Shown one piece after another: positions 1-64,000 of a stretch of 64,000 nucleotides of DNA. The DNA is from Mesobacillus jeotgali (GTDB taxonomy: Bacteria > Bacillota > Bacilli > Bacillales > Cytobacillaceae). The stretch covers positions 622,001 through 686,000 of the forward strand of contig NZ_CP134494.1 in the NCBI RefSeq assembly GCF_031759225.1, read 5' to 3'. The translations under genes were made by a program, and so were the position numbers. The notes beneath the pieces were generated by a model, which made no database searches, was not told the origin of the DNA, and saw only the letters and a list, made by a program, of their open reading frames with translations. How positions within the stretch are numbered: position 1 is the first letter of the stretch; each line of letters begins with the position of its first letter.

Positions 1-450
1 GACGATGGGGAACCAGATAATGATTGGGGCGGTTTTCATTCAGGCTGGAGAAAAAATGGATTCGATGGGGAATTATACATCTCATCTTACTATAATCAAC
101 ATGAAGACCAGACTGAGGTGAAGTTTGACAAGACCCCAAGATATAGTTCTACAACTTGGATTCAAAATATCCCGGAAAGTATATGTGTATATCAAAGTTT
201 AAAAGATGAAGCCTGTACTAAAATCAATGATCCAACTAAAATCCAGCAAATTGCTGCCTTCATAAATGATGGAATTGATTGGGAAGAAGAAGTTCCACAC
301 CGTGAAAATTCAGGCGCGATTGACTTTGGGGACATAAAAATAACAGTTCTTTATGGAAACGAAATAGATCTTTATTTCCAGTCTGAAAAAGGTACAAAAA
401 TGATGAAAGCAGATCCTGACTTCTTTGAACTTACAAATCTGTCTCAATAG
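1..450 (+). CDS. hypothetical protein, 5' end outside the window
   Basis: The frame is open from the first base to a TAG at 448-450, giving 149 residues with no initiator, so the N-terminus lies upstream of the window. A GTG at 118 is in frame, but it has no ribosome binding site and coding continues upstream of it, so it is not a convincing start. The visible part is hydrophilic and acidic, rich in Trp, Asp and Glu, with no membrane segment. I do not recognise the family. A hairpin terminator follows at once. Confidence 0.6.
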   Translation, partial: DDGEPDNDWGGFHSGWRKNGFDGELYISSYYNQHEDQTEVKFDKTPRYSSTTWIQNIPESICVYQSLKDEACTKINDPTKIQQIAAFINDGIDWEEEVPHRENSGAIDFGDIKITVLYGNEIDLYFQSEKGTKMMKADPDFFELTNLSQ

Positions 451-480
451 GCTTGTTCAACAATGAAATTTTTAAATTTG

Positions 481-510
481 GGCTCCCTATTTAAAGGGAG
501 TCTATTTTTC
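481..510 (+). terminator. intrinsic terminator of the partial gene
   Basis: CTCCCT (483-488) pairs with AGGGAG (495-500), flanked by extra A/T pairs and followed by a T-rich tract. It sits 30 bases after the stop codon. Confidence 0.65.
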
Positions 511-618
511 TTTAAAGGACTATTTTTGAGTATATTCGGTAATCCTGTGTTCAACACATAACCTCGCGCATATAGTTATAGTTAACAACATTTTAATGTG
601 CAGCGAGGTGATGACATC

Positions 619-1347
619 ATGTTTTCTGTTTCGGGAATGCAGGGTTTTGAGTTGTTTTCTGCTGAGCATTTGATTACTCTTGGGATTTTCTTTGGGGTTT
701 GTCTTGGATTGGTGTTATTCAGAAATCAAATCAGGCCGCATAAAAATGTTTTGAAATGGATGATCTTTTGGACTCTGGTGGCATGCCAGGTTTCGCACCA
801 GCTTTGGCTCATCCTGACCGGGCAATGGCAAATTGGCGACCTTCCTTTGCATATGTGCTCGATGAGTTCCTTCCTTGCGATGTACTTGTTTTTAAAGAAG
901 AGTGTAAAAGGTTTTTATGTGCTCTACTTCATAGGCAGTTTGCCAGCGATCTTAGCCATGGTTACACCTGAAATGTCTTATACCTTTCCTCATTTCGACT
1001 ATATCGAATACTTCCTCAATCACTCAGCCATTCCGATTGCCGTATTGTATTTCATCCTTTTTGAAGGCTACAGAGTTCCCCGCAAAGCCATTCTTTTCAC
1101 TTATCTAGTAGTGAACATCGTTGCCGTCCCAATCTTCCTTTTCAATTTACTGTTTGATACGAATTTCTTTTACCTGGCGAGTCCAACAGAAGCGAAGACC
1201 ATCCTGAGCTTTTTTGGCAGCGGGATCATGTATTACTTGAATCTTGAAGCTGCGGCACTCATCGTTTTCAGTATTACCTATATGCCGATGTGGCAGCTGA
1301 TTAAAGTGGAAAATCGTAAAAAGTTAATCAGCACCTACGAGCAGTAA
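619..1347 (+). CDS. ywaF: YwaF-like integral membrane protein (TIGR02206 family)
   Basis: This 242-residue protein is almost wholly hydrophobic, with about seven predicted membrane helices. Its pattern of a short Phe-rich N-terminus, then a helix with a QLWL motif, then DLPLHMCSMSS, matches the TIGR02206/YwaF family. The family has no firmly assigned reaction. An in-frame GTG lies at 598, but the ATG at 619 is preferred because GAGGTG at 605-610 is correctly spaced from it. The gene stands alone and reads in the same direction as the cyclase gene that follows after 150 bases. Confidence 0.7.
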   Translation: MFSVSGMQGFELFSAEHLITLGIFFGVCLGLVLFRNQIRPHKNVLKWMIFWTLVACQVSHQLWLILTGQWQIGDLPLHMCSMSSFLAMYLFLKKSVKGFYVLYFIGSLPAILAMVTPEMSYTFPHFDYIEYFLNHSAIPIAVLYFILFEGYRVPRKAILFTYLVVNIVAVPIFLFNLLFDTNFFYLASPTEAKTILSFFGSGIMYYLNLEAAALIVFSITYMPMWQLIKVENRKKLISTYEQ

Positions 1348-1498
1348 TGAGGAATGCCATGATGGTCATTGCTCTTCGATCTTCTTTTAATCTATGAAAT
1401 CTTGCATATTATGACTAACAAAAAATGTAATTTAAATGTATAATATAGTAAAAAATTACTATGTTTACAAGATTATTCAGAAGAGAAGAAGGGTGTTC

Positions 1499-2455
1499 AT
1501 GAACGTTCTATATTTCATCTTAGGAATGGTTTTTATTTATGGTGCATATCAGGTATGGCAGAAAGTACAGCATAGGATGAACTATTTAACGACCATTACT
1601 AATCTGGTAGAGTACTCGAAGGATATCATTTACTACTTTGAGCTGAAGCCAGGATTTAAATATCGTTATCTAAGTCCATCCATCAATGCTGTTTTAAGTC
1701 AGAATATTGTTGAAGAGAGCATGAGGAACCCATATACAGCGTTCGAAAGGATTCATCCTGAAGATCTTCCCATCTTGATGAAAAAAACTTCCGGTGAGCT
1801 GGACTATAATCAACCGATCATCCAGCGCTGGAAAAATGATGCTGGTGAATATATCTGGTTTGAGGAACATGCGACACCGATTTATCAGAGGGGTGAAATC
1901 GTTGCGATCCAGGGAATCATCAGGAATATCAGCGATAAAGTCGAACTGCAAAAACAGCTGGAATATAAGGTTTCCCATGATATTTTAACCACTTTGTACA
2001 ATCGGGAATACTTTGAAACCATGATGGACCGGTATGATCATCAAATCAATGCACCCATTTCGATTTTGGTTTTTGATTTGGATGATTTAAAAAAAATCAA
2101 TGATTCATATGGCCATAAGGTGGGCGATCACCTGATCAAGGAAACGGCCGCTATTTTAAAAAGTTTCTCGAATTCCGACGTGATTGCCTCAAGAATTGGC
2201 GGTGACGAATTCGCCATATTGCAGGTGAATAGCGCTCCCGCTCAGGCAGAGTCCCTAATGGCCGCGATCCAAAGGGAGATTGACCATCTGAACAGCGATG
2301 TCAACAGGGTATACAAAATCCACCTTTCCAAAGGATATGCCTTCGACCACTCCTCACTCGGTAAAATGGAAGACTTGTTCATCGAAGCCGATAATCAGAT
2401 GTACAGAGAGAAAAGGTATAATAAGAACTATAGGTACGCCAGTTCAGTGAAATAA
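1499..2455 (+). CDS. membrane-anchored PAS-GGDEF diguanylate cyclase
   Basis: This 318-residue protein starts with one membrane helix (about residues 2-20), then a PAS_3-like sensor domain (about 35-155), then a GGDEF domain (about 160-310). The intact GGDEF signature is near residue 233, preceded by FDLDDLKKIND and GH as in active cyclases, so it probably makes cyclic di-GMP from GTP. The position of the inhibitory RxxD site before GGDEF reads SNSD, so product inhibition may be absent. A longer frame from 1436 exists, but the ATG at 1499 follows a GAAGGGTG ribosome site. The signal sensed by the PAS domain cannot be read from sequence. Confidence 0.88.
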   Translation: MNVLYFILGMVFIYGAYQVWQKVQHRMNYLTTITNLVEYSKDIIYYFELKPGFKYRYLSPSINAVLSQNIVEESMRNPYTAFERIHPEDLPILMKKTSGELDYNQPIIQRWKNDAGEYIWFEEHATPIYQRGEIVAIQGIIRNISDKVELQKQLEYKVSHDILTTLYNREYFETMMDRYDHQINAPISILVFDLDDLKKINDSYGHKVGDHLIKETAAILKSFSNSDVIASRIGGDEFAILQVNSAPAQAESLMAAIQREIDHLNSDVNRVYKIHLSKGYAFDHSSLGKMEDLFIEADNQMYREKRYNKNYRYASSVK

Positions 2456-2543
2456 AACTCCTGGAACTTCTTGTACTGGACCGTGTCTTTAACGGTTACT
2501 GTGGTTTTATCTTGCGAAGTAACTGACAGAACGATTTAAGTGG

Positions 2544-2575
2544 GACGGATCATCCAGAATCCGTCTCTTTTTCAT
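2544..2575 (+). terminator. intrinsic terminator after the GGDEF gene
   Basis: GACGGAT (2544-2550) pairs with ATCCGTC (2559-2565) and is followed by CTTTTT. It lies about 90 bases after the stop. Confidence 0.65.
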
Positions 2576-2616
2576 GATTGTTGCGGTAAGCGGATTACAG
2601 AACTCCTTGATTGTTT

Positions 2617-2679
2617 TTAAAGTGGTGAGTAATCTTTTGCCTGCAAACGTGCATAAAGCTCAATATCATGTTCGCTCAT
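2617..2679 (-). pseudogene. possible 5' remnant of a sigma-factor-like gene (20 codons)
   Basis: On the reverse strand an ATG at 2679 follows AGAAGGAGA at good spacing and encodes MSEHDIELYARLQAKDYSPL before a TAA. This resembles the opening of ECF-type sigma factors, which often begin with a short acidic segment and then LYxRLxAKD. No further similarity follows in any frame, so it is either a remnant or a chance start with a strong ribosome site. The similarity is from memory of the family and is weak. Confidence 0.25.
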
Positions 2680-2892
2680 CACTTTCTCCTTCTATATGTA
2701 TTTTGTAACATCATAACCTATTTAGTTAAATATTTAGACTCTGCTAAGCTAACGATTCAAAGTTGAATACAGATCTTTTTTTAAAAAAAGGGGATTGGCC
2801 TTTTTATATAGAAAATACTGACAAACATGAGCAAAAAATGACCAGATTGCTGTAAGGATTCTTGATAGGATGGTTTTAAGGGAGTGAGTGAT

Positions 2893-3753
2893 ATGGCGTG
2901 GATAGAGGCTTTACAAAAAGCCATTGACTATATGGAGGAGCATCTGCTGGATGAGATCACGGTGGAGGACATTGCGAAACAGGCAAATTCATCTCCTTTT
3001 CATTTCCAGCGCACGTTTGCCATTTTAACGGATATTTCCGTTGGCGAGTACATTAGGCGGAGACGTTTGTCGCTGGCAGCCGGTGAACTATGCAGCAGTG
3101 GTGCCAGAATTATAGATCTTGCGCTGAAATATGGCTATGACACTCCTGAAGCATTTACGAAGGCTTTTCGCAGGCAGCATGGCATTTCTCCAAGTGAAGC
3201 GCGAAAGTACACCGGAAAGCTGAAATCATACAGCCGCCTGGGAATCCAGGTGAGTTTGAAGGGAGCGGAACCGATGCAATACAGAGTGGTGGAACAAGAA
3301 GCTTTTGAAGTGGTTGGGATTAAAGAGGAATTCTCTTATGCTAATGGAGAAAATCTAGCGGGTATCCCCAAGATGTGGGACAGAGCGAACAAGGATGGAA
3401 CATGTGATTTATTGTTATGTAAAAACAACGGCCCTGTAAAAGGTATCCTTGGTGTCTGTGTGGACCAAAGTAAAGTAAAGGAAAAACAGATGGATTATTG
3501 GGTTGCTGCGGCATACGATGGAGAAACACCTGATGGTTATATGAAAATGGAGGTACCCGCATCGAAATGGGCAATCTTCGAAGTTCACGGCCCAATGCCA
3601 GAAGCCATGCAGAAAGTGTGGAAGCAAATTTTTACTGAATGGTTCCCGTCCAGCGGATTTGAACATGCCGGAACACCCGAGCTAGAGGTCTACACAGCAG
3701 GGAACTCTGCTGACCCGGATTATTATTCTGAGGTTTGGATTCCGGTTAAGTAA
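2893..3753 (+). CDS. AraC-family regulator with C-terminal GyrI-like effector domain
   Basis: The 286-residue protein has an N-terminal double helix-turn-helix of the AraC/XylS type (about residues 5-105, ending GISPSEARKY) and a C-terminal GyrI-like/AraC_E_bind domain (about 125-286) that in relatives binds small, often toxic, ligands. The domain order, DNA-binding part first, is that of the Rob/SoxS-plus-effector type. A GTG at 2884 is in frame, but the ATG at 2893 is preferred because AAGGGA at 2878-2883 would abut the GTG. No obvious target gene is adjacent. Confidence 0.85.
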   Translation: MAWIEALQKAIDYMEEHLLDEITVEDIAKQANSSPFHFQRTFAILTDISVGEYIRRRRLSLAAGELCSSGARIIDLALKYGYDTPEAFTKAFRRQHGISPSEARKYTGKLKSYSRLGIQVSLKGAEPMQYRVVEQEAFEVVGIKEEFSYANGENLAGIPKMWDRANKDGTCDLLLCKNNGPVKGILGVCVDQSKVKEKQMDYWVAAAYDGETPDGYMKMEVPASKWAIFEVHGPMPEAMQKVWKQIFTEWFPSSGFEHAGTPELEVYTAGNSADPDYYSEVWIPVK

Positions 3754-3825
3754 GCCTCCGCTTTGGGATGGCAGATTTGAGGCATTTTCTTAGAGAAAAA
3801 TCATAATAGAGTACATGTTTAAACT

Positions 3826-3849
3826 ATTTAATCAAACGTTTGATTAAAT
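3826..3849. promoter_or_regulatory. 24-bp perfect palindrome between convergent genes
   Basis: The 12-base arm ATTTAATCAAAC is followed directly by its exact reverse complement. It could be an AT-rich terminator for the AraC gene, since TCGTTTTTC follows, or an operator of TetR type left without a gene. It lies in a convergent space, which is unusual for an operator. Confidence 0.5.
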
Positions 3850-3884
3850 CGTTTTTCAAGCTGCCCAAGCCCTTGAAACGAAAA

Positions 3885-3912
3885 ACCACCCCTCTTTTAA
3901 AAGAGAGATGGT
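3885..3912 (-). terminator. intrinsic terminator of the yvrJ cluster
   Basis: Read on the reverse strand, the arm 3912-3899 pairs through CTCTTTT/AAAAGAG with 3898-3885 and is followed by a T-run (the A-run at 3880-3884). Confidence 0.7.
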
Positions 3913-3919
3913 CCTGAAG

Positions 3920-4120
3920 TTAATTGATTTCACGGATTTGCTGCTGGGCAATCTTGGCGGAATGAACGGCGTCGGTTTCATGCTTTTCCTGCAGTCTCGC
4001 GGGCAGGCCCTGGATTGATTGGACGACTGTATCCAGCTTTGCTTCGATTCGGTGAAGCAGGTACAGTGTCACGACAATCGGGAACCCAACATCGCTGATG
4101 AACGGAATCAGCTGTTCCAT
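3920..4120 (-). CDS. yvrJ: YvrJ family small membrane protein
   Basis: This 66-residue protein begins with a hydrophobic segment containing ISDVGFPIVVTLYLLHRIE, the signature of the YvrJ family (PF12841), followed by a charged, probably helical tail. The family has holin/BhlA-like size and layout, with an unknown role in Bacillus. AAGGAGGAAG precedes the ATG. It is the last of three small reverse-strand genes, behind DUF1659 and DUF2922 genes, a grouping often seen in Bacillaceae. Confidence 0.85.
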   Translation of the reverse strand: MEQLIPFISDVGFPIVVTLYLLHRIEAKLDTVVQSIQGLPARLQEKHETDAVHSAKIAQQQIREIN

Positions 4121-4156
4121 ATGCGCTTCCTCCTTCCTTTCATTTTTAAAATAAGA

Positions 4157-4180
4157 GCCGGTCTCTAGTAGAAGACCGGC
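4157..4180 (-). terminator. hairpin between the DUF2922 and yvrJ genes
   Basis: GCCGGTCT (4157-4164) pairs perfectly with AGACCGGC (4173-4180). On the reverse strand it is followed by TCTTATTTT, so it probably attenuates transcription from the two upstream small genes into yvrJ. Confidence 0.65.
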
Positions 4181-4189
4181 CCGCTTTTA

Positions 4190-4408
4190 TTAAATTAATT
4201 CGTAATCGGTTACGTTGCGTTCGACAACGCGTGCACTGTGAACGGAAACAAGGGTTCCATTCGTTGGCTGGAATGCGTTGGAAGCGATGATTTGCTCCAT
4301 TGCCAGCTTGACTGCCGCTGGATCAACTGGCTCCTTCGGGTTATCAACCGCCAGCTTGGCGTATTTGCCAAGAGCTGTAGTGAATTGCAACTCAAGTGTT
4401 TTTGCCAT
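4190..4408 (-). CDS. DUF2922 domain protein
   Basis: This 72-residue protein (MAKTLELQFTT...) covers a whole DUF2922 domain, including the typical pattern of a beta strand, then NPKEPVDPAAVKLAMEQIIASN, then a final strand. Function is unknown. The ATG at 4408 is chosen over a GTG at 4417 because the GTG lies inside the GGAGGTG ribosome site. It is followed by a hairpin and yvrJ and preceded by the DUF1659 gene. Confidence 0.85.
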   Translation of the reverse strand: MAKTLELQFTTALGKYAKLAVDNPKEPVDPAAVKLAMEQIIASNAFQPTNGTLVSVHSARVVERNVTDYELI

Positions 4409-4444
4409 GTTTTTCACCTCCTATTAAATTAGTAGATTTCCAGA

Positions 4445-4660
4445 TTAGATGATATCGAAGCTGTCGTTACGCTCCACAGAGCTTAACAAGTTTCCGCTAA
4501 GGCCGCCAAGTGCAAGAGCTGCCTGCTGAACCTGATCAGCAGTAGCTTCCTTTCTCACATAGCGGTAAGTCTTAGGCTTGAAAATCGACTCACCCTTCTC
4601 ATCCACACCAGCCTCAAACATCAGCCTGATATTAGAATCCTTCAACATCGCCATTGCCAT
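4445..4660 (-). CDS. DUF1659 domain protein
   Basis: This 71-residue protein matches DUF1659 in length and in the segment KTYRYVRKEATADQVQQAA followed by a short GL-rich turn and a final beta strand. DUF1659 and DUF2922 proteins are commonly encoded side by side in Bacillus, as here, and have no known activity. The start at 4660 is chosen because AAAGGAGGTGAG is eight bases upstream. A GTG at 4667 overlaps that ribosome site. It is the first gene of the reverse-strand trio. Confidence 0.85.
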   Translation of the reverse strand: MAMAMLKDSNIRLMFEAGVDEKGESIFKPKTYRYVRKEATADQVQQAALALGGLSGNLLSSVERNDSFDII

Positions 4661-4757
4661 TTGCCTCACCTCCTTTCACCTTCTATATACAGATGGGGAA
4701 GGGAAAAGGACAGGGTGGGGGAAAATTTTATTGAAGGACTTCAATTGATGAGGGCTC

Positions 4758-5121
4758 TATCGGACAAACACGGAGGAAAAGCAGGGGAAAGTGTCCGATA
4801 GAAGGGCCCTATCGGACAAACACGAAGGAAAAGAAGAGAAAAGTGTCCGATAGAAGGGCTCTATCGGACAAACGCGAAGGAAAAGAAGAGGAAAGTGTCC
4901 GATAGGAAGGCTCTATCGGACAAACGCGAAGGAAAAGAAGAGAAAAGTGTCCGATAGGAAGGCTTTATCGGACAAACGCGGAGGACAAGAAGAGAAAAGT
5001 GTCCGATAGAAAGGCTCTATCGGACAAACGCGAAGGAAAAGAAGAGAAAAGTGCCCGATAGGAAGGCTCTATCGGACAAACGCGGAGGACAAGAAGAGAA
5101 AAGTGTCCGATAAAAGGGCTC
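4758..5121. repeat. tandem array of seven 52-bp units, each an inverted repeat
   Basis: TATCGGACA begins at 4758, 4810, 4862, 4914, 4966, 5018 and 5070, an exact 52-base period, and an eighth unit breaks down at 5122. In the typical unit, CTATCGGACA and TGTCCGATAG form perfect 10-bp arms around a purine-rich centre of about 25 bases (GAAGGAAAAGAAGAG type). Most variation falls in the centre, while the arms are nearly invariant. No reading frame is kept, because 52 is not a multiple of three. The array fills the space between the DUF1659 gene and the terminator of the PH-domain gene. Confidence 0.95.
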
Positions 5122-5172
5122 TATCCCGACTGATCGAATACCCTCATCCGCAGGAGTCTTAGTTTTTACGCT

Positions 5173-5220
5173 GAAAAAAGAAAAGCATTCCTGTCCACTG
5201 AACTGGCAAGGAATGCTTTT
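5173..5220 (-). terminator. intrinsic terminator of the PH-domain gene
   Basis: AAAAGCATTCC (5181-5191) pairs with GGAATGCTTTT (5210-5220). On the reverse strand the hairpin is followed by a run of Ts. Confidence 0.85.
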
Positions 5221-5226
5221 CTCATT

Positions 5227-5595
5227 TTACAAAATCGCTTCAGCGATCAGCTTATCAAACTTGCGAACATCTACACCTTTTTTCAGGTTGACTTTAATAT
5301 GGCCGGCTCTTGTCCATAATTCCACTTCTGCGTTGACATCAAACAAGCTGCCGGCATTTTCAGTGGACCACATATTGATGGATGAGTAAGGCAGGGAGTA
5401 AATTTCAACCTTTTTGCCGGTAAGGCCCTGTGCGTCTCGGACAATCAAACGTTTGTTGGTGAAAATCGCACTGTCGCGAACGGTTTTATAGGCCGCGATC
5501 GCCTTTTCACCTTCTACTAATAGTACATTCACATCATTTGGAATCGGGCATTCAGAGATAAACGTCCAAGCTAAGATCGCTTGTGTTGCAACCAT
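5227..5595 (-). CDS. bacterial PH-domain protein
   Basis: The 122-residue protein matches the bacterial pleckstrin-homology-like domain (bPH_1): it has VLLVEGEKAIAAYKTVRDSAIFTNKRLIVRD, then GKKVEIYSLPYSSI, and a final helix KFDKLIAEAI. There is no signal peptide or membrane segment, so it is probably cytosolic. The biochemical role of such stand-alone proteins is not established. GGGAGG is nine bases before the ATG. Confidence 0.8.
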   Translation of the reverse strand: MVATQAILAWTFISECPIPNDVNVLLVEGEKAIAAYKTVRDSAIFTNKRLIVRDAQGLTGKKVEIYSLPYSSINMWSTENAGSLFDVNAEVELWTRAGHIKVNLKKGVDVRKFDKLIAEAIL

Positions 5596-5666
5596 CTTTA
5601 TAACCTCCCAATATATTATTTCTCATCTATTATTCTGTATATAATTGGGAATACCTGCTGTGGTGA

Positions 5667-6164
5667 TTAAACCTTTTTCTTTTTCCACGGTCTTAAAAAG
5701 GAAATGATGAAGATGAAGATGGTAACGGCAATTTGAAAATAGACAGCGTATTGCCTGATTAGATGATTTTGAATGAATTCGGGGTTGCTTAAAGCTGCCT
5801 CTTTTTGCATCTCCAATAGTTCCATGTTTTCCATCATCAGCTCGTCTACGATGAAAATGCCGACGACTGTTTGGATGATATACAAAATGAATTTCACGCC
5901 CACCCAACGGTGCTTGAAAAATCCCCAATTGGTAAAAAAACCATATGTGAACCCGACAAGCAGCGTTCCGATTGCTCCCCATCTGACAATCTGGTCACTG
6001 ATGGTGACGATGTTTTTATAGCCGAGATAAGCCTCATCATATCGAGTGAAATCAATGTGGAGATTTAACGCCACAGAACTCAAAATCCCGCCAAAGAATA
6101 ATACTACCAAAAATACATGAATCATTTTCAACCATCTTAAACCCTTCGGTCCTATCTTTCTCAT
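5667..6164 (-). CDS. membrane protein of unknown function, four helices
   Basis: The 165-residue protein begins MRKIGPKGLRWLKMIH and has four hydrophobic segments (about residues 13-35, 60-80, 85-105 and 138-160), with a charged loop between the third and fourth and a KKKK end. A His in helix 1 and paired short helices resemble small DUF2269-like membrane proteins, but I cannot assign a family firmly. TTGGAGGAAGCAAC precedes the ATG at good spacing. It is followed by the PH-domain gene about 70 bases away on the same strand. Confidence 0.65.
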   Translation of the reverse strand: MRKIGPKGLRWLKMIHVFLVVLFFGGILSSVALNLHIDFTRYDEAYLGYKNIVTISDQIVRWGAIGTLLVGFTYGFFTNWGFFKHRWVGVKFILYIIQTVVGIFIVDELMMENMELLEMQKEAALSNPEFIQNHLIRQYAVYFQIAVTIFIFIISFLRPWKKKKV

Positions 6165-6270
6165 GTTGCTTCCTCCAATCTATTAATCGTCTCTCATTAT
6201 AGTGGTTGGAAAATAGATTCATAATGAGCCACAGCCTTAATGTGTGCTACGGCTGTGGTCGTATTTTTGG

Positions 6271-6304
6271 CAAAAAAAGAGCAACAGCCGTGGGTGGCTG
6301 TTGC
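6271..6304 (-). terminator. intrinsic terminator of the DUF438 gene
   Basis: GCAACAGCC (6281-6289) pairs with GGCTGTTGC (6296-6304). On the reverse strand a run of seven Ts follows (A-run 6272-6278). Confidence 0.8.
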
Positions 6305-6371
6305 CTATGGCAAAGAATCATCACAAAATCCGTGGATGGCCGTTGCCTGTGACAAGGAATCATGACAAAAT
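6288..6371. repeat. two tandem 42-bp units over the end of the DUF438 gene
   Basis: 6288-6329 and 6330-6371 are about 80 percent identical (both contain CCGTGG, GGC, GTTGCCT, GAATCAT and ACAAAAT in the same places). The second copy carries the last four codons and the stop of the DUF438 gene, and the first contains one arm of the terminator. Confidence 0.8.
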
Positions 6372-7589
6372 CCGTTTCTCTCCCTCAAGGGCTTGGATCG
6401 GATTGATATTCTGCGTGAATTCGAGCGTACCGATATATTGATTGTTCTCATCGCGGACCGCGAAGTAGCGGATGTAGACGAATTTGTCGCGAACTTTGAT
6501 CCAGAAATCCTCGGTATCTTTTTTGCCTGATTTGAAGTCCCTCAGCAAGTCCTCGACGACATGGACGCTTCTTGGCGGGTGGCAATTCTGGACAGTGCGC
6601 CCAATGACGGCTTTGGTCCTTGCAAATATCCGTTCTTTTCCGTGTGAGAAGTAGCGGACCACATCGTCCTGGTCGATGAAGGTGATGTCGACTGGCAAGT
6701 GGTTCAACAGCAGTTCGAGCTGCTTCAATGACAGGATGCCTGTCTCCATTTTGATATAGCCTTCAGAAATTGCATCGGCGTCAAGGTGTTTTCGGGCAGG
6801 CTTCCATTCCTCAGTTGGTGATGTCAGACAATAGCCGATCTCGTCGCTTTCATGGGCGATTTTCACCCATTCATCCTCCGTGAAGTTTTGCAGTGCCATC
6901 GGGAAGAGGATGTTTTCCTCCCTGTAAATCATTTCACTCACTTCCCTGAGGACAAACTGGACCTCTTCAATCACGCCATTTTTATCTCCATCATAGTTGG
7001 ATAGCTTTTTCTTTGCCAGTTTGATTCCGTCACGGATGAAATCGTCGATCCGCCACATATTCGTTGTCGGTCCGTAGATCCCGTACTTCTCCAGGTAAGG
7101 GAAGATCAAATTTTCCTTGCGGCTGTAGTGCTTGTCAATGTCATATAGCAGGTTGCAGTCCTCTAGCAGAAGGTTGATATTTTCAGCGCTGTCTTCTATA
7201 GCAAATTGTTCAAGATGGACGCGAAGCCGATTTTGTAAAAGCTGCTCAATCTCACGGTTTTCCATTTCGAATGTATGGACAGGGTGCCCGGGCTGGTTTT
7301 CTGGACCGTACACGGAATCATTCTCTTCTATTGCTCCTTTAAAAAGGTCGGAGTGTGCTGCATAAATACGCTGCATTTCCGTAACGGATATATCGCCGTC
7401 GATCAACTCGACATGCTGTAGGCCGGCAATTTCCTCGATCGTTATTTTTCCAATAAAAGCATCAAAGTGAGCCTTGACCTCATTCACATTTTTCCCATCA
7501 TGCAGATCTTTGAAAAGCTGCTTTAAAGTTGCCTTGCGTTTCGCAGGATCCATTGCTTTCAATTCACGATTATTTATCATTTCACTCAT
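6360..7589 (-). CDS. DUF438 - hemerythrin - PAS protein
   Basis: The 409-residue protein has an N-terminal DUF438 domain (about 1-75), a hemerythrin-like HHE region (about 85-235, with HPVHTFE, DKHYSRKENLIFPYLE and REENILFPM supplying His and Glu ligands) and a C-terminal PAS-like domain (about 285-405). Relatives are implicated in binding di-iron, oxygen or nitric oxide, and in reductive stress. The start is ATG 7589, eleven bases after GGAGG. The open frame extends upstream but has no ribosome site. Its promoter must lie in the 130 bases shared with the channel remnant to the right. Confidence 0.85.
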   Translation of the reverse strand: MSEMINNRELKAMDPAKRKATLKQLFKDLHDGKNVNEVKAHFDAFIGKITIEEIAGLQHVELIDGDISVTEMQRIYAAHSDLFKGAIEENDSVYGPENQPGHPVHTFEMENREIEQLLQNRLRVHLEQFAIEDSAENINLLLEDCNLLYDIDKHYSRKENLIFPYLEKYGIYGPTTNMWRIDDFIRDGIKLAKKKLSNYDGDKNGVIEEVQFVLREVSEMIYREENILFPMALQNFTEDEWVKIAHESDEIGYCLTSPTEEWKPARKHLDADAISEGYIKMETGILSLKQLELLLNHLPVDITFIDQDDVVRYFSHGKERIFARTKAVIGRTVQNCHPPRSVHVVEDLLRDFKSGKKDTEDFWIKVRDKFVYIRYFAVRDENNQYIGTLEFTQNINPIQALEGEKRILS

Positions 7590-7722
7590 GATTATATTTC
7601 CTCCTAGAGTGTGTATAGGTAATAACTGATAATGTTTCTCATGATAAAAATAACACTTATCCAAACACAAAGAAGTGATACAAATCATTCCTGGCGATTT
7701 TTTTAAGTAAAGTTTTTAGGTT

Positions 7723-7902
7723 ATGATGGAACGAGTGATAAAAACCAAGGTTTGGGCAGAATACCTGGCAGTAAAGGAAGAAATCAACTTCGCGATCATG
7801 GAAATCCTCGAAGAAGAAGGAGTTTTCGTCGCATTCCCAAGCCGGACACTTTATGTGAAAACACAGGGGGAGTCTGCGAAGAGGGTTGCAGAGTCTATAT
7901 AG
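7723..7902 (+). pseudogene. 3' remnant of an MscS-type mechanosensitive channel gene
   Basis: The frame from the ATG pair at 7723 to the TAG at 7900-7902 encodes 59 residues ending INFAIMEILEEEG-VFVAFPSRTLYVKTQGE, a close match in pattern to the C-terminal cytoplasmic end of MscS/YhdY-type channels. The membrane and pore parts, about 250-300 residues, are missing. Upstream there are only 130 bases before the divergent DUF438 start, so the gene has lost its 5' part by deletion. It is followed by a hairpin that the insertion sequence has split. Confidence 0.7.
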
Positions 7903-7971
7903 CAGAAAAAGAGAAGCCGTGGAGAATGAACTGCTCCCCGTCAAGTAGACAGTGGAAATAATAAAAACAAT

Positions 7972-8880
7972 CTAGGCGGCTTTAGCCCTGAATTCTAAGG
8001 GGCTAAGGCCGTTTAATCTTTTTTGGTAACGTTCATGATTATAAAAGTATATGTACTCATCAATCGCCGCAGAAAGCTCTTCAAAGGTCTTATATTTCTC
8101 CATGTAATATTTCTCGCTTTTCAGTGATCCCCAAAAGGATTCCATTGGACCATTGTCAATACATCTTCCGACTCGGGACATACTTTGAGTCATCTGTGCT
8201 TGATCTATTCTTTGTTTAAATCCAAAATGGGTATACTGAAAGCCCCTGTCGCTATGTATAAGTGGGCGGTCACCATTCAGTAGGGCCGTGGCCTGATCCA
8301 GCGTATCAAACACCAGTTTATTGTTGTTGGAATGTCCAAATACGTAACTAACGATGGCTCCATCATGTAAGTCTTTAATTGCACTCAAATAAGCCTTTTT
8401 TGCTTCTCCATACTTGAACTCAGTCACATCAGTTACCCATTTCTCATTAGGACTTTCGGCTTGGAAATTACGGTCTAACACGTTTTCTGCGACGTGTTGA
8501 GGGGTTGACTTTTTATATCGATTTTTCTTTTTCCGAATAACGCTTTGAATGCCGACAATCTTCATCAGCCTATAGATTCGCTTTTCATTGAAGCTCTTGC
8601 TCAACCTTCTATTCAAAGTCATCGTAATCCTGCGGTAGCCGTAGATTCCTTTAACCTCCTCATGGAGAGCCTTCATTTCTTCTACAAGTATCACATTCTG
8701 ACATTCACGCTTGGAAGGTGTTCGCTTCAGCCATTTATAATATGCAGACCTGGCCAACCCCGCAATTTCACAAAGCATAACGAAAGAGAATCCTTCTTCT
8801 TCGTGAAGTTCCTTGATAGCGATATATTTCTCCTCAAGGCGTATCTGGCTTATCTTCGCCTCCTTTCGATCTCCTCTAAC
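7972..8880 (-). CDS. IS150-type transposase orfB (DDE integrase core)
   Basis: The frame is entered by -1 frameshifting at the A AAA AAG heptamer (8886-8880) in orfA and runs 302 codons. An internal ATG at 8778 gives 268 residues. After slippage it reads through KEAKISQIRLEEKYIAIKEL, then HEEEGF, which are typical of IS150 orfB. The rve core shows the catalytic acids in WVTDVTEF, LIHSDRGFQYT and NGPMESFWGSLKSE. As the OrfAB fusion it should cut and join the element ends. Confidence 0.9.
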   Translation of the reverse strand, partial: VRGDRKEAKISQIRLEEKYIAIKELHEEEGFSFVMLCEIAGLARSAYYKWLKRTPSKRECQNVILVEEMKALHEEVKGIYGYRRITMTLNRRLSKSFNEKRIYRLMKIVGIQSVIRKKKNRYKKSTPQHVAENVLDRNFQAESPNEKWVTDVTEFKYGEAKKAYLSAIKDLHDGAIVSYVFGHSNNNKLVFDTLDQATALLNGDRPLIHSDRGFQYTHFGFKQRIDQAQMTQSMSRVGRCIDNGPMESFWGSLKSEKYYMEKYKTFEELSAAIDEYIYFYNHERYQKRLNGLSPLEFRAKAA

Positions 8881-9527
8881 TTTTTTAGGAATAAGTTCTC
8901 TGCGCGTAATCGCTCATTTTCACTCGCAAGCCTCTTCATCTCCAATTTCATCTTCTGTTCTGGGGAGAGTTCAACTTCTTCCTTTTTCCTCCCTCGCTTA
9001 TCCCGAAGGGCTTCTTCGCCGCCATCCTCATACTTTTTAACCCATTGATATACTTGTTGGTAAGAGACCTTAAAGGTCTCAGCTGCCTTCTGATAATCCT
9101 TGCCGTTCTCAAGGCAATAGAGCACAATCTCTTTTCGTTCATTTATGGTAGTGTTTCTTCTAGTCATAGTGTTTGTCCTTCCTTTGGAAGTGTCCTTTAA
9201 TTCTCTATGACTATTATACTTGTTAATCCATTTCTGGAGGACTCGTCTACATGAGATTTCATACTTTCTGATAACATCATTTTGAGAGTAGTCCCCACTA
9301 AGATAGTCCTGTACAGCCGCCAGCTTAAGTTCCTTAGAATACCTCTTCCAGGTAGAAGACTTCTTTAATCCTTCTGCTCCGTATTTTTCATACCTGTAGA
9401 CCCAATCATAAATTGCATGATCATTTACTTTGTATATAAACTTCAGCTCTGAAATAGAATGGCTACCCTTTTTTAACGCCTCTACGATCTTGATTTTATC
9501 TTGGAATGAATATGTCCTTTTTGACAT
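8850..9527 (-). CDS. IS150-type transposase orfA (helix-turn-helix)
   Basis: The 225-residue protein has repeated helix-turn-helix units (about residues 8-50, 62-100 and 125-170) and a C-terminal leucine-rich coiled coil (KLEMKRLASENERLRAENLF), which in this family allows dimers and binding to the inverted repeats. CTA AAA AAG near codons 214-216 is the expected -1 frameshift site, and the zero frame ends 27 bases later at TAA. Translation starts at ATG 9527, close to the right end of the element. Confidence 0.9.
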   Translation of the reverse strand: MSKRTYSFQDKIKIVEALKKGSHSISELKFIYKVNDHAIYDWVYRYEKYGAEGLKKSSTWKRYSKELKLAAVQDYLSGDYSQNDVIRKYEISCRRVLQKWINKYNSHRELKDTSKGRTNTMTRRNTTINERKEIVLYCLENGKDYQKAAETFKVSYQQVYQWVKKYEDGGEEALRDKRGRKKEEVELSPEQKMKLEMKRLASENERLRAENLFLKKLEEIERRRR

Positions 9528-9535
9528 AAAAAATA

Positions 9536-9589
9536 CTCCCCTTTAAGTAAACAGATTTTTATTTTTTAATCTGTCTACCTAAAGGGGAG
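9536..9589. repeat. long internal hairpin at the right end of the IS
   Basis: The arm 9536-9557 matches the reverse complement of 9568-9589 at 20 of 22 positions, and the right arm contains the terminal inverted repeat. It lies just upstream of the orfA start. In transcripts entering from outside it would fold next to that start. Confidence 0.85.
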
Positions 9590-9776
9590 CATATCAGAAT
9601 CCCGGCTTCTCTTTGTGTAAACAGTTGTTAAGAGCATTGATCTTAGAAGGGATTAATGCCCTTTTTATTGAATACTACTAAGAATCCGAAGGTGTTTAAA
9701 ACAGTATGTTGAATATGCCTATCATTACTTACTGACAATAAAAAATTTGTGTGAGTAGACAAAGAGGAGAATCAAT

Positions 9777-10247
9777 ATGGAAATAGTATATTTTGCGGGC
9801 GGATGTTTATGGGGAGTACAAGCTTTTATCAAAACTTTACCTGGAGTTCAGTTTACAGAAGCGGGAAGAGCTAATGGAACAAGTCAAACACTTGATGGTG
9901 AATATGATGGCTACGCCGAATGTGTAAAAACAGGATTTGATCCAAAGGTTGTAACGATGAAGGAATTAATGGGGTATTTTTTTGAAATTATTGACCCCTA
10001 CAGTTTGAATAAACAAGGACAGGATGTTGGTGAGAAATACAGAACAGGAGTATATAGTGAAAAGCCTGAACACTTAATAGAGGCGAAGGCGTTTATTAGT
10101 GAGAGAAATGATCATGACCTTATAGTTGTTGAAGTATTACCACTTACAAACTATGTGAGAAGTGCAGAAGAACATCAAGATCGGTTAGCTAGATGTCCAA
10201 ATGATTATTGTCATATTCCAGAAGAAATATTAAGTAGATATAAGTAA
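9777..10247 (+). CDS. msrA: peptide methionine sulfoxide reductase MsrA
   Basis: This 156-residue enzyme reduces methionine-S-sulfoxide in proteins using thioredoxin. The catalytic Cys10 is in GGCLWG, where the usual motif is GCFWG, so Leu replaces the common Phe. GEYDGYAECVKTGFDP and DPYSLNKQGQDVGEKYRTGVY fit the family, and Cys140 and Cys145 near the end are likely resolving cysteines. It is about 20 residues shorter than the B. subtilis enzyme. AGAGGAGA is seven bases before the ATG. It stands alone, directly after the insertion sequence. Confidence 0.85.
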   Translation: MEIVYFAGGCLWGVQAFIKTLPGVQFTEAGRANGTSQTLDGEYDGYAECVKTGFDPKVVTMKELMGYFFEIIDPYSLNKQGQDVGEKYRTGVYSEKPEHLIEAKAFISERNDHDLIVVEVLPLTNYVRSAEEHQDRLARCPNDYCHIPEEILSRYK

Positions 10248-10487
10248 GGGTGGATATAAAAAGATGGTGTATAGACTCTACATCTAACAAGGGGAAAAGA
10301 AGTTTAATCATTTTCAACACTCGGGTGCGTTTATCTCACAATGCGTCTTTTTGTTTAGGTAGTTAATGTATAAGCGGGGCTTTCTTATTGTACAAATGAA
10401 GCAGGTTTATTAAAGAAGAATAATTCCTCGATTAAATAATGATAATATGGTTAATATTGTTGTTTTTTTAAAAACGAGGTGTTCCTC

Positions 10488-10943
10488 TTGGTGAAGATAT
10501 TTATAGTGACAGTTATATTAGTTCTTTTAGTTGCCCTAAAAATGCCTAGAAAAAGAACTAGGCACGAGTTACTAGCTACAATACAGTTTGCATTGTTAAT
10601 GAATTTTGTAACTGATCTGTATCTTGATTTAAAGTACAAACTTTACTGGTATTTTGATAAAGAACAAATAGAGTGGTTGTACCTAGCTGTAGCCGTTGGT
10701 GAGATTGCTGTACTGGTTATTGTTTTTAATTATTTTCCCCTGAAATCTAATGCCATTAAGAGATTTATATATATCTTAGGATGGACATGCATTCTTGTAT
10801 TACTTGAATTGTATGCAGTTTATATTAGAGTTTTACATTATGGTGAATGGAATATATTATATTCGGCGGTGGTTTACTTTATTTCACTGTACATCCTTTA
10901 TTTCGTGTTAGAATACACGGCGGATAGAAGAGAAACTCAATAA
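10488..10943 (+). CDS. CBO0543-like membrane protein
   Basis: The 151-residue protein has about five hydrophobic helices. The segment TDLYLDLKYKLYWYF after the second helix resembles the CBO0543 family of clostridial and bacillar membrane proteins, whose function is unknown. The TTG at 10488 is preferred as start because GAGG (10476-10479) is eight bases upstream. A GTG at 10479 overlaps that site and a GTG at 10491 is a further option. The neighbours are unrelated, and the next 100 bases hold a repeat element. Confidence 0.65.
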   Translation: MVKIFIVTVILVLLVALKMPRKRTRHELLATIQFALLMNFVTDLYLDLKYKLYWYFDKEQIEWLYLAVAVGEIAVLVIVFNYFPLKSNAIKRFIYILGWTCILVLLELYAVYIRVLHYGEWNILYSAVVYFISLYILYFVLEYTADRRETQ

Positions 10944-10957
10944 TAAACTCGCAATTT

Positions 10958-11055
10958 CTTCTTGAACTAAACGAGGGCAATAGCAGAAGATCAAGGCTGT
11001 CAAATTGATGGCCTTTTCTTATGCAGCTAACGGTGCAGTTTAGTTCAATAAGAAG
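10958..11055. repeat. 98-bp repeat-like element with terminal inverted repeats
   Basis: CTTCTTGAACTAAAC (10958-10972) is mirrored by GTTTAGTTCAATAAGAAG (11038-11055), complementary apart from a two-base insertion. The interior holds AAGGCTGTC/GATGGCCTT, a second hairpin followed by Ts, and the phrase CAGCTAACGG. That phrase recurs at 11692-11701, just after the HEAT gene. Its layout is like that of small non-autonomous repeats scattered in Bacillus genomes, but copy number cannot be judged here. Confidence 0.6.
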
Positions 11056-11098
11056 TGGTAAAATCTTATATAAAGCAATGTTAGATAGGGGTAAGGCG

Positions 11099-11679
11099 GT
11101 GGAGAAATTAAACAAAGAACTACTTATTTCAGAGATAAGGGAGTTAGGATATAGTATCTCTTCAATTGAAGAATTGAAGAAAATAGATAATAAAAATAAA
11201 GATGTCATTCCGATTATTCTAAGGCACTTATCGCAAATTACCGACCTTAATCATAAGGAGTTCTTGGTAAGATGCCTGGGAGTAAAGGGGTTCAATACTG
11301 CCTCTAATCCGTTAATCAATGAATTTAAAAACTCGTCTAACAACACATATAAATGGGCAATTGGTAATTCATTATCGTTAATTCTCGATAAAAGTTCATT
11401 AAATGACCTTCTGGAGATGCAACAGATAAGAAACACGGTACGGCAAGGCAAATGATTGTTGATGGACTAGGCAAATATAAAGACAAAAGGGTAATTCCTG
11501 TTTTGGTGGGGCTATTAGAGGATAAAGATGTCCAAGGACACGCACTCTCAGCTCTTTCAAAATTTAAAGACCCTGAGTTGATAACCTATATTAAGCCATT
11601 CGTTAATCACGAAATTACTTGGATTAGAAATACTGCTAAAAGGGCAATATCAAAATTTGAGAAATTAAGCAATGAATAA
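11099..11679 (+). pseudogene. HEAT-repeat protein gene broken by a frameshift
   Basis: The first part, from GTG 11099 after AGGGGTAAGG, runs to a TGA at 11453-11455. The second part continues from 11452 in another frame to TAA 11679. Shifting frame near 11423-11430 joins them as KHGTARQMIVDGLGKYKDKR, a normal HEAT-repeat sequence. One lost base near CAACAGATAAG therefore explains the break. The repaired product would have about 193 residues with at least three helical repeats. Such proteins are scaffolds of unknown partner. A sequencing error is also possible. Confidence 0.75.
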
Positions 11680-11754
11680 ATAATCCTTATTCAGCTAACG
11701 GAGAGATTATGTAAAATAAGGATTGTATATATTAGATGCGAAAACATCATAAAA

Positions 11755-11801
11755 CAAAAAAATGGCGTGCCAAAACTGATGTCAGTTTTACACGCCATTT
11801 T
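11755..11801 (-). terminator. intrinsic terminator of the ywcBA-type operon
   Basis: AATGGCGTG (11761-11769) pairs with CACGCCATT (11791-11799). On the reverse strand it is followed by a run of Ts. Confidence 0.8.
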
Positions 11802-11842
11802 CATTGTCATTTATATAAAAATATACACCTAAATCAAAACAT

Positions 11843-13408
11843 TTACGCTGCTTCCGACTCTTTGGAGTGAACTTGTTTCATAAATTCGTTCACATCAGAT
11901 GGTACTTTGCGGTCGAGCTTTGAAACGATGTAGACGGACAGGAATCCGATTGGCACAGTGATGATTCCAGGTACGTTGAACTGCAGGAACTCTGGCAGTG
12001 TCGTCTTGAAGAAGATCATGTACATGGAAGAGACGAGACCGAGTACCAGACCGGCGATTGCTCCTTTTTCCGTCATTCCTCTCCACCAGATCCCAAGGAT
12101 GAAGATTGGTGTGAATGTACTTGCCGCCACGGTGAATGCGAGGGCGACCAGGTGGCCGATGGATGCTTCTTTTACCATCAGGCCAAGGATTCCGTATAAA
12201 ACCCCGAGCACGATGATAGAGGCTTTACCAGCGATGACGCGCTCTTTTTCAGTAATGTTTTTACGGAAGAAGGTTGCGTACAAATCATGTGCAAGGGCAC
12301 CGGAGCTTGCGATGAACAGCCCGGAAAGATTCGAGAACACGGCTGCGAATGCACCGGCGATGACAAGGCCCAGCAGCCATTCCCCGCCAAGGGCCTGTGC
12401 TGTTGACGGGACAACCATGTTATTTCCGCCAGCAAACAGGTCTTTCATGACAGCCGGATCAGCATCGCCAGTCAAGAAGATTGAGCGTCCTACTACTCCA
12501 AGGTAAACAGCGAACAAGAAGAACGCACTCGCGATTCCAATGGCCATAAGAGCGGATCTGCGCGCAGCTTTTGCGCTTGGATTTGTGTAGAAGCGCAACA
12601 GGATGTGCGGAAGTCCGATGGTACCAAGTGAAAGTCCGATTGTCATTGAAATCGTCTGCCAGAATGACGGGAAGTAGTTGCCTGTTCCTGTCCAGACAGA
12701 ACCGTCGAACGGAATATCTTTTCCATCAGACGTGAAGCTTGCTGTACCTGTGATCGTACCTTTGAACTCATTGATTGATGCCAGGATATCCTGATAATGA
12801 AGTCCGCCCCAGATGGCTGCACCAACCATGAGGAGGAACGCGCCAAGACGAATCCATAATTCCAAGGCCTGGTTAAGGGTAGTTCCCTTCATGCCGCCGA
12901 TTCCCACATAGAAAATCATGACGGAACAGGTGAAAATGATTCCAAATTCGTAGCTTGTGCCAAAAAACATGCTTAGAATCTGCGCAGCACCAAGCAGCTG
13001 AGGGGCTGCATAAAAGCCGGAAATAGCAAGTACGACAGCGACGGCTGCCAGGCGGGCGCGCCGGCTGTGGAAGCGGTAGGCCAAAAAGTCAGCAACTGTA
13101 TAGGCTCCAAAACGGCGAAGCGGTCCAGCAACGAAAATCGCCAATAGTGTCAAGCCGATTGAGAAGCAAAAGGCATAGTATGCACCGTCATAGCCGAGCT
13201 GGTAGGTCAGGCCGGCAATTCCCAGGAAGGTGGCTGCGCTCAAATAATCGCCGCCAATCGCCGAGCCGTTGGTGAACCAGCCGAAGCTGCGGCCTCCTAC
13301 GAAATAGTCGGAAGCAGTCGCGCTTCTTTTAGTCAGATAGGTGATATACACAATGGTTCCCATCAGGATCAATGTTAACAGGAATTTCGGCTCAAGGAAT
13401 GTAGACAT
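11843..13408 (-). CDS. actP: sodium/solute symporter, acetate (cation/acetate) type
   Basis: The 521-residue protein has about thirteen membrane helices and the sodium:solute symporter fold, with GGRSFGWFTNGSAIGGDYLSA at the start and FAAVFSNLSGLFIASSGALAHDLY in the middle, as in ActP/YwcA. It probably imports acetate or a similar short monocarboxylate with a cation. It overlaps the stop of the upstream DUF485 gene by one base, so the two are translationally coupled. This DUF485-symporter pair is conserved in many bacteria. The divergent AraC-type gene may control it. Confidence 0.88.
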   Translation of the reverse strand: MSTFLEPKFLLTLILMGTIVYITYLTKRSATASDYFVGGRSFGWFTNGSAIGGDYLSAATFLGIAGLTYQLGYDGAYYAFCFSIGLTLLAIFVAGPLRRFGAYTVADFLAYRFHSRRARLAAVAVVLAISGFYAAPQLLGAAQILSMFFGTSYEFGIIFTCSVMIFYVGIGGMKGTTLNQALELWIRLGAFLLMVGAAIWGGLHYQDILASINEFKGTITGTASFTSDGKDIPFDGSVWTGTGNYFPSFWQTISMTIGLSLGTIGLPHILLRFYTNPSAKAARRSALMAIGIASAFFLFAVYLGVVGRSIFLTGDADPAVMKDLFAGGNNMVVPSTAQALGGEWLLGLVIAGAFAAVFSNLSGLFIASSGALAHDLYATFFRKNITEKERVIAGKASIIVLGVLYGILGLMVKEASIGHLVALAFTVAASTFTPIFILGIWWRGMTEKGAIAGLVLGLVSSMYMIFFKTTLPEFLQFNVPGIITVPIGFLSVYIVSKLDRKVPSDVNEFMKQVHSKESEAA

Positions 13409-13770
13409 CAGCCAATCCTCCTTCCATCAGCAGGAGCTGATGTTTGCTCTGCGTCATTTTTCTTCAGACGCTTTTCATATAAAGTCGTATGGATGAGGGC
13501 TATGACGAAGGCCATTGCCATTGCGACAATACTGGTGAAAAACCAGCTGTAAGTCATGCCGCCCCACATGCGGGAGAACATGAACTCTCCTGCATACCAA
13601 TTCAAAATAGGAATGGAAAGAATGAAAACATAATAAAAGAGCGTTAGTTTAATGCCTGTACTGAATTCACTTTTCATGATTTGCTTTGTTTCTGGATCAA
13701 GCGGTTCAAGCTCGCTGACGTCAATTGTATCAGCCGCTACATAATTATACTCCCGATACTCCCCTGCCAA
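13408..13770 (-). CDS. DUF485 membrane protein, symporter partner
   Basis: The 120-residue protein has two central membrane helices (about 40-62 and 75-98) with WYAGEFMFSRMWGGMTYSWFF between and within them, as in the DUF485/YwcB family. Its gene almost always precedes an ActP-type symporter gene, and it may be an accessory subunit. The start is TTG 13770, preceded by TAGGGGGAAT, and the stop overlaps the symporter start (TGATG). Confidence 0.85.
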   Translation of the reverse strand: MAGEYREYNYVAADTIDVSELEPLDPETKQIMKSEFSTGIKLTLFYYVFILSIPILNWYAGEFMFSRMWGGMTYSWFFTSIVAMAMAFVIALIHTTLYEKRLKKNDAEQTSAPADGRRIG

Positions 13771-13931
13771 ATCTGATTCCCCCTAGTTAAAATTTTGGCC
13801 TAACCCGTTATCAAGATTTCCCTCCTTTAGGCAAGCCATGATATGATTAAATTGATTGTACGATAGAGAATTGTCCAATACCTTACAATAAATTATCAGA
13901 AATATACAAATATTTAATATAATTTAAGTTT

Positions 13932-13951
13932 TTATTCACTCAGGTGAATAA
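13932..13951. promoter_or_regulatory. palindromic operator candidate before the AraC-type gene
   Basis: TTATTCAC (13932-13939) and GTGAATAA (13944-13951) are perfect arms separated by TCAG, directly upstream of the ribosome site and inside the divergent promoter region. Confidence 0.5.
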
Positions 13952-13969
13952 GACAAGGGGGTGGTAAGG

Positions 13970-15205
13970 TTGCATTCAATTTGGCTTGGTGTTGAAGATG
14001 AAGGGGAGTATGGGAAGCTGGCTGCATGGATACTGGAAGAGTGCCAGGAGAATTGTAAGCTAGTAGGCGAAGAGAATGATATACATATCGCGATCATTGA
14101 AGTGAATAAATGGCATGATTGGGTAAAAATACATCGGTTCCGCAAACGGAGTAAAAGTTGCCGGATCATTCCGCTGCTGGACCCATCACTTTTGCATACC
14201 TCTCCGCTGGCAATCGAATTCAAGCTGACCTACCTGCTTGTAAAATCGGTGAAACAACGAATCTTTTTACGTACCTTAAAGCGAGCGGTCGAAGAGATTG
14301 AAAGTGAGAATACCAGATTCGCAGAAACCGAGGAAGTATTTCATCATTTCCATTCAGAGCAGGCGCTCGGGCGTAATGCCTTGCCTTTTAAGGAGACTTT
14401 TTTACGGAAACTGTTGTCAGGGGACTTGAAGACAGAGGAAGAGCTTCTGCAATCCCGTTTTTTCCTGCCAGGGGAGGCTGTTCCGAATGTGGTCTGTTTT
14501 ATCCAGGGATTCGTCCGCTGTCCGGCTAAACGGATACAGGAAGGCTGGCAGTCGTCGATGGTGATCCAGGAATTTTTAAAAAAGCAGTTTGAAGGGTATC
14601 AGCTCACCTTCCTGTCATATAGGAAACATCTGCTCATGCTGCTCCAGGTGCCATCAGAGTATGGTTCTTTAAGGCATTGGAAAGAGGGTGAGGAGCGTAT
14701 CCTTGGGACGATTGAGTCTCTGGAAAATGAATACGGGATACAGCTTTATATTGGTGTAGGCTCGGTTTATCGCGAGCCGCTGCTGCTGCACCACTCATAC
14801 AAAGAAGCGTGCAAAGCCAGACGGACATCGCCATACGAAAGACTACAGCTCCGCTATTTTGAGGAAATATCGAAGGACATACAAATTCAAAGGTGCGCTG
14901 ATTACATTTCCCAGTACTGTACGGAGGACTTGTCCATCAAGCAAGTTGCCGACCAGATTAACCTGAGCGTGCCATACTTCAGTCGCATCTTTAAACAAGA
15001 AACCGGACGAAACTTCGTCGAGTATGTCACCTTTGTCCGCATGCAGCGTGCTGTCTGGATGCTGCGCCACACCGACCACACAGTGGAGGCCATCGCAGAA
15101 GAACTGGGGTATAACACCCCCAACTACTTCAGCGGGACCTTCAAAAAATATGTTGGTCTGTCACCAAGGGATTACAGGGCGACCGAGGAGATTATTTTTG
15201 TTTAG
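13970..15205 (+). CDS. AraC-family transcriptional regulator
   Basis: The 411-residue protein ends in a double helix-turn-helix (about residues 305-405) with SIKQVADQINLSVPYFSRIFKQ and AIAEELGYNTPNYFSGTFKKYVGLSPRDYR, the AraC/YesN signature. The N-terminal 300 residues have no receiver motif I can recognise and may be a ligand domain. The start is probably TTG 13970, nine bases after AGGGG, with GTG 13961 as an alternative. It is divergent from the DUF485-symporter operon, which suggests that it controls acetate uptake. Confidence 0.82.
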   Translation: MHSIWLGVEDEGEYGKLAAWILEECQENCKLVGEENDIHIAIIEVNKWHDWVKIHRFRKRSKSCRIIPLLDPSLLHTSPLAIEFKLTYLLVKSVKQRIFLRTLKRAVEEIESENTRFAETEEVFHHFHSEQALGRNALPFKETFLRKLLSGDLKTEEELLQSRFFLPGEAVPNVVCFIQGFVRCPAKRIQEGWQSSMVIQEFLKKQFEGYQLTFLSYRKHLLMLLQVPSEYGSLRHWKEGEERILGTIESLENEYGIQLYIGVGSVYREPLLLHHSYKEACKARRTSPYERLQLRYFEEISKDIQIQRCADYISQYCTEDLSIKQVADQINLSVPYFSRIFKQETGRNFVEYVTFVRMQRAVWMLRHTDHTVEAIAEELGYNTPNYFSGTFKKYVGLSPRDYRATEEIIFV

Positions 15206-15216
15206 GGGGCCAATCG

Positions 15217-15507
15217 GTGAACTTCAAAGAGAGATTCTATTATTTAAGATATTTTTTTGATGGATATTATAATCAGTCGTATGAGGATCGTTTAGAAGAT
15301 CGGTTCAAGGATTTTATTGATTTAGAAAACGAAGAATTCCATAATAAGCTAAAAAAAGAAATCTTAGTTCTTGAACAGATTTATTATCAAAAAGATTTAG
15401 GAACCTGGCAAAAGATTGATGAATTGGTTCATGAGGATAGTTTAAGATATCTTCACTATAAAGATGGTTTGGAATTCATCACAATCGCAAAAAAATGTTT
15501 ATTATAA
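15217..15507 (+). CDS. small acidic protein resembling CdiI-type immunity proteins
   Basis: The 96-residue protein opens MNFKERFYYLRYFFDGYYNQSYEDRL. The pattern LxYFFDGYYxQ resembles the LxxFFGGYFHQDW opening of contact-dependent-inhibition immunity proteins (CdiI, PF18593), but the rest is not diagnostic. GTG 15217 follows AGGGGGC, which overlaps the stop of the AraC gene, so both may share a transcript. No toxin gene is nearby. If the match is right, it is an orphan immunity gene. Confidence 0.55.
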   Translation: MNFKERFYYLRYFFDGYYNQSYEDRLEDRFKDFIDLENEEFHNKLKKEILVLEQIYYQKDLGTWQKIDELVHEDSLRYLHYKDGLEFITIAKKCLL

Positions 15508-15510
15508 TAT

Positions 15511-15555
15511 AAAAGGAGTTTTCTTTCCAATTATCCTGGAAGAAAACTCCTTTTA
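15511..15555. terminator. bidirectional intrinsic terminator
   Basis: AAAAGGAGTTTTCTT pairs with AGAAAACTCCTTTT across a short loop. It serves the small gene on the left and the ABC transporter gene on the right. Confidence 0.85.
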
Positions 15556-15557
15556 TA

Positions 15558-17291
15558 TTATGCCAGCTGCTGCTCGGCAAATTCCCTATACAAATCATGA
15601 GTTCGAACCAATTCCTGGTGAGTGCCGATCCCGGTGACTCTTCCTTTTTCGATAAAAACGATCTTATCAGCATTGACGATGGTAGAGAGTCTGTGCGCGA
15701 TGACGAATGTCGTCCGGCCTTCCATCAGGCGGGTCAATGCTTGCTGGACGATGCCTTCTGACTGGCTGTCGAGGCTTGCTGTAGCTTCGTCCATCATCAA
15801 AATTTTCGGATCACGCAGGAAGGCGCGGGCGATGGCGATGCGCTGCCTTTGGCCCCCGGATAGCTTGACGCCACGTTCGCCGACTTCGGTATCGAGCCCT
15901 TTTGGAAAATCTGCGATGAATTGGTCTGCATAGGCCATTTTTGCGACTTCCCACAGACGTTCATCGGGAATTTGATCACCATTTTCGAGTCCGTAATACA
16001 GGTTTTCGCGGATGGTACCGGCCATCATCGCGCTTTCCTGGGATACATAGCCGATTTGGTTGCGCCACGAGTTAAGCGATAGTTGCTGGATCGGAGTGTC
16101 ACCAATCCTGATTTCTCCTTTTATCGGTTCATAAAAACGTTCAATCAGCCCGAACATGGTTGTCTTCCCGCCGCCGCTCGGTCCGACGAAAGCCACCATC
16201 TGTCCTGGCTGCGCGTCCAATGAGACTCCCTCAATGACAGGCTCTTCCTCACTGTAGGCAAAGCTGACATCCTCGATGGTGATTGGCAGGTTGGTAATAT
16301 CTTTTTCGATGCCATCCTGTCCTTCTTCAAGGTGCTGGTCGAGAATTTCGATGATCCTTTCTGTCGCACCTTTCGCTCTTTGCAGCTGGGTAAAGAACAT
16401 CGCGAACGAAGTGATCGGCATGATGATCTGGAATAAATAAAGCAGGAAGGCGATGAGCGCACCTGTCGACATGGTTCCATTCACAACGCGCATTCCGCCG
16501 TATGCGATGATGATGACGATGACGACCATGATCATCAGCTGCATGACTGGACCAATCAACGCGAATATTTGTGCTTCCTTCAACCCGAAGTTGAATAGCT
16601 TATCAATTCCGTTATACCCATTGTCTTCTTCGATTTTTTCAGCCGTCGAGGCTTTCATTAGGCGAATTTCACCGAGTGTCTGGGTGATATGTCCGGTGAA
16701 AATGGCTGTCTCATCCTGCAATCCACGCGCGATTTTGGCCATTTTCCTGCCAAGGGGCATCATAATGGCGAGGGTAAGCGGCACGGAAATGAGCATGAGC
16801 AAGGTCATTTTCCAGTCCATCACCAGCAGAATCACAACAGCACCGATGATTGAAATAATTCCTGTTGCGAAATTCGGGAAATGGTTCGTGATCAGTTCTT
16901 TGACAATACTCGTATCATTGACGATCCGGCTGACCGTTTCACCGCTGGACTGCTTGTCAAAATAGCGGACGGGCATACGGATCAGTTTCGACCACATCCG
17001 TTCGCGCAGCCTCGCCACGACCTTTTGGCCAACATAGCTGAGCAGGTAGATGGAAATCCCACTGATGATTGCCTGAATGATGAAGGCGGCACCAATTGCA
17101 ATCACGAGCGGAACGCTGATCGCCTCAACAGAAAAACCATCAACCAGGTTTTTCGTCAGCAGCGGAACAACCAGGCCAGCCAGGGTAGTGATGATACTCG
17201 CAGCCAGCCCGGTAAAAAGAGCAGCCTTCGGAATATTTGTCGATAAAATCAAATTGAGGAAAGGCTTTAAGCTTGTTTGCTGTTTCTCCAT
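15558..17291 (-). CDS. bmrA: ABC multidrug exporter, half-transporter (BmrA-like)
   Basis: The 577-residue protein has an N-terminal six-helix ABC membrane domain (about 1-310) and a C-terminal ATPase domain with Walker A GPSGGGKTT, signature LSGGQRQRIAIARAF and Walker B ILMMDEATASLD. Length and domain order match homodimeric drug or lipid exporters such as BmrA/YvcC. The start is ATG 17291 after CAGGAGAATAGTA. A longer frame to 17327 lacks a ribosome site. It is a single gene and the substrate is unknown. Confidence 0.85.
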   Translation of the reverse strand: MEKQQTSLKPFLNLILSTNIPKAALFTGLAASIITTLAGLVVPLLTKNLVDGFSVEAISVPLVIAIGAAFIIQAIISGISIYLLSYVGQKVVARLRERMWSKLIRMPVRYFDKQSSGETVSRIVNDTSIVKELITNHFPNFATGIISIIGAVVILLVMDWKMTLLMLISVPLTLAIMMPLGRKMAKIARGLQDETAIFTGHITQTLGEIRLMKASTAEKIEEDNGYNGIDKLFNFGLKEAQIFALIGPVMQLMIMVVIVIIIAYGGMRVVNGTMSTGALIAFLLYLFQIIMPITSFAMFFTQLQRAKGATERIIEILDQHLEEGQDGIEKDITNLPITIEDVSFAYSEEEPVIEGVSLDAQPGQMVAFVGPSGGGKTTMFGLIERFYEPIKGEIRIGDTPIQQLSLNSWRNQIGYVSQESAMMAGTIRENLYYGLENGDQIPDERLWEVAKMAYADQFIADFPKGLDTEVGERGVKLSGGQRQRIAIARAFLRDPKILMMDEATASLDSQSEGIVQQALTRLMEGRTTFVIAHRLSTIVNADKIVFIEKGRVTGIGTHQELVRTHDLYREFAEQQLA

Positions 17292-17466
17292 TACTATTCT
17301 CCTGTTCTTTCTGGATAAATCCATCATAAACCACTTTCAGCATAGATGGAAATATGGGTGTAAGACATAAATAGACATGATAATCGCCTCTTTTACCTTT
17401 AAAAATAAACAAGCAGTCAGTTGCTTGCATATGATGAAGGTGAACAATAGTTTGGAGGTGAAGCAT

Positions 17467-17703
17467 ATGAGTAACGGTGTTCATGCTGCTTGCAGCGTGT
17501 TCGAATTGTTTCTTGGAGTCCTGCTTGGGGTAGGATTGATTCTATTGTCTTACTTTGGACTGATCGGTTTTGTCTTTGGCGGAGCTGCATTGGCTGGTAC
17601 TATAAGCACAATTGTAGGGATTATTGGATTTATCGTGGTCATCCTGTTTGCCTACTGCATTATAAGAAGGTTATGGCGTTGTTGTTTTGGCGGCGGATGC
17701 TAA
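17467..17703 (+). CDS. small two-helix membrane protein
   Basis: The 78-residue protein has two long hydrophobic segments (about 12-38 and 40-65) separated by a Gly turn, then a basic and Cys-rich tail RRLWRCCFGGGC. I do not recognise a family. TTTGGAGGTGAAGC precedes ATG 17467 and an intrinsic terminator follows, so the gene is very likely real. The frame extends upstream to 17377 without a ribosome site. Confidence 0.7.
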   Translation: MSNGVHAACSVFELFLGVLLGVGLILLSYFGLIGFVFGGAALAGTISTIVGIIGFIVVILFAYCIIRRLWRCCFGGGC

Positions 17704-17720
17704 ACGCTTAAAAAAGATTG

Positions 17721-17755
17721 AAAAAACAGTCTCTTTTTGGAGGCTGTTTTTTTTT
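17721..17755 (+). terminator. intrinsic terminator of the small membrane protein gene
   Basis: AAAAAACAGTCT (17721-17732) pairs with AGGCTGTTTTTT with one wobble, followed by further Ts. Confidence 0.8.
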
Positions 17756-17825
17756 GGCCCTCTCAATGCAGGGGAAGGCCTTTCTTAAGATAATACTCCC
17801 AGTAAATTATAAAATTGGGTAATTT

Positions 17826-17852
17826 TGAAACTTTTTACATACCATTCTCGTA
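17826..17852 (+). promoter_or_regulatory. SigW-type promoter of yknWXYZ
   Basis: TGAAAC (17826-17831) and CGTA (17849-17852) are separated by 17 bases with a T-rich start to the spacer, which is the consensus for the extracytoplasmic sigma factor SigW. It lies 44 bases before the yknW start. The B. subtilis yknWXYZ operon is a known SigW target. Confidence 0.9.
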
Positions 17853-17896
17853 AAAGGTAAGGCGAAAGGCTTAAAAAAGAATGGGAGTGTAATGGA

Positions 17897-18562
17897 ATGG
17901 AACAAGAAATGAAAAGCAAAACCGAGAAACCGAGTTTAATAGGGATGTTCTGGAGTCCGGGAGAGCAGTTTGACCGGATACGCCAGAATCCGAAGATTTG
18001 GGTCCCGCTGATTTTAGTGAGTGTCCTGTATGCCATTGGCATGTATTTGATGACATTGTCAATGGATGCCTCTTACCTTGGGCTTGATGGAATGAGTGAG
18101 GAAGAAGCCGCCATGGTGATGGCTTTTTCAAAGATTACGGTTGCAATCACAGGAATCCTGACACCAGTGTTCGTCGTGCTGATATCGAGTGCGATTTATA
18201 TGATTTTTACAAAAATCGCCGGATCTGATGTTACATTCAAGCAGTTATTTTCAATGAATACACATATCATGATCATCGGTGCTGCCGGTCTGTTATTGAA
18301 TATGATACTTAGGGCAGCTATTGGCGGAAATCCGGAAATTTTCATTACAAGTCTTGCTGGATTGATGAACAGTGACAAGCCTGGAGTCCTTGGATCAATC
18401 GAGGTATTTTCTATCTGGCAGTCGATTTTGACAGCGATCGGGCTTCACCGTGTTGCGGGGTTGTCAAAAGGATGGGCATGGGGCATTGCCATCGTTTTCT
18501 TCCTGATTGGAATCGGGTTTGCGATTCTGGGGGCCATGTTCTCTAACACTATGGGTGTCTAA
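17897..18562 (+). CDS. yknW: Yip1-family membrane protein YknW
   Basis: The 221-residue protein has five hydrophobic helices and the Yip1-domain layout, beginning with PSLIGMFWSPGEQFDRIRQNP and a Trp-Pro helix start. In B. subtilis YknW assembles the YknXYZ exporter, which protects against the SdpC killing peptide. The start ATG 17897 follows GGGAG at nine bases. An ATG at 17892 is out of frame. It is the first gene of a tightly packed four-gene operon behind a SigW promoter. Confidence 0.88.
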   Translation: MEQEMKSKTEKPSLIGMFWSPGEQFDRIRQNPKIWVPLILVSVLYAIGMYLMTLSMDASYLGLDGMSEEEAAMVMAFSKITVAITGILTPVFVVLISSAIYMIFTKIAGSDVTFKQLFSMNTHIMIIGAAGLLLNMILRAAIGGNPEIFITSLAGLMNSDKPGVLGSIEVFSIWQSILTAIGLHRVAGLSKGWAWGIAIVFFLIGIGFAILGAMFSNTMGV

Positions 18563-18564
18563 TC

Positions 18565-19683
18565 ATGAATAAGAAGATTTGGATTGCCATTGGCGTAGCC
18601 AGCCTGGTTCTGCTGATGGCCGGGGTGAGCATTTACAGGCAGGCTTTTGCAAAGGGGCCTGAAGTGAAGGTGGTCAATCCGGCGAAGGAAGAAATTGCGG
18701 ATGAGATCATGATCCCGGGAACCGTCGTACTCGAAGAAGAACAGAAAGTTTATGCTTCACCAGATAAAGGCAAGCTGGCTGAGATTCTGGTGAAAGAAGG
18801 CGAAACGGTCAAAAAAGGGGATGTGTTGGCAAAGTATGATGCCAGCGCTTTGAATCTGGAACTGGAGCGAGTCAAACTTCAGGCGGAATCAGGCTACTTG
18901 CGAATCAATCAACTGGATAAAAAGATAAAAGACGTACGGGAAAAGGAATCTGAGCTCAGCAAGCAAATAGGTAAAAAAGCTGCAAAAGAACAGACAGATG
19001 CCGAAATCGACCAGCTTGAGGGTGAAAAAAAGCTGGCGAATATTGACCTCAGACAGGTGCTGCTCCAACAGAAGGACGCAGAAGCACGCTTGCTGGATTT
19101 GGAGATTAAGAGTTTGATAGATGGCATTGTCCTTCAGGTGAATGAGGAAAGCCCAGCAGACCCTGCGGCTGCAGTGAAGCCAGTGATTCACATTGGGAAT
19201 CTTGATGCTAAAGGAGCATCCGGTTATTTATCCGAGTTTGACAGTATGAAGGTAAAAGAAGGGCAGAAGGTCAAGCTTCGATCAGATGTCCTGCCGGATC
19301 AAGAATGGAATGGTGTCGTCGATGACATTGCTGTTTTCCCGGAAGAGACGCAGGCTCAGGCATTGAGTGAGAGTACTGCCGCACAATATCCAATCAGGGT
19401 GAAAGCCAGAGGCATGGATTTGAAGCCAGGATTCCAGCTGATCATGGAAATCGAGACAGAACGGAAAGAGGCGCTGACTGTTCCCGCGGAGGCTGTCCTG
19501 ACTGACAAGGATACAGTCTATGTATTCCTTGTAAAAGAAGGCAAAAGCCACAAGCAGGAAATTGAGACAGGAATCGCCTTTGGCAGCAAAATGGAAGTCA
19601 TCAGTGGTTTGAGCGAGGAAGATCAGGTTATTGCCAATCCGTCCGACAACTTGAAGGATGGAATGGAAGTGGATGTAAAATGA
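18565..19683 (+). CDS. yknX: membrane fusion (adaptor) protein YknX
   Basis: The 372-residue protein has one N-terminal membrane helix (about 5-28), a biotinyl-lipoyl-like half ([24 protein letters not shown]), a coiled-coil hairpin rich in Lys, Glu and Leu (about 95-180) and a beta-barrel end. It is an HlyD/RND-type adaptor that works with the YknYZ ABC transporter outside the membrane. It starts two bases after the yknW stop and overlaps yknY by four bases. Confidence 0.9.
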
Positions 19684-20372
19684 TTGAGCTGAAACAAATT
19701 ACGAAATCCTTTGAAGTGGGCAGGGAAACGATTGATGTCCTAAAAGGAATCGATTTGAGGATCCAGGCAGGAGAATCGGTCGCCATCATGGGACCGTCGG
19801 GTTCGGGCAAATCGACCTTGATGAACATCATTGGCTGCCTTGATAAACCGACAGCCGGTGAGTATGAACTGGCTGGTGAAAATGTCTCGCGCTATTTGGA
19901 TGCTGAACTGGCGAAGGTCAGAAACCAATCGATCGGATTTGTATTTCAGCAATTCCATCTGTTGCCAAGGCTGACGGCGCTCCAGAATGTCGAGCTGCCG
20001 ATGATTTATAGCGGTGTTTCGAAAAAGGAGCGACTGGAAAGGGCAAGGGCTGCTCTCGAAAAGGTTGGGCTTGGCGACCGGATGGACCATCTCCCGAATG
20101 CCTTGTCCGGCGGGCAAAAGCAACGTGTCGCCATTGCCAGGGCTATCGTGAATGAACCAAAAATCATCCTTGCCGATGAGCCGACCGGCGCTCTGGATAC
20201 GAAAACGAGCGAGACGATCATGGAGCTTTTTACCGGTTTGAATGAGGAGGGTTCCACGATTGTCCTTGTTACGCACGAGCCGGAAGTCGCAGAATATGCG
20301 CAGCGGACAATCATGGTCAGGGATGGTCTGATTGTTTCTTCCACACCAGCTGGAAGGGGGATGCGCTCATGA
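19680..20372 (+). CDS. yknY: ABC transporter ATPase YknY
   Basis: The 230-residue ATPase has Walker [12 protein letters not shown]-loop [21 protein letters not shown], signature [15 protein letters not shown] and Walker [13 protein letters not shown], and is of the LolD/MacB type. It powers the permease YknZ. The start overlaps the yknX stop (ATGA) and its end overlaps yknZ by four bases, indicating coupled translation. Confidence 0.92.
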
Positions 20373-21562
20373 ATATGATGGAAAATCTCCGGATGGCACT
20401 CGGATCGCTGAAGGCACACAAGATGCGCTCGATTTTAACCATGATCGGCATCATCATCGGCGTTGGGGCAGTCATCATTGTTGTTGCCATCGGCCAGGGC
20501 GGGGAAGCGATGCTGAAAACGCAGCTGACTGGTCCGGGCAACACGATTGAGCTGTTTTACCAGCCGTCTGATGAAGAAATTCAAGCCAATCCGAATATTT
20601 TCAATGAAGCCCCATTTCAACAGGAAGATATTCGCGCGCTGGAAAAAATACCGGAAATCAAGCAGGTGGTGGCATCGAGTTCCCAGCTTTCAAAAGCTTC
20701 CTTCGGCGAAGACACAGTGGACGCTTCCACAACTGGAGTGAGCCAGGCCTTTTTCGAAATGAATGATATCAAGGCGGAAAAAGGCAGAAGCTTCACCGCA
20801 GCTGATTTCCTTGGCGGCAGAAGGGTGGGGATTGTCAGTTATTCAATGCAGGAGGAATTGTTCGGTGGCGAATCGCCAGTCGGAAAGGTGATCCGCATCG
20901 GTGCCCAGCCGATCGAAATCGTCGGCGTACTGGAAAAACCGACTGGACTGTTCGCGTTTGGGACCATGCAAATATATGTTCCAAGTAAAACCTGGCAGAT
21001 CATTTACGGCAAAAGCGATTTTAACCAGGTGACACTTCAGGCCGCATCCGCCGACGAGCTGCAGATCGCCGGCAAAAAGGCGGCAGACCTGTTGAATAAA
21101 ATGCATGACACCGAGGAATCGTACATGGTCATCAACATGGAGGAAATGGCCGAGGGAATCGGCAAAATCACCAAGGTGATGACTTTGATCATCGGAAGCA
21201 TCGCCGGAATCTCCCTGTTTGTCGGCGGCATTGGCGTCATGAATATCATGCTCGTCTCCGTAACCGAGCGAACGAGGGAAATCGGCATCAGGAAGGCACT
21301 TGGCGCGACCAGGTCGCAAATCATGACCCAGTTCCTGATTGAATCCGTCACGCTGACACTGATTGGCGGGGTGCTCGGCATCCTGGTAGGATGGGGTTCC
21401 GCCTCACTGATTTCCTTTTTTGCCGGCTGGCCGTCGCTAGTATCCTGGCAGGTCGTCACCGGAGCCATGCTGTTCTCGATGATCATCGGCATCGTTTTCG
21501 GACTGCTGCCGGCCAACAAAGCATCAAGACTCGACCCAATTGAGTCATTGAGATATGAATAG
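20369..21562 (+). CDS. yknZ: MacB-type ABC permease YknZ
   Basis: The 397-residue protein has one N-terminal helix, a large extracellular MacB-like periplasmic core domain (about 45-240) and three C-terminal helices containing [23 protein letters not shown], the FtsX/MacB signature. With YknX and YknY it should form a mechanotransmission exporter rather than a classic substrate channel. In B. subtilis it confers resistance to SdpC. Confidence 0.92.
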
Positions 21563-21727
21563 ACATGCAGCGGGTGCCGTAATCGCGGTTCTGTTAGGAA
21601 TAAATGCAGCGGGTGCCGTTTCGCGGTCCCGATGTATGATAAATTCGGAAACGTGCAGCTGTCTTGCTGTCTATTATATTCTGAAAAAGTGCAGCGGCTG
21701 CCTGAAAAGGTCTCCGCTGCATTTTTA
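21563..21727. repeat. degenerate TGCAGCGG repeats ending in a terminator
   Basis: TGCAGC occurs at 21566, 21605, 21654 and 21690. The first two copies share TGCAGCGGGTGCCGT and TCGCGGT. The last copy, TGCAGCGG (21690-21697), pairs with CCGCTGCA (21714-21721) ahead of five Ts, giving a likely terminator for yknWXYZ. Confidence 0.7.
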
Positions 21728-21756
21728 ACTGGAAAAAATCGATCATAATTTCCATT

Positions 21757-21876
21757 TCGCTATATAAATCAGAAAATCGCTATAAAAAGGAAAACTCGCT
21801 ATATTAATTGGAAAGTCGCTATAAAAAAGAGATTCTCGCTATATAAATCAAAAAATCGCTATATAAAAATTTTTCG
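21757..21876. repeat. six AT-rich units of about 20 bp
   Basis: TCGCTATA recurs at 21757, 21777, 21796, 21816, 21836 and 21856, a period of 19-20 bases, each followed by an A/T-rich stretch such as TAAATCAGAAAA. No inverted symmetry and no frame were seen. The remaining 100 bases up to the next gene show nothing else. Confidence 0.9.
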
Positions 21877-21980
21877 GGTAAGATATTCCTTCCTTATATA
21901 GATATCCTCAGCAGATTAGTAATATATTTCATGAATATTGACTCGATCCTAAGGTTTTTTACAAAAAAGGGGTGAACGTA

Positions 21981-22382
21981 ATGACTTGCCATTATTTTAT
22001 CGCAACAATGAGGCCGATTGAAGAATTCCATGTGAACGGACAGGATGATCCTTTTATAAGTGGTGAGGCGTACAAGAAGGAACTGCCGTTTTCTCTTCCA
22101 TATGTGTATGAATACGGAGGCGAGGGCCCTGAGTTCATCTCGTTTCTGGATGATTTCATGGAATTTGGCGATGTTGTTGAGTTTTATATATATGAAGAAG
22201 GGAAGCGGGGGAGGCCTTTGTCTATCAATCTTCCCGAAGAAGCCCGGACGATCAATCTATTGAAAAAGACCTATAAAGATGAAAATGGTGAATACCGGCT
22301 GGACGAGAAGGAATGGAAAGAACAGCTCGCCAGAAAGACGATTGCCTCGAAGCGGAGCATTACTACTTTCGAAAAATATTAA
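21981..22382 (+). CDS. hypothetical acidic cytosolic protein
   Basis: The 133-residue protein (MTCHYFIATMRPIEEFHVN...) is acidic and has no membrane segment or signal. It alternates strand-like and loop segments and ends in a Lys-rich helix. I do not recognise it. ATG 21981 follows AAAGGGGTGA at good spacing. A GTG at 21972 overlaps that site. It is convergent with the membrane protein gene that follows. Confidence 0.65.
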   Translation: MTCHYFIATMRPIEEFHVNGQDDPFISGEAYKKELPFSLPYVYEYGGEGPEFISFLDDFMEFGDVVEFYIYEEGKRGRPLSINLPEEARTINLLKKTYKDENGEYRLDEKEWKEQLARKTIASKRSITTFEKY

Positions 22383-22416
22383 TATGACAAGCCAATCGGT
22401 CAATCCAAGTGGCCCG

Positions 22417-23166
22417 TTATACGGTTACCAATCGATCATCATTGATATGGTCGAGTTTTTCTTTGATCAAATCAGCGAATTCATCGGGCTGGTCAATGTA
22501 GAACAGCACCTTTTGTACTTCTTTTTCCTGGCCGAAATATCCTCTTGCGATGAGGGGTTCCTTGAAGACGATTTCATATTTAGCTTCATCGCTCATCCCG
22601 AAAATCCTGGTGAGTGCCCGGGGGAAGGCGGTGGCATGAAATACCCCTCTTTCATGGATGATTCCGCCGCTATTATTGTATTTCAGTTTTGCTGGCTGGA
22701 TGGTTTCAATTTCATTCAAGGAAAAACTCAGTCGCCTTCTAGCGCCGATCTGAATGTGGACAGCATTCTTTTTCAACAGAATCGGGGTATTCCTCAACAG
22801 ATTATAATCTCCCATTATGTAAAAGACGCTGTAAATATGAAGCAGCAGCATAACCAGAGCGATTTCCGGCGCTTCTTTTTTCAAATAAATATGGAAGACA
22901 ATCATCTCGATGACCTGTTCATGGACGAGGGCGAGATACAGCCAGAAGTAGTTCGATTTTTTATGATAATAGAAAGTCTCCGAATTACGGGACGGTATCT
23001 TCCATTTGAAAAAAGCATAAAAGAGAATCATCATTTCTTTTTTATAGATCAACAGCAAAGGGTTCTCCGTAATTTTTCCTTTTCGGTATAAAAGAAACAA
23101 ATGCACGAGAAAGCCTTCGAGAAGCACAACAAGAATGATTCCCGTCACAATAAGGCGCGTCTCCAT
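22417..23166 (-). CDS. membrane protein with a C-terminal PH-like part, unknown role
   Basis: The 249-residue protein has an N-terminal helix (about 5-28), two central helices (about 72-118) and a soluble C-terminal half (about 125-249) with strand-rich sequence that could fold like a bacterial PH domain. I cannot name a family. GGGAGGAAT precedes the ATG. It is the last of three reverse-strand genes with a membrane protein and an XRE regulator, probably one operon. Confidence 0.6.
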   Translation of the reverse strand: METRLIVTGIILVVLLEGFLVHLFLLYRKGKITENPLLLIYKKEMMILFYAFFKWKIPSRNSETFYYHKKSNYFWLYLALVHEQVIEMIVFHIYLKKEAPEIALVMLLLHIYSVFYIMGDYNLLRNTPILLKKNAVHIQIGARRRLSFSLNEIETIQPAKLKYNNSGGIIHERGVFHATAFPRALTRIFGMSDEAKYEIVFKEPLIARGYFGQEKEVQKVLFYIDQPDEFADLIKEKLDHINDDRLVTV

Positions 23167-23181
23167 AAAAATTCCTCCCGT

Positions 23182-23613
23182 TTACGAGTATCGTTTCATT
23201 TGGAACCAATAGATCAGGTACTGGGAAACTCCCATGACGATGAACAGAATGATCGGCAAATACGGAATGTGATGGAAGTAAGCGGTCAGGGCAATCGCGA
23301 CCGGGATGGATAAAGCAAAGAAGATGTACACTTTTCTCGTCGCCTTGAAAGTCAGCCACTGCATCCCTTCGTCCTCTTCGCGCATTTCCATCGGGATGAT
23401 TTGTGGTTTTATCGGATCTTCAGGATTGCGTTTATTATAGAGCGGGATTACGGCAATCATGATGAGAATCGGAATGCCCAGCACCATTGGATCGATTTTA
23501 AGCCAGGCCGGGACATGCTCGCTATAATAGTTGCCAATCATGATGATGCCGAGCCCCAATATGAGGACAATATTGAATAAAGGTGATTGAAACGTTCTTT
23601 TTAACACGGTCAT
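23182..23613 (-). CDS. small membrane protein paired with an XRE regulator
   Basis: The 143-residue protein has four hydrophobic helices (about 12-27, 45-60, 93-110 and 115-135) with an acidic loop EMREEDEGMQ between the second and third. Its start shares one base with the stop of the XRE gene (TAATG), so translation is coupled. Small membrane proteins behind a 65-residue XRE regulator are a common Firmicute pair, in which the membrane protein may modulate the regulator. Confidence 0.65.
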   Translation of the reverse strand: MTVLKRTFQSPLFNIVLILGLGIIMIGNYYSEHVPAWLKIDPMVLGIPILIMIAVIPLYNKRNPEDPIKPQIIPMEMREEDEGMQWLTFKATRKVYIFFALSIPVAIALTAYFHHIPYLPIILFIVMGVSQYLIYWFQMKRYS

Positions 23614-23813
23614 TACTCTCCTTCTAAGCGAAATACTTCTTCCACAGGCACTTGGAAAGCAGCTGCGATCTTCAATGCAAGGGTGACGGATGGGGCGTAG
23701 TCGCCCTTTTCAATTAGTCCGATGGTCTGCCTCGTCACGCCAATCTTGTCCGCCAAGTCTTGCTGTGAAAAACGGAATCTCGCACGGTATTCACGAACAG
23801 AGTTTTTCAGCAT
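23613..23813 (-). CDS. XRE-family (Cro/CI) regulator, minimal form
   Basis: The 66-residue protein is a single helix-turn-helix domain with RFSQQDLADKIGVTRQTIGL followed by IEKGDYAPSVTLALKIA and a short VPVEEVFRLEGE end, typical of YgzD/YozG-like regulators. It precedes and overlaps two membrane protein genes that it may regulate. It is divergent from the sucrose repressor gene about 200 bases away. Confidence 0.88.
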   Translation of the reverse strand: MLKNSVREYRARFRFSQQDLADKIGVTRQTIGLIEKGDYAPSVTLALKIAAAFQVPVEEVFRLEGE

Positions 23814-24016
23814 TTACAAGTTTACTCCTTTGGAAATATTTGTTTTTATACTTAAAATGTAATATATCCTTTGCATTTTGTAAACGATTATTTACATTTT
23901 TGCTTCATCAGCATTTTTTGATAAAAAATGAGCTAAGTGTTTGGCCTGCCTTTTAACAATCGCACCGATGCTATATAATGAGGTCAACTAGATTTGCAAG
24001 AAATCAGGTGAACGGA

Positions 24017-25006
24017 ATGAACACGACAATCAACGATATTGCCAGGCTGGCTGGCGTGGCGAAGAGTACGGTATCGAGGTATTTGAACGGCGGGAATGTC
24101 AGCGAAAAGACGAAGGCGAAAATTCGCAAGGTGATTGAGGAAACCAATTATGAACCGAATTCTTTTGCCCAGAGTTTGAAGGCGAAAAAGACAAATTTCA
24201 TCGGAGTGATTGCGCCAACGCTTGATTCATATGTTACGTCGACTGTGCTGATGGCTATTGATGAAGAGCTCAGGAAGCAGGATTATACAACGTTGATCAT
24301 CAGCACGAGCAAGCATATTGACAGGGAAATCGAAAGCCTTGTCAGCCTATCGCGACAGAAAGTGGACGGTATCATTCTGATTGCCACAGGAATGACAGAA
24401 CAGCATATTGAAACGATTAAAACGATTCAGATCCCTGTTTTGATTGTTGCCCAGGAAGTCGATCAGTTTAACTGCATTATCAATGATGATTATCATGCCG
24501 GATTTGAGATGGGACAGTATATTGCCGACAAAGGGCACCAGGTTGTTGCCTACCTTGGTGTGACCGAGAGTGACATTGCTGTTGGCCAGAAGCGAAAACA
24601 AGGAATCCTTGATGGATTGGCAGAGGGCGGAGTACAAGAGGTGAAGGTGTTCCGTTCGGAGTTTGATTTTCAGGATGCCTCCAGAGTAACGGAGGAGATG
24701 CTGTGTCATTTTCAGCCGACAGCCATTATTGGCGCTACCGACACGATCGCATTCGGGGCATTGAAGACCTTATCAAGGCTCGGTAAAAAAGTTCCTGAAG
24801 ATATTTCGTTATCTGGATTTGGCGGCTACAATATCTCTGAAGTCATCCATCCAGCTCTGACAACCATCCGCTACAATAACAAAGAAACCGGTAAGCTGGC
24901 AGCAAATACCATCATCAGGATGACGAATGGGGAAGAAGCACCTCAATTGCAGGTTTCAGGCTATTCTTTTATTGAAGGAGAAAGTGTCAAAAACGTGAAA
25001 AGCTGA
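24017..25006 (+). CDS. scrR: LacI-family repressor of the sucrose operon
   Basis: The 329-residue protein has an N-terminal LacI helix-turn-helix (TINDIARLAGVAKSTVSRYL, residues 4-23) and a periplasmic-binding-like sensor (about 60-325). The start is ATG 24017 after CAGGTGAACGG. A longer frame to 23978 has no ribosome site. It lies directly upstream of scrA-scrB-scrK in the same direction, with two identical palindromic operators in between, so it most likely represses those genes until sucrose or a phosphorylated derivative is present. Confidence 0.88.
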   Translation: MNTTINDIARLAGVAKSTVSRYLNGGNVSEKTKAKIRKVIEETNYEPNSFAQSLKAKKTNFIGVIAPTLDSYVTSTVLMAIDEELRKQDYTTLIISTSKHIDREIESLVSLSRQKVDGIILIATGMTEQHIETIKTIQIPVLIVAQEVDQFNCIINDDYHAGFEMGQYIADKGHQVVAYLGVTESDIAVGQKRKQGILDGLAEGGVQEVKVFRSEFDFQDASRVTEEMLCHFQPTAIIGATDTIAFGALKTLSRLGKKVPEDISLSGFGGYNISEVIHPALTTIRYNNKETGKLAANTIIRMTNGEEAPQLQVSGYSFIEGESVKNVKS

Positions 25007-25017
25007 TAACGTTTTCA
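25003..25017. promoter_or_regulatory. weak cre-like site
   Basis: CTGATAACGTTTTCA differs from the CcpA consensus WTGNAANCGNWNNCW at two positions and overlaps the scrR stop codon, about 45 bases before the first scr operator. It is only a candidate. Confidence 0.35.
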
Positions 25018-25022
25018 AAAAA

Positions 25023-25050
25023 GGGTTGCGGAAAACGCAATCCTGTTTTA
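25023..25050 (+). terminator. weak intrinsic terminator after scrR
   Basis: GGTTGCG pairs with CGCAATCC around a GAAAA loop and is followed by TGTTTTA. Confidence 0.6.
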
Positions 25051-25062
25051 TTATGAGTTTGT

Positions 25063-25074
25063 GGAACCGGTTCC
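25063..25074. promoter_or_regulatory. scr operator 1
   Basis: GGAACCGGTTCC is a perfect 12-base palindrome with the central CG typical of LacI-family operators. An identical copy lies 67 bases downstream. Confidence 0.88.
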
Positions 25075-25129
25075 TACCAACGAAGGGAAAACTGGTGGGA
25101 ACAACGTACTTATTTTTTTATCTATTGAT

Positions 25130-25141
25130 GGAACCGGTTCC
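25130..25141. promoter_or_regulatory. scr operator 2
   Basis: This is a second exact GGAACCGGTTCC, 27 bases before the scrA start. The pair of operators would bracket the promoter. A diverged third half, ACTGGTGGGAAC, lies between them near 25091. Confidence 0.88.
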
Positions 25142-25168
25142 AAAGCGAAAAGGGGAGGAATTAGAATC

Positions 25169-26605
25169 ATGGCTAATCCAAATTTAAAGTCCAAATACCT
25201 GCCTACCGTCCAAGATATACTTCGATTAATAGGCGGAAAAGAGAACCTTCAGGGTGCGGCGCACTGTGCAACAAGGCTGCGACTCGTTTTAAAAGATAAT
25301 TCACTTGCTGATACAAAAGCGATTGGCAATCTTGATCATGTGAAAGGATCATTCGTTGCCGGTGACCAGCTGCAAATCATCATCGGAGCTGGCACGGTCA
25401 ATGATGTATACGCTGTCTTTACCGAAGAAGCGGGAATCAAGGGAATGTCCCTTGGTGATGTGAAAGAGCAATCTGCACAGAAGCAGAATGCTTTCCAGAG
25501 AGGAATCAAAGCTTTATCTGACGTATTTGTCGAAATCATTCCTGGGCTTTTGGCTGCGGCACTCCTGATGGGTGTGACCGGCCTGTTGAGCCAGCAGGGA
25601 ATCTTCGGTGAGCAGTCTGTTGTGGAAATGTATCCTGCGATTGCCGGATTTAACCGCTTCATCTCCATCATGTCTACTGGAATCTTCACTATTTTGCCAT
25701 TGCTGGTTGTCTATTCGGCAACGAAACGCTTTGGCGGCAATCCGGTTCTTGGTCTGGTTCTTGGGGCGATCATGCTTCACCCGGATCTGGCGAATGCTTA
25801 CCTGGTTGGTAACGGAACAGTTGAACCAGAGGTCATCAGCATCTTCGGGTTGAAGGTTTCGCTTGTTGCGTTCCAGGGCGGCATCATCATTGCGTTGATG
25901 ATGGGTCTGGTCGTTGCGAAGCTTGACCAGTTTTTCAGCAGGAAAGTTCCTGATATGATCAAGCTTTTCCTTGCACCATTTTTGACAATCGTCGTTGCCG
26001 GGTTCTTATTGTTCACGGCAGTTGGTCCATTAGGACGTTTGCTCGCGGACGCCATTACATCAGGGTTGATGTGGTCCGTTGATAACCTCGGAATCGTTGG
26101 TTTCATGCTGTTCGCGGGCATCCAGCAGGTCATCGTCATCACTGGTCTTCACCACGTCATCGGTGCGGTCGAAGCACAGCTGATTGCTGACACAGGCTTC
26201 AACTTCATCATGCCGCTCATGTCTGTTGCCCTTATGGGACAGGGCGGTGCAGTACTTGGGTACACTCTTGCTTTATGGAAAAATGAAAAAGCCAGGCAGA
26301 TTGGAGTATCAGCATTCGCTTCGACTCTATTCGGTATCTCAGAACCAGCGCTGTTCGGTGTGAACGTTAAATACAAGTTCCCATTGATCATGGGAATGAT
26401 CGGCGGCGCCCTCGGCGGTGCATATGTTTACATCACAGGAATCAAGGCACTCGGTTTCGGTGCGACAGCACTTCCTGGATTTGCGATTGTCGCTGCACAG
26501 GACGGCGGCCACGTGAACTATGTGATCGCCAACGTATTGGCACTTGCAGTCGGCGCAATCCTTACTATTGTTTACTTTAAAATAAAGAAGCCGAATTTAG
26601 ACTAA
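25169..26605 (+). CDS. scrA: sucrose-specific PTS permease, EIIBC
   Basis: The 478-residue protein has an EIIB domain (about 10-95) with the phosphorylated Cys33 in AAHCATRLRL, and an EIIC membrane domain (about 110-470) with FGISEPALFGVNVKYKFP of the glucose/sucrose superfamily. It imports sucrose and phosphorylates it to sucrose-6-phosphate. It has no EIIA domain, so it must borrow one from another PTS. The start is ATG 25169 after AGGGGAGGAATTAG. It leads the scrABK operon. Confidence 0.92.
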   Translation: MANPNLKSKYLPTVQDILRLIGGKENLQGAAHCATRLRLVLKDNSLADTKAIGNLDHVKGSFVAGDQLQIIIGAGTVNDVYAVFTEEAGIKGMSLGDVKEQSAQKQNAFQRGIKALSDVFVEIIPGLLAAALLMGVTGLLSQQGIFGEQSVVEMYPAIAGFNRFISIMSTGIFTILPLLVVYSATKRFGGNPVLGLVLGAIMLHPDLANAYLVGNGTVEPEVISIFGLKVSLVAFQGGIIIALMMGLVVAKLDQFFSRKVPDMIKLFLAPFLTIVVAGFLLFTAVGPLGRLLADAITSGLMWSVDNLGIVGFMLFAGIQQVIVITGLHHVIGAVEAQLIADTGFNFIMPLMSVALMGQGGAVLGYTLALWKNEKARQIGVSAFASTLFGISEPALFGVNVKYKFPLIMGMIGGALGGAYVYITGIKALGFGATALPGFAIVAAQDGGHVNYVIANVLALAVGAILTIVYFKIKKPNLD

Positions 26606-26668
26606 AAAATATAACCCTGATGAGAGGAAGGAATTCCTCTCATCGCTATTTCAGCTGGAGGGAACAAC

Positions 26669-28159
26669 ATGAAAAGGTATACAGAACCGAAATATAGAAC
26701 GATTTACGATGCGAAGGAAAATGAGCTGGAGCAGCTTAGGGAAAAATCAGCAAATTCCTCATGGAAGCCGGCGTTTCATATTCACCCGCAGTACGGGCTG
26801 ATCAATGATCCGAATGGACTGGCTTATTTTAATGGAGAGTTCCATGTTTTTTACCAGTGGTATCCGTTCGATGCGATGCACGGCATGAAGCACTGGGCAC
26901 ATGCGAAATCGAATGATCTTGTGAATTGGGAGCGGCTTCCAGTCGCGCTTGTGCCGGTGGAGGATTATGAATCACACGGTGCCTATTCCGGAGCGTCGCT
27001 TGAAGTCGATGGAAAGCTGTATATGTATTATACCGGCAATATCAAGTACGGACCGGTCGAACGGTCTGCGAACCAGAACCTGGCAATCATGGACAAGCAA
27101 GGCGAGATCACGAAATATGAGAACAACCCATTGATCGAAGGAGTCCCTGAAGGCTATACCGGACATGTTCGCGATCCGAAGGTTTTTGCGCGGAATGGCC
27201 GCTATTATATGCTTCTTGGTGCCCAGCGCACGGATTTGACTGGCGCAATCATTGTGTATGAGTCTGACAATGCCATTGACTGGACTTTTAAAGGTGAATT
27301 GGATCTGAAGATTGAGTTTCCTGAAGAAGTGTATATGCTGGAGTGCCCGGACTTTTTCGAGCTGAACGGCAAGGACGTCATAGTCGTTTCGCCACAGGGA
27401 TTAAAGCCGGAAGGGCATGACTACCATAATATCTATAACGTGATTTACGTGTTAGGTAAGCTGGATCTGGCAAGTCTGACGTTTGAAGTGGATCATTATC
27501 AGGAACTGGAGAAGGGCTTCGATTTTTACGCACCCCAGACCTTTGCTGGCAAAAACAATGAGCGCCTGCTGTTCGCCTGGGCTGGAATGGGTGAGATCGA
27601 TTACCCTTCCGATGTTGAAAAATGGGCACATTGCCTGTCAATCCCACGAGAGCTGGATATTGTGAATGGGAAGCTTGTACAGAAGCCTGCCAAGGAACTG
27701 ATTCAGCTTAGGAAAAGTGCAAAGGCTGGTGATGTAGTACTTGAGAAGGCTGGCAGCATTGAAGTCGGATCAGCACTTCAATATGAATTGGAGCTGGATT
27801 TTACCGATATTGATGCTGACCGTTTTGGTCTGGAGCTGTTTGCTTCTGAAAATGAAGGACTTGTACTGGAATTTGACCGCTGCGGGCAGACTGTCTCTTT
27901 GAACCGTGAGAAGTTCGAGGCTGCTTTTGGCGGCGAGTATGGTTTTGTAAGAAGTTCGGAATTGAAGATAGATGACAAAGTGAAGGTCCAGGTTTTTGCA
28001 GACCGCAGTATTGCCGAAGTTTTCATTAACGATGGCGAAGTTGTGTTCACAGCGCGAGTTTTCCCTGAGGAAGAATCAAAGGGAATCAAGATTTTTGCAG
28101 ATGGCAAAATAAGCTGTAAATATGAAAAGCATGAGCTTGCACAGGGAAATTCGTTTTAG
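26669..28159 (+). CDS. scrB: sucrose-6-phosphate hydrolase (GH32)
   Basis: The 496-residue glycosidase splits sucrose-6-phosphate into glucose-6-phosphate and fructose. The nucleophile Asp47 is in LINDPNG, the stabilising Asp169 in RDP and the acid/base Glu225 in ECPD, followed by a C-terminal beta-sandwich. It is cytosolic, with no signal peptide. GGAGGGAACAAC precedes the ATG. It lies between the transporter and fructokinase genes. Confidence 0.93.
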   Translation: MKRYTEPKYRTIYDAKENELEQLREKSANSSWKPAFHIHPQYGLINDPNGLAYFNGEFHVFYQWYPFDAMHGMKHWAHAKSNDLVNWERLPVALVPVEDYESHGAYSGASLEVDGKLYMYYTGNIKYGPVERSANQNLAIMDKQGEITKYENNPLIEGVPEGYTGHVRDPKVFARNGRYYMLLGAQRTDLTGAIIVYESDNAIDWTFKGELDLKIEFPEEVYMLECPDFFELNGKDVIVVSPQGLKPEGHDYHNIYNVIYVLGKLDLASLTFEVDHYQELEKGFDFYAPQTFAGKNNERLLFAWAGMGEIDYPSDVEKWAHCLSIPRELDIVNGKLVQKPAKELIQLRKSAKAGDVVLEKAGSIEVGSALQYELELDFTDIDADRFGLELFASENEGLVLEFDRCGQTVSLNREKFEAAFGGEYGFVRSSELKIDDKVKVQVFADRSIAEVFINDGEVVFTARVFPEEESKGIKIFADGKISCKYEKHELAQGNSF

Positions 28160-28170
28160 GGGTGTGGAGA

Positions 28171-29157
28171 ATGACGAAATTATATTCAATTGGTGAAGTA
28201 TTGATTGATTTTATCCCCCAGCAAAAGGGAGCTGCACTTAAGGATGTAGTATCATTCGAACGGGCTCCGGGCGGCGCGCCGGCCAATGTTGCGGCTGCTG
28301 TCGCGAAGTATGGTCATGGTGCAGCGATGATTACCAAGCTTGGTGAAGATGCTTTTGGTGATTTTTTGATTGAGCAGCTGGGAAGCGCGGGAGTTGAGAC
28401 AGACAAAATTTTGCGGACAAGAGAAGCCAACACAGGTCTTGCGTTTGTTTCGCTGAAAGAAAACGGTGAACGCGACTTCTCTTTTTACAGAAAACCGTCA
28501 GCGGATTTACTTTTTGATGAAGAAGAAGTGAAAGCTCACTGGTTCAGCAAGGGAGATGTTCTTCATTTTTGCTCGGTGGACCTTGTTGAAAGTCCGATGA
28601 AGCAAGCCCACAAAAAGGCTATCCAACTAATGAAAGAAGCAGGCGGGCTGGTCAGCTTTGATCCTAATGTACGCCTGCCGCTTTGGGAAAAAGCAGAAGA
28701 TTGCCGCGCTGCGATACTTGAATTTTTACCGCTAGCGCATATCGTGAAAATTTCAGATGAGGAACTTGAATTCATCACCGGAATCAGCCATGCTGATGAA
28801 GCAATTCAATCCCTTTTTACAGGAGAGGTCCAGGCAGTAGTTTATACAAAAGGTGCTGATGGTGCAGACCTTTTTGTGAAGGATGCGAAATGGCAATCAT
28901 CAGGCTATAAGGTCGAAGTCCAGGATACAACAGGAGCAGGGGATGCCTTTATCGGTGGGTTCTTATTTAAACTCCTGGAGGCGAATGTGACTCCTGACAA
29001 CCTCGTGGAAGTTCTGACACAGAAACAGTCAGAAATTCTCCAATTTGCCAATGCAAGCGGGGCACTGACTACTGCCGGCAAAGGAGCCATTTCAGCACTC
29101 CCTGAAAAAAATGAGGTATACAGTCTTATAAATAACCAACCAAAGGCCCTGAACTAA
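28171..29157 (+). CDS. scrK: fructokinase, PfkB family
   Basis: The 328-residue kinase has the PfkB signatures ERAPGGAPANVAAAVAK near the start and DTTGAGDAFIGGF near residue 255, where the last Asp is the catalytic base. It phosphorylates the fructose freed by ScrB. The start is ATG 28171, six bases after AGGGGTG. A GTG at 28162 overlaps that site. It ends the operon, and a terminator overlaps its last codons. Confidence 0.92.
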   Translation: MTKLYSIGEVLIDFIPQQKGAALKDVVSFERAPGGAPANVAAAVAKYGHGAAMITKLGEDAFGDFLIEQLGSAGVETDKILRTREANTGLAFVSLKENGERDFSFYRKPSADLLFDEEEVKAHWFSKGDVLHFCSVDLVESPMKQAHKKAIQLMKEAGGLVSFDPNVRLPLWEKAEDCRAAILEFLPLAHIVKISDEELEFITGISHADEAIQSLFTGEVQAVVYTKGADGADLFVKDAKWQSSGYKVEVQDTTGAGDAFIGGFLFKLLEANVTPDNLVEVLTQKQSEILQFANASGALTTAGKGAISALPEKNEVYSLINNQPKALN

Positions 29158-29172
29158 GGGCCTTTTCATTTT
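29142..29172 (+). terminator. intrinsic terminator of the scr operon
   Basis: AAAGGCCC (29142-29149) pairs with GGGCCTTT (29158-29165), followed by CATTTTT. The left arm is inside the end of scrK. Confidence 0.85.
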
Positions 29173-29280
29173 TGTATGTGGTCATTCGCCCGAACTGTAA
29201 AAATATACCTCTACAACCACAGACAGGAAGTGCCGATATGACATGTATATACTGAAAGTTTTGAGGGACGGGTGACTTTA

Positions 29281-31461
29281 ATGCAGCCAGATTTAAATAG
29301 CAGATCTCTTTTTGACGTTTATAAGTCGTTATTTAATTTCAATCATGATGGGTGTTTTGCCCTTGATGTGCAAGGGAATTTCATCGCATTCAATGAGGAG
29401 GCTGCGGTGATTACGGGTTACTCGCTGGCAGAGGCTACGGATATGAACTTTATCTCGATGATTCATGATGAGTTTGTGGATGATGCGATCCAGCAGTTTA
29501 AATCCGTCATATCAGGAAATCGAACGAAATTTGAAACAGCGATTTTTAAAAATGGCACCGGTGAACGAATTGACTTGATGATAACCGCTGTACCGATTGC
29601 GGTTGATGGGGATATTCTGGGGATTGTAGGATGTGCACAGGATTTCACTGAAAAAAAGGAGCTCGAGGCTTTATTGAGAGGCCAGAACAGAATCCTAAGA
29701 ATGATGGCGAAGGGAGCCTCCTATCAAGAGGTCCTTGATGAAGTTGTCTATTTTATCGAGAGTTTTACGGATGGGGCACACTGTTCCATTCTGATTGCTG
29801 ATCAGGAGGGGAAGAGATTATTACATGGATCCTCGCCTAACCTGCCGCCAGCCTACAATGAAGCAGTTGATGGGATACCGATCGGTCCCACGGTTGGTTC
29901 ATGTGGCACTTCTGCCTTTCTGAAGGAATCCGTGGTTACAACGGATATTGCCTCCGATCCACTGTGGGAGGAATACCGGGACCTGGCGCTGTCGTATGAT
30001 TTAAAGGCCTGCTGGTCAACCCCGGTCTTTGATGATGATCAAAGGGTCATTGGCACTTTTGGCCTTTATTATTGCCATAAAAGGTCTCCGCGTGAAAAGG
30101 ACAGGAAGATCATCCGGAAAGCAACCGATCTCGCAAGCCTCGTGATCCAGCATTATCGGGCAAAAGAAAGAATCAATTTCATGGCCTATCATGATGCGCT
30201 TACAGGACTGGCGAACCGGAGGCTGTTTGATGATCGGGTTAAAAAGGCGTTTGCTGAAACAAAAGTAGAGGATGGCGAAAAGCTGAGCCTCATGTTTTTG
30301 GACCTTGACCGATTCAAGTATGTCAATGATTCACTGGGCCATTCAATAGGAGACCGCTTGCTGGTGTATGTGGCTGAGAAGCTGAAGAAAAGCCTTGGCG
30401 ACAGAGTTGTTTTTTCAAGGCAGGGTGGGGACGAGTTTGCGATTTTACTAGAGCATACGACGAGAGAAAAAGCGGAAGCCGTTGCCCGTAATATCCTGAA
30501 GTCATTGGAGGAGCCCTTTTCGATTGAAGGAACAGATATTTTCGTGACAACGAGCATCGGCATGAGCTTTTACCCTGATGATGGTGAAGAAGTCGACATA
30601 TTGTTGAGCAAAGCGGATGTTGCGATGTATCAGGCAAAAAAGCAGGGGCGGAACAATTTCCAGATGTACGATGTGATGCTGGACCGTCAAGCATTCGAAA
30701 AGCTCCAGGTTGAGAATGAACTCCGCAAAGCGCTAGAGCGGGAGGAATTTGTGCTTCATTATCAGCCGATTGTGAACTTGTGCAAAAATGAAATCACAGG
30801 TGCGGAGGCGCTCATTCGCTGGCAAAACGACAGAGTTGGTTTTGTATCTCCAGATCAGTTCATCCCAATTGCTGAAGAAACAGGGCTGATCATTCCAATT
30901 GGGGAATGGGTGCTGAAAACCGCCCTGCTTCAGCTCAAGGAATGGCATGGAAACGGATTGGAAGGGTTGACGGTATCGGTGAATTTATCGATTCGCCAAT
31001 TTTACCAGCCCAATTTGATCTCGATGGTTAAGGAAACACTCGAGCTGACTGGAGTTGAGCCGCGCTTCCTCACCATTGAAATCACCGAAAGCATGACGAT
31101 GGATGTTGAAAAAGCCAGCTTCATATTGCATGAATTAAAAAAACTTGGGGTGAATATTTCCATCGATGATTTTGGGACAGGCTACAGCTCATTAAGTTAC
31201 CTGAAAAGATTCCCGATTGATCATTTGAAAATTGACCGCTGTTTTGTAATGGACATCGCCGAGAATAAAAGCGACGAAAACATCGCGACGACCATTATTT
31301 TGATGGCGCATAATCTTGGCTTGTCCGTCATTGCAGAAGGCGTTGAAACAGCAGAGCAGTTAGGATTGCTGAAGCAGCACCGCTGCAACGAAGCTCAGGG
31401 GTATCATTTCAGCAAACCTGTCCCGGCAGAAGAGTTTAGTAAAATCAAGGTTCCTTCGTAA
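29281..31461 (+). CDS. PAS-GAF-GGDEF-EAL cyclic di-GMP enzyme
   Basis: The 726-residue cytosolic protein has a PAS domain (about 10-125), a GAF domain (about 145-295, with PTVGSCGTSAFLKE and WSTPVFD), a GGDEF domain (about 300-460, with RQGGDEFAIL) and an EAL domain (about 470-720, with GAEALIRW, EITES, IDDFGTGYSS, LKIDR and VIAEGVETAEQ). All residues needed for both cyclase and phosphodiesterase action appear present. The inhibitory RxxD site before GGDEF is missing. ATG 29281 is chosen, with GTG 29272 as an alternative. It is monocistronic. Confidence 0.92.
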   Translation: MQPDLNSRSLFDVYKSLFNFNHDGCFALDVQGNFIAFNEEAAVITGYSLAEATDMNFISMIHDEFVDDAIQQFKSVISGNRTKFETAIFKNGTGERIDLMITAVPIAVDGDILGIVGCAQDFTEKKELEALLRGQNRILRMMAKGASYQEVLDEVVYFIESFTDGAHCSILIADQEGKRLLHGSSPNLPPAYNEAVDGIPIGPTVGSCGTSAFLKESVVTTDIASDPLWEEYRDLALSYDLKACWSTPVFDDDQRVIGTFGLYYCHKRSPREKDRKIIRKATDLASLVIQHYRAKERINFMAYHDALTGLANRRLFDDRVKKAFAETKVEDGEKLSLMFLDLDRFKYVNDSLGHSIGDRLLVYVAEKLKKSLGDRVVFSRQGGDEFAILLEHTTREKAEAVARNILKSLEEPFSIEGTDIFVTTSIGMSFYPDDGEEVDILLSKADVAMYQAKKQGRNNFQMYDVMLDRQAFEKLQVENELRKALEREEFVLHYQPIVNLCKNEITGAEALIRWQNDRVGFVSPDQFIPIAEETGLIIPIGEWVLKTALLQLKEWHGNGLEGLTVSVNLSIRQFYQPNLISMVKETLELTGVEPRFLTIEITESMTMDVEKASFILHELKKLGVNISIDDFGTGYSSLSYLKRFPIDHLKIDRCFVMDIAENKSDENIATTIILMAHNLGLSVIAEGVETAEQLGLLKQHRCNEAQGYHFSKPVPAEEFSKIKVPS

Positions 31462-31481
31462 CGCGAAGGGGCTTTTTTTTT
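31453..31481 (+). terminator. intrinsic terminator of the PAS-GAF-GGDEF-EAL gene
   Basis: CCTTCG (31453-31458) pairs with CGAAGG (31464-31469), followed by a long T-run. The left arm overlaps the stop codon. Confidence 0.8.
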
Positions 31482-31543
31482 ACGATTAAAATTGAAACGC
31501 CTGGAACGAATTTCCGTCTAATTTTTCAAAGGGGCTGAAAAAG

Positions 31544-33721
31544 ATGAAAAAATGGTGGTTGATAATCGGGTTGATGTTCATTTCTATTGCGGCAGTGGCT
31601 TTTTATTATTTTTCCCAGTTCAAGGTGGTCAATGCGTGGGAAGAAGAGCATATAGTGCTGCCGAACAAGGTATGGCAGCTGCAATTTTCCGAAAGGATTT
31701 CTGAAAAGAGTCTCGACTCGGATTTGGTATATGTCACAAATGACCAAGGTGAAAAGCTCGACACGAAGATGGAGCTAGGTGACGACCGGAAAACCATTTA
31801 CATCCATCCTCCGGAAAATGGATATGACCCCCAGTCGAAGGGATATACCGTTCATTTTAAAAAAGGGATCAAATCAGCATTGGGCAGGGAGCTGGACTCT
31901 GAGCATAGCTGGAAGTTTGTTGTAAAAGAAACACTCCCAACTGTTGGTACGCAGGAGAACCTGGCGAGCTATTTTGAAGAAATCATCAAGGAAGAAAAAA
32001 AGGCCCGGGGCTGGTTTGGTGGGTTGAAGGAATCTTTCTCTGCCGGCGAGGATAAAGCGACGGAGGAGTCGGTGGCTGCTGATAAATCCGGAGGCGGCGG
32101 GGATGTTTCCGAAACGAATGTCCAGGTCCAGGGTGTCGATGAAGCTGATATTGTCAAAACAGATGGAAAAAGCATTTTCCAGGCCGAGCATGATAAGGTG
32201 CGGATCATTCAGGCAGTCCCCGGCTCACAGATGAAGGTATTGTCGACGATTCGTTTTGATGGGAATTTTTCGCCTAGCCAATTGTTTTTGCAAGAAAATC
32301 AGCTAGTGGTCATTGGGCATCAGTACAATGAGATTTACAGGACCTATGAAGAGGTTGCCAAGGATTCGCTGATTGCTCCGATGATGCAGACAACAGCAAT
32401 CATTGTCTATGATGTGAAAAATCCTGCCGACCCGAAACAGATTCGTGAAGTTAAAGTGGAGGGGCACCAAGTAGCAGCGAGGAAGGTGGATAACCTTGTT
32501 TACCTGATCACGCAGCATTATCCGGATTACTGGCTGTTGAAGGAGAGCAGGAAGATTGATATCAGGCCGAAGTTCACCGATACAGCAGCCGGGGCAAAGG
32601 AAAAGACGATTGGTTATGATGATATTCACTATTTCCCAGAATCACGACAGCCGAACTATACGATGATTGCCGCGCTCGACCTTGACCAGCCGAAAAAGGA
32701 AGTTTCCATGACGACCTATCTGGGCAGCGGCAACCAGCTTTATATGTCGAAGGAAAACCTGTACCTTGCAGTGGAGAATTATGGGGATCTGGATTTGAAA
32801 GAGCGCGGTGTGATTGCACCTGACACAGATGTCCATAAATTTGCGATCAGCGGCATGGATGTCCAATACCACAGCTCTGCTACCGTACCGGGAACCGTGC
32901 TGAATCAATTCTCGATGGATGAGCACAATGGATTTTTCCGGGTGGTGACAACGAAGGGTTATGCGTGGGACGAGAAGCGCCCATCATCCAACCATTTATA
33001 TATACTGGATAAAAACTTGAAGGAAACCGGGAAGATCGAGGAGCTGGCGCGCGGGGAGAGAATCTATTCCGCGAGGTTCATGGGTGACCGGATTTATATG
33101 GTCACTTTTAAAGAAACAGACCCGCTGTTTGTGTTTGACGCAAGCGATCCGGCAAACCCGAAAGTGCTTGGCGAGCTGAAAATCCCTGGTTTCAGCAATT
33201 ACCTGCATCCTTATGATGAAAACCACATCATCGGATTTGGCCAGGATACGAAAATCATCGCTGAAAAAGGAGTGTCACAGCCGCGGATCCTGACAGACGG
33301 AGTCAAAATCTCCTTATTCGATGTTAGCGATATGTCCAACCCGAAGGAAAAATTCACCGAAATCATCGGTGGGCAGGGCACTTACTCACCATTGAACCAT
33401 GACCATAAAGCCCTGCTGTTCAATAAAGACAAAGACATTTTCGCCTTCCCGATCTCGGTTTACCAAAACAGCGAAAAGAACGAATACGAACAAATCTTTG
33501 AATACCAGGGAGCATATGTTTACGATATCGATCCAGCGACCGGAATTCAACTGAAGTCAAAAATAACCCATATCCAAGGCGACATGCCATATTACGAAGA
33601 ATGGGAAAAGCAAATCCAGCGCCTGCTGTACATTGGAGACACCCTCTACGCCCTGTCGGCAGATAAAATCACCAGCCATAAGATGGGAAGTTATGAAAAG
33701 GTTGCGGAGCTGGAATTTTAG
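31544..33721 (+). CDS. secreted or anchored beta-propeller protein with Ig-like N-terminus
   Basis: The 725-residue protein begins with a membrane helix or uncleaved signal (residues 5-24), then an SbsA/Big_5-like Ig region (about 30-130), a low-complexity linker with Gly and Ser (about 165-190), and a long beta-propeller region of PF09826 type starting with VQVQGVDEADIVKTDG. The family is found in bacilli and archaea, is exported, and has no proven function. GGGGCTGAAAAAG precedes the ATG. It is monocistronic. Confidence 0.85.
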   Translation: MKKWWLIIGLMFISIAAVAFYYFSQFKVVNAWEEEHIVLPNKVWQLQFSERISEKSLDSDLVYVTNDQGEKLDTKMELGDDRKTIYIHPPENGYDPQSKGYTVHFKKGIKSALGRELDSEHSWKFVVKETLPTVGTQENLASYFEEIIKEEKKARGWFGGLKESFSAGEDKATEESVAADKSGGGGDVSETNVQVQGVDEADIVKTDGKSIFQAEHDKVRIIQAVPGSQMKVLSTIRFDGNFSPSQLFLQENQLVVIGHQYNEIYRTYEEVAKDSLIAPMMQTTAIIVYDVKNPADPKQIREVKVEGHQVAARKVDNLVYLITQHYPDYWLLKESRKIDIRPKFTDTAAGAKEKTIGYDDIHYFPESRQPNYTMIAALDLDQPKKEVSMTTYLGSGNQLYMSKENLYLAVENYGDLDLKERGVIAPDTDVHKFAISGMDVQYHSSATVPGTVLNQFSMDEHNGFFRVVTTKGYAWDEKRPSSNHLYILDKNLKETGKIEELARGERIYSARFMGDRIYMVTFKETDPLFVFDASDPANPKVLGELKIPGFSNYLHPYDENHIIGFGQDTKIIAEKGVSQPRILTDGVKISLFDVSDMSNPKEKFTEIIGGQGTYSPLNHDHKALLFNKDKDIFAFPISVYQNSEKNEYEQIFEYQGAYVYDIDPATGIQLKSKITHIQGDMPYYEEWEKQIQRLLYIGDTLYALSADKITSHKMGSYEKVAELEF

Positions 33722-33727
33722 TAGGGA

Positions 33728-33765
33728 AAGGCTCTTCTGCACATCTCGCAGAAGAGCCTTCTTTT
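33728..33765 (+). terminator. intrinsic terminator of the beta-propeller gene
   Basis: AAGGCTCTTCTGC (33728-33740) pairs perfectly with GCAGAAGAGCCTT (33748-33760), followed by CTTTT. Confidence 0.88.
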
Positions 33766-33876
33766 GAAAAAAGCCATATTGCAGAAGCAGCCTATGAAAA
33801 CACCAGCTGAAGCGTTCTTTTGTTTGCAGTCTGTTATAATAAAAAATATTAAGGATATCGAAATAGAGGTGTTTGT

Positions 33877-34071
33877 ATGACTCTGGGGCTGATTTTAGTA
33901 ATCATCATTATTATCGGGGCACTGCTGGCAACATTGTTACTCTCGGGCAAGGGAGACGAGGAATATAGCAAAGCCACGAAAAGAAACACTACGAACCTAT
34001 CATTGATTTATATTGTTGTCATTCTCCTATCCTTCCTGGCGGTGGGGATTTATATTAGATGGTTTGTGTAG
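33877..34071 (+). CDS. small two-helix membrane protein
   Basis: The 64-residue protein has an N-terminal helix of Ile and Leu (about 3-22), a charged loop GKGDEEYSKATKRN and a second helix (about 42-60). I do not recognise a family. AGAGGTG is seven bases before the ATG, and a strong terminator follows, which supports a real gene. Confidence 0.7.
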   Translation: MTLGLILVIIIIIGALLATLLLSGKGDEEYSKATKRNTTNLSLIYIVVILLSFLAVGIYIRWFV

Positions 34072-34083
34072 TGGTAATAGAAA

Positions 34084-34120
34084 AAAGGTCAGCCTGACTT
34101 GTAATCAGGCTGACCTTTCT
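34084..34120. terminator. strong bidirectional intrinsic terminator
   Basis: AAAGGTCAGCCTGA pairs perfectly with TCAGGCTGACCTTT, with A-run and T-run on the two sides. It ends both the small membrane gene and the gnt operon. Confidence 0.9.
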
Positions 34121-34122
34121 TT

Positions 34123-35469
34123 TTAAACAAATAGGTTAAGCAATAAGATGAATCCTAGTCCTGCTACTGAAATAATTGTTTCAAGCAGTGTCCATGTTGC
34201 GAATGTTTCTTTCATGCTAAGACCGAAGTATTCTTTGAACATCCAGAAGCCTGCGTCGTTCACGTGTGAAGCGATCAAGCTTCCTGCGCCAGTTGCAAGA
34301 ACAACCAGGGCAAGGTTCACATCTGTCTGGCCAAGCAATGGAATGACAAGACCAGCTGTTGTCAATGCTGCCACAGTTGCAGATCCCAGTGAGATACGCA
34401 GGATCGCCGCGATGATCCATGCCAGCAGGATTGGTGAAAGGGAAGTTCCTTTGAACAGTTCAGCTACATAGTCGCCAACTCCGCCGTTGATCAAGACTTG
34501 TTTGAAGGCACCGCCGCCACCGATGATCAAGAGCATCATTCCGATGTGGGAGATCGCTGTCGTACATGAGTCCATCACAGTTTTAATAGGAATGTTACGC
34601 GCGATTCCCATTGTGTAAATGGCTACAAGCAGGGAAAGTAACATCGCAGTTCCTGCATCACCGATGAACTGGATTGCTGCAAGGAAGCCATTGTTCTCAA
34701 ATCCCATTGTTTTTTGCAGTAAAGAAATGATTGTTGCGATAGACATTAAGATAACTGGTAGTAGTGCTGTGAAAACGCTGATACCGAAACCTGGTGTTTC
34801 TTCAAGTTTGAAAGTCTTCTGCTCGCCTAGAGAAGCGATGTTTCCTGTTTTGTTAAAAGATTCTGGTACTAGTTTTTTAGCAATCTTCGTAAATACTGGC
34901 CCAGCCAGGATGACAGTTGGGATTGCAATGATAAAGCCATAAAGCAATACTTCACCAATGTTTGCGCCATACTCACCAGCGATTACTGTTGGACCAGGGT
35001 GAGGAGGCAGGAAGCCGTGTGTGACTGATAAAGCAGCAGTCATTGGAATACCAAGATACAAAATAGAAATCTTTAATTCTCTTGAAATCGCAAATACGAT
35101 TGGAATCAATAATACTAAACCTACCTCGAAAAATAGAGCAACACCGATGATGAATGAAGCAGCTACGACTGCCCATTGGATGTTCTTTTCACCAAATTTG
35201 TTCACAAGAGTCATTGCGATTCGCTGGGCTCCGCCCGAATCCGCAATCAATTTACCAAGCATCGCACCCAGACCGAAGATCAGTGCTAAGTGGCCAAGAG
35301 TTCCGCCAAGTCCAGCTTCGATTGTTTTAACAATTTCATCTAATGGCATGCCAAGTGCTAAAGCGACACCAAATGATACGATGATTAAGGAAATGAATGT
35401 GTTGAGCTTAAGGCCCATGATTAATAATAATAGAGCTAAGATACCAATTGCTACAATAACCAATGGCAT
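34123..35469 (-). CDS. gntP: gluconate permease GntP
   Basis: The 448-residue protein has about twelve to fourteen membrane helices and matches the GntP family through GLGAMLGKLIADSGGAQRIA, FFEVGLVLLIP and THGFLPPHPGPTVIAGEYGANIG. It imports gluconate with protons. It is the third gene of the gntR-gntK-gntP operon, 187 bases after gntK. The B. subtilis gntZ gene is not present behind it. Confidence 0.92.
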   Translation of the reverse strand: MPLVIVAIGILALLLLIMGLKLNTFISLIIVSFGVALALGMPLDEIVKTIEAGLGGTLGHLALIFGLGAMLGKLIADSGGAQRIAMTLVNKFGEKNIQWAVVAASFIIGVALFFEVGLVLLIPIVFAISRELKISILYLGIPMTAALSVTHGFLPPHPGPTVIAGEYGANIGEVLLYGFIIAIPTVILAGPVFTKIAKKLVPESFNKTGNIASLGEQKTFKLEETPGFGISVFTALLPVILMSIATIISLLQKTMGFENNGFLAAIQFIGDAGTAMLLSLLVAIYTMGIARNIPIKTVMDSCTTAISHIGMMLLIIGGGGAFKQVLINGGVGDYVAELFKGTSLSPILLAWIIAAILRISLGSATVAALTTAGLVIPLLGQTDVNLALVVLATGAGSLIASHVNDAGFWMFKEYFGLSMKETFATWTLLETIISVAGLGFILLLNLFV

Positions 35470-35499
35470 TGTAATTTCCCCCTAAGATGTTTAATTGTG

Positions 35500-35513
35500 C
35501 CCGCTATAGCGGG
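35500..35513. promoter_or_regulatory. 14-bp palindrome upstream of gntP
   Basis: CCCGCTATAGCGGG is a perfect palindrome 31 bases before the gntP start, in the gntK-gntP space. It may be an operator or an mRNA hairpin that tunes gntP. The rest of this 187-bp space holds several short TCTTTGATA/CTCTGATAG repeats. Confidence 0.5.
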
Positions 35514-35656
35514 GTATTTCCTCTGTAAAATAAAGCGCTAACATTTTTGTGCGGGGATCAAATGTCCCCTTATTAAAGATTGATTATGAGGCGATCACTA
35601 AGTGTGATTCTTTTTTGCAGTGATGCCTTATTTAATCAAACTTCTTTGATAATCCC

Positions 35657-37192
35657 TTATCGAATCAGGCTTCTCTGATAGTTTGCGATTCTCGAATAAT
35701 CCTGTTCCAGTGCCCGGGATAAGCTGATGAAAATCGGCACGAGCTGTCTGTATTCTTTTGCCGCTTCTTCGTTCGGCGTGTGCTTGTGGGTGCTGCCGAT
35801 CATCTCGGAAGCAACTTCAAATGAGTCAATTTTACCTGTTGCATAGAGTCCGAGGATGCAAGCACCAAGGCAAGAGCTTTCATAGCTTTCCGGAACGACC
35901 ACCTCGATGTCAAAAATATCGGACATCATCTGGCGCCACACATCTGATCTTGCAAAGCCGCCTGTAGCCTGGATTCGTGTAACCGGGCTTTCCATCGCTT
36001 CCGTAAGCGCTAAGAAAACGGTATACAGGTTGAAAATGACACCCTCTAATGCGGCACGGATCATATGCTCTTTTTTATGGGACATCGTCAGTCCGAAAAA
36101 GGAACCGCGGACATCAGGATTCCATAAAGGAGCACGCTCACCAGCAAGGTATGGATGGAACAGCAAACCTTCCGCTCCCGGCCTTACGCGTTCAGCGATT
36201 TTTGTTAAAACATTGTAAGGATCGATGCCTAAACGCTTTGCCGTTTCGACCTCAGATGCTGCGAATTCATCGCGGATCCAGCGAAGGACCATTCCGCCAT
36301 TGTTGACAGGACCGCCGATGACCCAGTGATTCTCGGTCAGGGCGTAGCAGAAAATGCGGCCTTTTTCATCGGTTTGCGGCTCGTCGATGATCGTACGGAT
36401 TGCACCGCTTGTCCCGATCGTGACCGCAATCTCACCTTTGCCAATCGCATTGACGCCGAGGTTGGAAAGGACACCGTCACTTGCTCCAATGACGAAAGGA
36501 GTTTCCGGTTCAATCCCGACTTGCTTCGCTAATTCTGGATTGCAATTCGTGAAGGTTTTTGTTGTCGGTACAAGCTCGGATAATTGGTCTTTCGTGATCC
36601 CCGCAATTTGCAGAGCCTCTTCATCCCATTCCAGCTTTTTAAGATTCATCATCCCCATCGCTGACGCAAGCGAGTGGTCAACCACATACTGGTCAAAGAA
36701 CTTTTTAAAAATAAATTCCTTGATCCCGATATATTTCTTCGCTTTCGCAGCAATTTCTGGACGCTCATTCACGATCCATGTGATTTTGCTTAATGGCGAC
36801 ATCGGATGAATCGGCGTTCCCGTGCGCTTGTAAATTTCGTGTCCGTTCAGTTCTGTTTTGATTTTGTGCGTCCAAGCTTCACTGCGGTTATCCGCCCAGG
36901 TGATGCATGGAGTAAGCGGCTGATCATTTTCATCTATCGCAATGACGCTATGCATTGCGCTGCTGAATGAAATGAAAGCCAGCTTTTTTTGCTTATTGTG
37001 TTTCATGATCTTCGTAATGGCAGTCAGGACCGCCATATAAATTTCTTCAGGATCTTGCTCGGCTGTTGAGATATCCGGCGTATGAAGCGGGTATCCGATG
37101 TTCTCCTGCTGGATGACTTCGCCTTTTTCGCTGAAAAGGACAGCCTTGGTACTAGTCGTACCGATGTCGACCCCTAGCATATATTCAGTCAC
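35657..37192 (-). CDS. gntK: gluconokinase GntK (FGGY family)
   Basis: The 511-residue kinase converts gluconate to 6-phosphogluconate. It begins MLGVDIGTTSTKAVLF (phosphate-binding loop) and has both FGGY halves, with GASDGVLSNLGVNAIGKGEIAVTIG and ATGGFARSDVWRQMMSDIFD typical of gluconokinases. The start overlaps the gntR stop by eight bases, so translation is probably coupled. The product enters the pentose phosphate pathway. Confidence 0.92.
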   Translation of the reverse strand: MTEYMLGVDIGTTSTKAVLFSEKGEVIQQENIGYPLHTPDISTAEQDPEEIYMAVLTAITKIMKHNKQKKLAFISFSSAMHSVIAIDENDQPLTPCITWADNRSEAWTHKIKTELNGHEIYKRTGTPIHPMSPLSKITWIVNERPEIAAKAKKYIGIKEFIFKKFFDQYVVDHSLASAMGMMNLKKLEWDEEALQIAGITKDQLSELVPTTKTFTNCNPELAKQVGIEPETPFVIGASDGVLSNLGVNAIGKGEIAVTIGTSGAIRTIIDEPQTDEKGRIFCYALTENHWVIGGPVNNGGMVLRWIRDEFAASEVETAKRLGIDPYNVLTKIAERVRPGAEGLLFHPYLAGERAPLWNPDVRGSFFGLTMSHKKEHMIRAALEGVIFNLYTVFLALTEAMESPVTRIQATGGFARSDVWRQMMSDIFDIEVVVPESYESSCLGACILGLYATGKIDSFEVASEMIGSTHKHTPNEEAAKEYRQLVPIFISLSRALEQDYSRIANYQRSLIR

Positions 37193-37913
37193 TTTTCTCC
37201 ACTCCCTTGGAAAGCGTTTGTTGCGATATCCAAAGGTCGTCTACTTTACCTTGAACATCATCAAAATTTTGGTGTAAGGATTTAATCATCAGGTCGCGAT
37301 TCTTCGTTTTGATGGCTTCAATATAAAGCTCGTGATTTTCGAGGATGCGATCGAAATCCTCATATTTTTCTTCGATCCTTGCCCGCATCGATAAAAGTAT
37401 GAAAGCTTCCATGACGGGCTTCGTGTTATCCCAGATCATTCTGATATAAGAATGGTTGATGGCCCGGATGATCGTTTCATGGAAAAGAACATCCTGAAGG
37501 CTGAACTCGTCGGCATCCTTGTACTTGATGGCAATTTTCATCATTTCGAGAATTTTGCTCAGTTCAACTACCAAATTCGTTGTATCTATTTTTATGAGAC
37601 GTTCAAAAACAAATGATTCAATCAATAACCGGACATCGTAAATCTCTTCGATATCCTTTTCAGTGAGGCCGATGACCACGGCACCCATTCTTTCCAGGCG
37701 GATCAGGTTTTCAGCTGAAAGAATTTTAAGCGCTTCACGGATCGGTGAACGGCTAACGTTAAAATCAGCAGCCAGTTTGTTCTCCGAAAGGATGGCACCG
37801 CTTTCAATCAAGCCCGAAATAATTTGCATTCGCAGCTCACTCGCAACCCGGTCACCCGTTGAAGCCTTAGAAAGCCATTTTTGCGGATAAAGAAAATTAC
37901 TGTTTTCCGTCAT
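37185..37913 (-). CDS. gntR: gluconate operon repressor GntR
   Basis: The 242-residue protein has an N-terminal winged helix (about 18-85, with ENKLAADFNVSRSPIREALKIL) and a FadR-type C-terminal ligand domain (about 95-225). It is the first gene of gntRKP. The start is ATG 37913 after AGGAAGGTGAGAAA. A longer frame to 38057 runs through the promoter and is not used. A perfect B. subtilis-type GntR operator lies in its promoter, so it is autoregulated and released by gluconate. Confidence 0.92.
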   Translation of the reverse strand: MTENSNFLYPQKWLSKASTGDRVASELRMQIISGLIESGAILSENKLAADFNVSRSPIREALKILSAENLIRLERMGAVVIGLTEKDIEEIYDVRLLIESFVFERLIKIDTTNLVVELSKILEMMKIAIKYKDADEFSLQDVLFHETIIRAINHSYIRMIWDNTKPVMEAFILLSMRARIEEKYEDFDRILENHELYIEAIKTKNRDLMIKSLHQNFDDVQGKVDDLWISQQTLSKGVEKSD

Positions 37914-37939
37914 TTTCTCACCTTCCTGGTTAATCAAGT

Positions 37940-37957
37940 ATACTTGTATACAAGTAT
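37940..37957. promoter_or_regulatory. GntR operator
   Basis: ATACTTGTATACAAGTAT is an 18-base perfect palindrome identical to the established B. subtilis GntR operator. It lies just downstream of the -10 box and covers the expected start of transcription. Confidence 0.93.
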
Positions 37958-37983
37958 TATAAAACGAATACAAAAAAATGCAA
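37956..37983 (-). promoter_or_regulatory. SigA-type promoter of gntRKP
   Basis: On the reverse strand TTGCAT (37983-37978) and TATAAT (37961-37956) are 16 bases apart. The -10 abuts the GntR operator and the -35 overlaps a cre site. Confidence 0.75.
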
Positions 37984-37992
37984 GCGTTTTCT
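37978..37992. promoter_or_regulatory. cre site (CcpA) of the gnt operon
   Basis: ATGCAAGCGTTTTCT fits the consensus WTGNAANCGNWNNCW at every position and overlaps the -35 box, so CcpA bound there would block transcription when glucose is present. Confidence 0.85.
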
Positions 37993-38078
37993 ATTATGAT
38001 TATTATGGCAAAATCTTTTGTGGTCATTCGAGGATGGAGGGATTTTACTGGTGGCAAGGGTGTTGAGGCGGAACATGT

Positions 38079-39118
38079 GCCCGTGAAAGAGGAAGTTGGA
38101 AGAGCACTGACACAAGAGGAGGGAGCATGTGCCCGAAAAAGGGATTGCGCCAGGATTACGGTAGCAGAAAGTTCGTAGCTGCGCCCGAAAAAGGGACCGC
38201 GCCAGGATTATGGTAGCAGAATGTTCAAAGCTGCGCCCGAAAAAGGGACCGTGCCAGGATTACGGTAGCAGAATGTTCAAAGCTGCGCCCGAAAAAGGGA
38301 CCGCGCCAGGATTACGGTAGCAGAAAGTTCGTAGCTGCGCCCGAAAAAGGGACCGCGCCAGGATTACGGTAGCAGAAAGTTCGAAGCTGTACCCGAAAAA
38401 GGGATCGCGCCAGGATTACGGTAGCAGAAAGTTCGTAGCTGCGCCCGAAAAAGGAATCCCGCCTGAATTACGGTAGCAGAATGTTCAAAGCTGCGCCCGA
38501 AAAAGGGACCGCGCCAGGATTACGGTAGCAGAATGTTCAAAGCTGCGCCCGAAAAAGGGATCGCGCCAGGATTACGGTAGCAGAAAGTTCGAAGCTGCAC
38601 CCGAAAAAGTGACCGCGCCAGGATTACGGTAGCAGAAAGTTCGTAGCTGCGCCCGAAAAAGGGACCGCGCCAGGATTACGGTAGCAGAAAGTTCGTAGCT
38701 GCGCCCGAAAAAGTGACCGCGCCAGGATTACGGTAGCAGAAAGTTCGTAGCTGCGCCCGAAAAAGGGACCGCGCCAAGATTACGGTAGCAGAAAGTTCGA
38801 AGCTGCACCCGAAAAAGGGATCGCGCCAGGATCACGGTAGCAGAAAGTTCGAAGCTGCGCCCGAAAAAGTGACCGCGCCAGGATTACGGTAGCAGAATGT
38901 TCAAAGCTGCGCCCGAAAAAGGGACCACGCCAGGATTACGGTAGCAGAAAGTTCGAAGCTGTGCCCGAAAAAGGGACCGTGCCAGGATTACGGTAGCAGA
39001 ATGTTCAAAGCTGCGACCGAAAAAGGGACCACGCCAGGATTACGGTAGCAGAAAGTTCGAAGCTGTGCCCGAAAAAGGGACCGTCCTGAATTACGGTAGC
39101 AGAAAGTTCGAAGCTGCA
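38079..39118. repeat. tandem array of about twenty 52-bp units
   Basis: GCCCGAAAAA or a close variant recurs every 52 bases from 38131 to 39067 (19 copies). A degenerate copy at 38079 is in exact phase. Each unit carries CCCGAAAAAGGGA, GCGCCAGGATTACGGTAGCA and AGTTCG(A/T)AGCTG. Variants such as GTAGCTGCG, AAAGCTGCG and GAAGCTGTG alternate along the array, which suggests past unequal exchange. There is no strong inverted repeat and no frame. It fills most of the 1250-bp space between gntR and the NERD-domain gene. Confidence 0.95.
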
Positions 39119-39121
39119 CAA

Positions 39122-39152
39122 AACAAAAAGTGTCCGCAAAAATCGGACACTG
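39122..39152 (-). terminator. intrinsic terminator of the NERD-domain gene
   Basis: AGTGTCCG (39129-39136) pairs with CGGACACT (39144-39151). On the reverse strand a T-run follows. Confidence 0.8.
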
Positions 39153-39163
39153 ATCAAGGATTA

Positions 39164-40069
39164 TTATTCGTAATATCGCCTATTAAAATCACCAATGTAG
39201 GTAAGGTTATCTTTTAATATTCTTCTAAGGGTTTTCTTAGACAAAATGCCGCCACTCCAATCAAATATAGTCTGCGTTGTAACCTTAAATTCAGGAAACA
39301 GCAGTTGAAATTCCTTAACAGTTCGGACAACAGCGGTATCAATATTCCCCGTGTGGCCACAGTGACTGCAAATGAATTTGCTTTTACTATGAAATTCACA
39401 AAACCCTCCGCATTCCCCACAAATAACCCCCTTCCTCAACAGTTCAAAATCATAACCTGGCACTTTTGAATACGGTGACTTCGTAATATGCAATGACAAT
39501 AATGCTTCGGCCAATTTGGTATGTTTGCTATTCAGCTTCGAAGAGGTTCTGTTCATTTTATCCATAAAGCGGTTGAGTTGGTTTGGCAAAACAATGGGTG
39601 ATTTCAATGGTGCTTGCAGAAGGGCGAATTCCGGGTTGATGAACACGAGGTGAGGTTCAAGAGGAATGTAGAAGCCAAGTTCCTTGAGCAGTTGTTTAAG
39701 GAGTGATTCTGCGCGGCTTAGTTGGTGGAGGGGGTTTTTGGTTTCTTTGCCGGCGGCAGTCTTGAATTTGTCTCCATCGAGATAGTAGTCCCCTTCAAGA
39801 TTCTTCACTTCAAAAAGGTGCAGACGGTCCTGTGTGATCACGAAGGAGTCGATTTGAAAAAGGGTGCCATTCACTTCCAGCAACAGGTCGTTGATAATGA
39901 GACTTTCAACTCGATGATTCGTAAACCATTGGTCGAATTGCACTTCACCTTCATAGCCTTTCTCCAGTGTCCACAGGTATTGCGCATCTTTCTCTTCCAA
40001 TTCCATCCGTGGCTGAAGGGATTGCAAGATTACTAATTCTTCTGGTTTGGTTCTTTCTTTTAAGATCAT
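39164..40069 (-). CDS. NERD (nuclease-related) domain protein with zinc ribbon
   Basis: The 301-residue protein has an N-terminal NERD domain (about 35-150) with the pattern GYEGEVQFDQWF, then IDSFVITQDRLHLFEVKNLEG, in which Asp, Glu and Lys form a restriction-endonuclease-like core. A zinc ribbon follows near 215-240 (CGECGGFCEF, then CSHCG), and a short helix-turn-helix-like end contains GGILSKKTLRRILKD. A DNA-processing role is likely but unproven. It starts at ATG 40069 after GGAAGTGG. It is flanked by the 52-bp array. Confidence 0.8.
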   Translation of the reverse strand: MILKERTKPEELVILQSLQPRMELEEKDAQYLWTLEKGYEGEVQFDQWFTNHRVESLIINDLLLEVNGTLFQIDSFVITQDRLHLFEVKNLEGDYYLDGDKFKTAAGKETKNPLHQLSRAESLLKQLLKELGFYIPLEPHLVFINPEFALLQAPLKSPIVLPNQLNRFMDKMNRTSSKLNSKHTKLAEALLSLHITKSPYSKVPGYDFELLRKGVICGECGGFCEFHSKSKFICSHCGHTGNIDTAVVRTVKEFQLLFPEFKVTTQTIFDWSGGILSKKTLRRILKDNLTYIGDFNRRYYE

Positions 40070-40145
40070 ATTCCACTTCCTTTCTTCTTCATTTTAAAAA
40101 AAGCGAAAGTAAAAAACAGTGAACATTTTCCAACATTTTAGAATC

Positions 40146-40174
40146 TTGATTTAAATAAAACATTCTGATACTAT
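40146..40174 (+). promoter_or_regulatory. SigA-type promoter ahead of the lysine riboswitch
   Basis: TTGATT (40146-40151) and TACTAT (40169-40174) are 17 bases apart. Transcription would begin about 15-20 bases before the first conserved riboswitch bases. Confidence 0.7.
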
Positions 40175-40196
40175 TAACCTAATTTCATATGATCTT

Positions 40197-40381
40197 ATCA
40201 GATCGGTGAGGTAGAGGAGCGAATAACAAGAGTAGTCCATCGGAGTATGACATCGTTGATGATGGATGAAAGGGTTGTTTGCCGAAGCGTGGCCAGGGTC
40301 AGACTGGTTACTGCTGGGATGCTTCCTGAATAAGGAGCAGACTGTCATGCTTGTTTTTGTGCATGGAGAACTACTGATCGA
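40197..40381 (+). ncRNA. lysine riboswitch (L box)
   Basis: All the conserved L-box blocks occur in order: GTAGAGGAGCGAA, AAGAGTAGTC, GGATGAAAGGG, GCCGAAGCG, TGCTGGG, GACTGTCATGC and GCATGGAGAACTAC. Variable stems lie between them (CCATC/GATGG, GCATG/CATGC). The element is followed by a strong intrinsic terminator, so it should stop transcription when lysine is bound. The downstream genes are an amidohydrolase and an AGCS symporter, not a known lysine biosynthesis or LysP gene. Confidence 0.95.
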
Positions 40382-40403
40382 AATGGAGGATAACGTATAT
40401 TGT

Positions 40404-40444
40404 AAAAAGCAATGATAGGTTATTTTCTATCATTGCTTTTTTGC
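40404..40444 (+). terminator. riboswitch-controlled terminator
   Basis: AAAAAGCAATGATAG (40404-40418) pairs with CTATCATTGCTTTTT and runs into a T-tract. It lies 23 bases after the aptamer and 120 bases before the amidohydrolase start. Confidence 0.92.
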
Positions 40445-40488
40445 ATGCGTAGAGCTTTTCCACTATCCCCTTCAGTCAAACTCCTTTT

Positions 40489-40504
40489 GCATACGTCCGT
40501 ATGC
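40489..40504. promoter_or_regulatory. palindrome in the amidohydrolase leader
   Basis: GCATACG and CGTATGC are perfect arms around TC, between the riboswitch terminator and the ribosome site. It could be a second control point or a chance hairpin. Confidence 0.45.
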
Positions 40505-40563
40505 GCACTCCGAACATTTTCAAGCATGACCTGTCTCACTTTTAACCAAAGGAGAGAATCATC

Positions 40564-42159
40564 TTGAGAACCATCTACACAAACGGAACGATCTACACAT
40601 TCAATTCACGCAAACCTATTGTCCAGGCCGTCGTCATCGAACATGGCCGTTTCATCGATATGGGAACCTCAGCTGATATGGTGCTGCAATGGGGCAGCAA
40701 CGCGCAAATCATCGACCTTGAGGGAAAGACTGCGACTCCTGGCTTGATTGACAGCCATCTTCACTTATCCATCATGGCCGACAGTTTTATCAATCTTGAT
40801 TTTGTTGGAGTCACTTCCAAGCATGACATGCTCGCTAAAATCCAGGAAAAAGCCAGTCAGCTTGAGCCAGGCCAGTGGATAGTCGGCAGCAGCTGGGACG
40901 AGAATCTTTTTACCGATGGGGGAATTCCAACGATTGCTGAGCTGGATTATGTGGCGCCAGCCAACCCGCTGTTTATGACGAGGACATGCCTTCATGCGGC
41001 AATCGTCAACAGCAAGGCGCTTGAAGTGAGTGGCTATCACCCAGCGATTTCGGTTCCGGAAGGCGGAACGATCGTGTTGGATGAATGGACGAAGCAGCCG
41101 ACCGGACTGTTCCTGGAATCTGCGATGAACCTGATCAGGCAGCATATTCCTGAGCGCTCGTACGATGATTGGAAAAACGCGATGCGCCAGACGATGCATT
41201 TTGCGATGAGCAAAGGGCTGACGAGTGTCCATACGAATGACCCGCTCTATCTTGGCGGCCTTGAAATGACATGGAACATTTTCAATGAGCTGCTGAACGG
41301 GGAACAGGTGGGCTTGCGAAGCAATCTTCTGATCAACCATGAGTTTTTACCAAATCTAAAAGAAGCCGGAATGTACACGGGCTTTGGCAATGACACTTTG
41401 AATATCGGCGCTGTTAAAATTTTTGCCGATGGAGCGTTCGGTAGGAGGACTGCGCTGCTGTCAGAAGAATACAGCGACGCGCCGGGTCACTACGGCAATG
41501 CGATGTATGACCAGGAGCAGATGTACGAAATCGTCCGTGGTGCAAGAGAACTGGACATGCCGATTGCGGTCCATACGATTGGCGACAAAGCGCTCGAAAA
41601 TATGCTGGACGTGCTCGATAAATTTCCAGCCGCCGCGTATCGCGACAGGCTGATCCATGCTCAGGTTCTGCGGGAGGAACTGATTCCTCGCCTGAAAGCG
41701 CCAAGCCGGATTGCTGATATCCAGCCGCGCTTCATCGCCAGCGATTTCCCGTGGGTGCAGGAGCGCCTTGGAGAAAAGCGGATCAAGCTATCATATGCAT
41801 GGAAAACGCTGATGGAAGCTGGCGTCATTTGTGCTGGCGGCTCTGACTCTCCGGTTGAGCCGGTTGACCCAATCCTCGGAATCCACGCAGCCGTGACACG
41901 CAAAAAGCCGGGTGAAACCCATGAAGGCTATGTGCCAGAACAGAAGCTGTCGATGGTGGATGCATTCCGCCTGTTCACCGAGCTGGGTGCGTATCCAACG
42001 AACGAAGAGACCATTAAAGGCACGATTGCTCGCGGCAAACTTGCCGATATGACGGTATACTCCGCGAATCCATTTGAAATGGCAGATCCAGATGAACTGT
42101 TAACGATGGACATCGAAATGACGATCATCGGCGGGGAGATCATGTATCGGAAGAACTGA
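40564..42159 (+). CDS. YtcJ-like amidohydrolase (amidohydrolase_3 family)
   Basis: The 531-residue protein has the metal-dependent amidohydrolase barrel: His65 and His67 in GLIDSHLHLS, further His residues in VHTIGDKALE and LIHAQVL, and Asp in CAGGSDSPVEP. This belongs to PF07969, whose members hydrolyse amide bonds in diverse small molecules. TTG 40564 follows AAAGGAGAGAATC. It has no signal peptide, so it is cytosolic. It is the first gene behind the lysine riboswitch and is followed by a symporter gene. The substrate may be a lysine-containing amide, which is inference from context. Confidence 0.88.
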   Translation: MRTIYTNGTIYTFNSRKPIVQAVVIEHGRFIDMGTSADMVLQWGSNAQIIDLEGKTATPGLIDSHLHLSIMADSFINLDFVGVTSKHDMLAKIQEKASQLEPGQWIVGSSWDENLFTDGGIPTIAELDYVAPANPLFMTRTCLHAAIVNSKALEVSGYHPAISVPEGGTIVLDEWTKQPTGLFLESAMNLIRQHIPERSYDDWKNAMRQTMHFAMSKGLTSVHTNDPLYLGGLEMTWNIFNELLNGEQVGLRSNLLINHEFLPNLKEAGMYTGFGNDTLNIGAVKIFADGAFGRRTALLSEEYSDAPGHYGNAMYDQEQMYEIVRGARELDMPIAVHTIGDKALENMLDVLDKFPAAAYRDRLIHAQVLREELIPRLKAPSRIADIQPRFIASDFPWVQERLGEKRIKLSYAWKTLMEAGVICAGGSDSPVEPVDPILGIHAAVTRKKPGETHEGYVPEQKLSMVDAFRLFTELGAYPTNEETIKGTIARGKLADMTVYSANPFEMADPDELLTMDIEMTIIGGEIMYRKN

Positions 42160-42162
42160 TAA

Positions 42163-42345
42163 TCAGCAAAGCAACAAAGATCAACGATTAGCAAAACAAC
42201 AAAGATTAACAATCAGTGAAGCAACAAAGATTACAATCAGCAAAGCAACAAAGATCAACGATTAGCAAAACAACAAAGATTAACAATCAGCGAAGCAACA
42301 AAGGTCAATGCACAGCGAAGCAACAAAGATCAACGAACAGCAAAG
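42163..42345. repeat. seven tandem 25-bp units between the two riboswitch-controlled genes
   Basis: CAACAAAG recurs at 42172, 42197, 42222, 42246, 42271, 42296 and 42321, with a period of 25 (once 24). Each unit is close to AGCAAAGCAACAAAGATC plus AACGATT. A short, purine-rich, C/A-rich RNA with little structure would result. Frames within it are chance. Confidence 0.92.
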
Positions 42346-42355
42346 GGGAGACAGC

Positions 42356-43825
42356 ATGGATCACGTGTTATCGAGTTTATCAGCATTCTTATGGGGGTTG
42401 CCTTTAATCCTCACAATGGTTTTTGTCGGGCTTTATTTTACAATCGGGAGCGGCTTCTTTCAGTTCAGGCACCTGCCGCATATCCTGAAGGCGACCTTCA
42501 GCAGTATTTTTAAAAAGGAAAAGACAGAGGATGGGAAGAAAGGGGTCATCTCATCCTTTGAAGCAGTATCGACAGCGATCGGCGGTTCTGTTGGCGTCGC
42601 GAACATAGGTGGTGTTGCCACAGCCATCGCGGTGGGAGGACCCGGTGCGATCTTCTGGATGTGGATCACCGCTTTGCTCGGGATGATCATCAAGACGGTT
42701 GAGGTCACCTTGTCGGTTTATTACCGAAGCACGGATGAAAATGGCGACCCGTACGGCGGGCCGACTTATTATATGGAAAAGGGGCTTGGGGAAGAGCGCA
42801 ATTTTAAATATTGGATTTTCCCTGCAGTCATTTTCGGATTCGGTATTTTTTCAACATTCTTTATTACGATGCAAAATTACACAATCTCTGAAGCGATCAG
42901 TTCTACATTTGATATTGGGATGATCCCTGCATCGATCCTCTTCTCGATTCTTGTCTATTTTGTCGTCTGGGGCGGGATCAAACATATCGGGAAGCTGGCG
43001 TCGAAGCTTGTTCCGGCGATGGTTCTGTTCTATGTTGTAGCAGGTCTGTTCATCATCATTTCGAATATTACTCAAATGGGCAATGTATTTGCATTGATTT
43101 TCGACGGAGCATTTGGCGGAACGGCTGCGGTTGGCGGCTTTGCCGGTGCGGCGGTTGCCCAGGTCATCCACATGGGGATGGCGCGCTCGGTTTACAGCAA
43201 TGAAGCAGGCTGGGGAATTTCTCCGATGATCCACTCGACTGCGAAGGTCGACCATCCGGTAAAACAGGGCATCTGGGGTGCTTTTGAGGTATTCATAGAT
43301 ACCATCATCGTGTCTTCAATCACGGCATTCACGATCATTATCACCGGAGCATGGTCCACAGGCCTGACCGGAGCAGACCTGACGCTTACGGCGTTCGAAA
43401 CGGGAATCGGTTCATTCGGCCGGATCACGATTGCCGTATCGATCCTGTTATTCGGTCTGACGACGGTGACAGGCTGGTACTCTTATTACGAAATTGTGCT
43501 GCGCCACCTTTTAAAAGGAAAATCAAAGGTGAAAAACAGAATCCTGAAAACATTCATTTATTTGTACCCAATCCCAGGGACGCTGATGGTCGTCTACGGA
43601 GTCGTATTCGGCCTGCCAGGGCAGACGGTATGGTATTTCGCGGACATCTCATCTGCCATCCCGACTTTCATCAACGTTGTCGTCATCCTCATCCTCGGAA
43701 AGCAATTCTTCGCGCTGTTGAAGGATTACAAAGCCAGGTATCTCGGAATCGGAAAAATCGATCCGGACTTCGCGCTGTTTTATGAAGACAAAGTGGAGAG
43801 GGACAAGAAGAAAAAAGCAAGTTAA
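42356..43825 (+). CDS. AGCS-family sodium:amino acid symporter
   Basis: The 489-residue protein has about ten to eleven membrane helices and the alanine/glycine:cation symporter signature: GSGFFQFRHLPHI near the start, GVANIGGVATAIAVGGPGA, and MGMARSVYSNEAGWGISP. The family imports alanine, glycine and related amino acids with sodium. ATG 42356 follows AAAGGGGAG. It shares the transcript of the riboswitch-controlled amidohydrolase, so the real cargo may be lysine or a lysine derivative, which is inference only. Confidence 0.9.
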   Translation: MDHVLSSLSAFLWGLPLILTMVFVGLYFTIGSGFFQFRHLPHILKATFSSIFKKEKTEDGKKGVISSFEAVSTAIGGSVGVANIGGVATAIAVGGPGAIFWMWITALLGMIIKTVEVTLSVYYRSTDENGDPYGGPTYYMEKGLGEERNFKYWIFPAVIFGFGIFSTFFITMQNYTISEAISSTFDIGMIPASILFSILVYFVVWGGIKHIGKLASKLVPAMVLFYVVAGLFIIISNITQMGNVFALIFDGAFGGTAAVGGFAGAAVAQVIHMGMARSVYSNEAGWGISPMIHSTAKVDHPVKQGIWGAFEVFIDTIIVSSITAFTIIITGAWSTGLTGADLTLTAFETGIGSFGRITIAVSILLFGLTTVTGWYSYYEIVLRHLLKGKSKVKNRILKTFIYLYPIPGTLMVVYGVVFGLPGQTVWYFADISSAIPTFINVVVILILGKQFFALLKDYKARYLGIGKIDPDFALFYEDKVERDKKKKAS

Positions 43826-43833
43826 TTAGAAGG

Positions 43834-43868
43834 CGCTTGGATTTTAATTAAATCCAAGCGTTTTTATT
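43834..43868 (+). terminator. intrinsic terminator of the riboswitch operon
   Basis: CGCTTGGATTT (43834-43844) pairs perfectly with AAATCCAAGCG (43850-43860), followed by TTTTTATTT. Confidence 0.9.
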
Positions 43869-43931
43869 TCCCAACCTTTAGCTCGTTTCTATTAATCTGG
43901 CTAACTTTCTCTAAAAGGATGCCAAAAGCTC

Positions 43932-43958
43932 TAAAAAAAAAAGAATATAAGCCGAAAT
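43932..43958 (+). promoter_or_regulatory. SigD-type (motility) promoter
   Basis: TAAA (43932-43935) and GCCGAAAT (43951-43958) are 15 bases apart. The SigD consensus is TAAA-N15-GCCGATAT, so one position differs. It lies 48 bases before the chemoreceptor start. Confidence 0.82.
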
Positions 43959-44005
43959 ACTTAGTAGATAGAATACGGTGCGATTTGCGCTGCTAAGGAG
44001 AGCGG

Positions 44006-45745
44006 ATGATGAAGATCAAAAAGCGATTCAAGGTTAAGCAGGTAAAGCTCAATACGAAGTTCACGGTACGGAAAAAACTATTTGCTGGCTTCTTTTCTGT
44101 GCTGGCGCTGCTGGCGTTGGTAGCGGTGATCACCAACCTTCAATTCGGCAGGATGAACAGCCAGTACTCGTCATCGATTGCTGACCGGATGGAAAAGCTG
44201 AATCAGATTGTCGAGATGAAGGATGCCATTATGAGGGAGCAGCTGGCTCTTCAAAAATATATGGCGAATAGCGATGGTGAAAGTCTGATTGAATTTGAAG
44301 GCGCTGTTGAAGATTTTAAAAAGACCTCTCAGAAATACATGAGCTCAACGGAATCGGCGGAGGGGAAAAAGGTAGGAGAGAACCTTATCGCAGCAGAGGC
44401 ACAATATTATGAGATGGCTTCAGAGGCCTTTATTTTAATAAGGGATGAGCAAACGGTCAAGGTCAGATTATTGATGCAGGAAAAAGGAAATCCGCTGATT
44501 TTTAGCCTGAATTCTGCCGCTGAAGATGCAATCGAGTACCAGCAGGATGCCCTGAATGCTACGAGTGAAACTTTATCCGGCGAAGTACAAAAAGTAGCGC
44601 TGCTCATCATTTTGCTCAGTGCGGCAGCTTTTATCATTGGAACAGCGATTGCTGCCTATATCAGCCGGATCATTTCCAAGCCTGTCCAGCTAGTGTCTAA
44701 CGCAGCTAAGCAAATGGCAGATGGTAACCTGGCTATTGAAAAAATCAATGTGAAAAATAATGATGAAATCGGCCAGTTGGCTGCGGATTTCAATGAGATG
44801 GCAACAAACTTGCGGAAATTGATTTATCAGGTAAGCAGTACATCTGAGCAGGTTGCGGCATCTGCTGAGGAAATGATGGCAAGTGCTGACCAGACCAATT
44901 CGGCCACGAACCAGGTAGCAACAGCCATCCAGGAAGTTGCCGGCGGTGCAGAACTGCAAAGCAAGAATACGGAAGAAAGTGCGAAGGCAGTAGAAGAGAT
45001 GGCCGGAGGAATCCAGAGGGTAGCCGTCACCACATCCACAGTCGCAGAGTCCGCAGCTGATACGACGAAACAGGCAATGCTCGGACATGAATCTCTGGAA
45101 AAAGTGATCGAAAAGATGAAGACGATCAATCATACGACAAGTGAAACGAATGCCGTCATCAAAGATTTGGATCGCAAATCAGCTGAGATTGGCAAAATCA
45201 TTGAGGTCATTACCGGGATTGCTGACCAGACCAACTTACTTGCTTTGAACGCAGCGATTGAAGCCGCTAGAGCCGGTGAACATGGAAAAGGCTTCGCAGT
45301 CGTCGCGGATGAAGTCCGAAAGCTGGCCGAACTTTCAAGGCAGTCAGCGAGCCAGATCTCCGGCTTGATTGAAGTGATTCAAAAAGAGACCCACCAGGTT
45401 GTTGAAATGATGAACAAAGGAACGGCGGAAATTTCCGAGGGAACTTTATTGGTAGAAGACACTGGAAGAACATTTGATGAGATTCTTAAATCAATCGAAA
45501 ATGTCAGTTCGGAAATCCAGGAAGTCTCCGCGATTTCAGAAGAAATGTCGGCAAGTGTCATGCAGGTGAACGCTTCTATCGACGAGGTAACTAAAATCGC
45601 CCGCGGCTCCGTCGCAAGCACAGCAGAAATCGCATCCGCAACAGAAGAGCAGCTGGCTTCAATGGAAGAAGTCGCATCATCATCCGCATCACTCGCACGG
45701 CTTGCAGAGAACCTGAGAGAGATGGTCGCGAAGTTTAAAGTTTAA
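44006..45745 (+). CDS. methyl-accepting chemotaxis protein
   Basis: The 579-residue receptor has a first membrane helix (about 25-45), an extracellular four-helix-bundle sensor (about 47-195), a second helix (about 197-219), a HAMP domain (about 220-272) and a signalling coiled coil containing [21 protein letters not shown], the CheA/CheW-binding tip. AAGGAG precedes ATG 44006. A SigD promoter and a dedicated terminator make it a single-gene motility unit. The ligand is unknown. Confidence 0.93.
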
Positions 45746-45753
45746 GAGTTTGG

Positions 45754-45791
45754 GAAGCATGGAAGCCGTGAATGGCTTTCATGCTTCTTTT
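45754..45791 (+). terminator. intrinsic terminator of the chemoreceptor gene, target of the intron
   Basis: GAAGCATGGAAGCC (45754-45767) pairs with GGCTTTCATGCTTC (45774-45787) with one wobble, then TTTT. The group II intron begins at the next base. Confidence 0.88.
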
Positions 45792-47676
45792 GTGCGCCCG
45801 GCATGGGTGCAGTCTATAGGGTGTAAGTCCCGAGCCATGAAGGCAGTAGTAGTGGTTAGCTTAACGCAAGGGTGTCCGCGGTGACGCGGAATCTGAAGGA
45901 AGCGAGCGGCAAACCTCCGGTCTGAGGAACACGAACTTCATATAAGGCTAGGTACCATTGGATGAGTTTGCAGAACAAAACAAAGTCCTTACTGCCGAAG
46001 GTGGTACAGAGTAAATGAAGCAGATAGATGGAGGGAAAGACTGTACTCTTACCCGGGGAGGTCTGATTGGAAAGCCAAGTACACTTGGTAACCTATCTAG
46101 CAATAGATAGCTGAACAATCAGAAGTCAGCAGAGGTCATAGTACTTTACCGGCTCGAGACGGTAAGGGAAGGACTGAACAATTAGGAAGAACGAGAACTA
46201 GGCATACAATTCCTGTGTAGAAGCAGACAATCCGAAAGGACTTACTTGAAGGAGGAAGTGGTGAATCCACAGGGGACTTCATGAGGGTGGAGCAGGAATA
46301 ACATAATTAGATTTCTACGTTCACGTCGAAAGGAAATATCACATGTTAATGAATCTGATTCTATCACGGGAAAACTTAATAGAAGCACTTAAACGTGTGG
46401 AGAAGAACAAAGGGAGTCACGGCATAGATGGAATGTCCGTAAAATCCCTACGAAGACATCTCTATGAGAACTGGGACACCCTTTGTGATTCTTTAAGGAA
46501 AGGTACCTATCAACCTAACCCAGTACGTCGAGTCGAAATCCCGAAACCGAACGGTGGAGTAAGGTTACTTGGAATACCTACCGTGATAGATCGTTTCATC
46601 CAACAGGCAATCGCCCAAGTTTTAACTCCGCTTTTTGACCCAACCTTCTCGGAACATAGTTATGGGTTTAGGCCAAGCCGAAGAGGCCATGACGCTGTAC
46701 GTAAAGCAAGGGGATATATAAGTGAAGGTTACAGATGGGTGATTGACATGGACTTGGAGAAGTTCTTTGACAAAGTGAATCATGACAAGCTGATGGGGAT
46801 ATTGGCAAGCAGAATCCAAGACCGATTGGTCTTGAAGCTAATTCGAAAATATCTCCAAGCAGGAATCATGATAAATGGTGTAGTCTACGATGCAGAAGAA
46901 GGAACACCACAAGGAGGTCCCCTGAGCCCTCTTCTTTCGAATATACTTTTGGATAAGCTTGATAAAGAACTAGAAAGGAGAGGTCACAAGTTTGTCCGAT
47001 ACGCCGATGATTGTAATATTTACATGAAATCGAAGAAAGCTGGAGAACGAGTAATGAACTCCATTACATGCTTCATTGAGCAGAAATTAAAGCTCAAAGT
47101 AAACAGAGGGAAATCAGCGGTTGACCGCCCGTGGAAACGAAAATTCCTTGGCTTTAGCTTTACGGTTAATAAGAAACCGAAGGTTCGAATAGCCAACGAA
47201 AGTGTTAAAAGGCTAAAAGCTAAAATACGAAAGTTAACATCCCGTTCTAAACCAATCCCCATGGAAGTTAGAATTGAGAAATTGAATCAATTTCTAACGG
47301 GATGGTGTGGATATTTTGCATTAGCTGATACACCAAGTAAATTCAAAGAATTTGATGAGTGGATTAGAAGAAGACTCCGTATGATTGAATGGAAACAATG
47401 GAAGAACCCGAAGACAAGAGTAAGAAAACTCAAAAGTCTTGGCGTTCCAGACCAAAAGGCATACGAATGGGGAAATTCCAGAAAGAAATTTTGGAGAATT
47501 GCCTCAAGTCCAATCTTACACAAAACCCTCGATAACTCTTATTGGAGTCATCGAGGGCTCAAAAGTCTATATCAAAGATATGAATTTCTACGTCACACTT
47601 AATTGAACCGCCGTATACCGAACGGTACGTACGGTGGTGTGAGAGGTCGGGGGTTAGTCACCCCCTCCTACTCGAT
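45792..47676 (+). mobile_element. group IIC intron with its reverse transcriptase
   Basis: The 5' end GTGCGCCCGGCATGGGTGC and the following GTGTAAGTCCCGAGCC are typical of bacterial group II introns. The 3' end shows domain V (47604-47645, beginning GAACCGCCG with the CGC triad of class C) and a domain VI hairpin GGGGGTTAGTCACCCCC followed by TCCTACTCGAT. The exact 3' boundary is uncertain by a few bases. It lies directly behind a terminator hairpin, the usual target of class C introns, and its ORF is intact, so it may be mobile. Confidence 0.9.
46343..47602 (+). CDS. ltrA: group II intron reverse transcriptase/maturase
   Basis: The 419-residue protein has reverse transcriptase blocks with IPKPNGGVRLLGIPTVIDRF, GFRPSRRGHDAV, EEGTPQGGPLSPLLSNILL and the catalytic FVRYADD, followed by the maturase (X) domain about 300-400 (PSKFKEFDEWIRRRLRMIEW). 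It lacks an HNH endonuclease, as class C proteins do. It splices and mobilises the surrounding intron. AAGGAAAT precedes ATG 46343. Confidence 0.93.
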   Translation: MLMNLILSRENLIEALKRVEKNKGSHGIDGMSVKSLRRHLYENWDTLCDSLRKGTYQPNPVRRVEIPKPNGGVRLLGIPTVIDRFIQQAIAQVLTPLFDPTFSEHSYGFRPSRRGHDAVRKARGYISEGYRWVIDMDLEKFFDKVNHDKLMGILASRIQDRLVLKLIRKYLQAGIMINGVVYDAEEGTPQGGPLSPLLSNILLDKLDKELERRGHKFVRYADDCNIYMKSKKAGERVMNSITCFIEQKLKLKVNRGKSAVDRPWKRKFLGFSFTVNKKPKVRIANESVKRLKAKIRKLTSRSKPIPMEVRIEKLNQFLTGWCGYFALADTPSKFKEFDEWIRRRLRMIEWKQWKNPKTRVRKLKSLGVPDQKAYEWGNSRKKFWRIASSPILHKTLDNSYWSHRGLKSLYQRYEFLRHT

Positions 47677-47946
47677 TTTGGTTACACCCGTAAAGGCCCA
47701 TTTAGGAATATATTCGGAAATTAAGGAAGATATTTTGGATTTTCAGGAATATATCAAAAAAGTTAGGAATATATCTAGTAGTTTAAGGAATATAATCAGA
47801 TTTTAAGGAATAAATAGAGGCCTCAATGCTCCAGCACAAGCGTCCAACCCGTAAATCCACCTCCCATGTGCATTCGCCCAAGCCAAAACCGTGATAAACG
47901 CATATAAAATTAGTGAGCACAAAAAGAGAAGAGGGAGGTAAGCCGT
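47677..47946. other. intergenic stretch after the intron
   Basis: It holds the 3' exon, a 20-21 bp repeat array (47704-47815) and about 130 bases ahead of the small Tyr/Gly-rich gene. CATATAAAATTA near 47899 could be part of a sporulation-type -10, but no full promoter could be defined. Confidence 0.5.
47704..47815. repeat. six AT-rich units of 20-21 bp
   Basis: AGGAATA (once AGGAAGA) recurs at 47704, 47724, 47745, 47765, 47786 and 47806. The unit is about TTAAGGAATATATC plus a variable A/T part. The period is like that of the array at 21757 but the sequence is different. Confidence 0.88.
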
Positions 47947-48138
47947 ATGCATGCATACAGACATCCTTATCGTTCGCAGGATCAGAGGTTCTGGGGGTTT
48001 GGATTGCCATTCTTAGGTGGTTTGGCTGGAGGGTTATTGGGAGGCGCTTTGTTTTATCCGCGCCCTTACTATGGGGGCTTTTACCCGCAAGTTTATCCGT
48101 GCTGCCCGCCGCCTAGATATCCGTTTTATTACTATTAA
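47947..48138 (+). CDS. small Gly/Tyr/Pro-rich protein, spore-coat-like
   Basis: The 63-residue protein has a His/Arg-rich start, a Gly-Leu hydrophobic stretch GLPFLGGLAGGLLGGALF and a Tyr/Pro/Cys-rich end PRYPFYYY. The composition resembles small spore-coat or surface proteins of bacilli, but no family is certain. GGGAGGTAAGCC precedes the ATG and a strong terminator follows, so the gene is likely real. Confidence 0.65.
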   Translation: MHAYRHPYRSQDQRFWGFGLPFLGGLAGGLLGGALFYPRPYYGGFYPQVYPCCPPPRYPFYYY

Positions 48139-48149
48139 ACTCAATGATG

Positions 48150-48187
48150 AAATGGGGAGTAAGCCAAAGTGGCTCACTCCCCATTTT
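48150..48187. terminator. bidirectional intrinsic terminator
   Basis: AAATGGGGAGT and AGCC pair with GGCT and ACTCCCCATTT, with one bulged pair, followed by Ts in both directions. It serves the small coat-like gene and the hydrolase gene. Confidence 0.85.
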
Positions 48188-48189
48188 TA

Positions 48190-48984
48190 TTAACTGATAT
48201 TCGCTTTTTTCGTTTTGTATGTGTCCATGAAATCAAGAGAGAGTTCGTTGAATTCATCGGCTTTTTCGATATTGCAGACGTGGCCGCATTCGGCAAGGAT
48301 CACCAACTCCGAGCTTTCATCGCCATTCAGGTCTTCCTCGAGCTCCCGGACAAACATATGGTCCTCAGCTCCTGAGATATAAAGCTTGGGGACATCCTGG
48401 CTATTTTCCTGAACCTGGCTGTAAGTGGCCTCCACATCACCTGCCAGAGGGTACCAGGCAAGGAAATTGGCACGTTTCATTTTATAAGCTTCCTGGATGA
48501 AAAATCGCCGGGAATCTTTATGGTTGTTTTTCGGCATCAGGATCAACGCTAATATGCGATACAGCCATATAAACGGGAGAAAGTCTTTGATGAGCCAGGC
48601 TAATTTAATTAAAGATTTTCCAAAAAAGTTCAGTCTGGTAATCGCACCGCCAAGAACCGCGGACCTCACACGTCCAGGTTCTTTTTGAAGCAGGTGGTGG
48701 ACGATGATCGTTCCCAGTGAGATGCCGACAAAATGCGCTTTGCGAATCGAAAGATGGTCCAAGGTTTTGACAATCTCACTCACAACCATGTCAAAGGAAA
48801 ATCGATCTTTATATGAATCAATATCCGGCGAGTTTCCATGGCCAGGCAAATTAATCGCCAGGATATTATATTTTTTCAGAAAAGGCTTCAGCTGTTTGTA
48901 AAAGATATTGGAATTCCCGCCAATCCCGTGCAGCAATACAATATACTCCGAACCGCGGCCCTTGTACAATCTGTAATCTAGCAT
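48190..48984 (-). CDS. alpha/beta hydrolase
   Basis: The 264-residue protein has the oxyanion segment LLHGIGGNS, the nucleophile Ser89 in GISLG, the acid Asp208 in SGAEDHMF and His235 in CGHVCNIE, a complete catalytic triad. A helical cap lies at about 115-180. The substrate cannot be told. There is no signal peptide, so it acts in the cytosol. It is monocistronic. Confidence 0.88.
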   Translation of the reverse strand: MLDYRLYKGRGSEYIVLLHGIGGNSNIFYKQLKPFLKKYNILAINLPGHGNSPDIDSYKDRFSFDMVVSEIVKTLDHLSIRKAHFVGISLGTIIVHHLLQKEPGRVRSAVLGGAITRLNFFGKSLIKLAWLIKDFLPFIWLYRILALILMPKNNHKDSRRFFIQEAYKMKRANFLAWYPLAGDVEATYSQVQENSQDVPKLYISGAEDHMFVRELEEDLNGDESSELVILAECGHVCNIEKADEFNELSLDFMDTYKTKKANIS

Positions 48985-49061
48985 CCGATTCTCCTTAGTC
49001 GTTCAATGATAGTATATTAATGATACCCTTGATGCCAATGTTAGTAAACTATTGAGGCAAA

Positions 49062-49100
49062 AATAACGACAGGTACCATCTGGAAGGATGGTACCTGTCG
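49062..49100 (-). terminator. intrinsic terminator of the amylase-pullulanase gene
   Basis: CGACAGGTACCATC (49067-49080) pairs perfectly with GATGGTACCTGTCG (49087-49100), with TTATTTTT after it on the reverse strand. Confidence 0.85.
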
Positions 49101-49108
49101 AGAGAAGG

Positions 49109-52100
49109 TTATTTTTTCTGTCCCTTTTTCTTTCCTTTTTCGTCAACTTTGATGACTACTGTTGTTAATGGATCAAGAGTTAACTTGCCATTTGATAGCT
49201 TAAAGCCTGTTGGCTTGGAAACAGGTGTTTTCCCCGCTTCGTCGTTATCGACAAGCACCTTAGCTTTTGAGAAGTCAAGGTCGCTTAATGTCAAGGTACG
49301 AGCTTTTGTATCAGCGTTTACGAATACATAATACGTGCCAGTGTTATCTGTTGATACGTTTTCGTATGCGATGACTAAATCTGTATCCTTGATTTCAGGC
49401 AGGTCAAGCAAGCTTACATTCTGGTCAACGAGTTCCATTTCGCCAAGGCGGAAAGCATTCGTTGACTTTCTTAGCTCAATCAGGCCTTGAGTATAGGCTT
49501 GTGTTGTCGTGTTGACTGAGTATTCCTTCTTGTTTGTTGCTTTTTGCCAGTCAAACATGTTGATTGCATCAGATGAATCATATGAATCGTGGATGAAGTA
49601 ACCAAATGGGTTCCCTTGCTCATCCTTCAATTCGTGGTATTTTTGCTCTGGAACTCCGTCGGCTTTCCATTGCTTCGTTCTTCCATATTCCTGGCCTGCG
49701 TGTAGGAAAGCAGTACCCTGTGAAGTCAGGATCAAAGAGTTACCAAGTCTAATGCGCTTGTGAATCTCAAGATTGATCTCAGGTTTGGCAGGATCCTTCT
49801 TAATCGATTGGGCAATAACATCGTACAGCGGGAGGTTATCGTGTGCCGCGATGTATTGGACCATATCGCCTGGATCGTCGTCAGCTGTGTTACCAGGCTG
49901 ACCTTTGATATTGTTGAAGATTGTGTTGATATCTCGTGGACCGCCAGTCAGGAATCGAGGCTCACCTTCAGAACCGAAGCCTGATTTCAATTCGTTGCGG
50001 ATTTCATCAGAGAACACACCGACATCATCTGTTTTATCCATCCAATCCTGGTCAGCACCCATGCCAGCTAGTTCAGGTTCGGCGATGTGGCCAGCAAATG
50101 TTCTCCAGCCTTCACCGATGAACAATGCATCAGGATTTACAGATGCAGCTGCATCATATGCGTTCTGTACTGCAGGATAGGTTGCGTCACCCATCATATC
50201 AAAACGCATTCCATCAATCTTGTATTCTTCAAACCAGTATTTCACTGAATCTACCATCAGCTTTTCAGCCATTTTGTGGCTTGTTGCCAGGTTGTTTCCG
50301 AAGCCGCCAAGGAAGTTGCCCTGAGCATCCTGGAACGCATAGTAGTTTGGAACGATATCATTCAGCTGGCTCGCTTGTGCCATATGAGTATAAACAACGT
50401 CAAGCACGACACCCATTCCAGCGTCATGGATTGCATCAATCATCATTTTCAATTCTTTTACGCGTAATTCAGGATCTGTTGCATCCTCTGAATATGCGCC
50501 ATCCGGCGAGAAGTAGCTGTGTGGGTCATAGCCCCAGTTGTATTCGTTGCCGCCAGCAGAGTAATCCAGTTCTCTTTGGCCCATCTTCGTCTCATCGCCA
50601 TAATACCAAGCCATGACAGGAAGTAACTGAACATGTGTTACGCCAAGCTTTTTAATATAATCCAGCTTGTCGACGAAGGCATTGTAAGAACCCCATCTAG
50701 CGTTCAGTTCACCTTCGATTGAAGGGTCAGATGTGAAGTCACGTACGTGTACTTCATAGATTACTGCGTCTTCACGCTTTTCATAGCCTTTGATTTTTGC
50801 ATGGTCGAAATCTTCAGGGTCTGTTCCGCTCATGTCAACAATCGCCGCTTTACCAACGGTGTCGCCATCCGGACCAGCTTCACCCTTCGTATTCACAGTG
50901 AACGCTGCCATCGATTTTGCGTAAGGATCAAGAACCTTTTTTGTCACTCCATCATTTGTCACTTCATACTGGTAAAAATAACCCTTAAGATCGGTTACAT
51001 CCAGGTCGCCAGGTTCAATGTTCGCAAACCAGACACCTTTTTCACCCTTTGTTAATTCAATGCTGCCAATTTGCTCTGCTGCATTATCTTTATTGAAGAA
51101 GTTTGCCACAACCTTGCTTGCTTTCGGAGCCCAAAGCTTTACTGTAGCTGCTCCATTTTTATAAGTGGCACCAAGGTCGTTACCTTCGTAAGCGAACATT
51201 TCATCAAGCATTCTCCAGCCAGATGAAGCAGAAACGGTTCTGCCCGAATACGTGATGGACAAAGGAAGCTTTTCTAAATCAAATTGAGCTTTTACTTCTA
51301 CTTTTTTGTCTCCTGCAATCTTCACACTTTCAATCTCAACAGATGTACCGTCTGCGTCCTTAATCTCCAGTTTCGATTTCAGGTCTTCAGCTGTTAAGCC
51401 GTCAGTCATGGTAAAGCTCAGTAAAATCGTGTCCTCGGAAATCACTTCAGCAGATGTCAGGCCTGTAGCCTGTTCCCAGTAAGGAGAAACGTAAACATTG
51501 TCATCGCCTTGTTTTACCCAGACATGGTTATATCTGTCTAGCAGGTTGAATGACTTGTCGCCGCCATCTTTGTCTCCGTTGGTCTTATTGAGAGTGATCA
51601 TACCTATTGTCTTTGCGTTTTCTTTTAGCTTGATATCAACGTACGCACCATAACGGTCTGTGCCAGAGAAGGAAGCAGCTCCTGTTGGCCAGCCATCAGA
51701 AGGTGCAGCGACATCGCCCCAGTTCCAGAGACCAAAGTTTTCATAATCAGCATTGTCACGTACATAATGGACGCGGACAGTGTTTTCAGGAAGGTTGACT
51801 GGTTCGTAAGTGTATACCTTGTCATCGCCTTGCTTGATAAAAATTTCATTGATTTCAGGTGATGTGATGGTAAAGCCTTTGTCTCCGCCGTCTTTCCCAG
51901 CATCACCTTTCGTTACATCCATGACGAGGAAGCCGATGTTCTTTGCTCCTTCTTTAAGCTCTACATCAATATATGCGCCATAGCTGTCAGTCTTTTCAAA
52001 GCGAGTTGCTCCTAAAGGCCAGTTGCCAGAAGGGGAAGCTACATCGTTCCAAAGCCATGCACCGAAGTTTTCATAATTGTTATCGTCACGTTTGTAGTGA

Positions 52101-54685
52101 ATACGGACATGATTCGCAGGGATTGGCTCAACCGTTCCATCTCCGCTCCCATCGCCATTGTCATCACCGTCTTCGGCTGGTGTAATAGTTCCGCCTTCAA
52201 CTGTAAGTAAAACTGTTCCGCCATCAGCTTTTGCAGGGATTGTCAAGGTCACTTTCCCAGCTGATACAGTGTAGGTTTCGCCAGAATAATGGTCTGTGAC
52301 CACTGGGTTTTCACCATCAACCGTAAGTGTTACTTCTTTTGCGCTATCAGCGATGTTCAATCCTACATATGCGTTTTCATTTCCGTAATTTCTGGCAAAA
52401 AGTAGATATTGATCAGTGTCTGATCCAGCGATTGTAGCACGCTCACCTTTTGCGAACACTTCAGAATGATCGCCTCTGAAGTTCAGAATCTTTTTGTAAT
52501 GTTCAAGGACATCATTGCCTTCAACTTGGTCCCATGCCAGATCATAACGATTATCGTATTGTGGATAATTGTTTGCTCCAGATTGTCCAAGTTCTTCACC
52601 GTAATAAATGACTGGTTGGCCTTTAGCTGTAGCCTGAAGGGAAGCAGCCACTTTCAGTTTGCCTTCGTCATTTCCCGCATCGAAAAGGAATCCATTTTCA
52701 TCGTGGCTTCCCAGGAACTGACCCAAAGTTGCGGTGTTATCGATTTTCTCATTACGTGATACTAAAGCATCATTAGCAGCATTCAGATTTCCATTTACAA
52801 AGGAATGGGCAATATTGTTAAAGTCAAAGTCGAGCAGGGAGTCCATCATACCTGATTCAAGGTAGCCATAATTGTCTTTTGCACTAGCTCCCCAAGCCTC
52901 ACCAATCATCTTGTGTTCAGGCATTTTTTCAGTGATTGCATTCTTGAATGCTTTCCAAGTTGCGTCTTCCACGTGCTTTACTGTGTCGACACGGAAGTAG
53001 TCGATTGTGTTGCCATTATCAGTTGTCGCTTTTTCAATCCAGTCTGTTTGCCATTCGATGATTTGCTGACGTACTTCTGGATCTTCTGTCTTGAAGTCAG
53101 GCAGGCCAGCTAATTCGCCAACAACTTCATCAGATCCAACTTCTTCACTTGAACCTTGGCGAAGAAGGCTGCTGAAAGTGCTGCGCTCAGCATCTGTTGG
53201 ATATCCAGCTGGTTGATTTTCCTCAGAACCATCAATGTCTTTTAAACCATAACCGGTATGGTTCAATACCACGTCAACCATGATTTTGATGCCGCGATCA
53301 TGCGCCGCGTCAATCAGGTTATGGAAGTCTTGCATGGAACCGAAATGAGGATTCAATTCACCAAAATTGCTTGCCCAGTATCCATGATATCCATAATAAG
53401 AAGGATCACCATCTTTGTAGCGGACATTGTGCTTAACATTTTCAACAACCGGGCTGATCCAGATCGTATTAACACCCAACTCGTCTAAGTAGTCCAATTT
53501 TTCAGTGATTCCTTTAAAATCGCCACCTTGGTACGTACCGCGGTCAGAAGTGTCATAGTTTAATCCATAAGGATCGTTATTAGTGGAATCCCCATCAAAG
53601 AAACGGTCTGTCAGCATGAAGTAAATGATTGACTCATCCCAGTCAAAGTCATTTTCGCCGACGGATTGTCTGGTTTTTACCGAGACAGTAGCTGAGCCAT
53701 TATGGGCATTGCCAAAAGAATCTGTCACGGTTAACGGAATCGTTTTAGTGCCTGCTGTGACATTGTCATCGACTGCAATCGTTACTTTTCCTAGCGCTGG
53801 GTCGACCTCAAGAGCCTTCGATCCGCCAAGTGCGGAAACGTCAGCAGTAATCTTCCTGACTTCAATGGCATCTGCCAGGCCTTCCACATTTACCGTCAAA
53901 ACAGCATTTTGGTTGTAATCAATTTCTTCCGGCTGAACAGAACCGGAAACAGTTAAATCAGTGTTTGTGTGAGTAATCGTCGACTTGCCATCAACGGTGT
54001 TGTAAGGATCTGTTACTTCATTCGTAGCGCCATCCTTTGTAACAAGGAAGGTATATTCATTTGTGCCATCCGGAATGTTGTCATAAGAGGTTACGAATCT
54101 CTCATTCTCTGGCTCATAAGTCATTTCGATTGTTTCGTTATTGAACTTCAATTCTACTTTTTCAATTGTGTTCATCGCATCATTTGCGAAAAGGTCTTTA
54201 TCACGATAATAGAAAGTAGCGTTCCCATTTTCAACGACTGGAGCTGATCCGTCGGGAACGATGCGAATTTGTTCTACACCACTAGTGATGAATGCTTTTG
54301 TTATGGAATCATTTTTGCTGACGTTGATAAAACGGTCTCCAAATTCCTTTTGGGTTCCATCATCCCAATTTGGTGCACTTCGCAAGACAAATCCCATCTG
54401 TGCAGTATCAGGGCCAACGGGGATATCAACTACGGCTTTGCTGCCTTCCTTTGTTGTAAAATCAACCTGGCCATCCTGTACACCTGTATTCCATGTCCAT
54501 ATATTCCATTGACCAAAATTCTGGTCTTCCCGGATGTAAGTAAAGCGCACTTTGCGATCAGTCTCAGAGGTTACAGTACTTCCTTCAGCATTAGCCTGAT
54601 GTACAGGTATAAAAGGGAGCCATAAGCTCAGGATCATGATCGCTGTCATGAAAATAGAAAAACTGCGTTTTGTGCTTTTTCTCAT
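49109..54685 (-). CDS. secreted bifunctional alpha-amylase/type I pullulanase
   Basis: The 1858-residue enzyme has a signal peptide (cut after HQANA, about residue 33), a CBM41-like starch-binding module (about 45-140), a first GH13 domain with VDVVLNHTG (470), YFRVDTVKHV (563), MIGEAWG (595) and FLGSHDENG (661), and two more CBM41-like modules (about 857 and 970, each with NYENFG). A CBM48-like part (about 1165) and a pullulanase GH13 domain follow, with YNWGYDP (1380), GMRFDMMGD (1493), FIGEGWR (1521) and AAHDNLP (1615). Both active sites look complete. It should cut alpha-1,4 and alpha-1,6 bonds of starch outside the cell. Two cre sites precede it. Confidence 0.93.
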   Translation of the reverse strand: MRKSTKRSFSIFMTAIMILSLWLPFIPVHQANAEGSTVTSETDRKVRFTYIREDQNFGQWNIWTWNTGVQDGQVDFTTKEGSKAVVDIPVGPDTAQMGFVLRSAPNWDDGTQKEFGDRFINVSKNDSITKAFITSGVEQIRIVPDGSAPVVENGNATFYYRDKDLFANDAMNTIEKVELKFNNETIEMTYEPENERFVTSYDNIPDGTNEYTFLVTKDGATNEVTDPYNTVDGKSTITHTNTDLTVSGSVQPEEIDYNQNAVLTVNVEGLADAIEVRKITADVSALGGSKALEVDPALGKVTIAVDDNVTAGTKTIPLTVTDSFGNAHNGSATVSVKTRQSVGENDFDWDESIIYFMLTDRFFDGDSTNNDPYGLNYDTSDRGTYQGGDFKGITEKLDYLDELGVNTIWISPVVENVKHNVRYKDGDPSYYGYHGYWASNFGELNPHFGSMQDFHNLIDAAHDRGIKIMVDVVLNHTGYGLKDIDGSEENQPAGYPTDAERSTFSSLLRQGSSEEVGSDEVVGELAGLPDFKTEDPEVRQQIIEWQTDWIEKATTDNGNTIDYFRVDTVKHVEDATWKAFKNAITEKMPEHKMIGEAWGASAKDNYGYLESGMMDSLLDFDFNNIAHSFVNGNLNAANDALVSRNEKIDNTATLGQFLGSHDENGFLFDAGNDEGKLKVAASLQATAKGQPVIYYGEELGQSGANNYPQYDNRYDLAWDQVEGNDVLEHYKKILNFRGDHSEVFAKGERATIAGSDTDQYLLFARNYGNENAYVGLNIADSAKEVTLTVDGENPVVTDHYSGETYTVSAGKVTLTIPAKADGGTVLLTVEGGTITPAEDGDDNGDGSGDGTVEPIPANHVRIHYKRDDNNYENFGAWLWNDVASPSGNWPLGATRFEKTDSYGAYIDVELKEGAKNIGFLVMDVTKGDAGKDGGDKGFTITSPEINEIFIKQGDDKVYTYEPVNLPENTVRVHYVRDNADYENFGLWNWGDVAAPSDGWPTGAASFSGTDRYGAYVDIKLKENAKTIGMITLNKTNGDKDGGDKSFNLLDRYNHVWVKQGDDNVYVSPYWEQATGLTSAEVISEDTILLSFTMTDGLTAEDLKSKLEIKDADGTSVEIESVKIAGDKKVEVKAQFDLEKLPLSITYSGRTVSASSGWRMLDEMFAYEGNDLGATYKNGAATVKLWAPKASKVVANFFNKDNAAEQIGSIELTKGEKGVWFANIEPGDLDVTDLKGYFYQYEVTNDGVTKKVLDPYAKSMAAFTVNTKGEAGPDGDTVGKAAIVDMSGTDPEDFDHAKIKGYEKREDAVIYEVHVRDFTSDPSIEGELNARWGSYNAFVDKLDYIKKLGVTHVQLLPVMAWYYGDETKMGQRELDYSAGGNEYNWGYDPHSYFSPDGAYSEDATDPELRVKELKMMIDAIHDAGMGVVLDVVYTHMAQASQLNDIVPNYYAFQDAQGNFLGGFGNNLATSHKMAEKLMVDSVKYWFEEYKIDGMRFDMMGDATYPAVQNAYDAAASVNPDALFIGEGWRTFAGHIAEPELAGMGADQDWMDKTDDVGVFSDEIRNELKSGFGSEGEPRFLTGGPRDINTIFNNIKGQPGNTADDDPGDMVQYIAAHDNLPLYDVIAQSIKKDPAKPEINLEIHKRIRLGNSLILTSQGTAFLHAGQEYGRTKQWKADGVPEQKYHELKDEQGNPFGYFIHDSYDSSDAINMFDWQKATNKKEYSVNTTTQAYTQGLIELRKSTNAFRLGEMELVDQNVSLLDLPEIKDTDLVIAYENVSTDNTGTYYVFVNADTKARTLTLSDLDFSKAKVLVDNDEAGKTPVSKPTGFKLSNGKLTLDPLTTVVIKVDEKGKKKGQKK

Positions 54686-54765
54686 GCGAATCTATTCCTC
54701 CCTAAATGAATTGATCTTGCTAGAATAGTAGAAGAAGTCCTCCTTTCTTAAACAATGAGTTCTAA

Positions 54766-54780
54766 GTGAAACCGTTTGCA
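54766..54780. promoter_or_regulatory. cre site near the amylase-pullulanase start
   Basis: GTGAAACCGTTTGCA fits the CcpA consensus except for the first base, 81 bases upstream of the start codon. Confidence 0.65.
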
Positions 54781-54812
54781 CAATTTGGTAAAAAAATTTA
54801 AAAACACAAATT

Positions 54813-54827
54813 ATGCAAGCGCTTGCA
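54813..54827. promoter_or_regulatory. second, perfect cre site
   Basis: ATGCAAGCGCTTGCA fits WTGNAANCGNWNNCW fully and has a perfect TGCAAGCGCTTGCA palindrome at its core. It could also bind another LacI-family regulator such as MalR. Confidence 0.75.
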
Positions 54828-55133
54828 ATAAACTTTCCTTTTAATTTTACAACACAAAGACCGAGCCAGCAATGGCAGGGGGATGGTTCGATTCTATGTG
54901 AATAGTGCCAAATTCCTACATAAACCGAGAAAGCGAAAATAGAAATCTATTAATATTCATAAAACTTTCAAAATTTTTAGCGGAAATACAGAGGGTACAT
55001 GTCGAAAGTTGTCTGAAATACGATGAAAAATAATTCAAAAGACTCATAAAGAAATTTGCACTCAAGATTAGGAACAGAGCAGACATTTCTTGTATTCTTA
55101 TGTATATAGAATACAGAAGTGAGGGATTGAATC

Positions 55134-55919
55134 ATGAAGGATTTAAACCGTAAGTTCCGTGAGCGAATAAACTTTCCTATAGATAACCCGATTACTCTTG
55201 AGAACGTCGATGACCTTCTGGAAAAAACTGCATCCTCTTTGCCGTTTGAAAACTTATGTACACTTTCGGGTGACCTGAATAATCTAAGTGACAGTTATTT
55301 GTTTGAAAAAGTTATAGAAAGAGGAGAAGGCGGTCTCTGCTATGACCTGAACGGCATCCTCTATTTGTTTTTAAAAGAGAATGGGCTTGATGTCCAGTTG
55401 GTCCGCGGTTCTGTCTACATACCGGACTTAAAAGGCTTCAGTCCAACGGGCAGGACGCATGCGGCGATTTTACTGAATGACGATGGGGAAAGGTACTTGG
55501 TTGATACTGGCTTTGGCGGAAATTTGCCTTTAAGGCCGGTGCCGATGGATGGGTCTGTTATACATTCTCCGAACGGTGAGTTCCGCGTGAAAAAAGAAGA
55601 TAGTGAATTCGGAGATTACTTTTTCGAGATGAAGTTGAAGTATAAGGATCTTGATTGGAGAATTGGTTACGCTTTTGATTCCAGAGAGCCTGTGGAGAAT
55701 GTCAGCGATTTATCCGAAATGAAGAACATCATTACGGAGCATCCGCAGTCTCCATTTAATAAGAAGCCATTGCTGACAAGGGTGACGTCCGATGGAAGCA
55801 TGGTGCTGACGGAAACCAGTTTTACTCATTGGACGGAAGATGGAGTTCGGAAAGAGGAAATAAACGCTGATCGTTACAGGGAATTGGCGAAAGAATTCTA
55901 TAACATTGATATTAAATGA
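55134..55919 (+). CDS. nat: arylamine N-acetyltransferase
   Basis: The 261-residue enzyme transfers an acetyl group from acetyl-CoA to arylamines or hydrazines through the triad Cys69 (RGEGGLCYDLN), His109 (THAAIL) and Asp124 (DTGFGGN), all present. Length is normal for Bacillus NATs. GTGAGGGATTGAATC precedes the ATG. It may share its transcript with the EcsC-family gene 60 bases downstream. Confidence 0.92.
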   Translation: MKDLNRKFRERINFPIDNPITLENVDDLLEKTASSLPFENLCTLSGDLNNLSDSYLFEKVIERGEGGLCYDLNGILYLFLKENGLDVQLVRGSVYIPDLKGFSPTGRTHAAILLNDDGERYLVDTGFGGNLPLRPVPMDGSVIHSPNGEFRVKKEDSEFGDYFFEMKLKYKDLDWRIGYAFDSREPVENVSDLSEMKNIITEHPQSPFNKKPLLTRVTSDGSMVLTETSFTHWTEDGVRKEEINADRYRELAKEFYNIDIK

Positions 55920-55979
55920 AACCTTTTAATAGTGTAAACCGTTAATATAGTATCAAAAATGACAGGTGGATGGTTGGGC

Positions 55980-56795
55980 ATGGATTCAAAAGAATTCCTA
56001 CTGAATGAATTGAAAGAAATTGAAAATTGGGAGAAGGACCAGAAGGGTTTATGGTTTTGGGAGAAGCTGACCCGTCTGCCTTTCAAGATGCTTGACCGGT
56101 TCACGCCAAAGTTCATCCAGGAAAAGGTCGGCCTCTTGCTGGATGAGCTCGGCAGCTATATTCAAACCGGCGGACAGTATTTAACAAGTGAGAAATCAGT
56201 ATTCAATTATATTGAAAAAAAGACCGGCAGAAGAATTGGCCAGCTCTCGGATCTGGAAAATGTTTCTGTAGAAGAAATGAAGAAGACTTCGCTGGCACTG
56301 GGTGAGCAGCGGAAGAAAGCAGCTACGATCCAGGGAGCAAGTACAGGTATTGGGGGGATTTTCACCCTGGCGATCGATATTCCGGCAGTTCTGGCCCTCT
56401 CCTTAAAAACACTACAGGATATCGCAATCATCCATGGATTTGACCCGAATGACAAAAAGGAACGAGTCTTCATTATCAAGTGCCTGCAGTTTTCTTCGGC
56501 AGACGTGGTTGGAAAGCAGGCAATCCTGAATGAACTGACTGATTTTAACAACGAAAGTAAATCACGGGAAGTCATTTCCCAATTGCAAGGCTGGCGTGAA
56601 GTGACATTGACCTACACCGAATCCTTCGGCTGGAAAAAGCTGCTCCAGATGGTGCCGGTAGCCGGGATTGTGTTTGGCGCCTTCGCCAATCGATCCATGG
56701 TGAGCGACCTGGCAGAAACGGCGACGATGCTCTATCAGAAGAGACGGATTTTGGAGAGGCTGGATCATGCGGGAACTCAGGAAATGGATTTATAG
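55980..56795 (+). CDS. EcsC-family protein
   Basis: The 271-residue protein has the EcsC pattern: a basic amphipathic N-terminal part (KGLWFWEKLTRLPFKMLD), then LALGEQRKKAATIQGASTGIGGIF followed by a hydrophobic segment DIPAVLALSLKTLQDIAIIHGFD, and a C-terminal hydrophobic hairpin (VPVAGIVFGAFANRSM). The function of the family is unknown. ATG 55980 after AGGTGG is preferred to ATG 55959, which has no ribosome site. Confidence 0.85.
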   Translation: MDSKEFLLNELKEIENWEKDQKGLWFWEKLTRLPFKMLDRFTPKFIQEKVGLLLDELGSYIQTGGQYLTSEKSVFNYIEKKTGRRIGQLSDLENVSVEEMKKTSLALGEQRKKAATIQGASTGIGGIFTLAIDIPAVLALSLKTLQDIAIIHGFDPNDKKERVFIIKCLQFSSADVVGKQAILNELTDFNNESKSREVISQLQGWREVTLTYTESFGWKKLLQMVPVAGIVFGAFANRSMVSDLAETATMLYQKRRILERLDHAGTQEMDL

Positions 56796-56853
56796 AGATA
56801 TGGGGCTTGTGAACCGGTTTATAGCCATGCAAGACCTTCCATAAGTAAGTAGG

Positions 56854-56887
56854 TAGAGCCTGAATCTTCAGGCTCTATTCTTTTTTA
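56854..56887. terminator. bidirectional intrinsic terminator
   Basis: TAGAGCCTGA (56854-56863) pairs perfectly with TCAGGCTCTA (56868-56877), then a T-run. The right arm begins with the stop codon of the convergent acyltransferase gene. Confidence 0.85.
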
Positions 56888-57887
56888 GTGATATCTTAAT
56901 CTTCTGTAGAAAGTGATATGAAAGATACGACAAAACAAAGACAAGAAACGCATCCACCAAGTTCTGTAGTAAGTTATGTGTACTTTGATCCAAGCCAATT
57001 TTTGAAAACAAGACATCCACTATATCAATAAAAAATATATGAATGGCATAACTGCCGAGAGAGTTTCCGCCAATTTTGGTGATCAACAAGTTTTTGCCGA
57101 GATGGGGTTTACTTAGGGCGTAAAGGAACAGAAATAGGGTAAGGAAGATGGTCGAAAAGAAGTATTCACCATGTTTTGACTCCAACCCCTTCTGAAGCCA
57201 GAGCCCTTCTATAACCTGTAAGATCGTAAAGATACAAAACAAGTAGAAGTAGGTCCGGGCACTATATTTTCGCCAGGTGTGTACCGAAGCAAGCCAGAAT
57301 CCCATCACTATATAGAACAGGCTGATATATAGAGCAGCCCGGGTTGTGCTGACTGGCAGCTCATCAAATACAGAATAAGACTGGCCGAAAAGACCGAGTA
57401 GATTCAAACAAAAGGCGATCACCAAAAGAAGCCTTATTCTTTTTAACCTGTAAAAGAGATATAAAATCACGATGCTCCATACCAGTGAAATGACGAACCA
57501 CAGCTGATACCCGCTCGTTCCCTGACCGTAATAGAAGAGATTAAGAACAGTCAGGTTTTCCTTGTATTTGGCTAGTTCGGCTTTAACGTTTCCATCCGTC
57601 AATAAAATCCTTATTACATCATAACTCGCATAGAATATGAGCCAGCTAACATAAATCTTCAGGATTTTTGTGACATATTTTTTGAAATAAGCGAAGGACT
57701 GGGGATTATCAATCACCTTTAGACTGAACAGATAGCCTGAAGCGACAAAGAAAAAAGGAACAGCGAATCTTGAAAGGTTATCAAGAACGAAATAACCCTG
57801 CTGGTCATTGCTGGGGAATGTATGAATGATGACAACTGCCAGTATGGCAAAAAATTTGATAAAGTCGATTGCGTAGTTGCGCTGCAT
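56868..57887 (-). CDS. membrane acyltransferase (acyltransferase_3 family)
   Basis: The 339-residue protein has about ten membrane helices and starts MQRNYAIDFIKFFAILAVVI followed by HTF, where the His is the family's catalytic residue, and FFFVASGYLF. It probably transfers acyl groups to cell-surface sugars. The frame continues upstream to 58085, but ATG 57887 has GAGG seven bases before it. The upstream part is antisense to a small gene that has its own strong ribosome site. Confidence 0.85.
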   Translation of the reverse strand: MQRNYAIDFIKFFAILAVVIIHTFPSNDQQGYFVLDNLSRFAVPFFFVASGYLFSLKVIDNPQSFAYFKKYVTKILKIYVSWLIFYASYDVIRILLTDGNVKAELAKYKENLTVLNLFYYGQGTSGYQLWFVISLVWSIVILYLFYRLKRIRLLLVIAFCLNLLGLFGQSYSVFDELPVSTTRAALYISLFYIVMGFWLASVHTWRKYSARTYFYLFCIFTILQVIEGLWLQKGLESKHGEYFFSTIFLTLFLFLYALSKPHLGKNLLITKIGGNSLGSYAIHIFFIDIVDVLFSKIGLDQSTHNLLQNLVDAFLVFVLSYLSYHFLQKIKISLKKNRA

Positions 57888-58001
57888 GATTGGCCTCGAA
57901 TAGGAAAGGATTTGTACTCCTAGTATTTCCACTGTATTCAGCCTTATGAATATGAAAATGAGCGACTTGGGATAATAGGGAGCAAAAAGGAGGCAAATCA
58001 G

Positions 58002-58133
58002 TTGAACATTGACAAAAAACAGCAAGACAAGAATCAAACTGCACAGGAATTGAAGAACAAGAAAAGCGGAAAATCTCCTAATCAAACAGACGGCTTCCGC
58101 TACGATTATGATGATTCTTCAGACCTGAAATGA
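58002..58133 (+). CDS. small hydrophilic protein (43 residues)
   Basis: TTG 58002 follows AAAAGGAGGCAAATCA at ideal spacing and opens a 43-codon frame starting MNIDKKQQDKNQ and ending FRYDYDDSSDLK. It is rich in Lys, Gln, Asn and Asp with no hydrophobic segment. A strong terminator starts at its stop codon. The combination of ribosome site, composition and terminator argues for a real gene of unknown role. It lies antisense to the unlikely 5' extension of the acyltransferase frame. Confidence 0.65.
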   Translation: MNIDKKQQDKNQTAQELKNKKSGKSPNQTDGFRYDYDDSSDLK

Positions 58134-58174
58134 AAAAGAGGAAAAACCTTAATCGGGGTTTTTCCTCTTTTTTC
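58133..58174 (+). terminator. intrinsic terminator of the 43-residue protein gene
   Basis: AAAAAGAGGAAAAACC pairs with GGTTTTTCCTCTTTTT, with the T-run formed by the arm itself. Confidence 0.88.
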
Positions 58175-58324
58175 ATACAGTTTTGACCTTGTTTCGTGAG
58201 CTTTTGACTAGTTGGGTTTGATGGGTTATGTGCCGATTGCATGGGGAGTTCGATAGACATAGGCAGGAAATGATACAACTTTCATCGAATATAGTGTGAA
58301 AAGACGGAAGCTAAAGGAGTCCCT

Positions 58325-59371
58325 ATGTCAAAAAAAGATACTTTCATAGCGTCCTTGCTTGGCGGCGCGGTTGGTGATGCTCTTGGTTATAGAGTTGAGT
58401 TCATGAAGATGCATGAGATTAAGTGGAGATTCGGTGAAGAGGGAATTACGGATTTAGTGATTGATGATTATGCTGGAAAAGCGCTGATTTCGGATGATAC
58501 TCAGATGACGTTGTTCACTGCAGATGGCATGATCTGGGCTTATGACCGCATGAGTGAGCGCGGGATTGGCAGCTATGCGGGGAGCGGTGTCTATCAATCG
58601 TATCTGCGCTGGCTTTATACCCAGACGAAGAGTTTGCCGGATGAGCATTATGGCTGGCTGCTTGACCCCCAGCCTCATGAAGTGAACGGAAGTATTTTAG
58701 AACATAAGGAATTGTTTTCACCAAGAGCTCCTGGAAACACGTGCTTATCGGCGCTAGAAAGCAATAAAATGGGAACGATGTGGAATCCGATTAACACCAG
58801 CAAAGGCTGCGGCGGAGTCATGCGTGTTGCGCCGGTGGGGTTATTTTTACATAAAGACCCTGCTCAAGCATTCGAGGTGGCTGCGGAGATCGCTGCGATT
58901 ACTCACGGTCATCCGTCGGGTTTTTTAGCATCCGGGGCGCTGGCCGTCATCATCGCTGAGCTCCTAAATGGTAAAAGCATTGATGAAAGTGCCCAGAGTG
59001 CAATGGTGATTCTAAAAAAGTATCCTCAGCATGAAGAAACCTTGGCCGCGATGGAGAGTGCGATCGAGCTTGCCGGCAGTGAGGAGAAACCGGTAACTGC
59101 CATTACAAAGCTAGGCCAGGGCTGGGTTGCGGAGGAAGCACTCGCAATTTCACTCTACTGTGCAATGAAGGAATCTGATTTCAAGAAGGCTTTGATCCTC
59201 GCTGTCAATCATGATGGAGACAGTGACTCAACCGGTGCGATCTGCGGGAATATTCTCGGTGCCAGCTATGGCCTCGAAGCTATACCAGAAGAGTGGGCCA
59301 ATCAAGTGGAACTCAAAGAATTGATTGCCGATACAGCGAGCAGATTATATGATAGATATATAAAGATGTAG
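58325..59371 (+). CDS. ADP-ribosylglycohydrolase family protein
   Basis: The 348-residue protein has the ADP-ribosyl-glycohydrolase (DraG/ARH) fold with GGAVGDALGYRVEF at the start, the metal-binding LISDDTQMTLFTADGM near residue 55 and NHDGDSDSTGAICGNILGA near residue 298. The Asp residues bind two Mg or Mn ions. It removes ADP-ribose from proteins or small molecules. No ADP-ribosyltransferase is nearby. AAAGGAGTCCCT precedes the ATG. Confidence 0.9.
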   Translation: MSKKDTFIASLLGGAVGDALGYRVEFMKMHEIKWRFGEEGITDLVIDDYAGKALISDDTQMTLFTADGMIWAYDRMSERGIGSYAGSGVYQSYLRWLYTQTKSLPDEHYGWLLDPQPHEVNGSILEHKELFSPRAPGNTCLSALESNKMGTMWNPINTSKGCGGVMRVAPVGLFLHKDPAQAFEVAAEIAAITHGHPSGFLASGALAVIIAELLNGKSIDESAQSAMVILKKYPQHEETLAAMESAIELAGSEEKPVTAITKLGQGWVAEEALAISLYCAMKESDFKKALILAVNHDGDSDSTGAICGNILGASYGLEAIPEEWANQVELKELIADTASRLYDRYIKM

Positions 59372-59379
59372 GTTAGAAG

Positions 59380-59415
59380 GAGAATCCTGATGAAGCTGGG
59401 ATTCTCTTTGTTTTT
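59380..59415 (+). terminator. intrinsic terminator of the glycohydrolase gene
   Basis: GAGAATCC (59380-59387) pairs with GGATTCTC (59399-59406), then TTTGTTTTT. Confidence 0.8.
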
Positions 59416-59559
59416 AAGTGGAACAGACCGGAGAGCTTTCAATGGATATAATAAAATTCGAGAAAAACGTATCCGGCCATCTGATCAGTATGCTGTTGGC
59501 TTCAATTATACCCAATTAATACAGTGGTTTTCAGGAGACACCAGAGGGGAGGCAGTCTC

Positions 59560-59745
59560 ATGGCTGACGCGATAGAAAAGGCGATGAAAAATGCAAAGGC
59601 CTCGCTTGAAATTTCGGGGTTCAAGGTGACAGAAGAGCATAACGACTTAGTGAGGAAGGTTCTGATGGAAGAAATGACAAATGAAGAATTCCTGAAAGAA
59701 GCTAAGCGATTGGCTGAGAAAAAGAGTGGAGGTTCGAAGTCATGA
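59560..59745 (+). CDS. VbhA-like antitoxin protein
   Basis: The 61-residue protein (MADAIEKAMKNAKASLEISG...) has the short helical layout of the antitoxin VbhA family, with ASLEISGFKVTEEHNDLVRKVL followed by EMTNEEFLKEAKRL. VbhA proteins normally inhibit Fic AMP-transferases with an inhibitory helix. A classic S/TxxxE(G/N) inhibitory motif is not clear here. GGGGAGG precedes ATG 59560. It overlaps the next gene by four bases, and no Fic motif (HPFxxGNG) is present in the window. Confidence 0.65.
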   Translation: MADAIEKAMKNAKASLEISGFKVTEEHNDLVRKVLMEEMTNEEFLKEAKRLAEKKSGGSKS

Positions 59746-59978
59746 TGCAATCGCCTCGACCCGATTTACTTGAACAGTATCTGGACTCTGTTCGAAGGCT
59801 TCTTTTAAAAGCAGATGACCCGGAGATTAAGAAGGAGTTATCAGAAGTCTCTGATGCATTGGAGAGTGGCTCGATCACTCTTGATACAGCACTGTTCTGG
59901 GACCATATTGAAGCAAGAGCGATTTTGCGTAAAGCTTTTTCAGATGCTGATTTCCTCATATTACGCTTGAAAGAGTAA
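59742..59978 (+). CDS. unknown 78-residue partner of the VbhA-like protein
   Basis: The protein (MMQSPRPDLLEQYLDSVRRL...) is acidic, helical and soluble, with ADDPEIKKELSEVSDALESG in the centre and an amphipathic end. I do not recognise a family. The start overlaps the stop of the VbhA-like gene (ATGA), and GGAGG is at nine bases, so the two are translated as a pair. Confidence 0.65.
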   Translation: MMQSPRPDLLEQYLDSVRRLLLKADDPEIKKELSEVSDALESGSITLDTALFWDHIEARAILRKAFSDADFLILRLKE

Positions 59979-60432
59979 AGGGAGTATAAGGCTCTCTTGT
60001 TGTTGTATGAGAATTCTTAAGCGGCGAATTTCCGGCTATTGTATATAGAGGACGCTTTTGAAGCTGAAATAAGCGGAGATATTCTGGTTAACTGCTATAA
60101 ATAAGACGAAATCCAACGATTTGGATTAAATAGACGGAAAAGCGACCCCTATTTTAATGGAAATAAGGGTTGTTTTCAATTTAAACGGAATTTCTCCTTT
60201 TATTTTTCGAACACTGGACTAATTTAACAGAACGTTCTGGAATAAAAAAAGATAGTAAATCACCTTCCACCGTTGTAAAATAAATTGAAAATTTGAATAG
60301 AGTTTAAGATTCGGTTTTGTCATCCATTTTGAATTATAGGAGGAAACAAGGGACACAGAGAATGAATGATGCTTTCGTTTATATATCAATCTATTTTTTT
60401 GGAAAAATTTATGAATAAGAGGTTGATGAAAG
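59979..60432. other. 454-bp intergenic stretch with weak periodicity
   Basis: Between about 60065 and 60200, AAATAAG, TAAATAG or TTAAACGG followed by GA-rich bases recurs at roughly 26-31 base steps (60067, 60098, 60126, 60161, 60181), a possible decayed array. The rest is AT-rich. No gene, strong hairpin or clear promoter is seen. Confidence 0.45.
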
Positions 60433-61080
60433 TTGAGAATGGATGCTGTTGATTTAACTGTAAAGGAACCAACGATTTTTAATCATATCGGGAACAAAAT
60501 CAAAACCGACGATCGTGAAATCAACATAATTGCTAGAATGGAAGAACCGTTAATCGTCATTTTGGGTAATGTACTGAGTGACGAGGAATGCGATGAGCTT
60601 ATGAAGCTGTCGAAGGACAAGCTGCAGCGCTCGAAAATCGGGAATACCCGTGAAGTGGATGAACTGAGGACTAGCAGCAGTACGTTCATTGAAGAAGCTG
60701 AAAATGATGTTGTTGCACGAGTGGAACATAGGATTTCGCAAATTATGGGCATTCCGAATGAACATGGAGAAGGCCTGCAAATCTTGAATTATAAAATTGG
60801 CCAGGAATACAAGGCACATTTTGACTTTTTCTCGTCAAATGTCAGCAACCCACGGATTAGCACATTGGTCATGTACTTGAACGATGTCGAGCAGGGAGGA
60901 GAAACTTACTTCCCTAAGCTTAATTTTGCTGTATCTCCGCAAAAGGGCATGGCCGTTTATTTTGAATATTTTTATGACAACCAGGACTTGAATGATTTGA
61001 CCCTGCATGGCGGAGCTCCAGTCGTGATCGGCGACAAATGGGCCGCAACACAGTGGATGAGAAGAAAAAGAGTGAAATAG
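60433..61080 (+). CDS. prolyl 4-hydroxylase-like 2-oxoglutarate/Fe(II) oxygenase
   Basis: The 215-residue protein is similar along its whole length to the B. anthracis prolyl 4-hydroxylase: EEPLIVILGNVLSDEECDEL, then RTSSSTF, then YKAHFDFF with iron ligands His129 and Asp131, then LHGGAPV with His192 and Lys202 to bind 2-oxoglutarate. It is cytosolic. Known relatives hydroxylate collagen-like peptides or elongation factor Tu. The start is TTG 60433 after AGAGG, with ATG 60439 as a close alternative. Confidence 0.9.
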   Translation: MRMDAVDLTVKEPTIFNHIGNKIKTDDREINIIARMEEPLIVILGNVLSDEECDELMKLSKDKLQRSKIGNTREVDELRTSSSTFIEEAENDVVARVEHRISQIMGIPNEHGEGLQILNYKIGQEYKAHFDFFSSNVSNPRISTLVMYLNDVEQGGETYFPKLNFAVSPQKGMAVYFEYFYDNQDLNDLTLHGGAPVVIGDKWAATQWMRRKRVK

Positions 61081-61085
61081 AGAAT

Positions 61086-61118
61086 GAAGGAGCATGGTAA
61101 GCATGCTTCTTTTTTTAT
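61086..61118 (+). terminator. intrinsic terminator of the hydroxylase gene
   Basis: GGAGCATG pairs with CATGCTTC around GTAAG with one wobble, followed by a T-run. Confidence 0.75.
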
Positions 61119-61272
61119 CGAATCTTGGACTCGTACATGTATTCACCAAGATGATGGAGCCTTTCTACTGCTGCTCAAAAATCTTGAATTTACAGGGAAT
61201 CACAAAAAAACTGCCAAAATTTACAATTGGATTGTATAATTATAGAACAAATTTGAAAGGGAGTTGTCTTTC

Positions 61273-62250
61273 ATGGAACTATGGAATATTTACGACCAAT
61301 ACAGGCATATGACGGATCGGATTCATGAAAGAGGGCAGGAGATGAAGGCTGGGGATTATCATCTTGTTGTTCATGTCTGGATTGTGAATGATGACGGCCA
61401 GTTTCTGATTCAAAGGAGGCAGCCGTGGAAAATTGGCTTCCCGAATATGTGGGACTGTTCGGCAGCGGGGTCTGCGGTCATGGGTGATGATAGTGAGCAG
61501 GCCGCCATCCGGGAGGTAAAGGAAGAGATCGGAATCGACCTGGAAATTGAAAAAGGCGAACGAATCTTCACAGTGAGATTTTCGCAGGGCTTCGATGACA
61601 TCTGGCTGGTTCGGCAAAATGTTGCGATTGAAGAGCTGCAACTCCAGGAAGAGGAAGTGTCTGAAGCGAGATGGGCAAGTGAAGAGGAAATAAAGGAGAT
61701 GGTTGAGAATGGTGAGTTCATTCCTTTCAACTATTTCGATCAGTTATTTGAAATCATCCATTCACGCATCAGCTTGAAAAAAGCTTCAATTGAGGATGCT
61801 GAGGAACTTTTAGCTCTGCAGCGAGAAGTTTTCATGCCTTTGTATAAAAAGTACAATGACCATGAAACCAGCCCGGTGACCCAAACGATGGAGAGATTCA
61901 CGGCCAGGTTCGAACGGGGCACTTATTTTAAAATCCTCTTTGAGGGTGAGCTGGCGGGAAGTGTCTTTGTTTATGAAAAATCCCCTGGATTGATGAGGCT
62001 GCATATTATCAACATCCTTGAAAAACACCATAATAAAGGGATTGCCCAGGCCGTCATGAAACGGCTGGAACTCATGTACCCGGAAGCAGATACATGGGAG
62101 CTGGATACCATCCTGACAGAAGAGCGCAACTGTTATTTGTATGAGAAGATGGGGTACAAACGAATCGGAGAAGCGAAGGTCATTAACCAAAACCTGACGA
62201 TCATCCGCTACCGTAAAGACTCAAACTTGTCCAAAATTGTGAGCATCTAG
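61273..62250 (+). CDS. fusion of Nudix hydrolase and GNAT acetyltransferase
   Basis: The 325-residue protein has an N-terminal Nudix domain (about 1-160) and a C-terminal GNAT domain (about 165-315, with LEKHHNKGIAQAVMKRLE as the acetyl-CoA loop). The Nudix box G66-x5-D72-x7-REVKEEIG has Asp in place of the first Glu, while the catalytic Glu residues 84 and 85 remain. The Nudix part resembles YfcD/IPP-isomerase-like hydrolases. ATG 61273 follows AAAGGGAG by nine bases. Such a fusion may process and acetylate the same nucleotide-linked compound. Confidence 0.87.
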   Translation: MELWNIYDQYRHMTDRIHERGQEMKAGDYHLVVHVWIVNDDGQFLIQRRQPWKIGFPNMWDCSAAGSAVMGDDSEQAAIREVKEEIGIDLEIEKGERIFTVRFSQGFDDIWLVRQNVAIEELQLQEEEVSEARWASEEEIKEMVENGEFIPFNYFDQLFEIIHSRISLKKASIEDAEELLALQREVFMPLYKKYNDHETSPVTQTMERFTARFERGTYFKILFEGELAGSVFVYEKSPGLMRLHIINILEKHHNKGIAQAVMKRLELMYPEADTWELDTILTEERNCYLYEKMGYKRIGEAKVINQNLTIIRYRKDSNLSKIVSI

Positions 62251-62277
62251 GCTGCTATATACATACTTCATTACATG

Positions 62278-62318
62278 CAAAAGGCCTGCCAATTCAGTCA
62301 GGCCTTTTCGCTTTTTTT
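62278..62318. terminator. bidirectional intrinsic terminator
   Basis: AAAAGGCCTG pairs with CAGGCCTTTT and a T-run follows. The reverse-strand antiporter gene ends inside the T-run. Confidence 0.82.
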
Positions 62319-63279
62319 AATTCCGCAAAATAATATAAACCAGGTATGCGATATAACCTGCTGCTAGTATGGCTCCCTCTACTTTTGAAATCTTGAATTT
62401 CGATCTGGAGAAGATCAGCAGGACCGCTGTCAGAATGATCATCAAGGCGATGTCTGTGAAGATCTTATCATTGACAGCGAGCGGCGAGATGGTAGCTGAA
62501 GCGCCCAGGACGAACAGGATGTTAAAGATATTGCTTCCGACAATATTGCCGAGTGCAATTTCGCTTTTCTTTTTCAAAGCGGCGGTAATTGATGTGATTA
62601 ATTCTGGCAATGAGGTACCGACGGCCACAATCGTCAGGCCAACAAGAGTTTCACTCATCCCGAGGGAAAGAGCAATTTCTGTTGCATGATCAACTACCAG
62701 GTCACCGCCAAAGATAATGGCAGCGAGGCCGGCAAGAGTGAAGAGAATATTCTTTCCCCAAGTTCCTTTGCTGGTAACTTGGGACACCGCCGATGCTGGT
62801 TCACGGTTATTCAAGGCAATTTCGATGATGTAATAAAGGAAAATCATGAAGAAGAGAAGCAGGATAAAGCCTTCGCTTCTGCCAATCAAATTGATGTTAG
62901 CCATATCGAGTGCTATATCATTTGCGACAACAGCCAGCGCTACACTTGCCAGCAGGGTGAACGGTATTTCTTTCCGGATTGTCATTGTTTCAACAGCAAG
63001 CGGGTTGATCATGGCTGTGACTCCGACAACAAGCGTGATATTGAAGATATTGCTCCCGATGACATTTCCAAGAGAAACATCGCTGCTGCCTTCCATTGCC
63101 GCAATGATACTGACGGTTGCTTCCGGTGAACTTGTTCCGAAAGCGACAATCGTCAAACCAACCAACAGGGGAGGAACCCTGAGCAGTGCGGCAATTTTTG
63201 ACGAACCCTCAACAAAATAGTCCGCTCCTTTAATGAGCAAAGCAAATCCTATAGCTAATAGGACATAAGTCAAATTCAT
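62317..63279 (-). CDS. calcium/sodium exchanger (CaCA family, YrbG-like)
   Basis: The 320-residue protein has ten membrane helices in two inverted halves, each with the alpha motif: VAFGTSSPEATVSI with GNVIGSNIFNI, and VAVGTSLPELITSI with GNIVGSNIFNI. The paired Glu residues bind the cation. It exports calcium in exchange for sodium or protons. It is monocistronic. Confidence 0.92.
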   Translation of the reverse strand: MNLTYVLLAIGFALLIKGADYFVEGSSKIAALLRVPPLLVGLTIVAFGTSSPEATVSIIAAMEGSSDVSLGNVIGSNIFNITLVVGVTAMINPLAVETMTIRKEIPFTLLASVALAVVANDIALDMANINLIGRSEGFILLLFFMIFLYYIIEIALNNREPASAVSQVTSKGTWGKNILFTLAGLAAIIFGGDLVVDHATEIALSLGMSETLVGLTIVAVGTSLPELITSITAALKKKSEIALGNIVGSNIFNILFVLGASATISPLAVNDKIFTDIALMIILTAVLLIFSRSKFKISKVEGAILAAGYIAYLVYIILRN

Positions 63280-63354
63280 TCCCCCTTATTGCTTAATGTT
63301 AACAACATAACAAAAAAATAATTCAAAAAGAAATATTTGTCGGCAATACAGCAA

Positions 63355-63389
63355 AAAAGACGGCCCTCCCATAGGAGTAGCCGTCTTTT
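63355..63389 (-). terminator. intrinsic terminator of the peptide transporter gene
   Basis: AAAAGACGGC (63355-63364) pairs perfectly with GCCGTCTTTT (63380-63389). On the reverse strand the T-run is the A-run before 63355. Confidence 0.85.
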
Positions 63390-63400
63390 GCATAACTGTA

Positions 63401-64000
63401 TTACTTGATTCCCTTCATGTATCCTTGAATCTTCGGAGACATGATGAACAGGATGATACCTAGTACGATGGATGCTCCACCGATTGTACCGAAGTAAGCC
63501 ATCTCTGTTTCAGCAGAGTAGAATTTAACGATTTGTGCGTTGATTGCTTGTGCTGCAGCACTTGCAAGGAACCAGAGGCTCATCGTTTGTGCAGAGAAAG
63601 CAGCAGGTGCCAGTTTAGTTGTTGCTGAAAGACCAACAGGTGAGATCAGCAATTCACCAAATACGACGATCAGGTAGCTAAGTACAAGCCATAATGGGCT
63701 GACTAGTGCATCTGAACCTGTGAAGTATCCAGGAATCAGGATGACAAGGAATGAAAGACCAGCGAACATCAATGAGAATGAGAATTTCTTAGGAATTGAT
63801 GGCTGGCGGTCCCCCATTTTCACCCAAAGTCCTGCGAAAATCGGTGCAAAAATGATGATGAATAGCGGGTTAAGCGACTGGAACCAAGCTGGGGAAATGG
63901 AGATACCAGCGAATTCTAATTGCGTACGCTTGTCCGCATAGTTTGCAAGGATGGTTGATCCCTGCTCCTGGATTGCCCAGAACATGACAGCTGCCAGGAA
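63401..64000 (-). CDS. dtpT: POT/PTR-family peptide transporter, C-terminal part
   Basis: The frame runs from the window end to a stop at 63401, giving the last 199 residues of a proton-dependent oligopeptide transporter. FWAIQEQGSTI is the conserved helix-7 motif with the ExxGST pattern, followed by five or six further helices including FGELLISPVGLSATTKLAP. The N-terminal half, about 270 residues, is outside the window. It imports di- and tripeptides with protons. Confidence 0.9.
   Translation of the reverse strand, partial: FLAAVMFWAIQEQGSTILANYADKRTQLEFAGISISPAWFQSLNPLFIIIFAPIFAGLWVKMGDRQPSIPKKFSFSLMFAGLSFLVILIPGYFTGSDALVSPLWLVLSYLIVVFGELLISPVGLSATTKLAPAAFSAQTMSLWFLASAAAQAINAQIVKFYSAETEMAYFGTIGGASIVLGIILFIMSPKIQGYMKGIK

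What the first reader, a model, noticed from the sequence alone, without database searches (positions are those of the whole stretch)
40146..43868. Lysine riboswitch in front of an amidohydrolase and an AGCS symporter
A complete L box with its terminator precedes a PF07969 amidohydrolase and a sodium:amino-acid symporter, which end together at a terminator. Known L-box genes are lysine biosynthesis (lysC, lysA, dap) or lysine transporters (LysP, YvsH and NhaC-like LysW). An off-switch on this pair suggests a salvage route: the symporter brings in lysine or an acylated or amide-linked lysine when lysine is short, and the amidohydrolase frees it. The riboswitch identity is seen in sequence; the pathway is inference.
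Basis: partly seen in the sequence, partly recalled or inferred. Interest (0 to 1): 0.78.

Follow-up and report, generated by a model that had tools for sequence, protein, structure and literature searches.

The report
Lysine switch on an amidohydrolase gene
A lysine-sensing RNA switch in a bacillus sits in front of an uncharacterised amide-cleaving enzyme, and in about a third of the related loci found also an amino-acid importer, which suggests that these bacteria recover lysine from chemically capped lysine when lysine runs short.

Summary
A complete lysine riboswitch (RF00168, 118.3 bits, window 40204-40381) with a terminator and a competing antiterminator precedes a PF07969 amidohydrolase (AH, 40564-42159) and an AGCS symporter (42356-43825). 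The conserved unit, however, is riboswitch plus AH: I found it in 27 distinct loci (Mesobacillus group, Virgibacillus, Oceanobacillus), and the symporter follows directly in 10 of them. The 24 AH leaders aligned covary as an L box, form one clade beside NhaC-type leaders, and decay to relics in some relatives, which fits one gain with later losses. Some AH homologues without the switch lie beside roc genes, a YfcC-like carrier, M20 hydrolases, IlvA or the same symporter. The only sequenced enzymes I saw reported to hydrolyse N-epsilon-acyl-lysine (Streptomyces epsilon-lysine acylases) are also placed in the YtcJ-like family, but they reportedly lack the carboxylated lysine that AH keeps. Best reading: an off-switch on an enzyme that frees lysine from an amide-linked derivative, perhaps N-acyl-lysine, with the symporter as optional importer. 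Regulation is well supported by conservation; lysine response and substrate are inference. New variant of a known kind: a new target of a known riboswitch.

The parts
40169..40174 (+). Minus-10 element TACTAT of the proposed leader promoter, preceded by TGA (extended minus-10 form); a possible minus-35 TTGATT lies at 40146-40151, 17 bases upstream
   Evidence: Sequence; across 25 leaders the minus-10 columns are 87% conserved, the minus-35 columns 59%, as low as background. Not listed by the generic scan.
40204..40381 (+). Lysine riboswitch aptamer (L box)
   Evidence: RF00168, 118.3 bits, full length; covariation in 24 leaders
40383..40430 (+). Antiterminator: 40383-40394 pairing with 40419-40430
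   Evidence: Folding of the truncated transcript; columns 40382-40403 are 96% conserved in 25 leaders
40404..40442 (+). Intrinsic terminator GCAATGATAG..CTATCATTGC plus T run
   Evidence: in 24 leaders 95% of cells of its 13-pair helix are paired, with G-C to A-U double changes
40564..42159 (+). AH: YtcJ-like amidohydrolase (PF07969), 531 aa, TTG start after AAAGGAG
   Evidence: AF2 model mean pLDDT 93.0; closest solved folds 3igh and 3icj
42161..42345 (+). Array of 25-bp tandem repeats between AH and the symporter
   Evidence: Tandem Repeats Finder
42356..43825 (+). AGCS-family sodium:amino-acid symporter of a divergent subfamily (GGSVGVANIGG motif)
43834..43866 (+). Terminator of the operon
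   Evidence: Sequence; inverted repeat also listed (minus strand)

Best explanation
A lysine-binding riboswitch turns off transcription of AH, and of the symporter where it is present, when lysine is plentiful. With lysine bound, the extended P1 helix forms and occupies part of the antiterminator's 5' arm, so the terminator at 40404-40442 folds and stops RNA polymerase. Without lysine the antiterminator forms and AH is transcribed. [quoted passage not shown] the AGCS symporter imports that derivative or free lysine in the lineages that have it. Shown here: the riboswitch, its structure and platform by conservation, and the long association of one leader clade with AH. Inferred: lysine binding, the switching, the amide substrate, and what the symporter carries.
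For: Riboswitch at 118.3 bits. Of the AH matches in 101 relatives, all 18 loci at 80% identity or more (window included) carry it at 105-118 bits. Of 80 named AH loci 19 carry it by nhmmer and L096 has a degraded copy of 38.2 bits. 21 of 67 pairs change on both sides against 10.5 in shuffles, 89.2% of cells paired (84.8% in shuffles). The 24 AH leaders form one clade (99/98) on the side of three NhaC-type leaders and apart from 26 lysC leaders. All L-box rows lie in one protein clade of 35 rows (L074 relabelled). Leader relics remain in L089 and L097. Minus-10, 5' end, aptamer and platform are conserved (0.86-0.96) while the stretch after the terminator is not (0.58). Within 6 kb of AH in the 80 loci: AGCS directly downstream in 12, YfcC-like carrier in 2, M20 in 8, glutamate dehydrogenase in 4, P5C dehydrogenase in 5, sigma-54 activators in 7, IlvA in 11 (labels from one or two scanned members per cluster). 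SmELA, an epsilon-lysine acylase, is described as YtcJ-like (PMC10699109, passages). dapH and an adjacent M20 gene are intact, so AH need not serve biosynthesis.
Against: No binding, transcript or enzyme data exist. PF07969 is functionally broad (metallo-bile-salt hydrolases, formamide deformylase and others; PMC13081902, passages), so the family does not fix a substrate. AH keeps the position of the carboxylated lysine, K285, in 60 of 60 rows, whereas epsilon-lysine acylases are reported to lack it (PMC11511702, passage). 17 of 27 L-box loci have no symporter beside AH, and its subfamily also lives apart from AH. Context genes in homologues point to amino-acid catabolism in general (IlvA, P5C dehydrogenase), not to lysine alone; only small minorities of the 80 loci have each of them, and the loci are related. 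60 of 80 named homologues have no detected L box. In the structure count P1 hardly varies (5 of 6 pairs never), so it gives no support, and helix 5 is only 75% paired.
Confidence: 0.55

Rival explanations
1. The switch is really for lysine uptake: the symporter imports free lysine, and AH is only a passenger at the head of the operon.
For: L boxes on transporters are common (PMC5584792, passages), and another amino-acid riboswitch (glycine) is known to control AGCS-family genes (PMC5829553, passages). The symporter differs from its paralogues at the GTGN motif, and is the commonest gene directly downstream of AH (12 of 80).
Against: In 17 of 27 L-box loci there is no symporter beside AH, and in the five L-box genomes of that kind that were searched (L079, L082, L087, L090, L092) no copy at E below 1e-120 lies elsewhere. 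The switch is kept with AH alone.
Confidence: 0.15
2. AH acts on another amide in a pathway that drains or protects lysine (for example a compatible-solute or catabolic step), and the switch balances pools and does not salvage lysine.
For: Some homologues lie next to roc genes and sigma-54 activators and, in Virgibacillus, near an ectoine-hydrolase-like gene. Acetylated lysines are compatible solutes in some salt-tolerant bacteria, Planococcus and Salinicoccus among them (PMC4685198, passages).
Against: The platform is of the off type, so expression should be highest when lysine is scarce, which suits supply better than use. The ectoine-type gene was seen only in the two Virgibacillus loci L082 and L083.
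Confidence: 0.2
3. AH is an extra deacylase of the diaminopimelate branch, that is, biosynthetic.
For: L boxes often precede biosynthetic genes; L-box operons with an 'amidohydrolase' are listed for Thermotogales and one with an 'amino hydrolase' for Macrococcus (PMC5584792, passages).
Against: dapH and an adjacent M20 gene are intact elsewhere in the genome. Four same-genus genomes (G003, G008, G011, G012) lack this AH (two have only a 33% relative) and keep two L boxes.
Confidence: 0.07
4. The leader is a fossil: the aptamer no longer binds lysine.
For: Relics occur in relatives: L096 scores 38.2 bits, and L089 and L097 keep only pieces that the covariance search does not report at E up to 5.
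Against: Scores of 105-118 bits in 18 loci, compensatory changes in aptamer and terminator, and a conserved antiterminator arm.
Confidence: 0.03

Closest known systems
Lysine riboswitch (RF00168) upstream of lysC, NhaC-type (lysW), lysP/gabP, yvsH
   Same: Aptamer, core and terminator platform; AH leaders group with three NhaC-type leaders
   Different: In the passages of PMC5584792 that I saw no AGCS symporter and no PF07969 target is named; its 'amidohydrolase' entries are inside Thermotogales lysine operons, family not stated
C. difficile L box - yfcC - M20D amidohydrolase (PMC11477304, passages)
   Same: Lysine riboswitch over an amino-acid carrier plus an amide hydrolase; a YfcC-like carrier and M20 genes also stand next to AH homologues in L121 and L142
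   Different: Other transporter family, other hydrolase fold (M20, not PF07969), other gene order; the YfcC label in L142 is under NCBIfam's cut-off (268 of 500 bits)
Epsilon-lysine acylases SmELA, ScELA, SgELA (EC 3.5.1.17; PMC10699109, PMC11511702, passages)
   Same: SmELA is described as YtcJ-like; the metal ligands reported for SgELA (HxH, two His, Asp) have counterparts in AH
   Different: Reported to lack the carboxylated lysine; AH has K285.
3igh / 3icj, Pyrococcus metal-dependent hydrolases of unknown function
   Different: Function unknown; archaeal
Mycoplasma L box - oligoendopeptidase F operon (PMC5584792, passage)
   Same: Lysine riboswitch over a hydrolase and a membrane protein; salvage is my reading, the authors propose transport
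   Different: Peptidase, unrelated family
Glycine riboswitch on AGCS-family genes (PMC5829553, passages)
   Same: Amino-acid riboswitch with terminator upstream of a symporter of this family
   Different: Other ligand; here the lysine aptamer and AH stand first

Membership tests
Lysine riboswitch RF00168 | Covariance-model score over the gathering score, full length | tested here: met
   118.3 bits, cut-off 30, positions 1-182
Lysine riboswitch RF00168 | Conserved five-helix structure with compensatory changes | tested here: met
   21 of 67 pairs (aptamer and terminator) with double changes, shuffled mean 10.5; slid controls 3-9. P1 nearly invariant, helix 5 only 75% paired
Lysine riboswitch RF00168 | Expression platform (terminator / antiterminator) | tested here: met
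Lysine riboswitch RF00168 | Binds lysine and lowers transcription | not testable with these tools
   Needs in-line probing and reporter assays
Epsilon-lysine acylase (EC 3.5.1.17) | YtcJ-like (PF07969-type) amidohydrolase | tested here: met
   364.4 bits to PF07969; several sources name close homologues YtcJ
Epsilon-lysine acylase (EC 3.5.1.17) | No carboxylated lysine in the metal site (PMC11511702) | tested here: not met
   K285 present in 60 of 60 rows, aligned with a conserved lysine of 3igh and 3icj; carboxylation itself is by analogy
Epsilon-lysine acylase (EC 3.5.1.17) | High sequence identity to SmELA/SgELA | not tested
Epsilon-lysine acylase (EC 3.5.1.17) | Hydrolyses N-epsilon-acyl-L-lysine | not testable with these tools
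   Needs an enzyme assay
AGCS (TIGR00835) symporter | Score over the curated cut-off | tested here: met
   397.7 bits, cut-off 272.65
AGCS (TIGR00835) symporter | Carries alanine or glycine with sodium | not testable with these tools
   The motif GTGN of 6cse and of the three other AGCS proteins of this genome is GVAN here
DapL-type N-acetyl-diaminopimelate deacetylase | M20 peptidase family | tested here: not met
   AH is PF07969; the M20 gene beside dapH is elsewhere

The most novel reading that the evidence does not exclude
This is a riboswitch-controlled acyl-lysine salvage route: AH is an N-epsilon-acyl-lysine deacylase of a second YtcJ-like type that keeps the carboxylated lysine; the AGCS subfamily imports acyl-lysine; and when the enzyme came under a lysine switch (leader related to NhaC-type leaders) its specificity moved from ornithine-type to lysine-type amides, marked by Asp258 to Asn at the end of a barrel strand. 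N258 is found in 19 of 19 L-box rows and 12 of 69 other rows, 11 of these 12 in the same clade.
Probability: 0.25. Interest if true: 0.65.

Novelty: new variant of a known kind. Interest (0 to 1): 0.5.

Why it matters
PF07969 is a very large family with few characterised members (110,952 UniProt sequences were used in PMC13081902, passage). A ligand-specific riboswitch held in front of one subfamily across several genera gives a direct clue to substrate (lysine is the likely product) and makes an enzyme-function question testable. It would also add an amide hydrolase of a different fold to the short list of lysine-riboswitch targets that look like salvage and neither biosynthesis nor plain uptake.

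Tried and rejected

Rows dropped or relabelled before counts: L141 (split AH, M. boroniphilus) is in the leader counts but not in the protein tree or residue-258 count because its pieces are under 400 aa; L074 was marked as lacking the L box and is counted as L-box bearing afterwards. With that error the protein tree needs 8 changes of the L-box label (5 forced by starred branches; shuffles 16.7), so one gain with several losses is the simplest reading, not proven; repeated transfer is not excluded. In one search the non-AH leaders are only the best 30 of the matches plus two from the own genome, so NhaC leaders are represented by three.
Full report
WHAT IS THERE. The window lies in a 4.63-Mb genome whose nearest named AH loci are Mesobacillus. 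A lysine riboswitch aptamer matches RF00168 end to end at 40204-40381, 118.3 bits. Downstream come a hairpin terminator (40404-40442), a PF07969 amidohydrolase called AH here (40564-42159, TTG start) and an AGCS symporter (42356-43825), followed by a terminator. The genome has two more L boxes, before an aspartokinase gene and before an NhaC-type antiporter gene.

IT IS A CONSERVED SWITCH. Among 101 relatives searched with AH the 18 loci at 80% identity or more (window included) all carry the L box; the next fetched ones (L021 70%, L023 61%, L024 54%, and L025-L033 at 41-58%) do not. Four same-genus genomes without this AH (G003, G008, G011, G012) have two L boxes where the others of the genus have three, G001 four. 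Across 24 leaders the structure has 89.2% of cells paired and 21 of 67 pairs with changes on both sides (shuffles 10.5; slid versions 3 to 9); the terminator helix is 95% paired, helix 5 only 75%, and P1 hardly varies. A hairpin plus T run was found after the aptamer in 25 of 25 leaders by a lenient search, though in L092 the best hit was another hairpin and in L012 it was weaker.

HOW THE PLATFORM WOULD WORK. Folding the whole leader gives an extended P1 and the terminator; folding it without the terminator's 3' arm gives the antiterminator, 40383-40394 with 40419-40430. The 5' end, aptamer, antiterminator arm and terminator are 86-96% conserved, against 57-60% for upstream background and the stretch after the terminator. 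That is the usual off-switch layout: lysine bound, P1 formed, terminator formed. Lysine binding itself is not shown. The generic promoter and terminator scan did not list these elements.

ORIGIN. The 24 AH leaders form one clade (99/98) on the side of three NhaC-type leaders; 26 lysC leaders form the other side (midpoint root). In the AH protein tree all L-box rows fall in one supported clade of 35 rows, 19 of them with the switch. One gain from an NhaC-like leader with several losses is the simplest reading; transfer between Virgibacillus, Oceanobacillus and the Mesobacillus group is possible.

THE SYMPORTER IS OPTIONAL. It follows AH directly in 10 of the 27 L-box loci and in 4 loci without a detected switch (L086, L103, L105, L108). 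In L071, L072, L074 and L075 the next gene is the chemotaxis receptor that here lies at 44006. In 16 genomes reached through named loci 8 have a close copy and each is the one beside AH. In a sample of 398 genomes of the class 9 have a copy at E below 1e-140 and 3 of the 9 lie beside AH. So the pair is real and recurrent, but the switch does not need it. The subfamily departs from its paralogues at the GTGN motif (GVAN here); what it carries is unknown. Glycine riboswitches on AGCS genes are known (PMC5829553, passages).

WHAT AH MAY DO. The AF2 model is confident (mean pLDDT 93.0) and closest to 3igh and 3icj, hydrolases of unknown function. The six positions that align with their metal site, H65, H67, K285, H337, H365, D428, are invariant in 60 of 60 rows; reading them as ligands, and K285 as carboxylated, is by analogy with the family. 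Some homologues without a switch sit among amino-acid genes: P5C dehydrogenase, ornithine transaminase and glutamate dehydrogenase directly upstream in L118, L124 and L139 and nearby in L147; a YfcC-like carrier (PF03606; NCBIfam YfcC under its cut-off) directly upstream in L121 and L142; M20 genes in 8, IlvA in 11 and sigma-54 activators in 7 of the 80. Labels come from one or two scanned members per cluster, the loci are related, so the counts are not independent, and no random-locus control was run. In Virgibacillus L082 and L083 a class-III aminotransferase, a permease and an ectoine-hydrolase-like gene follow.

THE LINK TO ACYL-LYSINE. Passages of PMC10699109 state that SmELA, an epsilon-lysine acylase, was classified as YtcJ-like, and that SgELA is specific for N-epsilon-acetyl-lysine. 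PMC11511702 says that epsilon-lysine acylases lack the carboxylated lysine, which AH keeps, so AH is not filed as a member. PMC4685198 notes that acetyl-lysines accumulate in some salt-tolerant bacteria such as Planococcus and Salinicoccus. C. difficile has an L box before yfcC and an M20D amidohydrolase (PMC11477304), a parallel arrangement with unrelated parts. Five positions separate the 19 L-box rows from 32 Neobacillus-type rows; one, residue 258 at the end of a barrel strand, is Asn in all 19 and in 12 of 69 other rows. This is probably one event on the tree, a lead only.

VERDICT. Observation confirmed, interpretation partly supported. The regulatory claim is strong by conservation, the salvage claim plausible (about 0.55), the acyl-lysine route in full a guess worth testing (about 0.25).

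Noticed in passing
window 45875-47676: Group II intron (RF02001, RF01998, RF00029 matches) with a reverse transcriptase/maturase frame at 46343-47602, just past the chemotaxis receptor gene.
   Followed up: partly
window 42161-42345: 7.4 copies of a 25-bp repeat (and a 74-bp higher unit) between AH and the symporter; the unit resembles the stretch before the symporter's ribosome site. The spacer is about 50 bp in L069.
   Followed up: partly
window 34123-38057 (-): GntP permease, FGGY kinase and GntR regulator, a gluconate-type cluster.
   Followed up: no
window 39164-40069 (-): NERD-domain protein divergent from the L box; its cluster is the upstream neighbour of AH in 6 of the 80 named loci.
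   Followed up: partly
L088 and L105; L095 and L108: Ornithinibacillus californiensis and O. massiliensis each hold two AH paralogues, one with the symporter and one without.
   Followed up: no
L072: Record titled Chryseobacterium sp. ISL-80 holds Mesobacillus-type DNA; the label is probably wrong.
   Followed up: no
L022 / L141: AH of Mesobacillus boroniphilus JCM 21738 is split into two frames in the draft assembly, with an L box of 109 bits upstream.
   Followed up: no
L082:7792-12446, L083:9410-13589: Class-III aminotransferase, permease and ectoine-hydrolase-like gene (TIGR02993, under its cut-off) after AH in Virgibacillus.
   Followed up: partly
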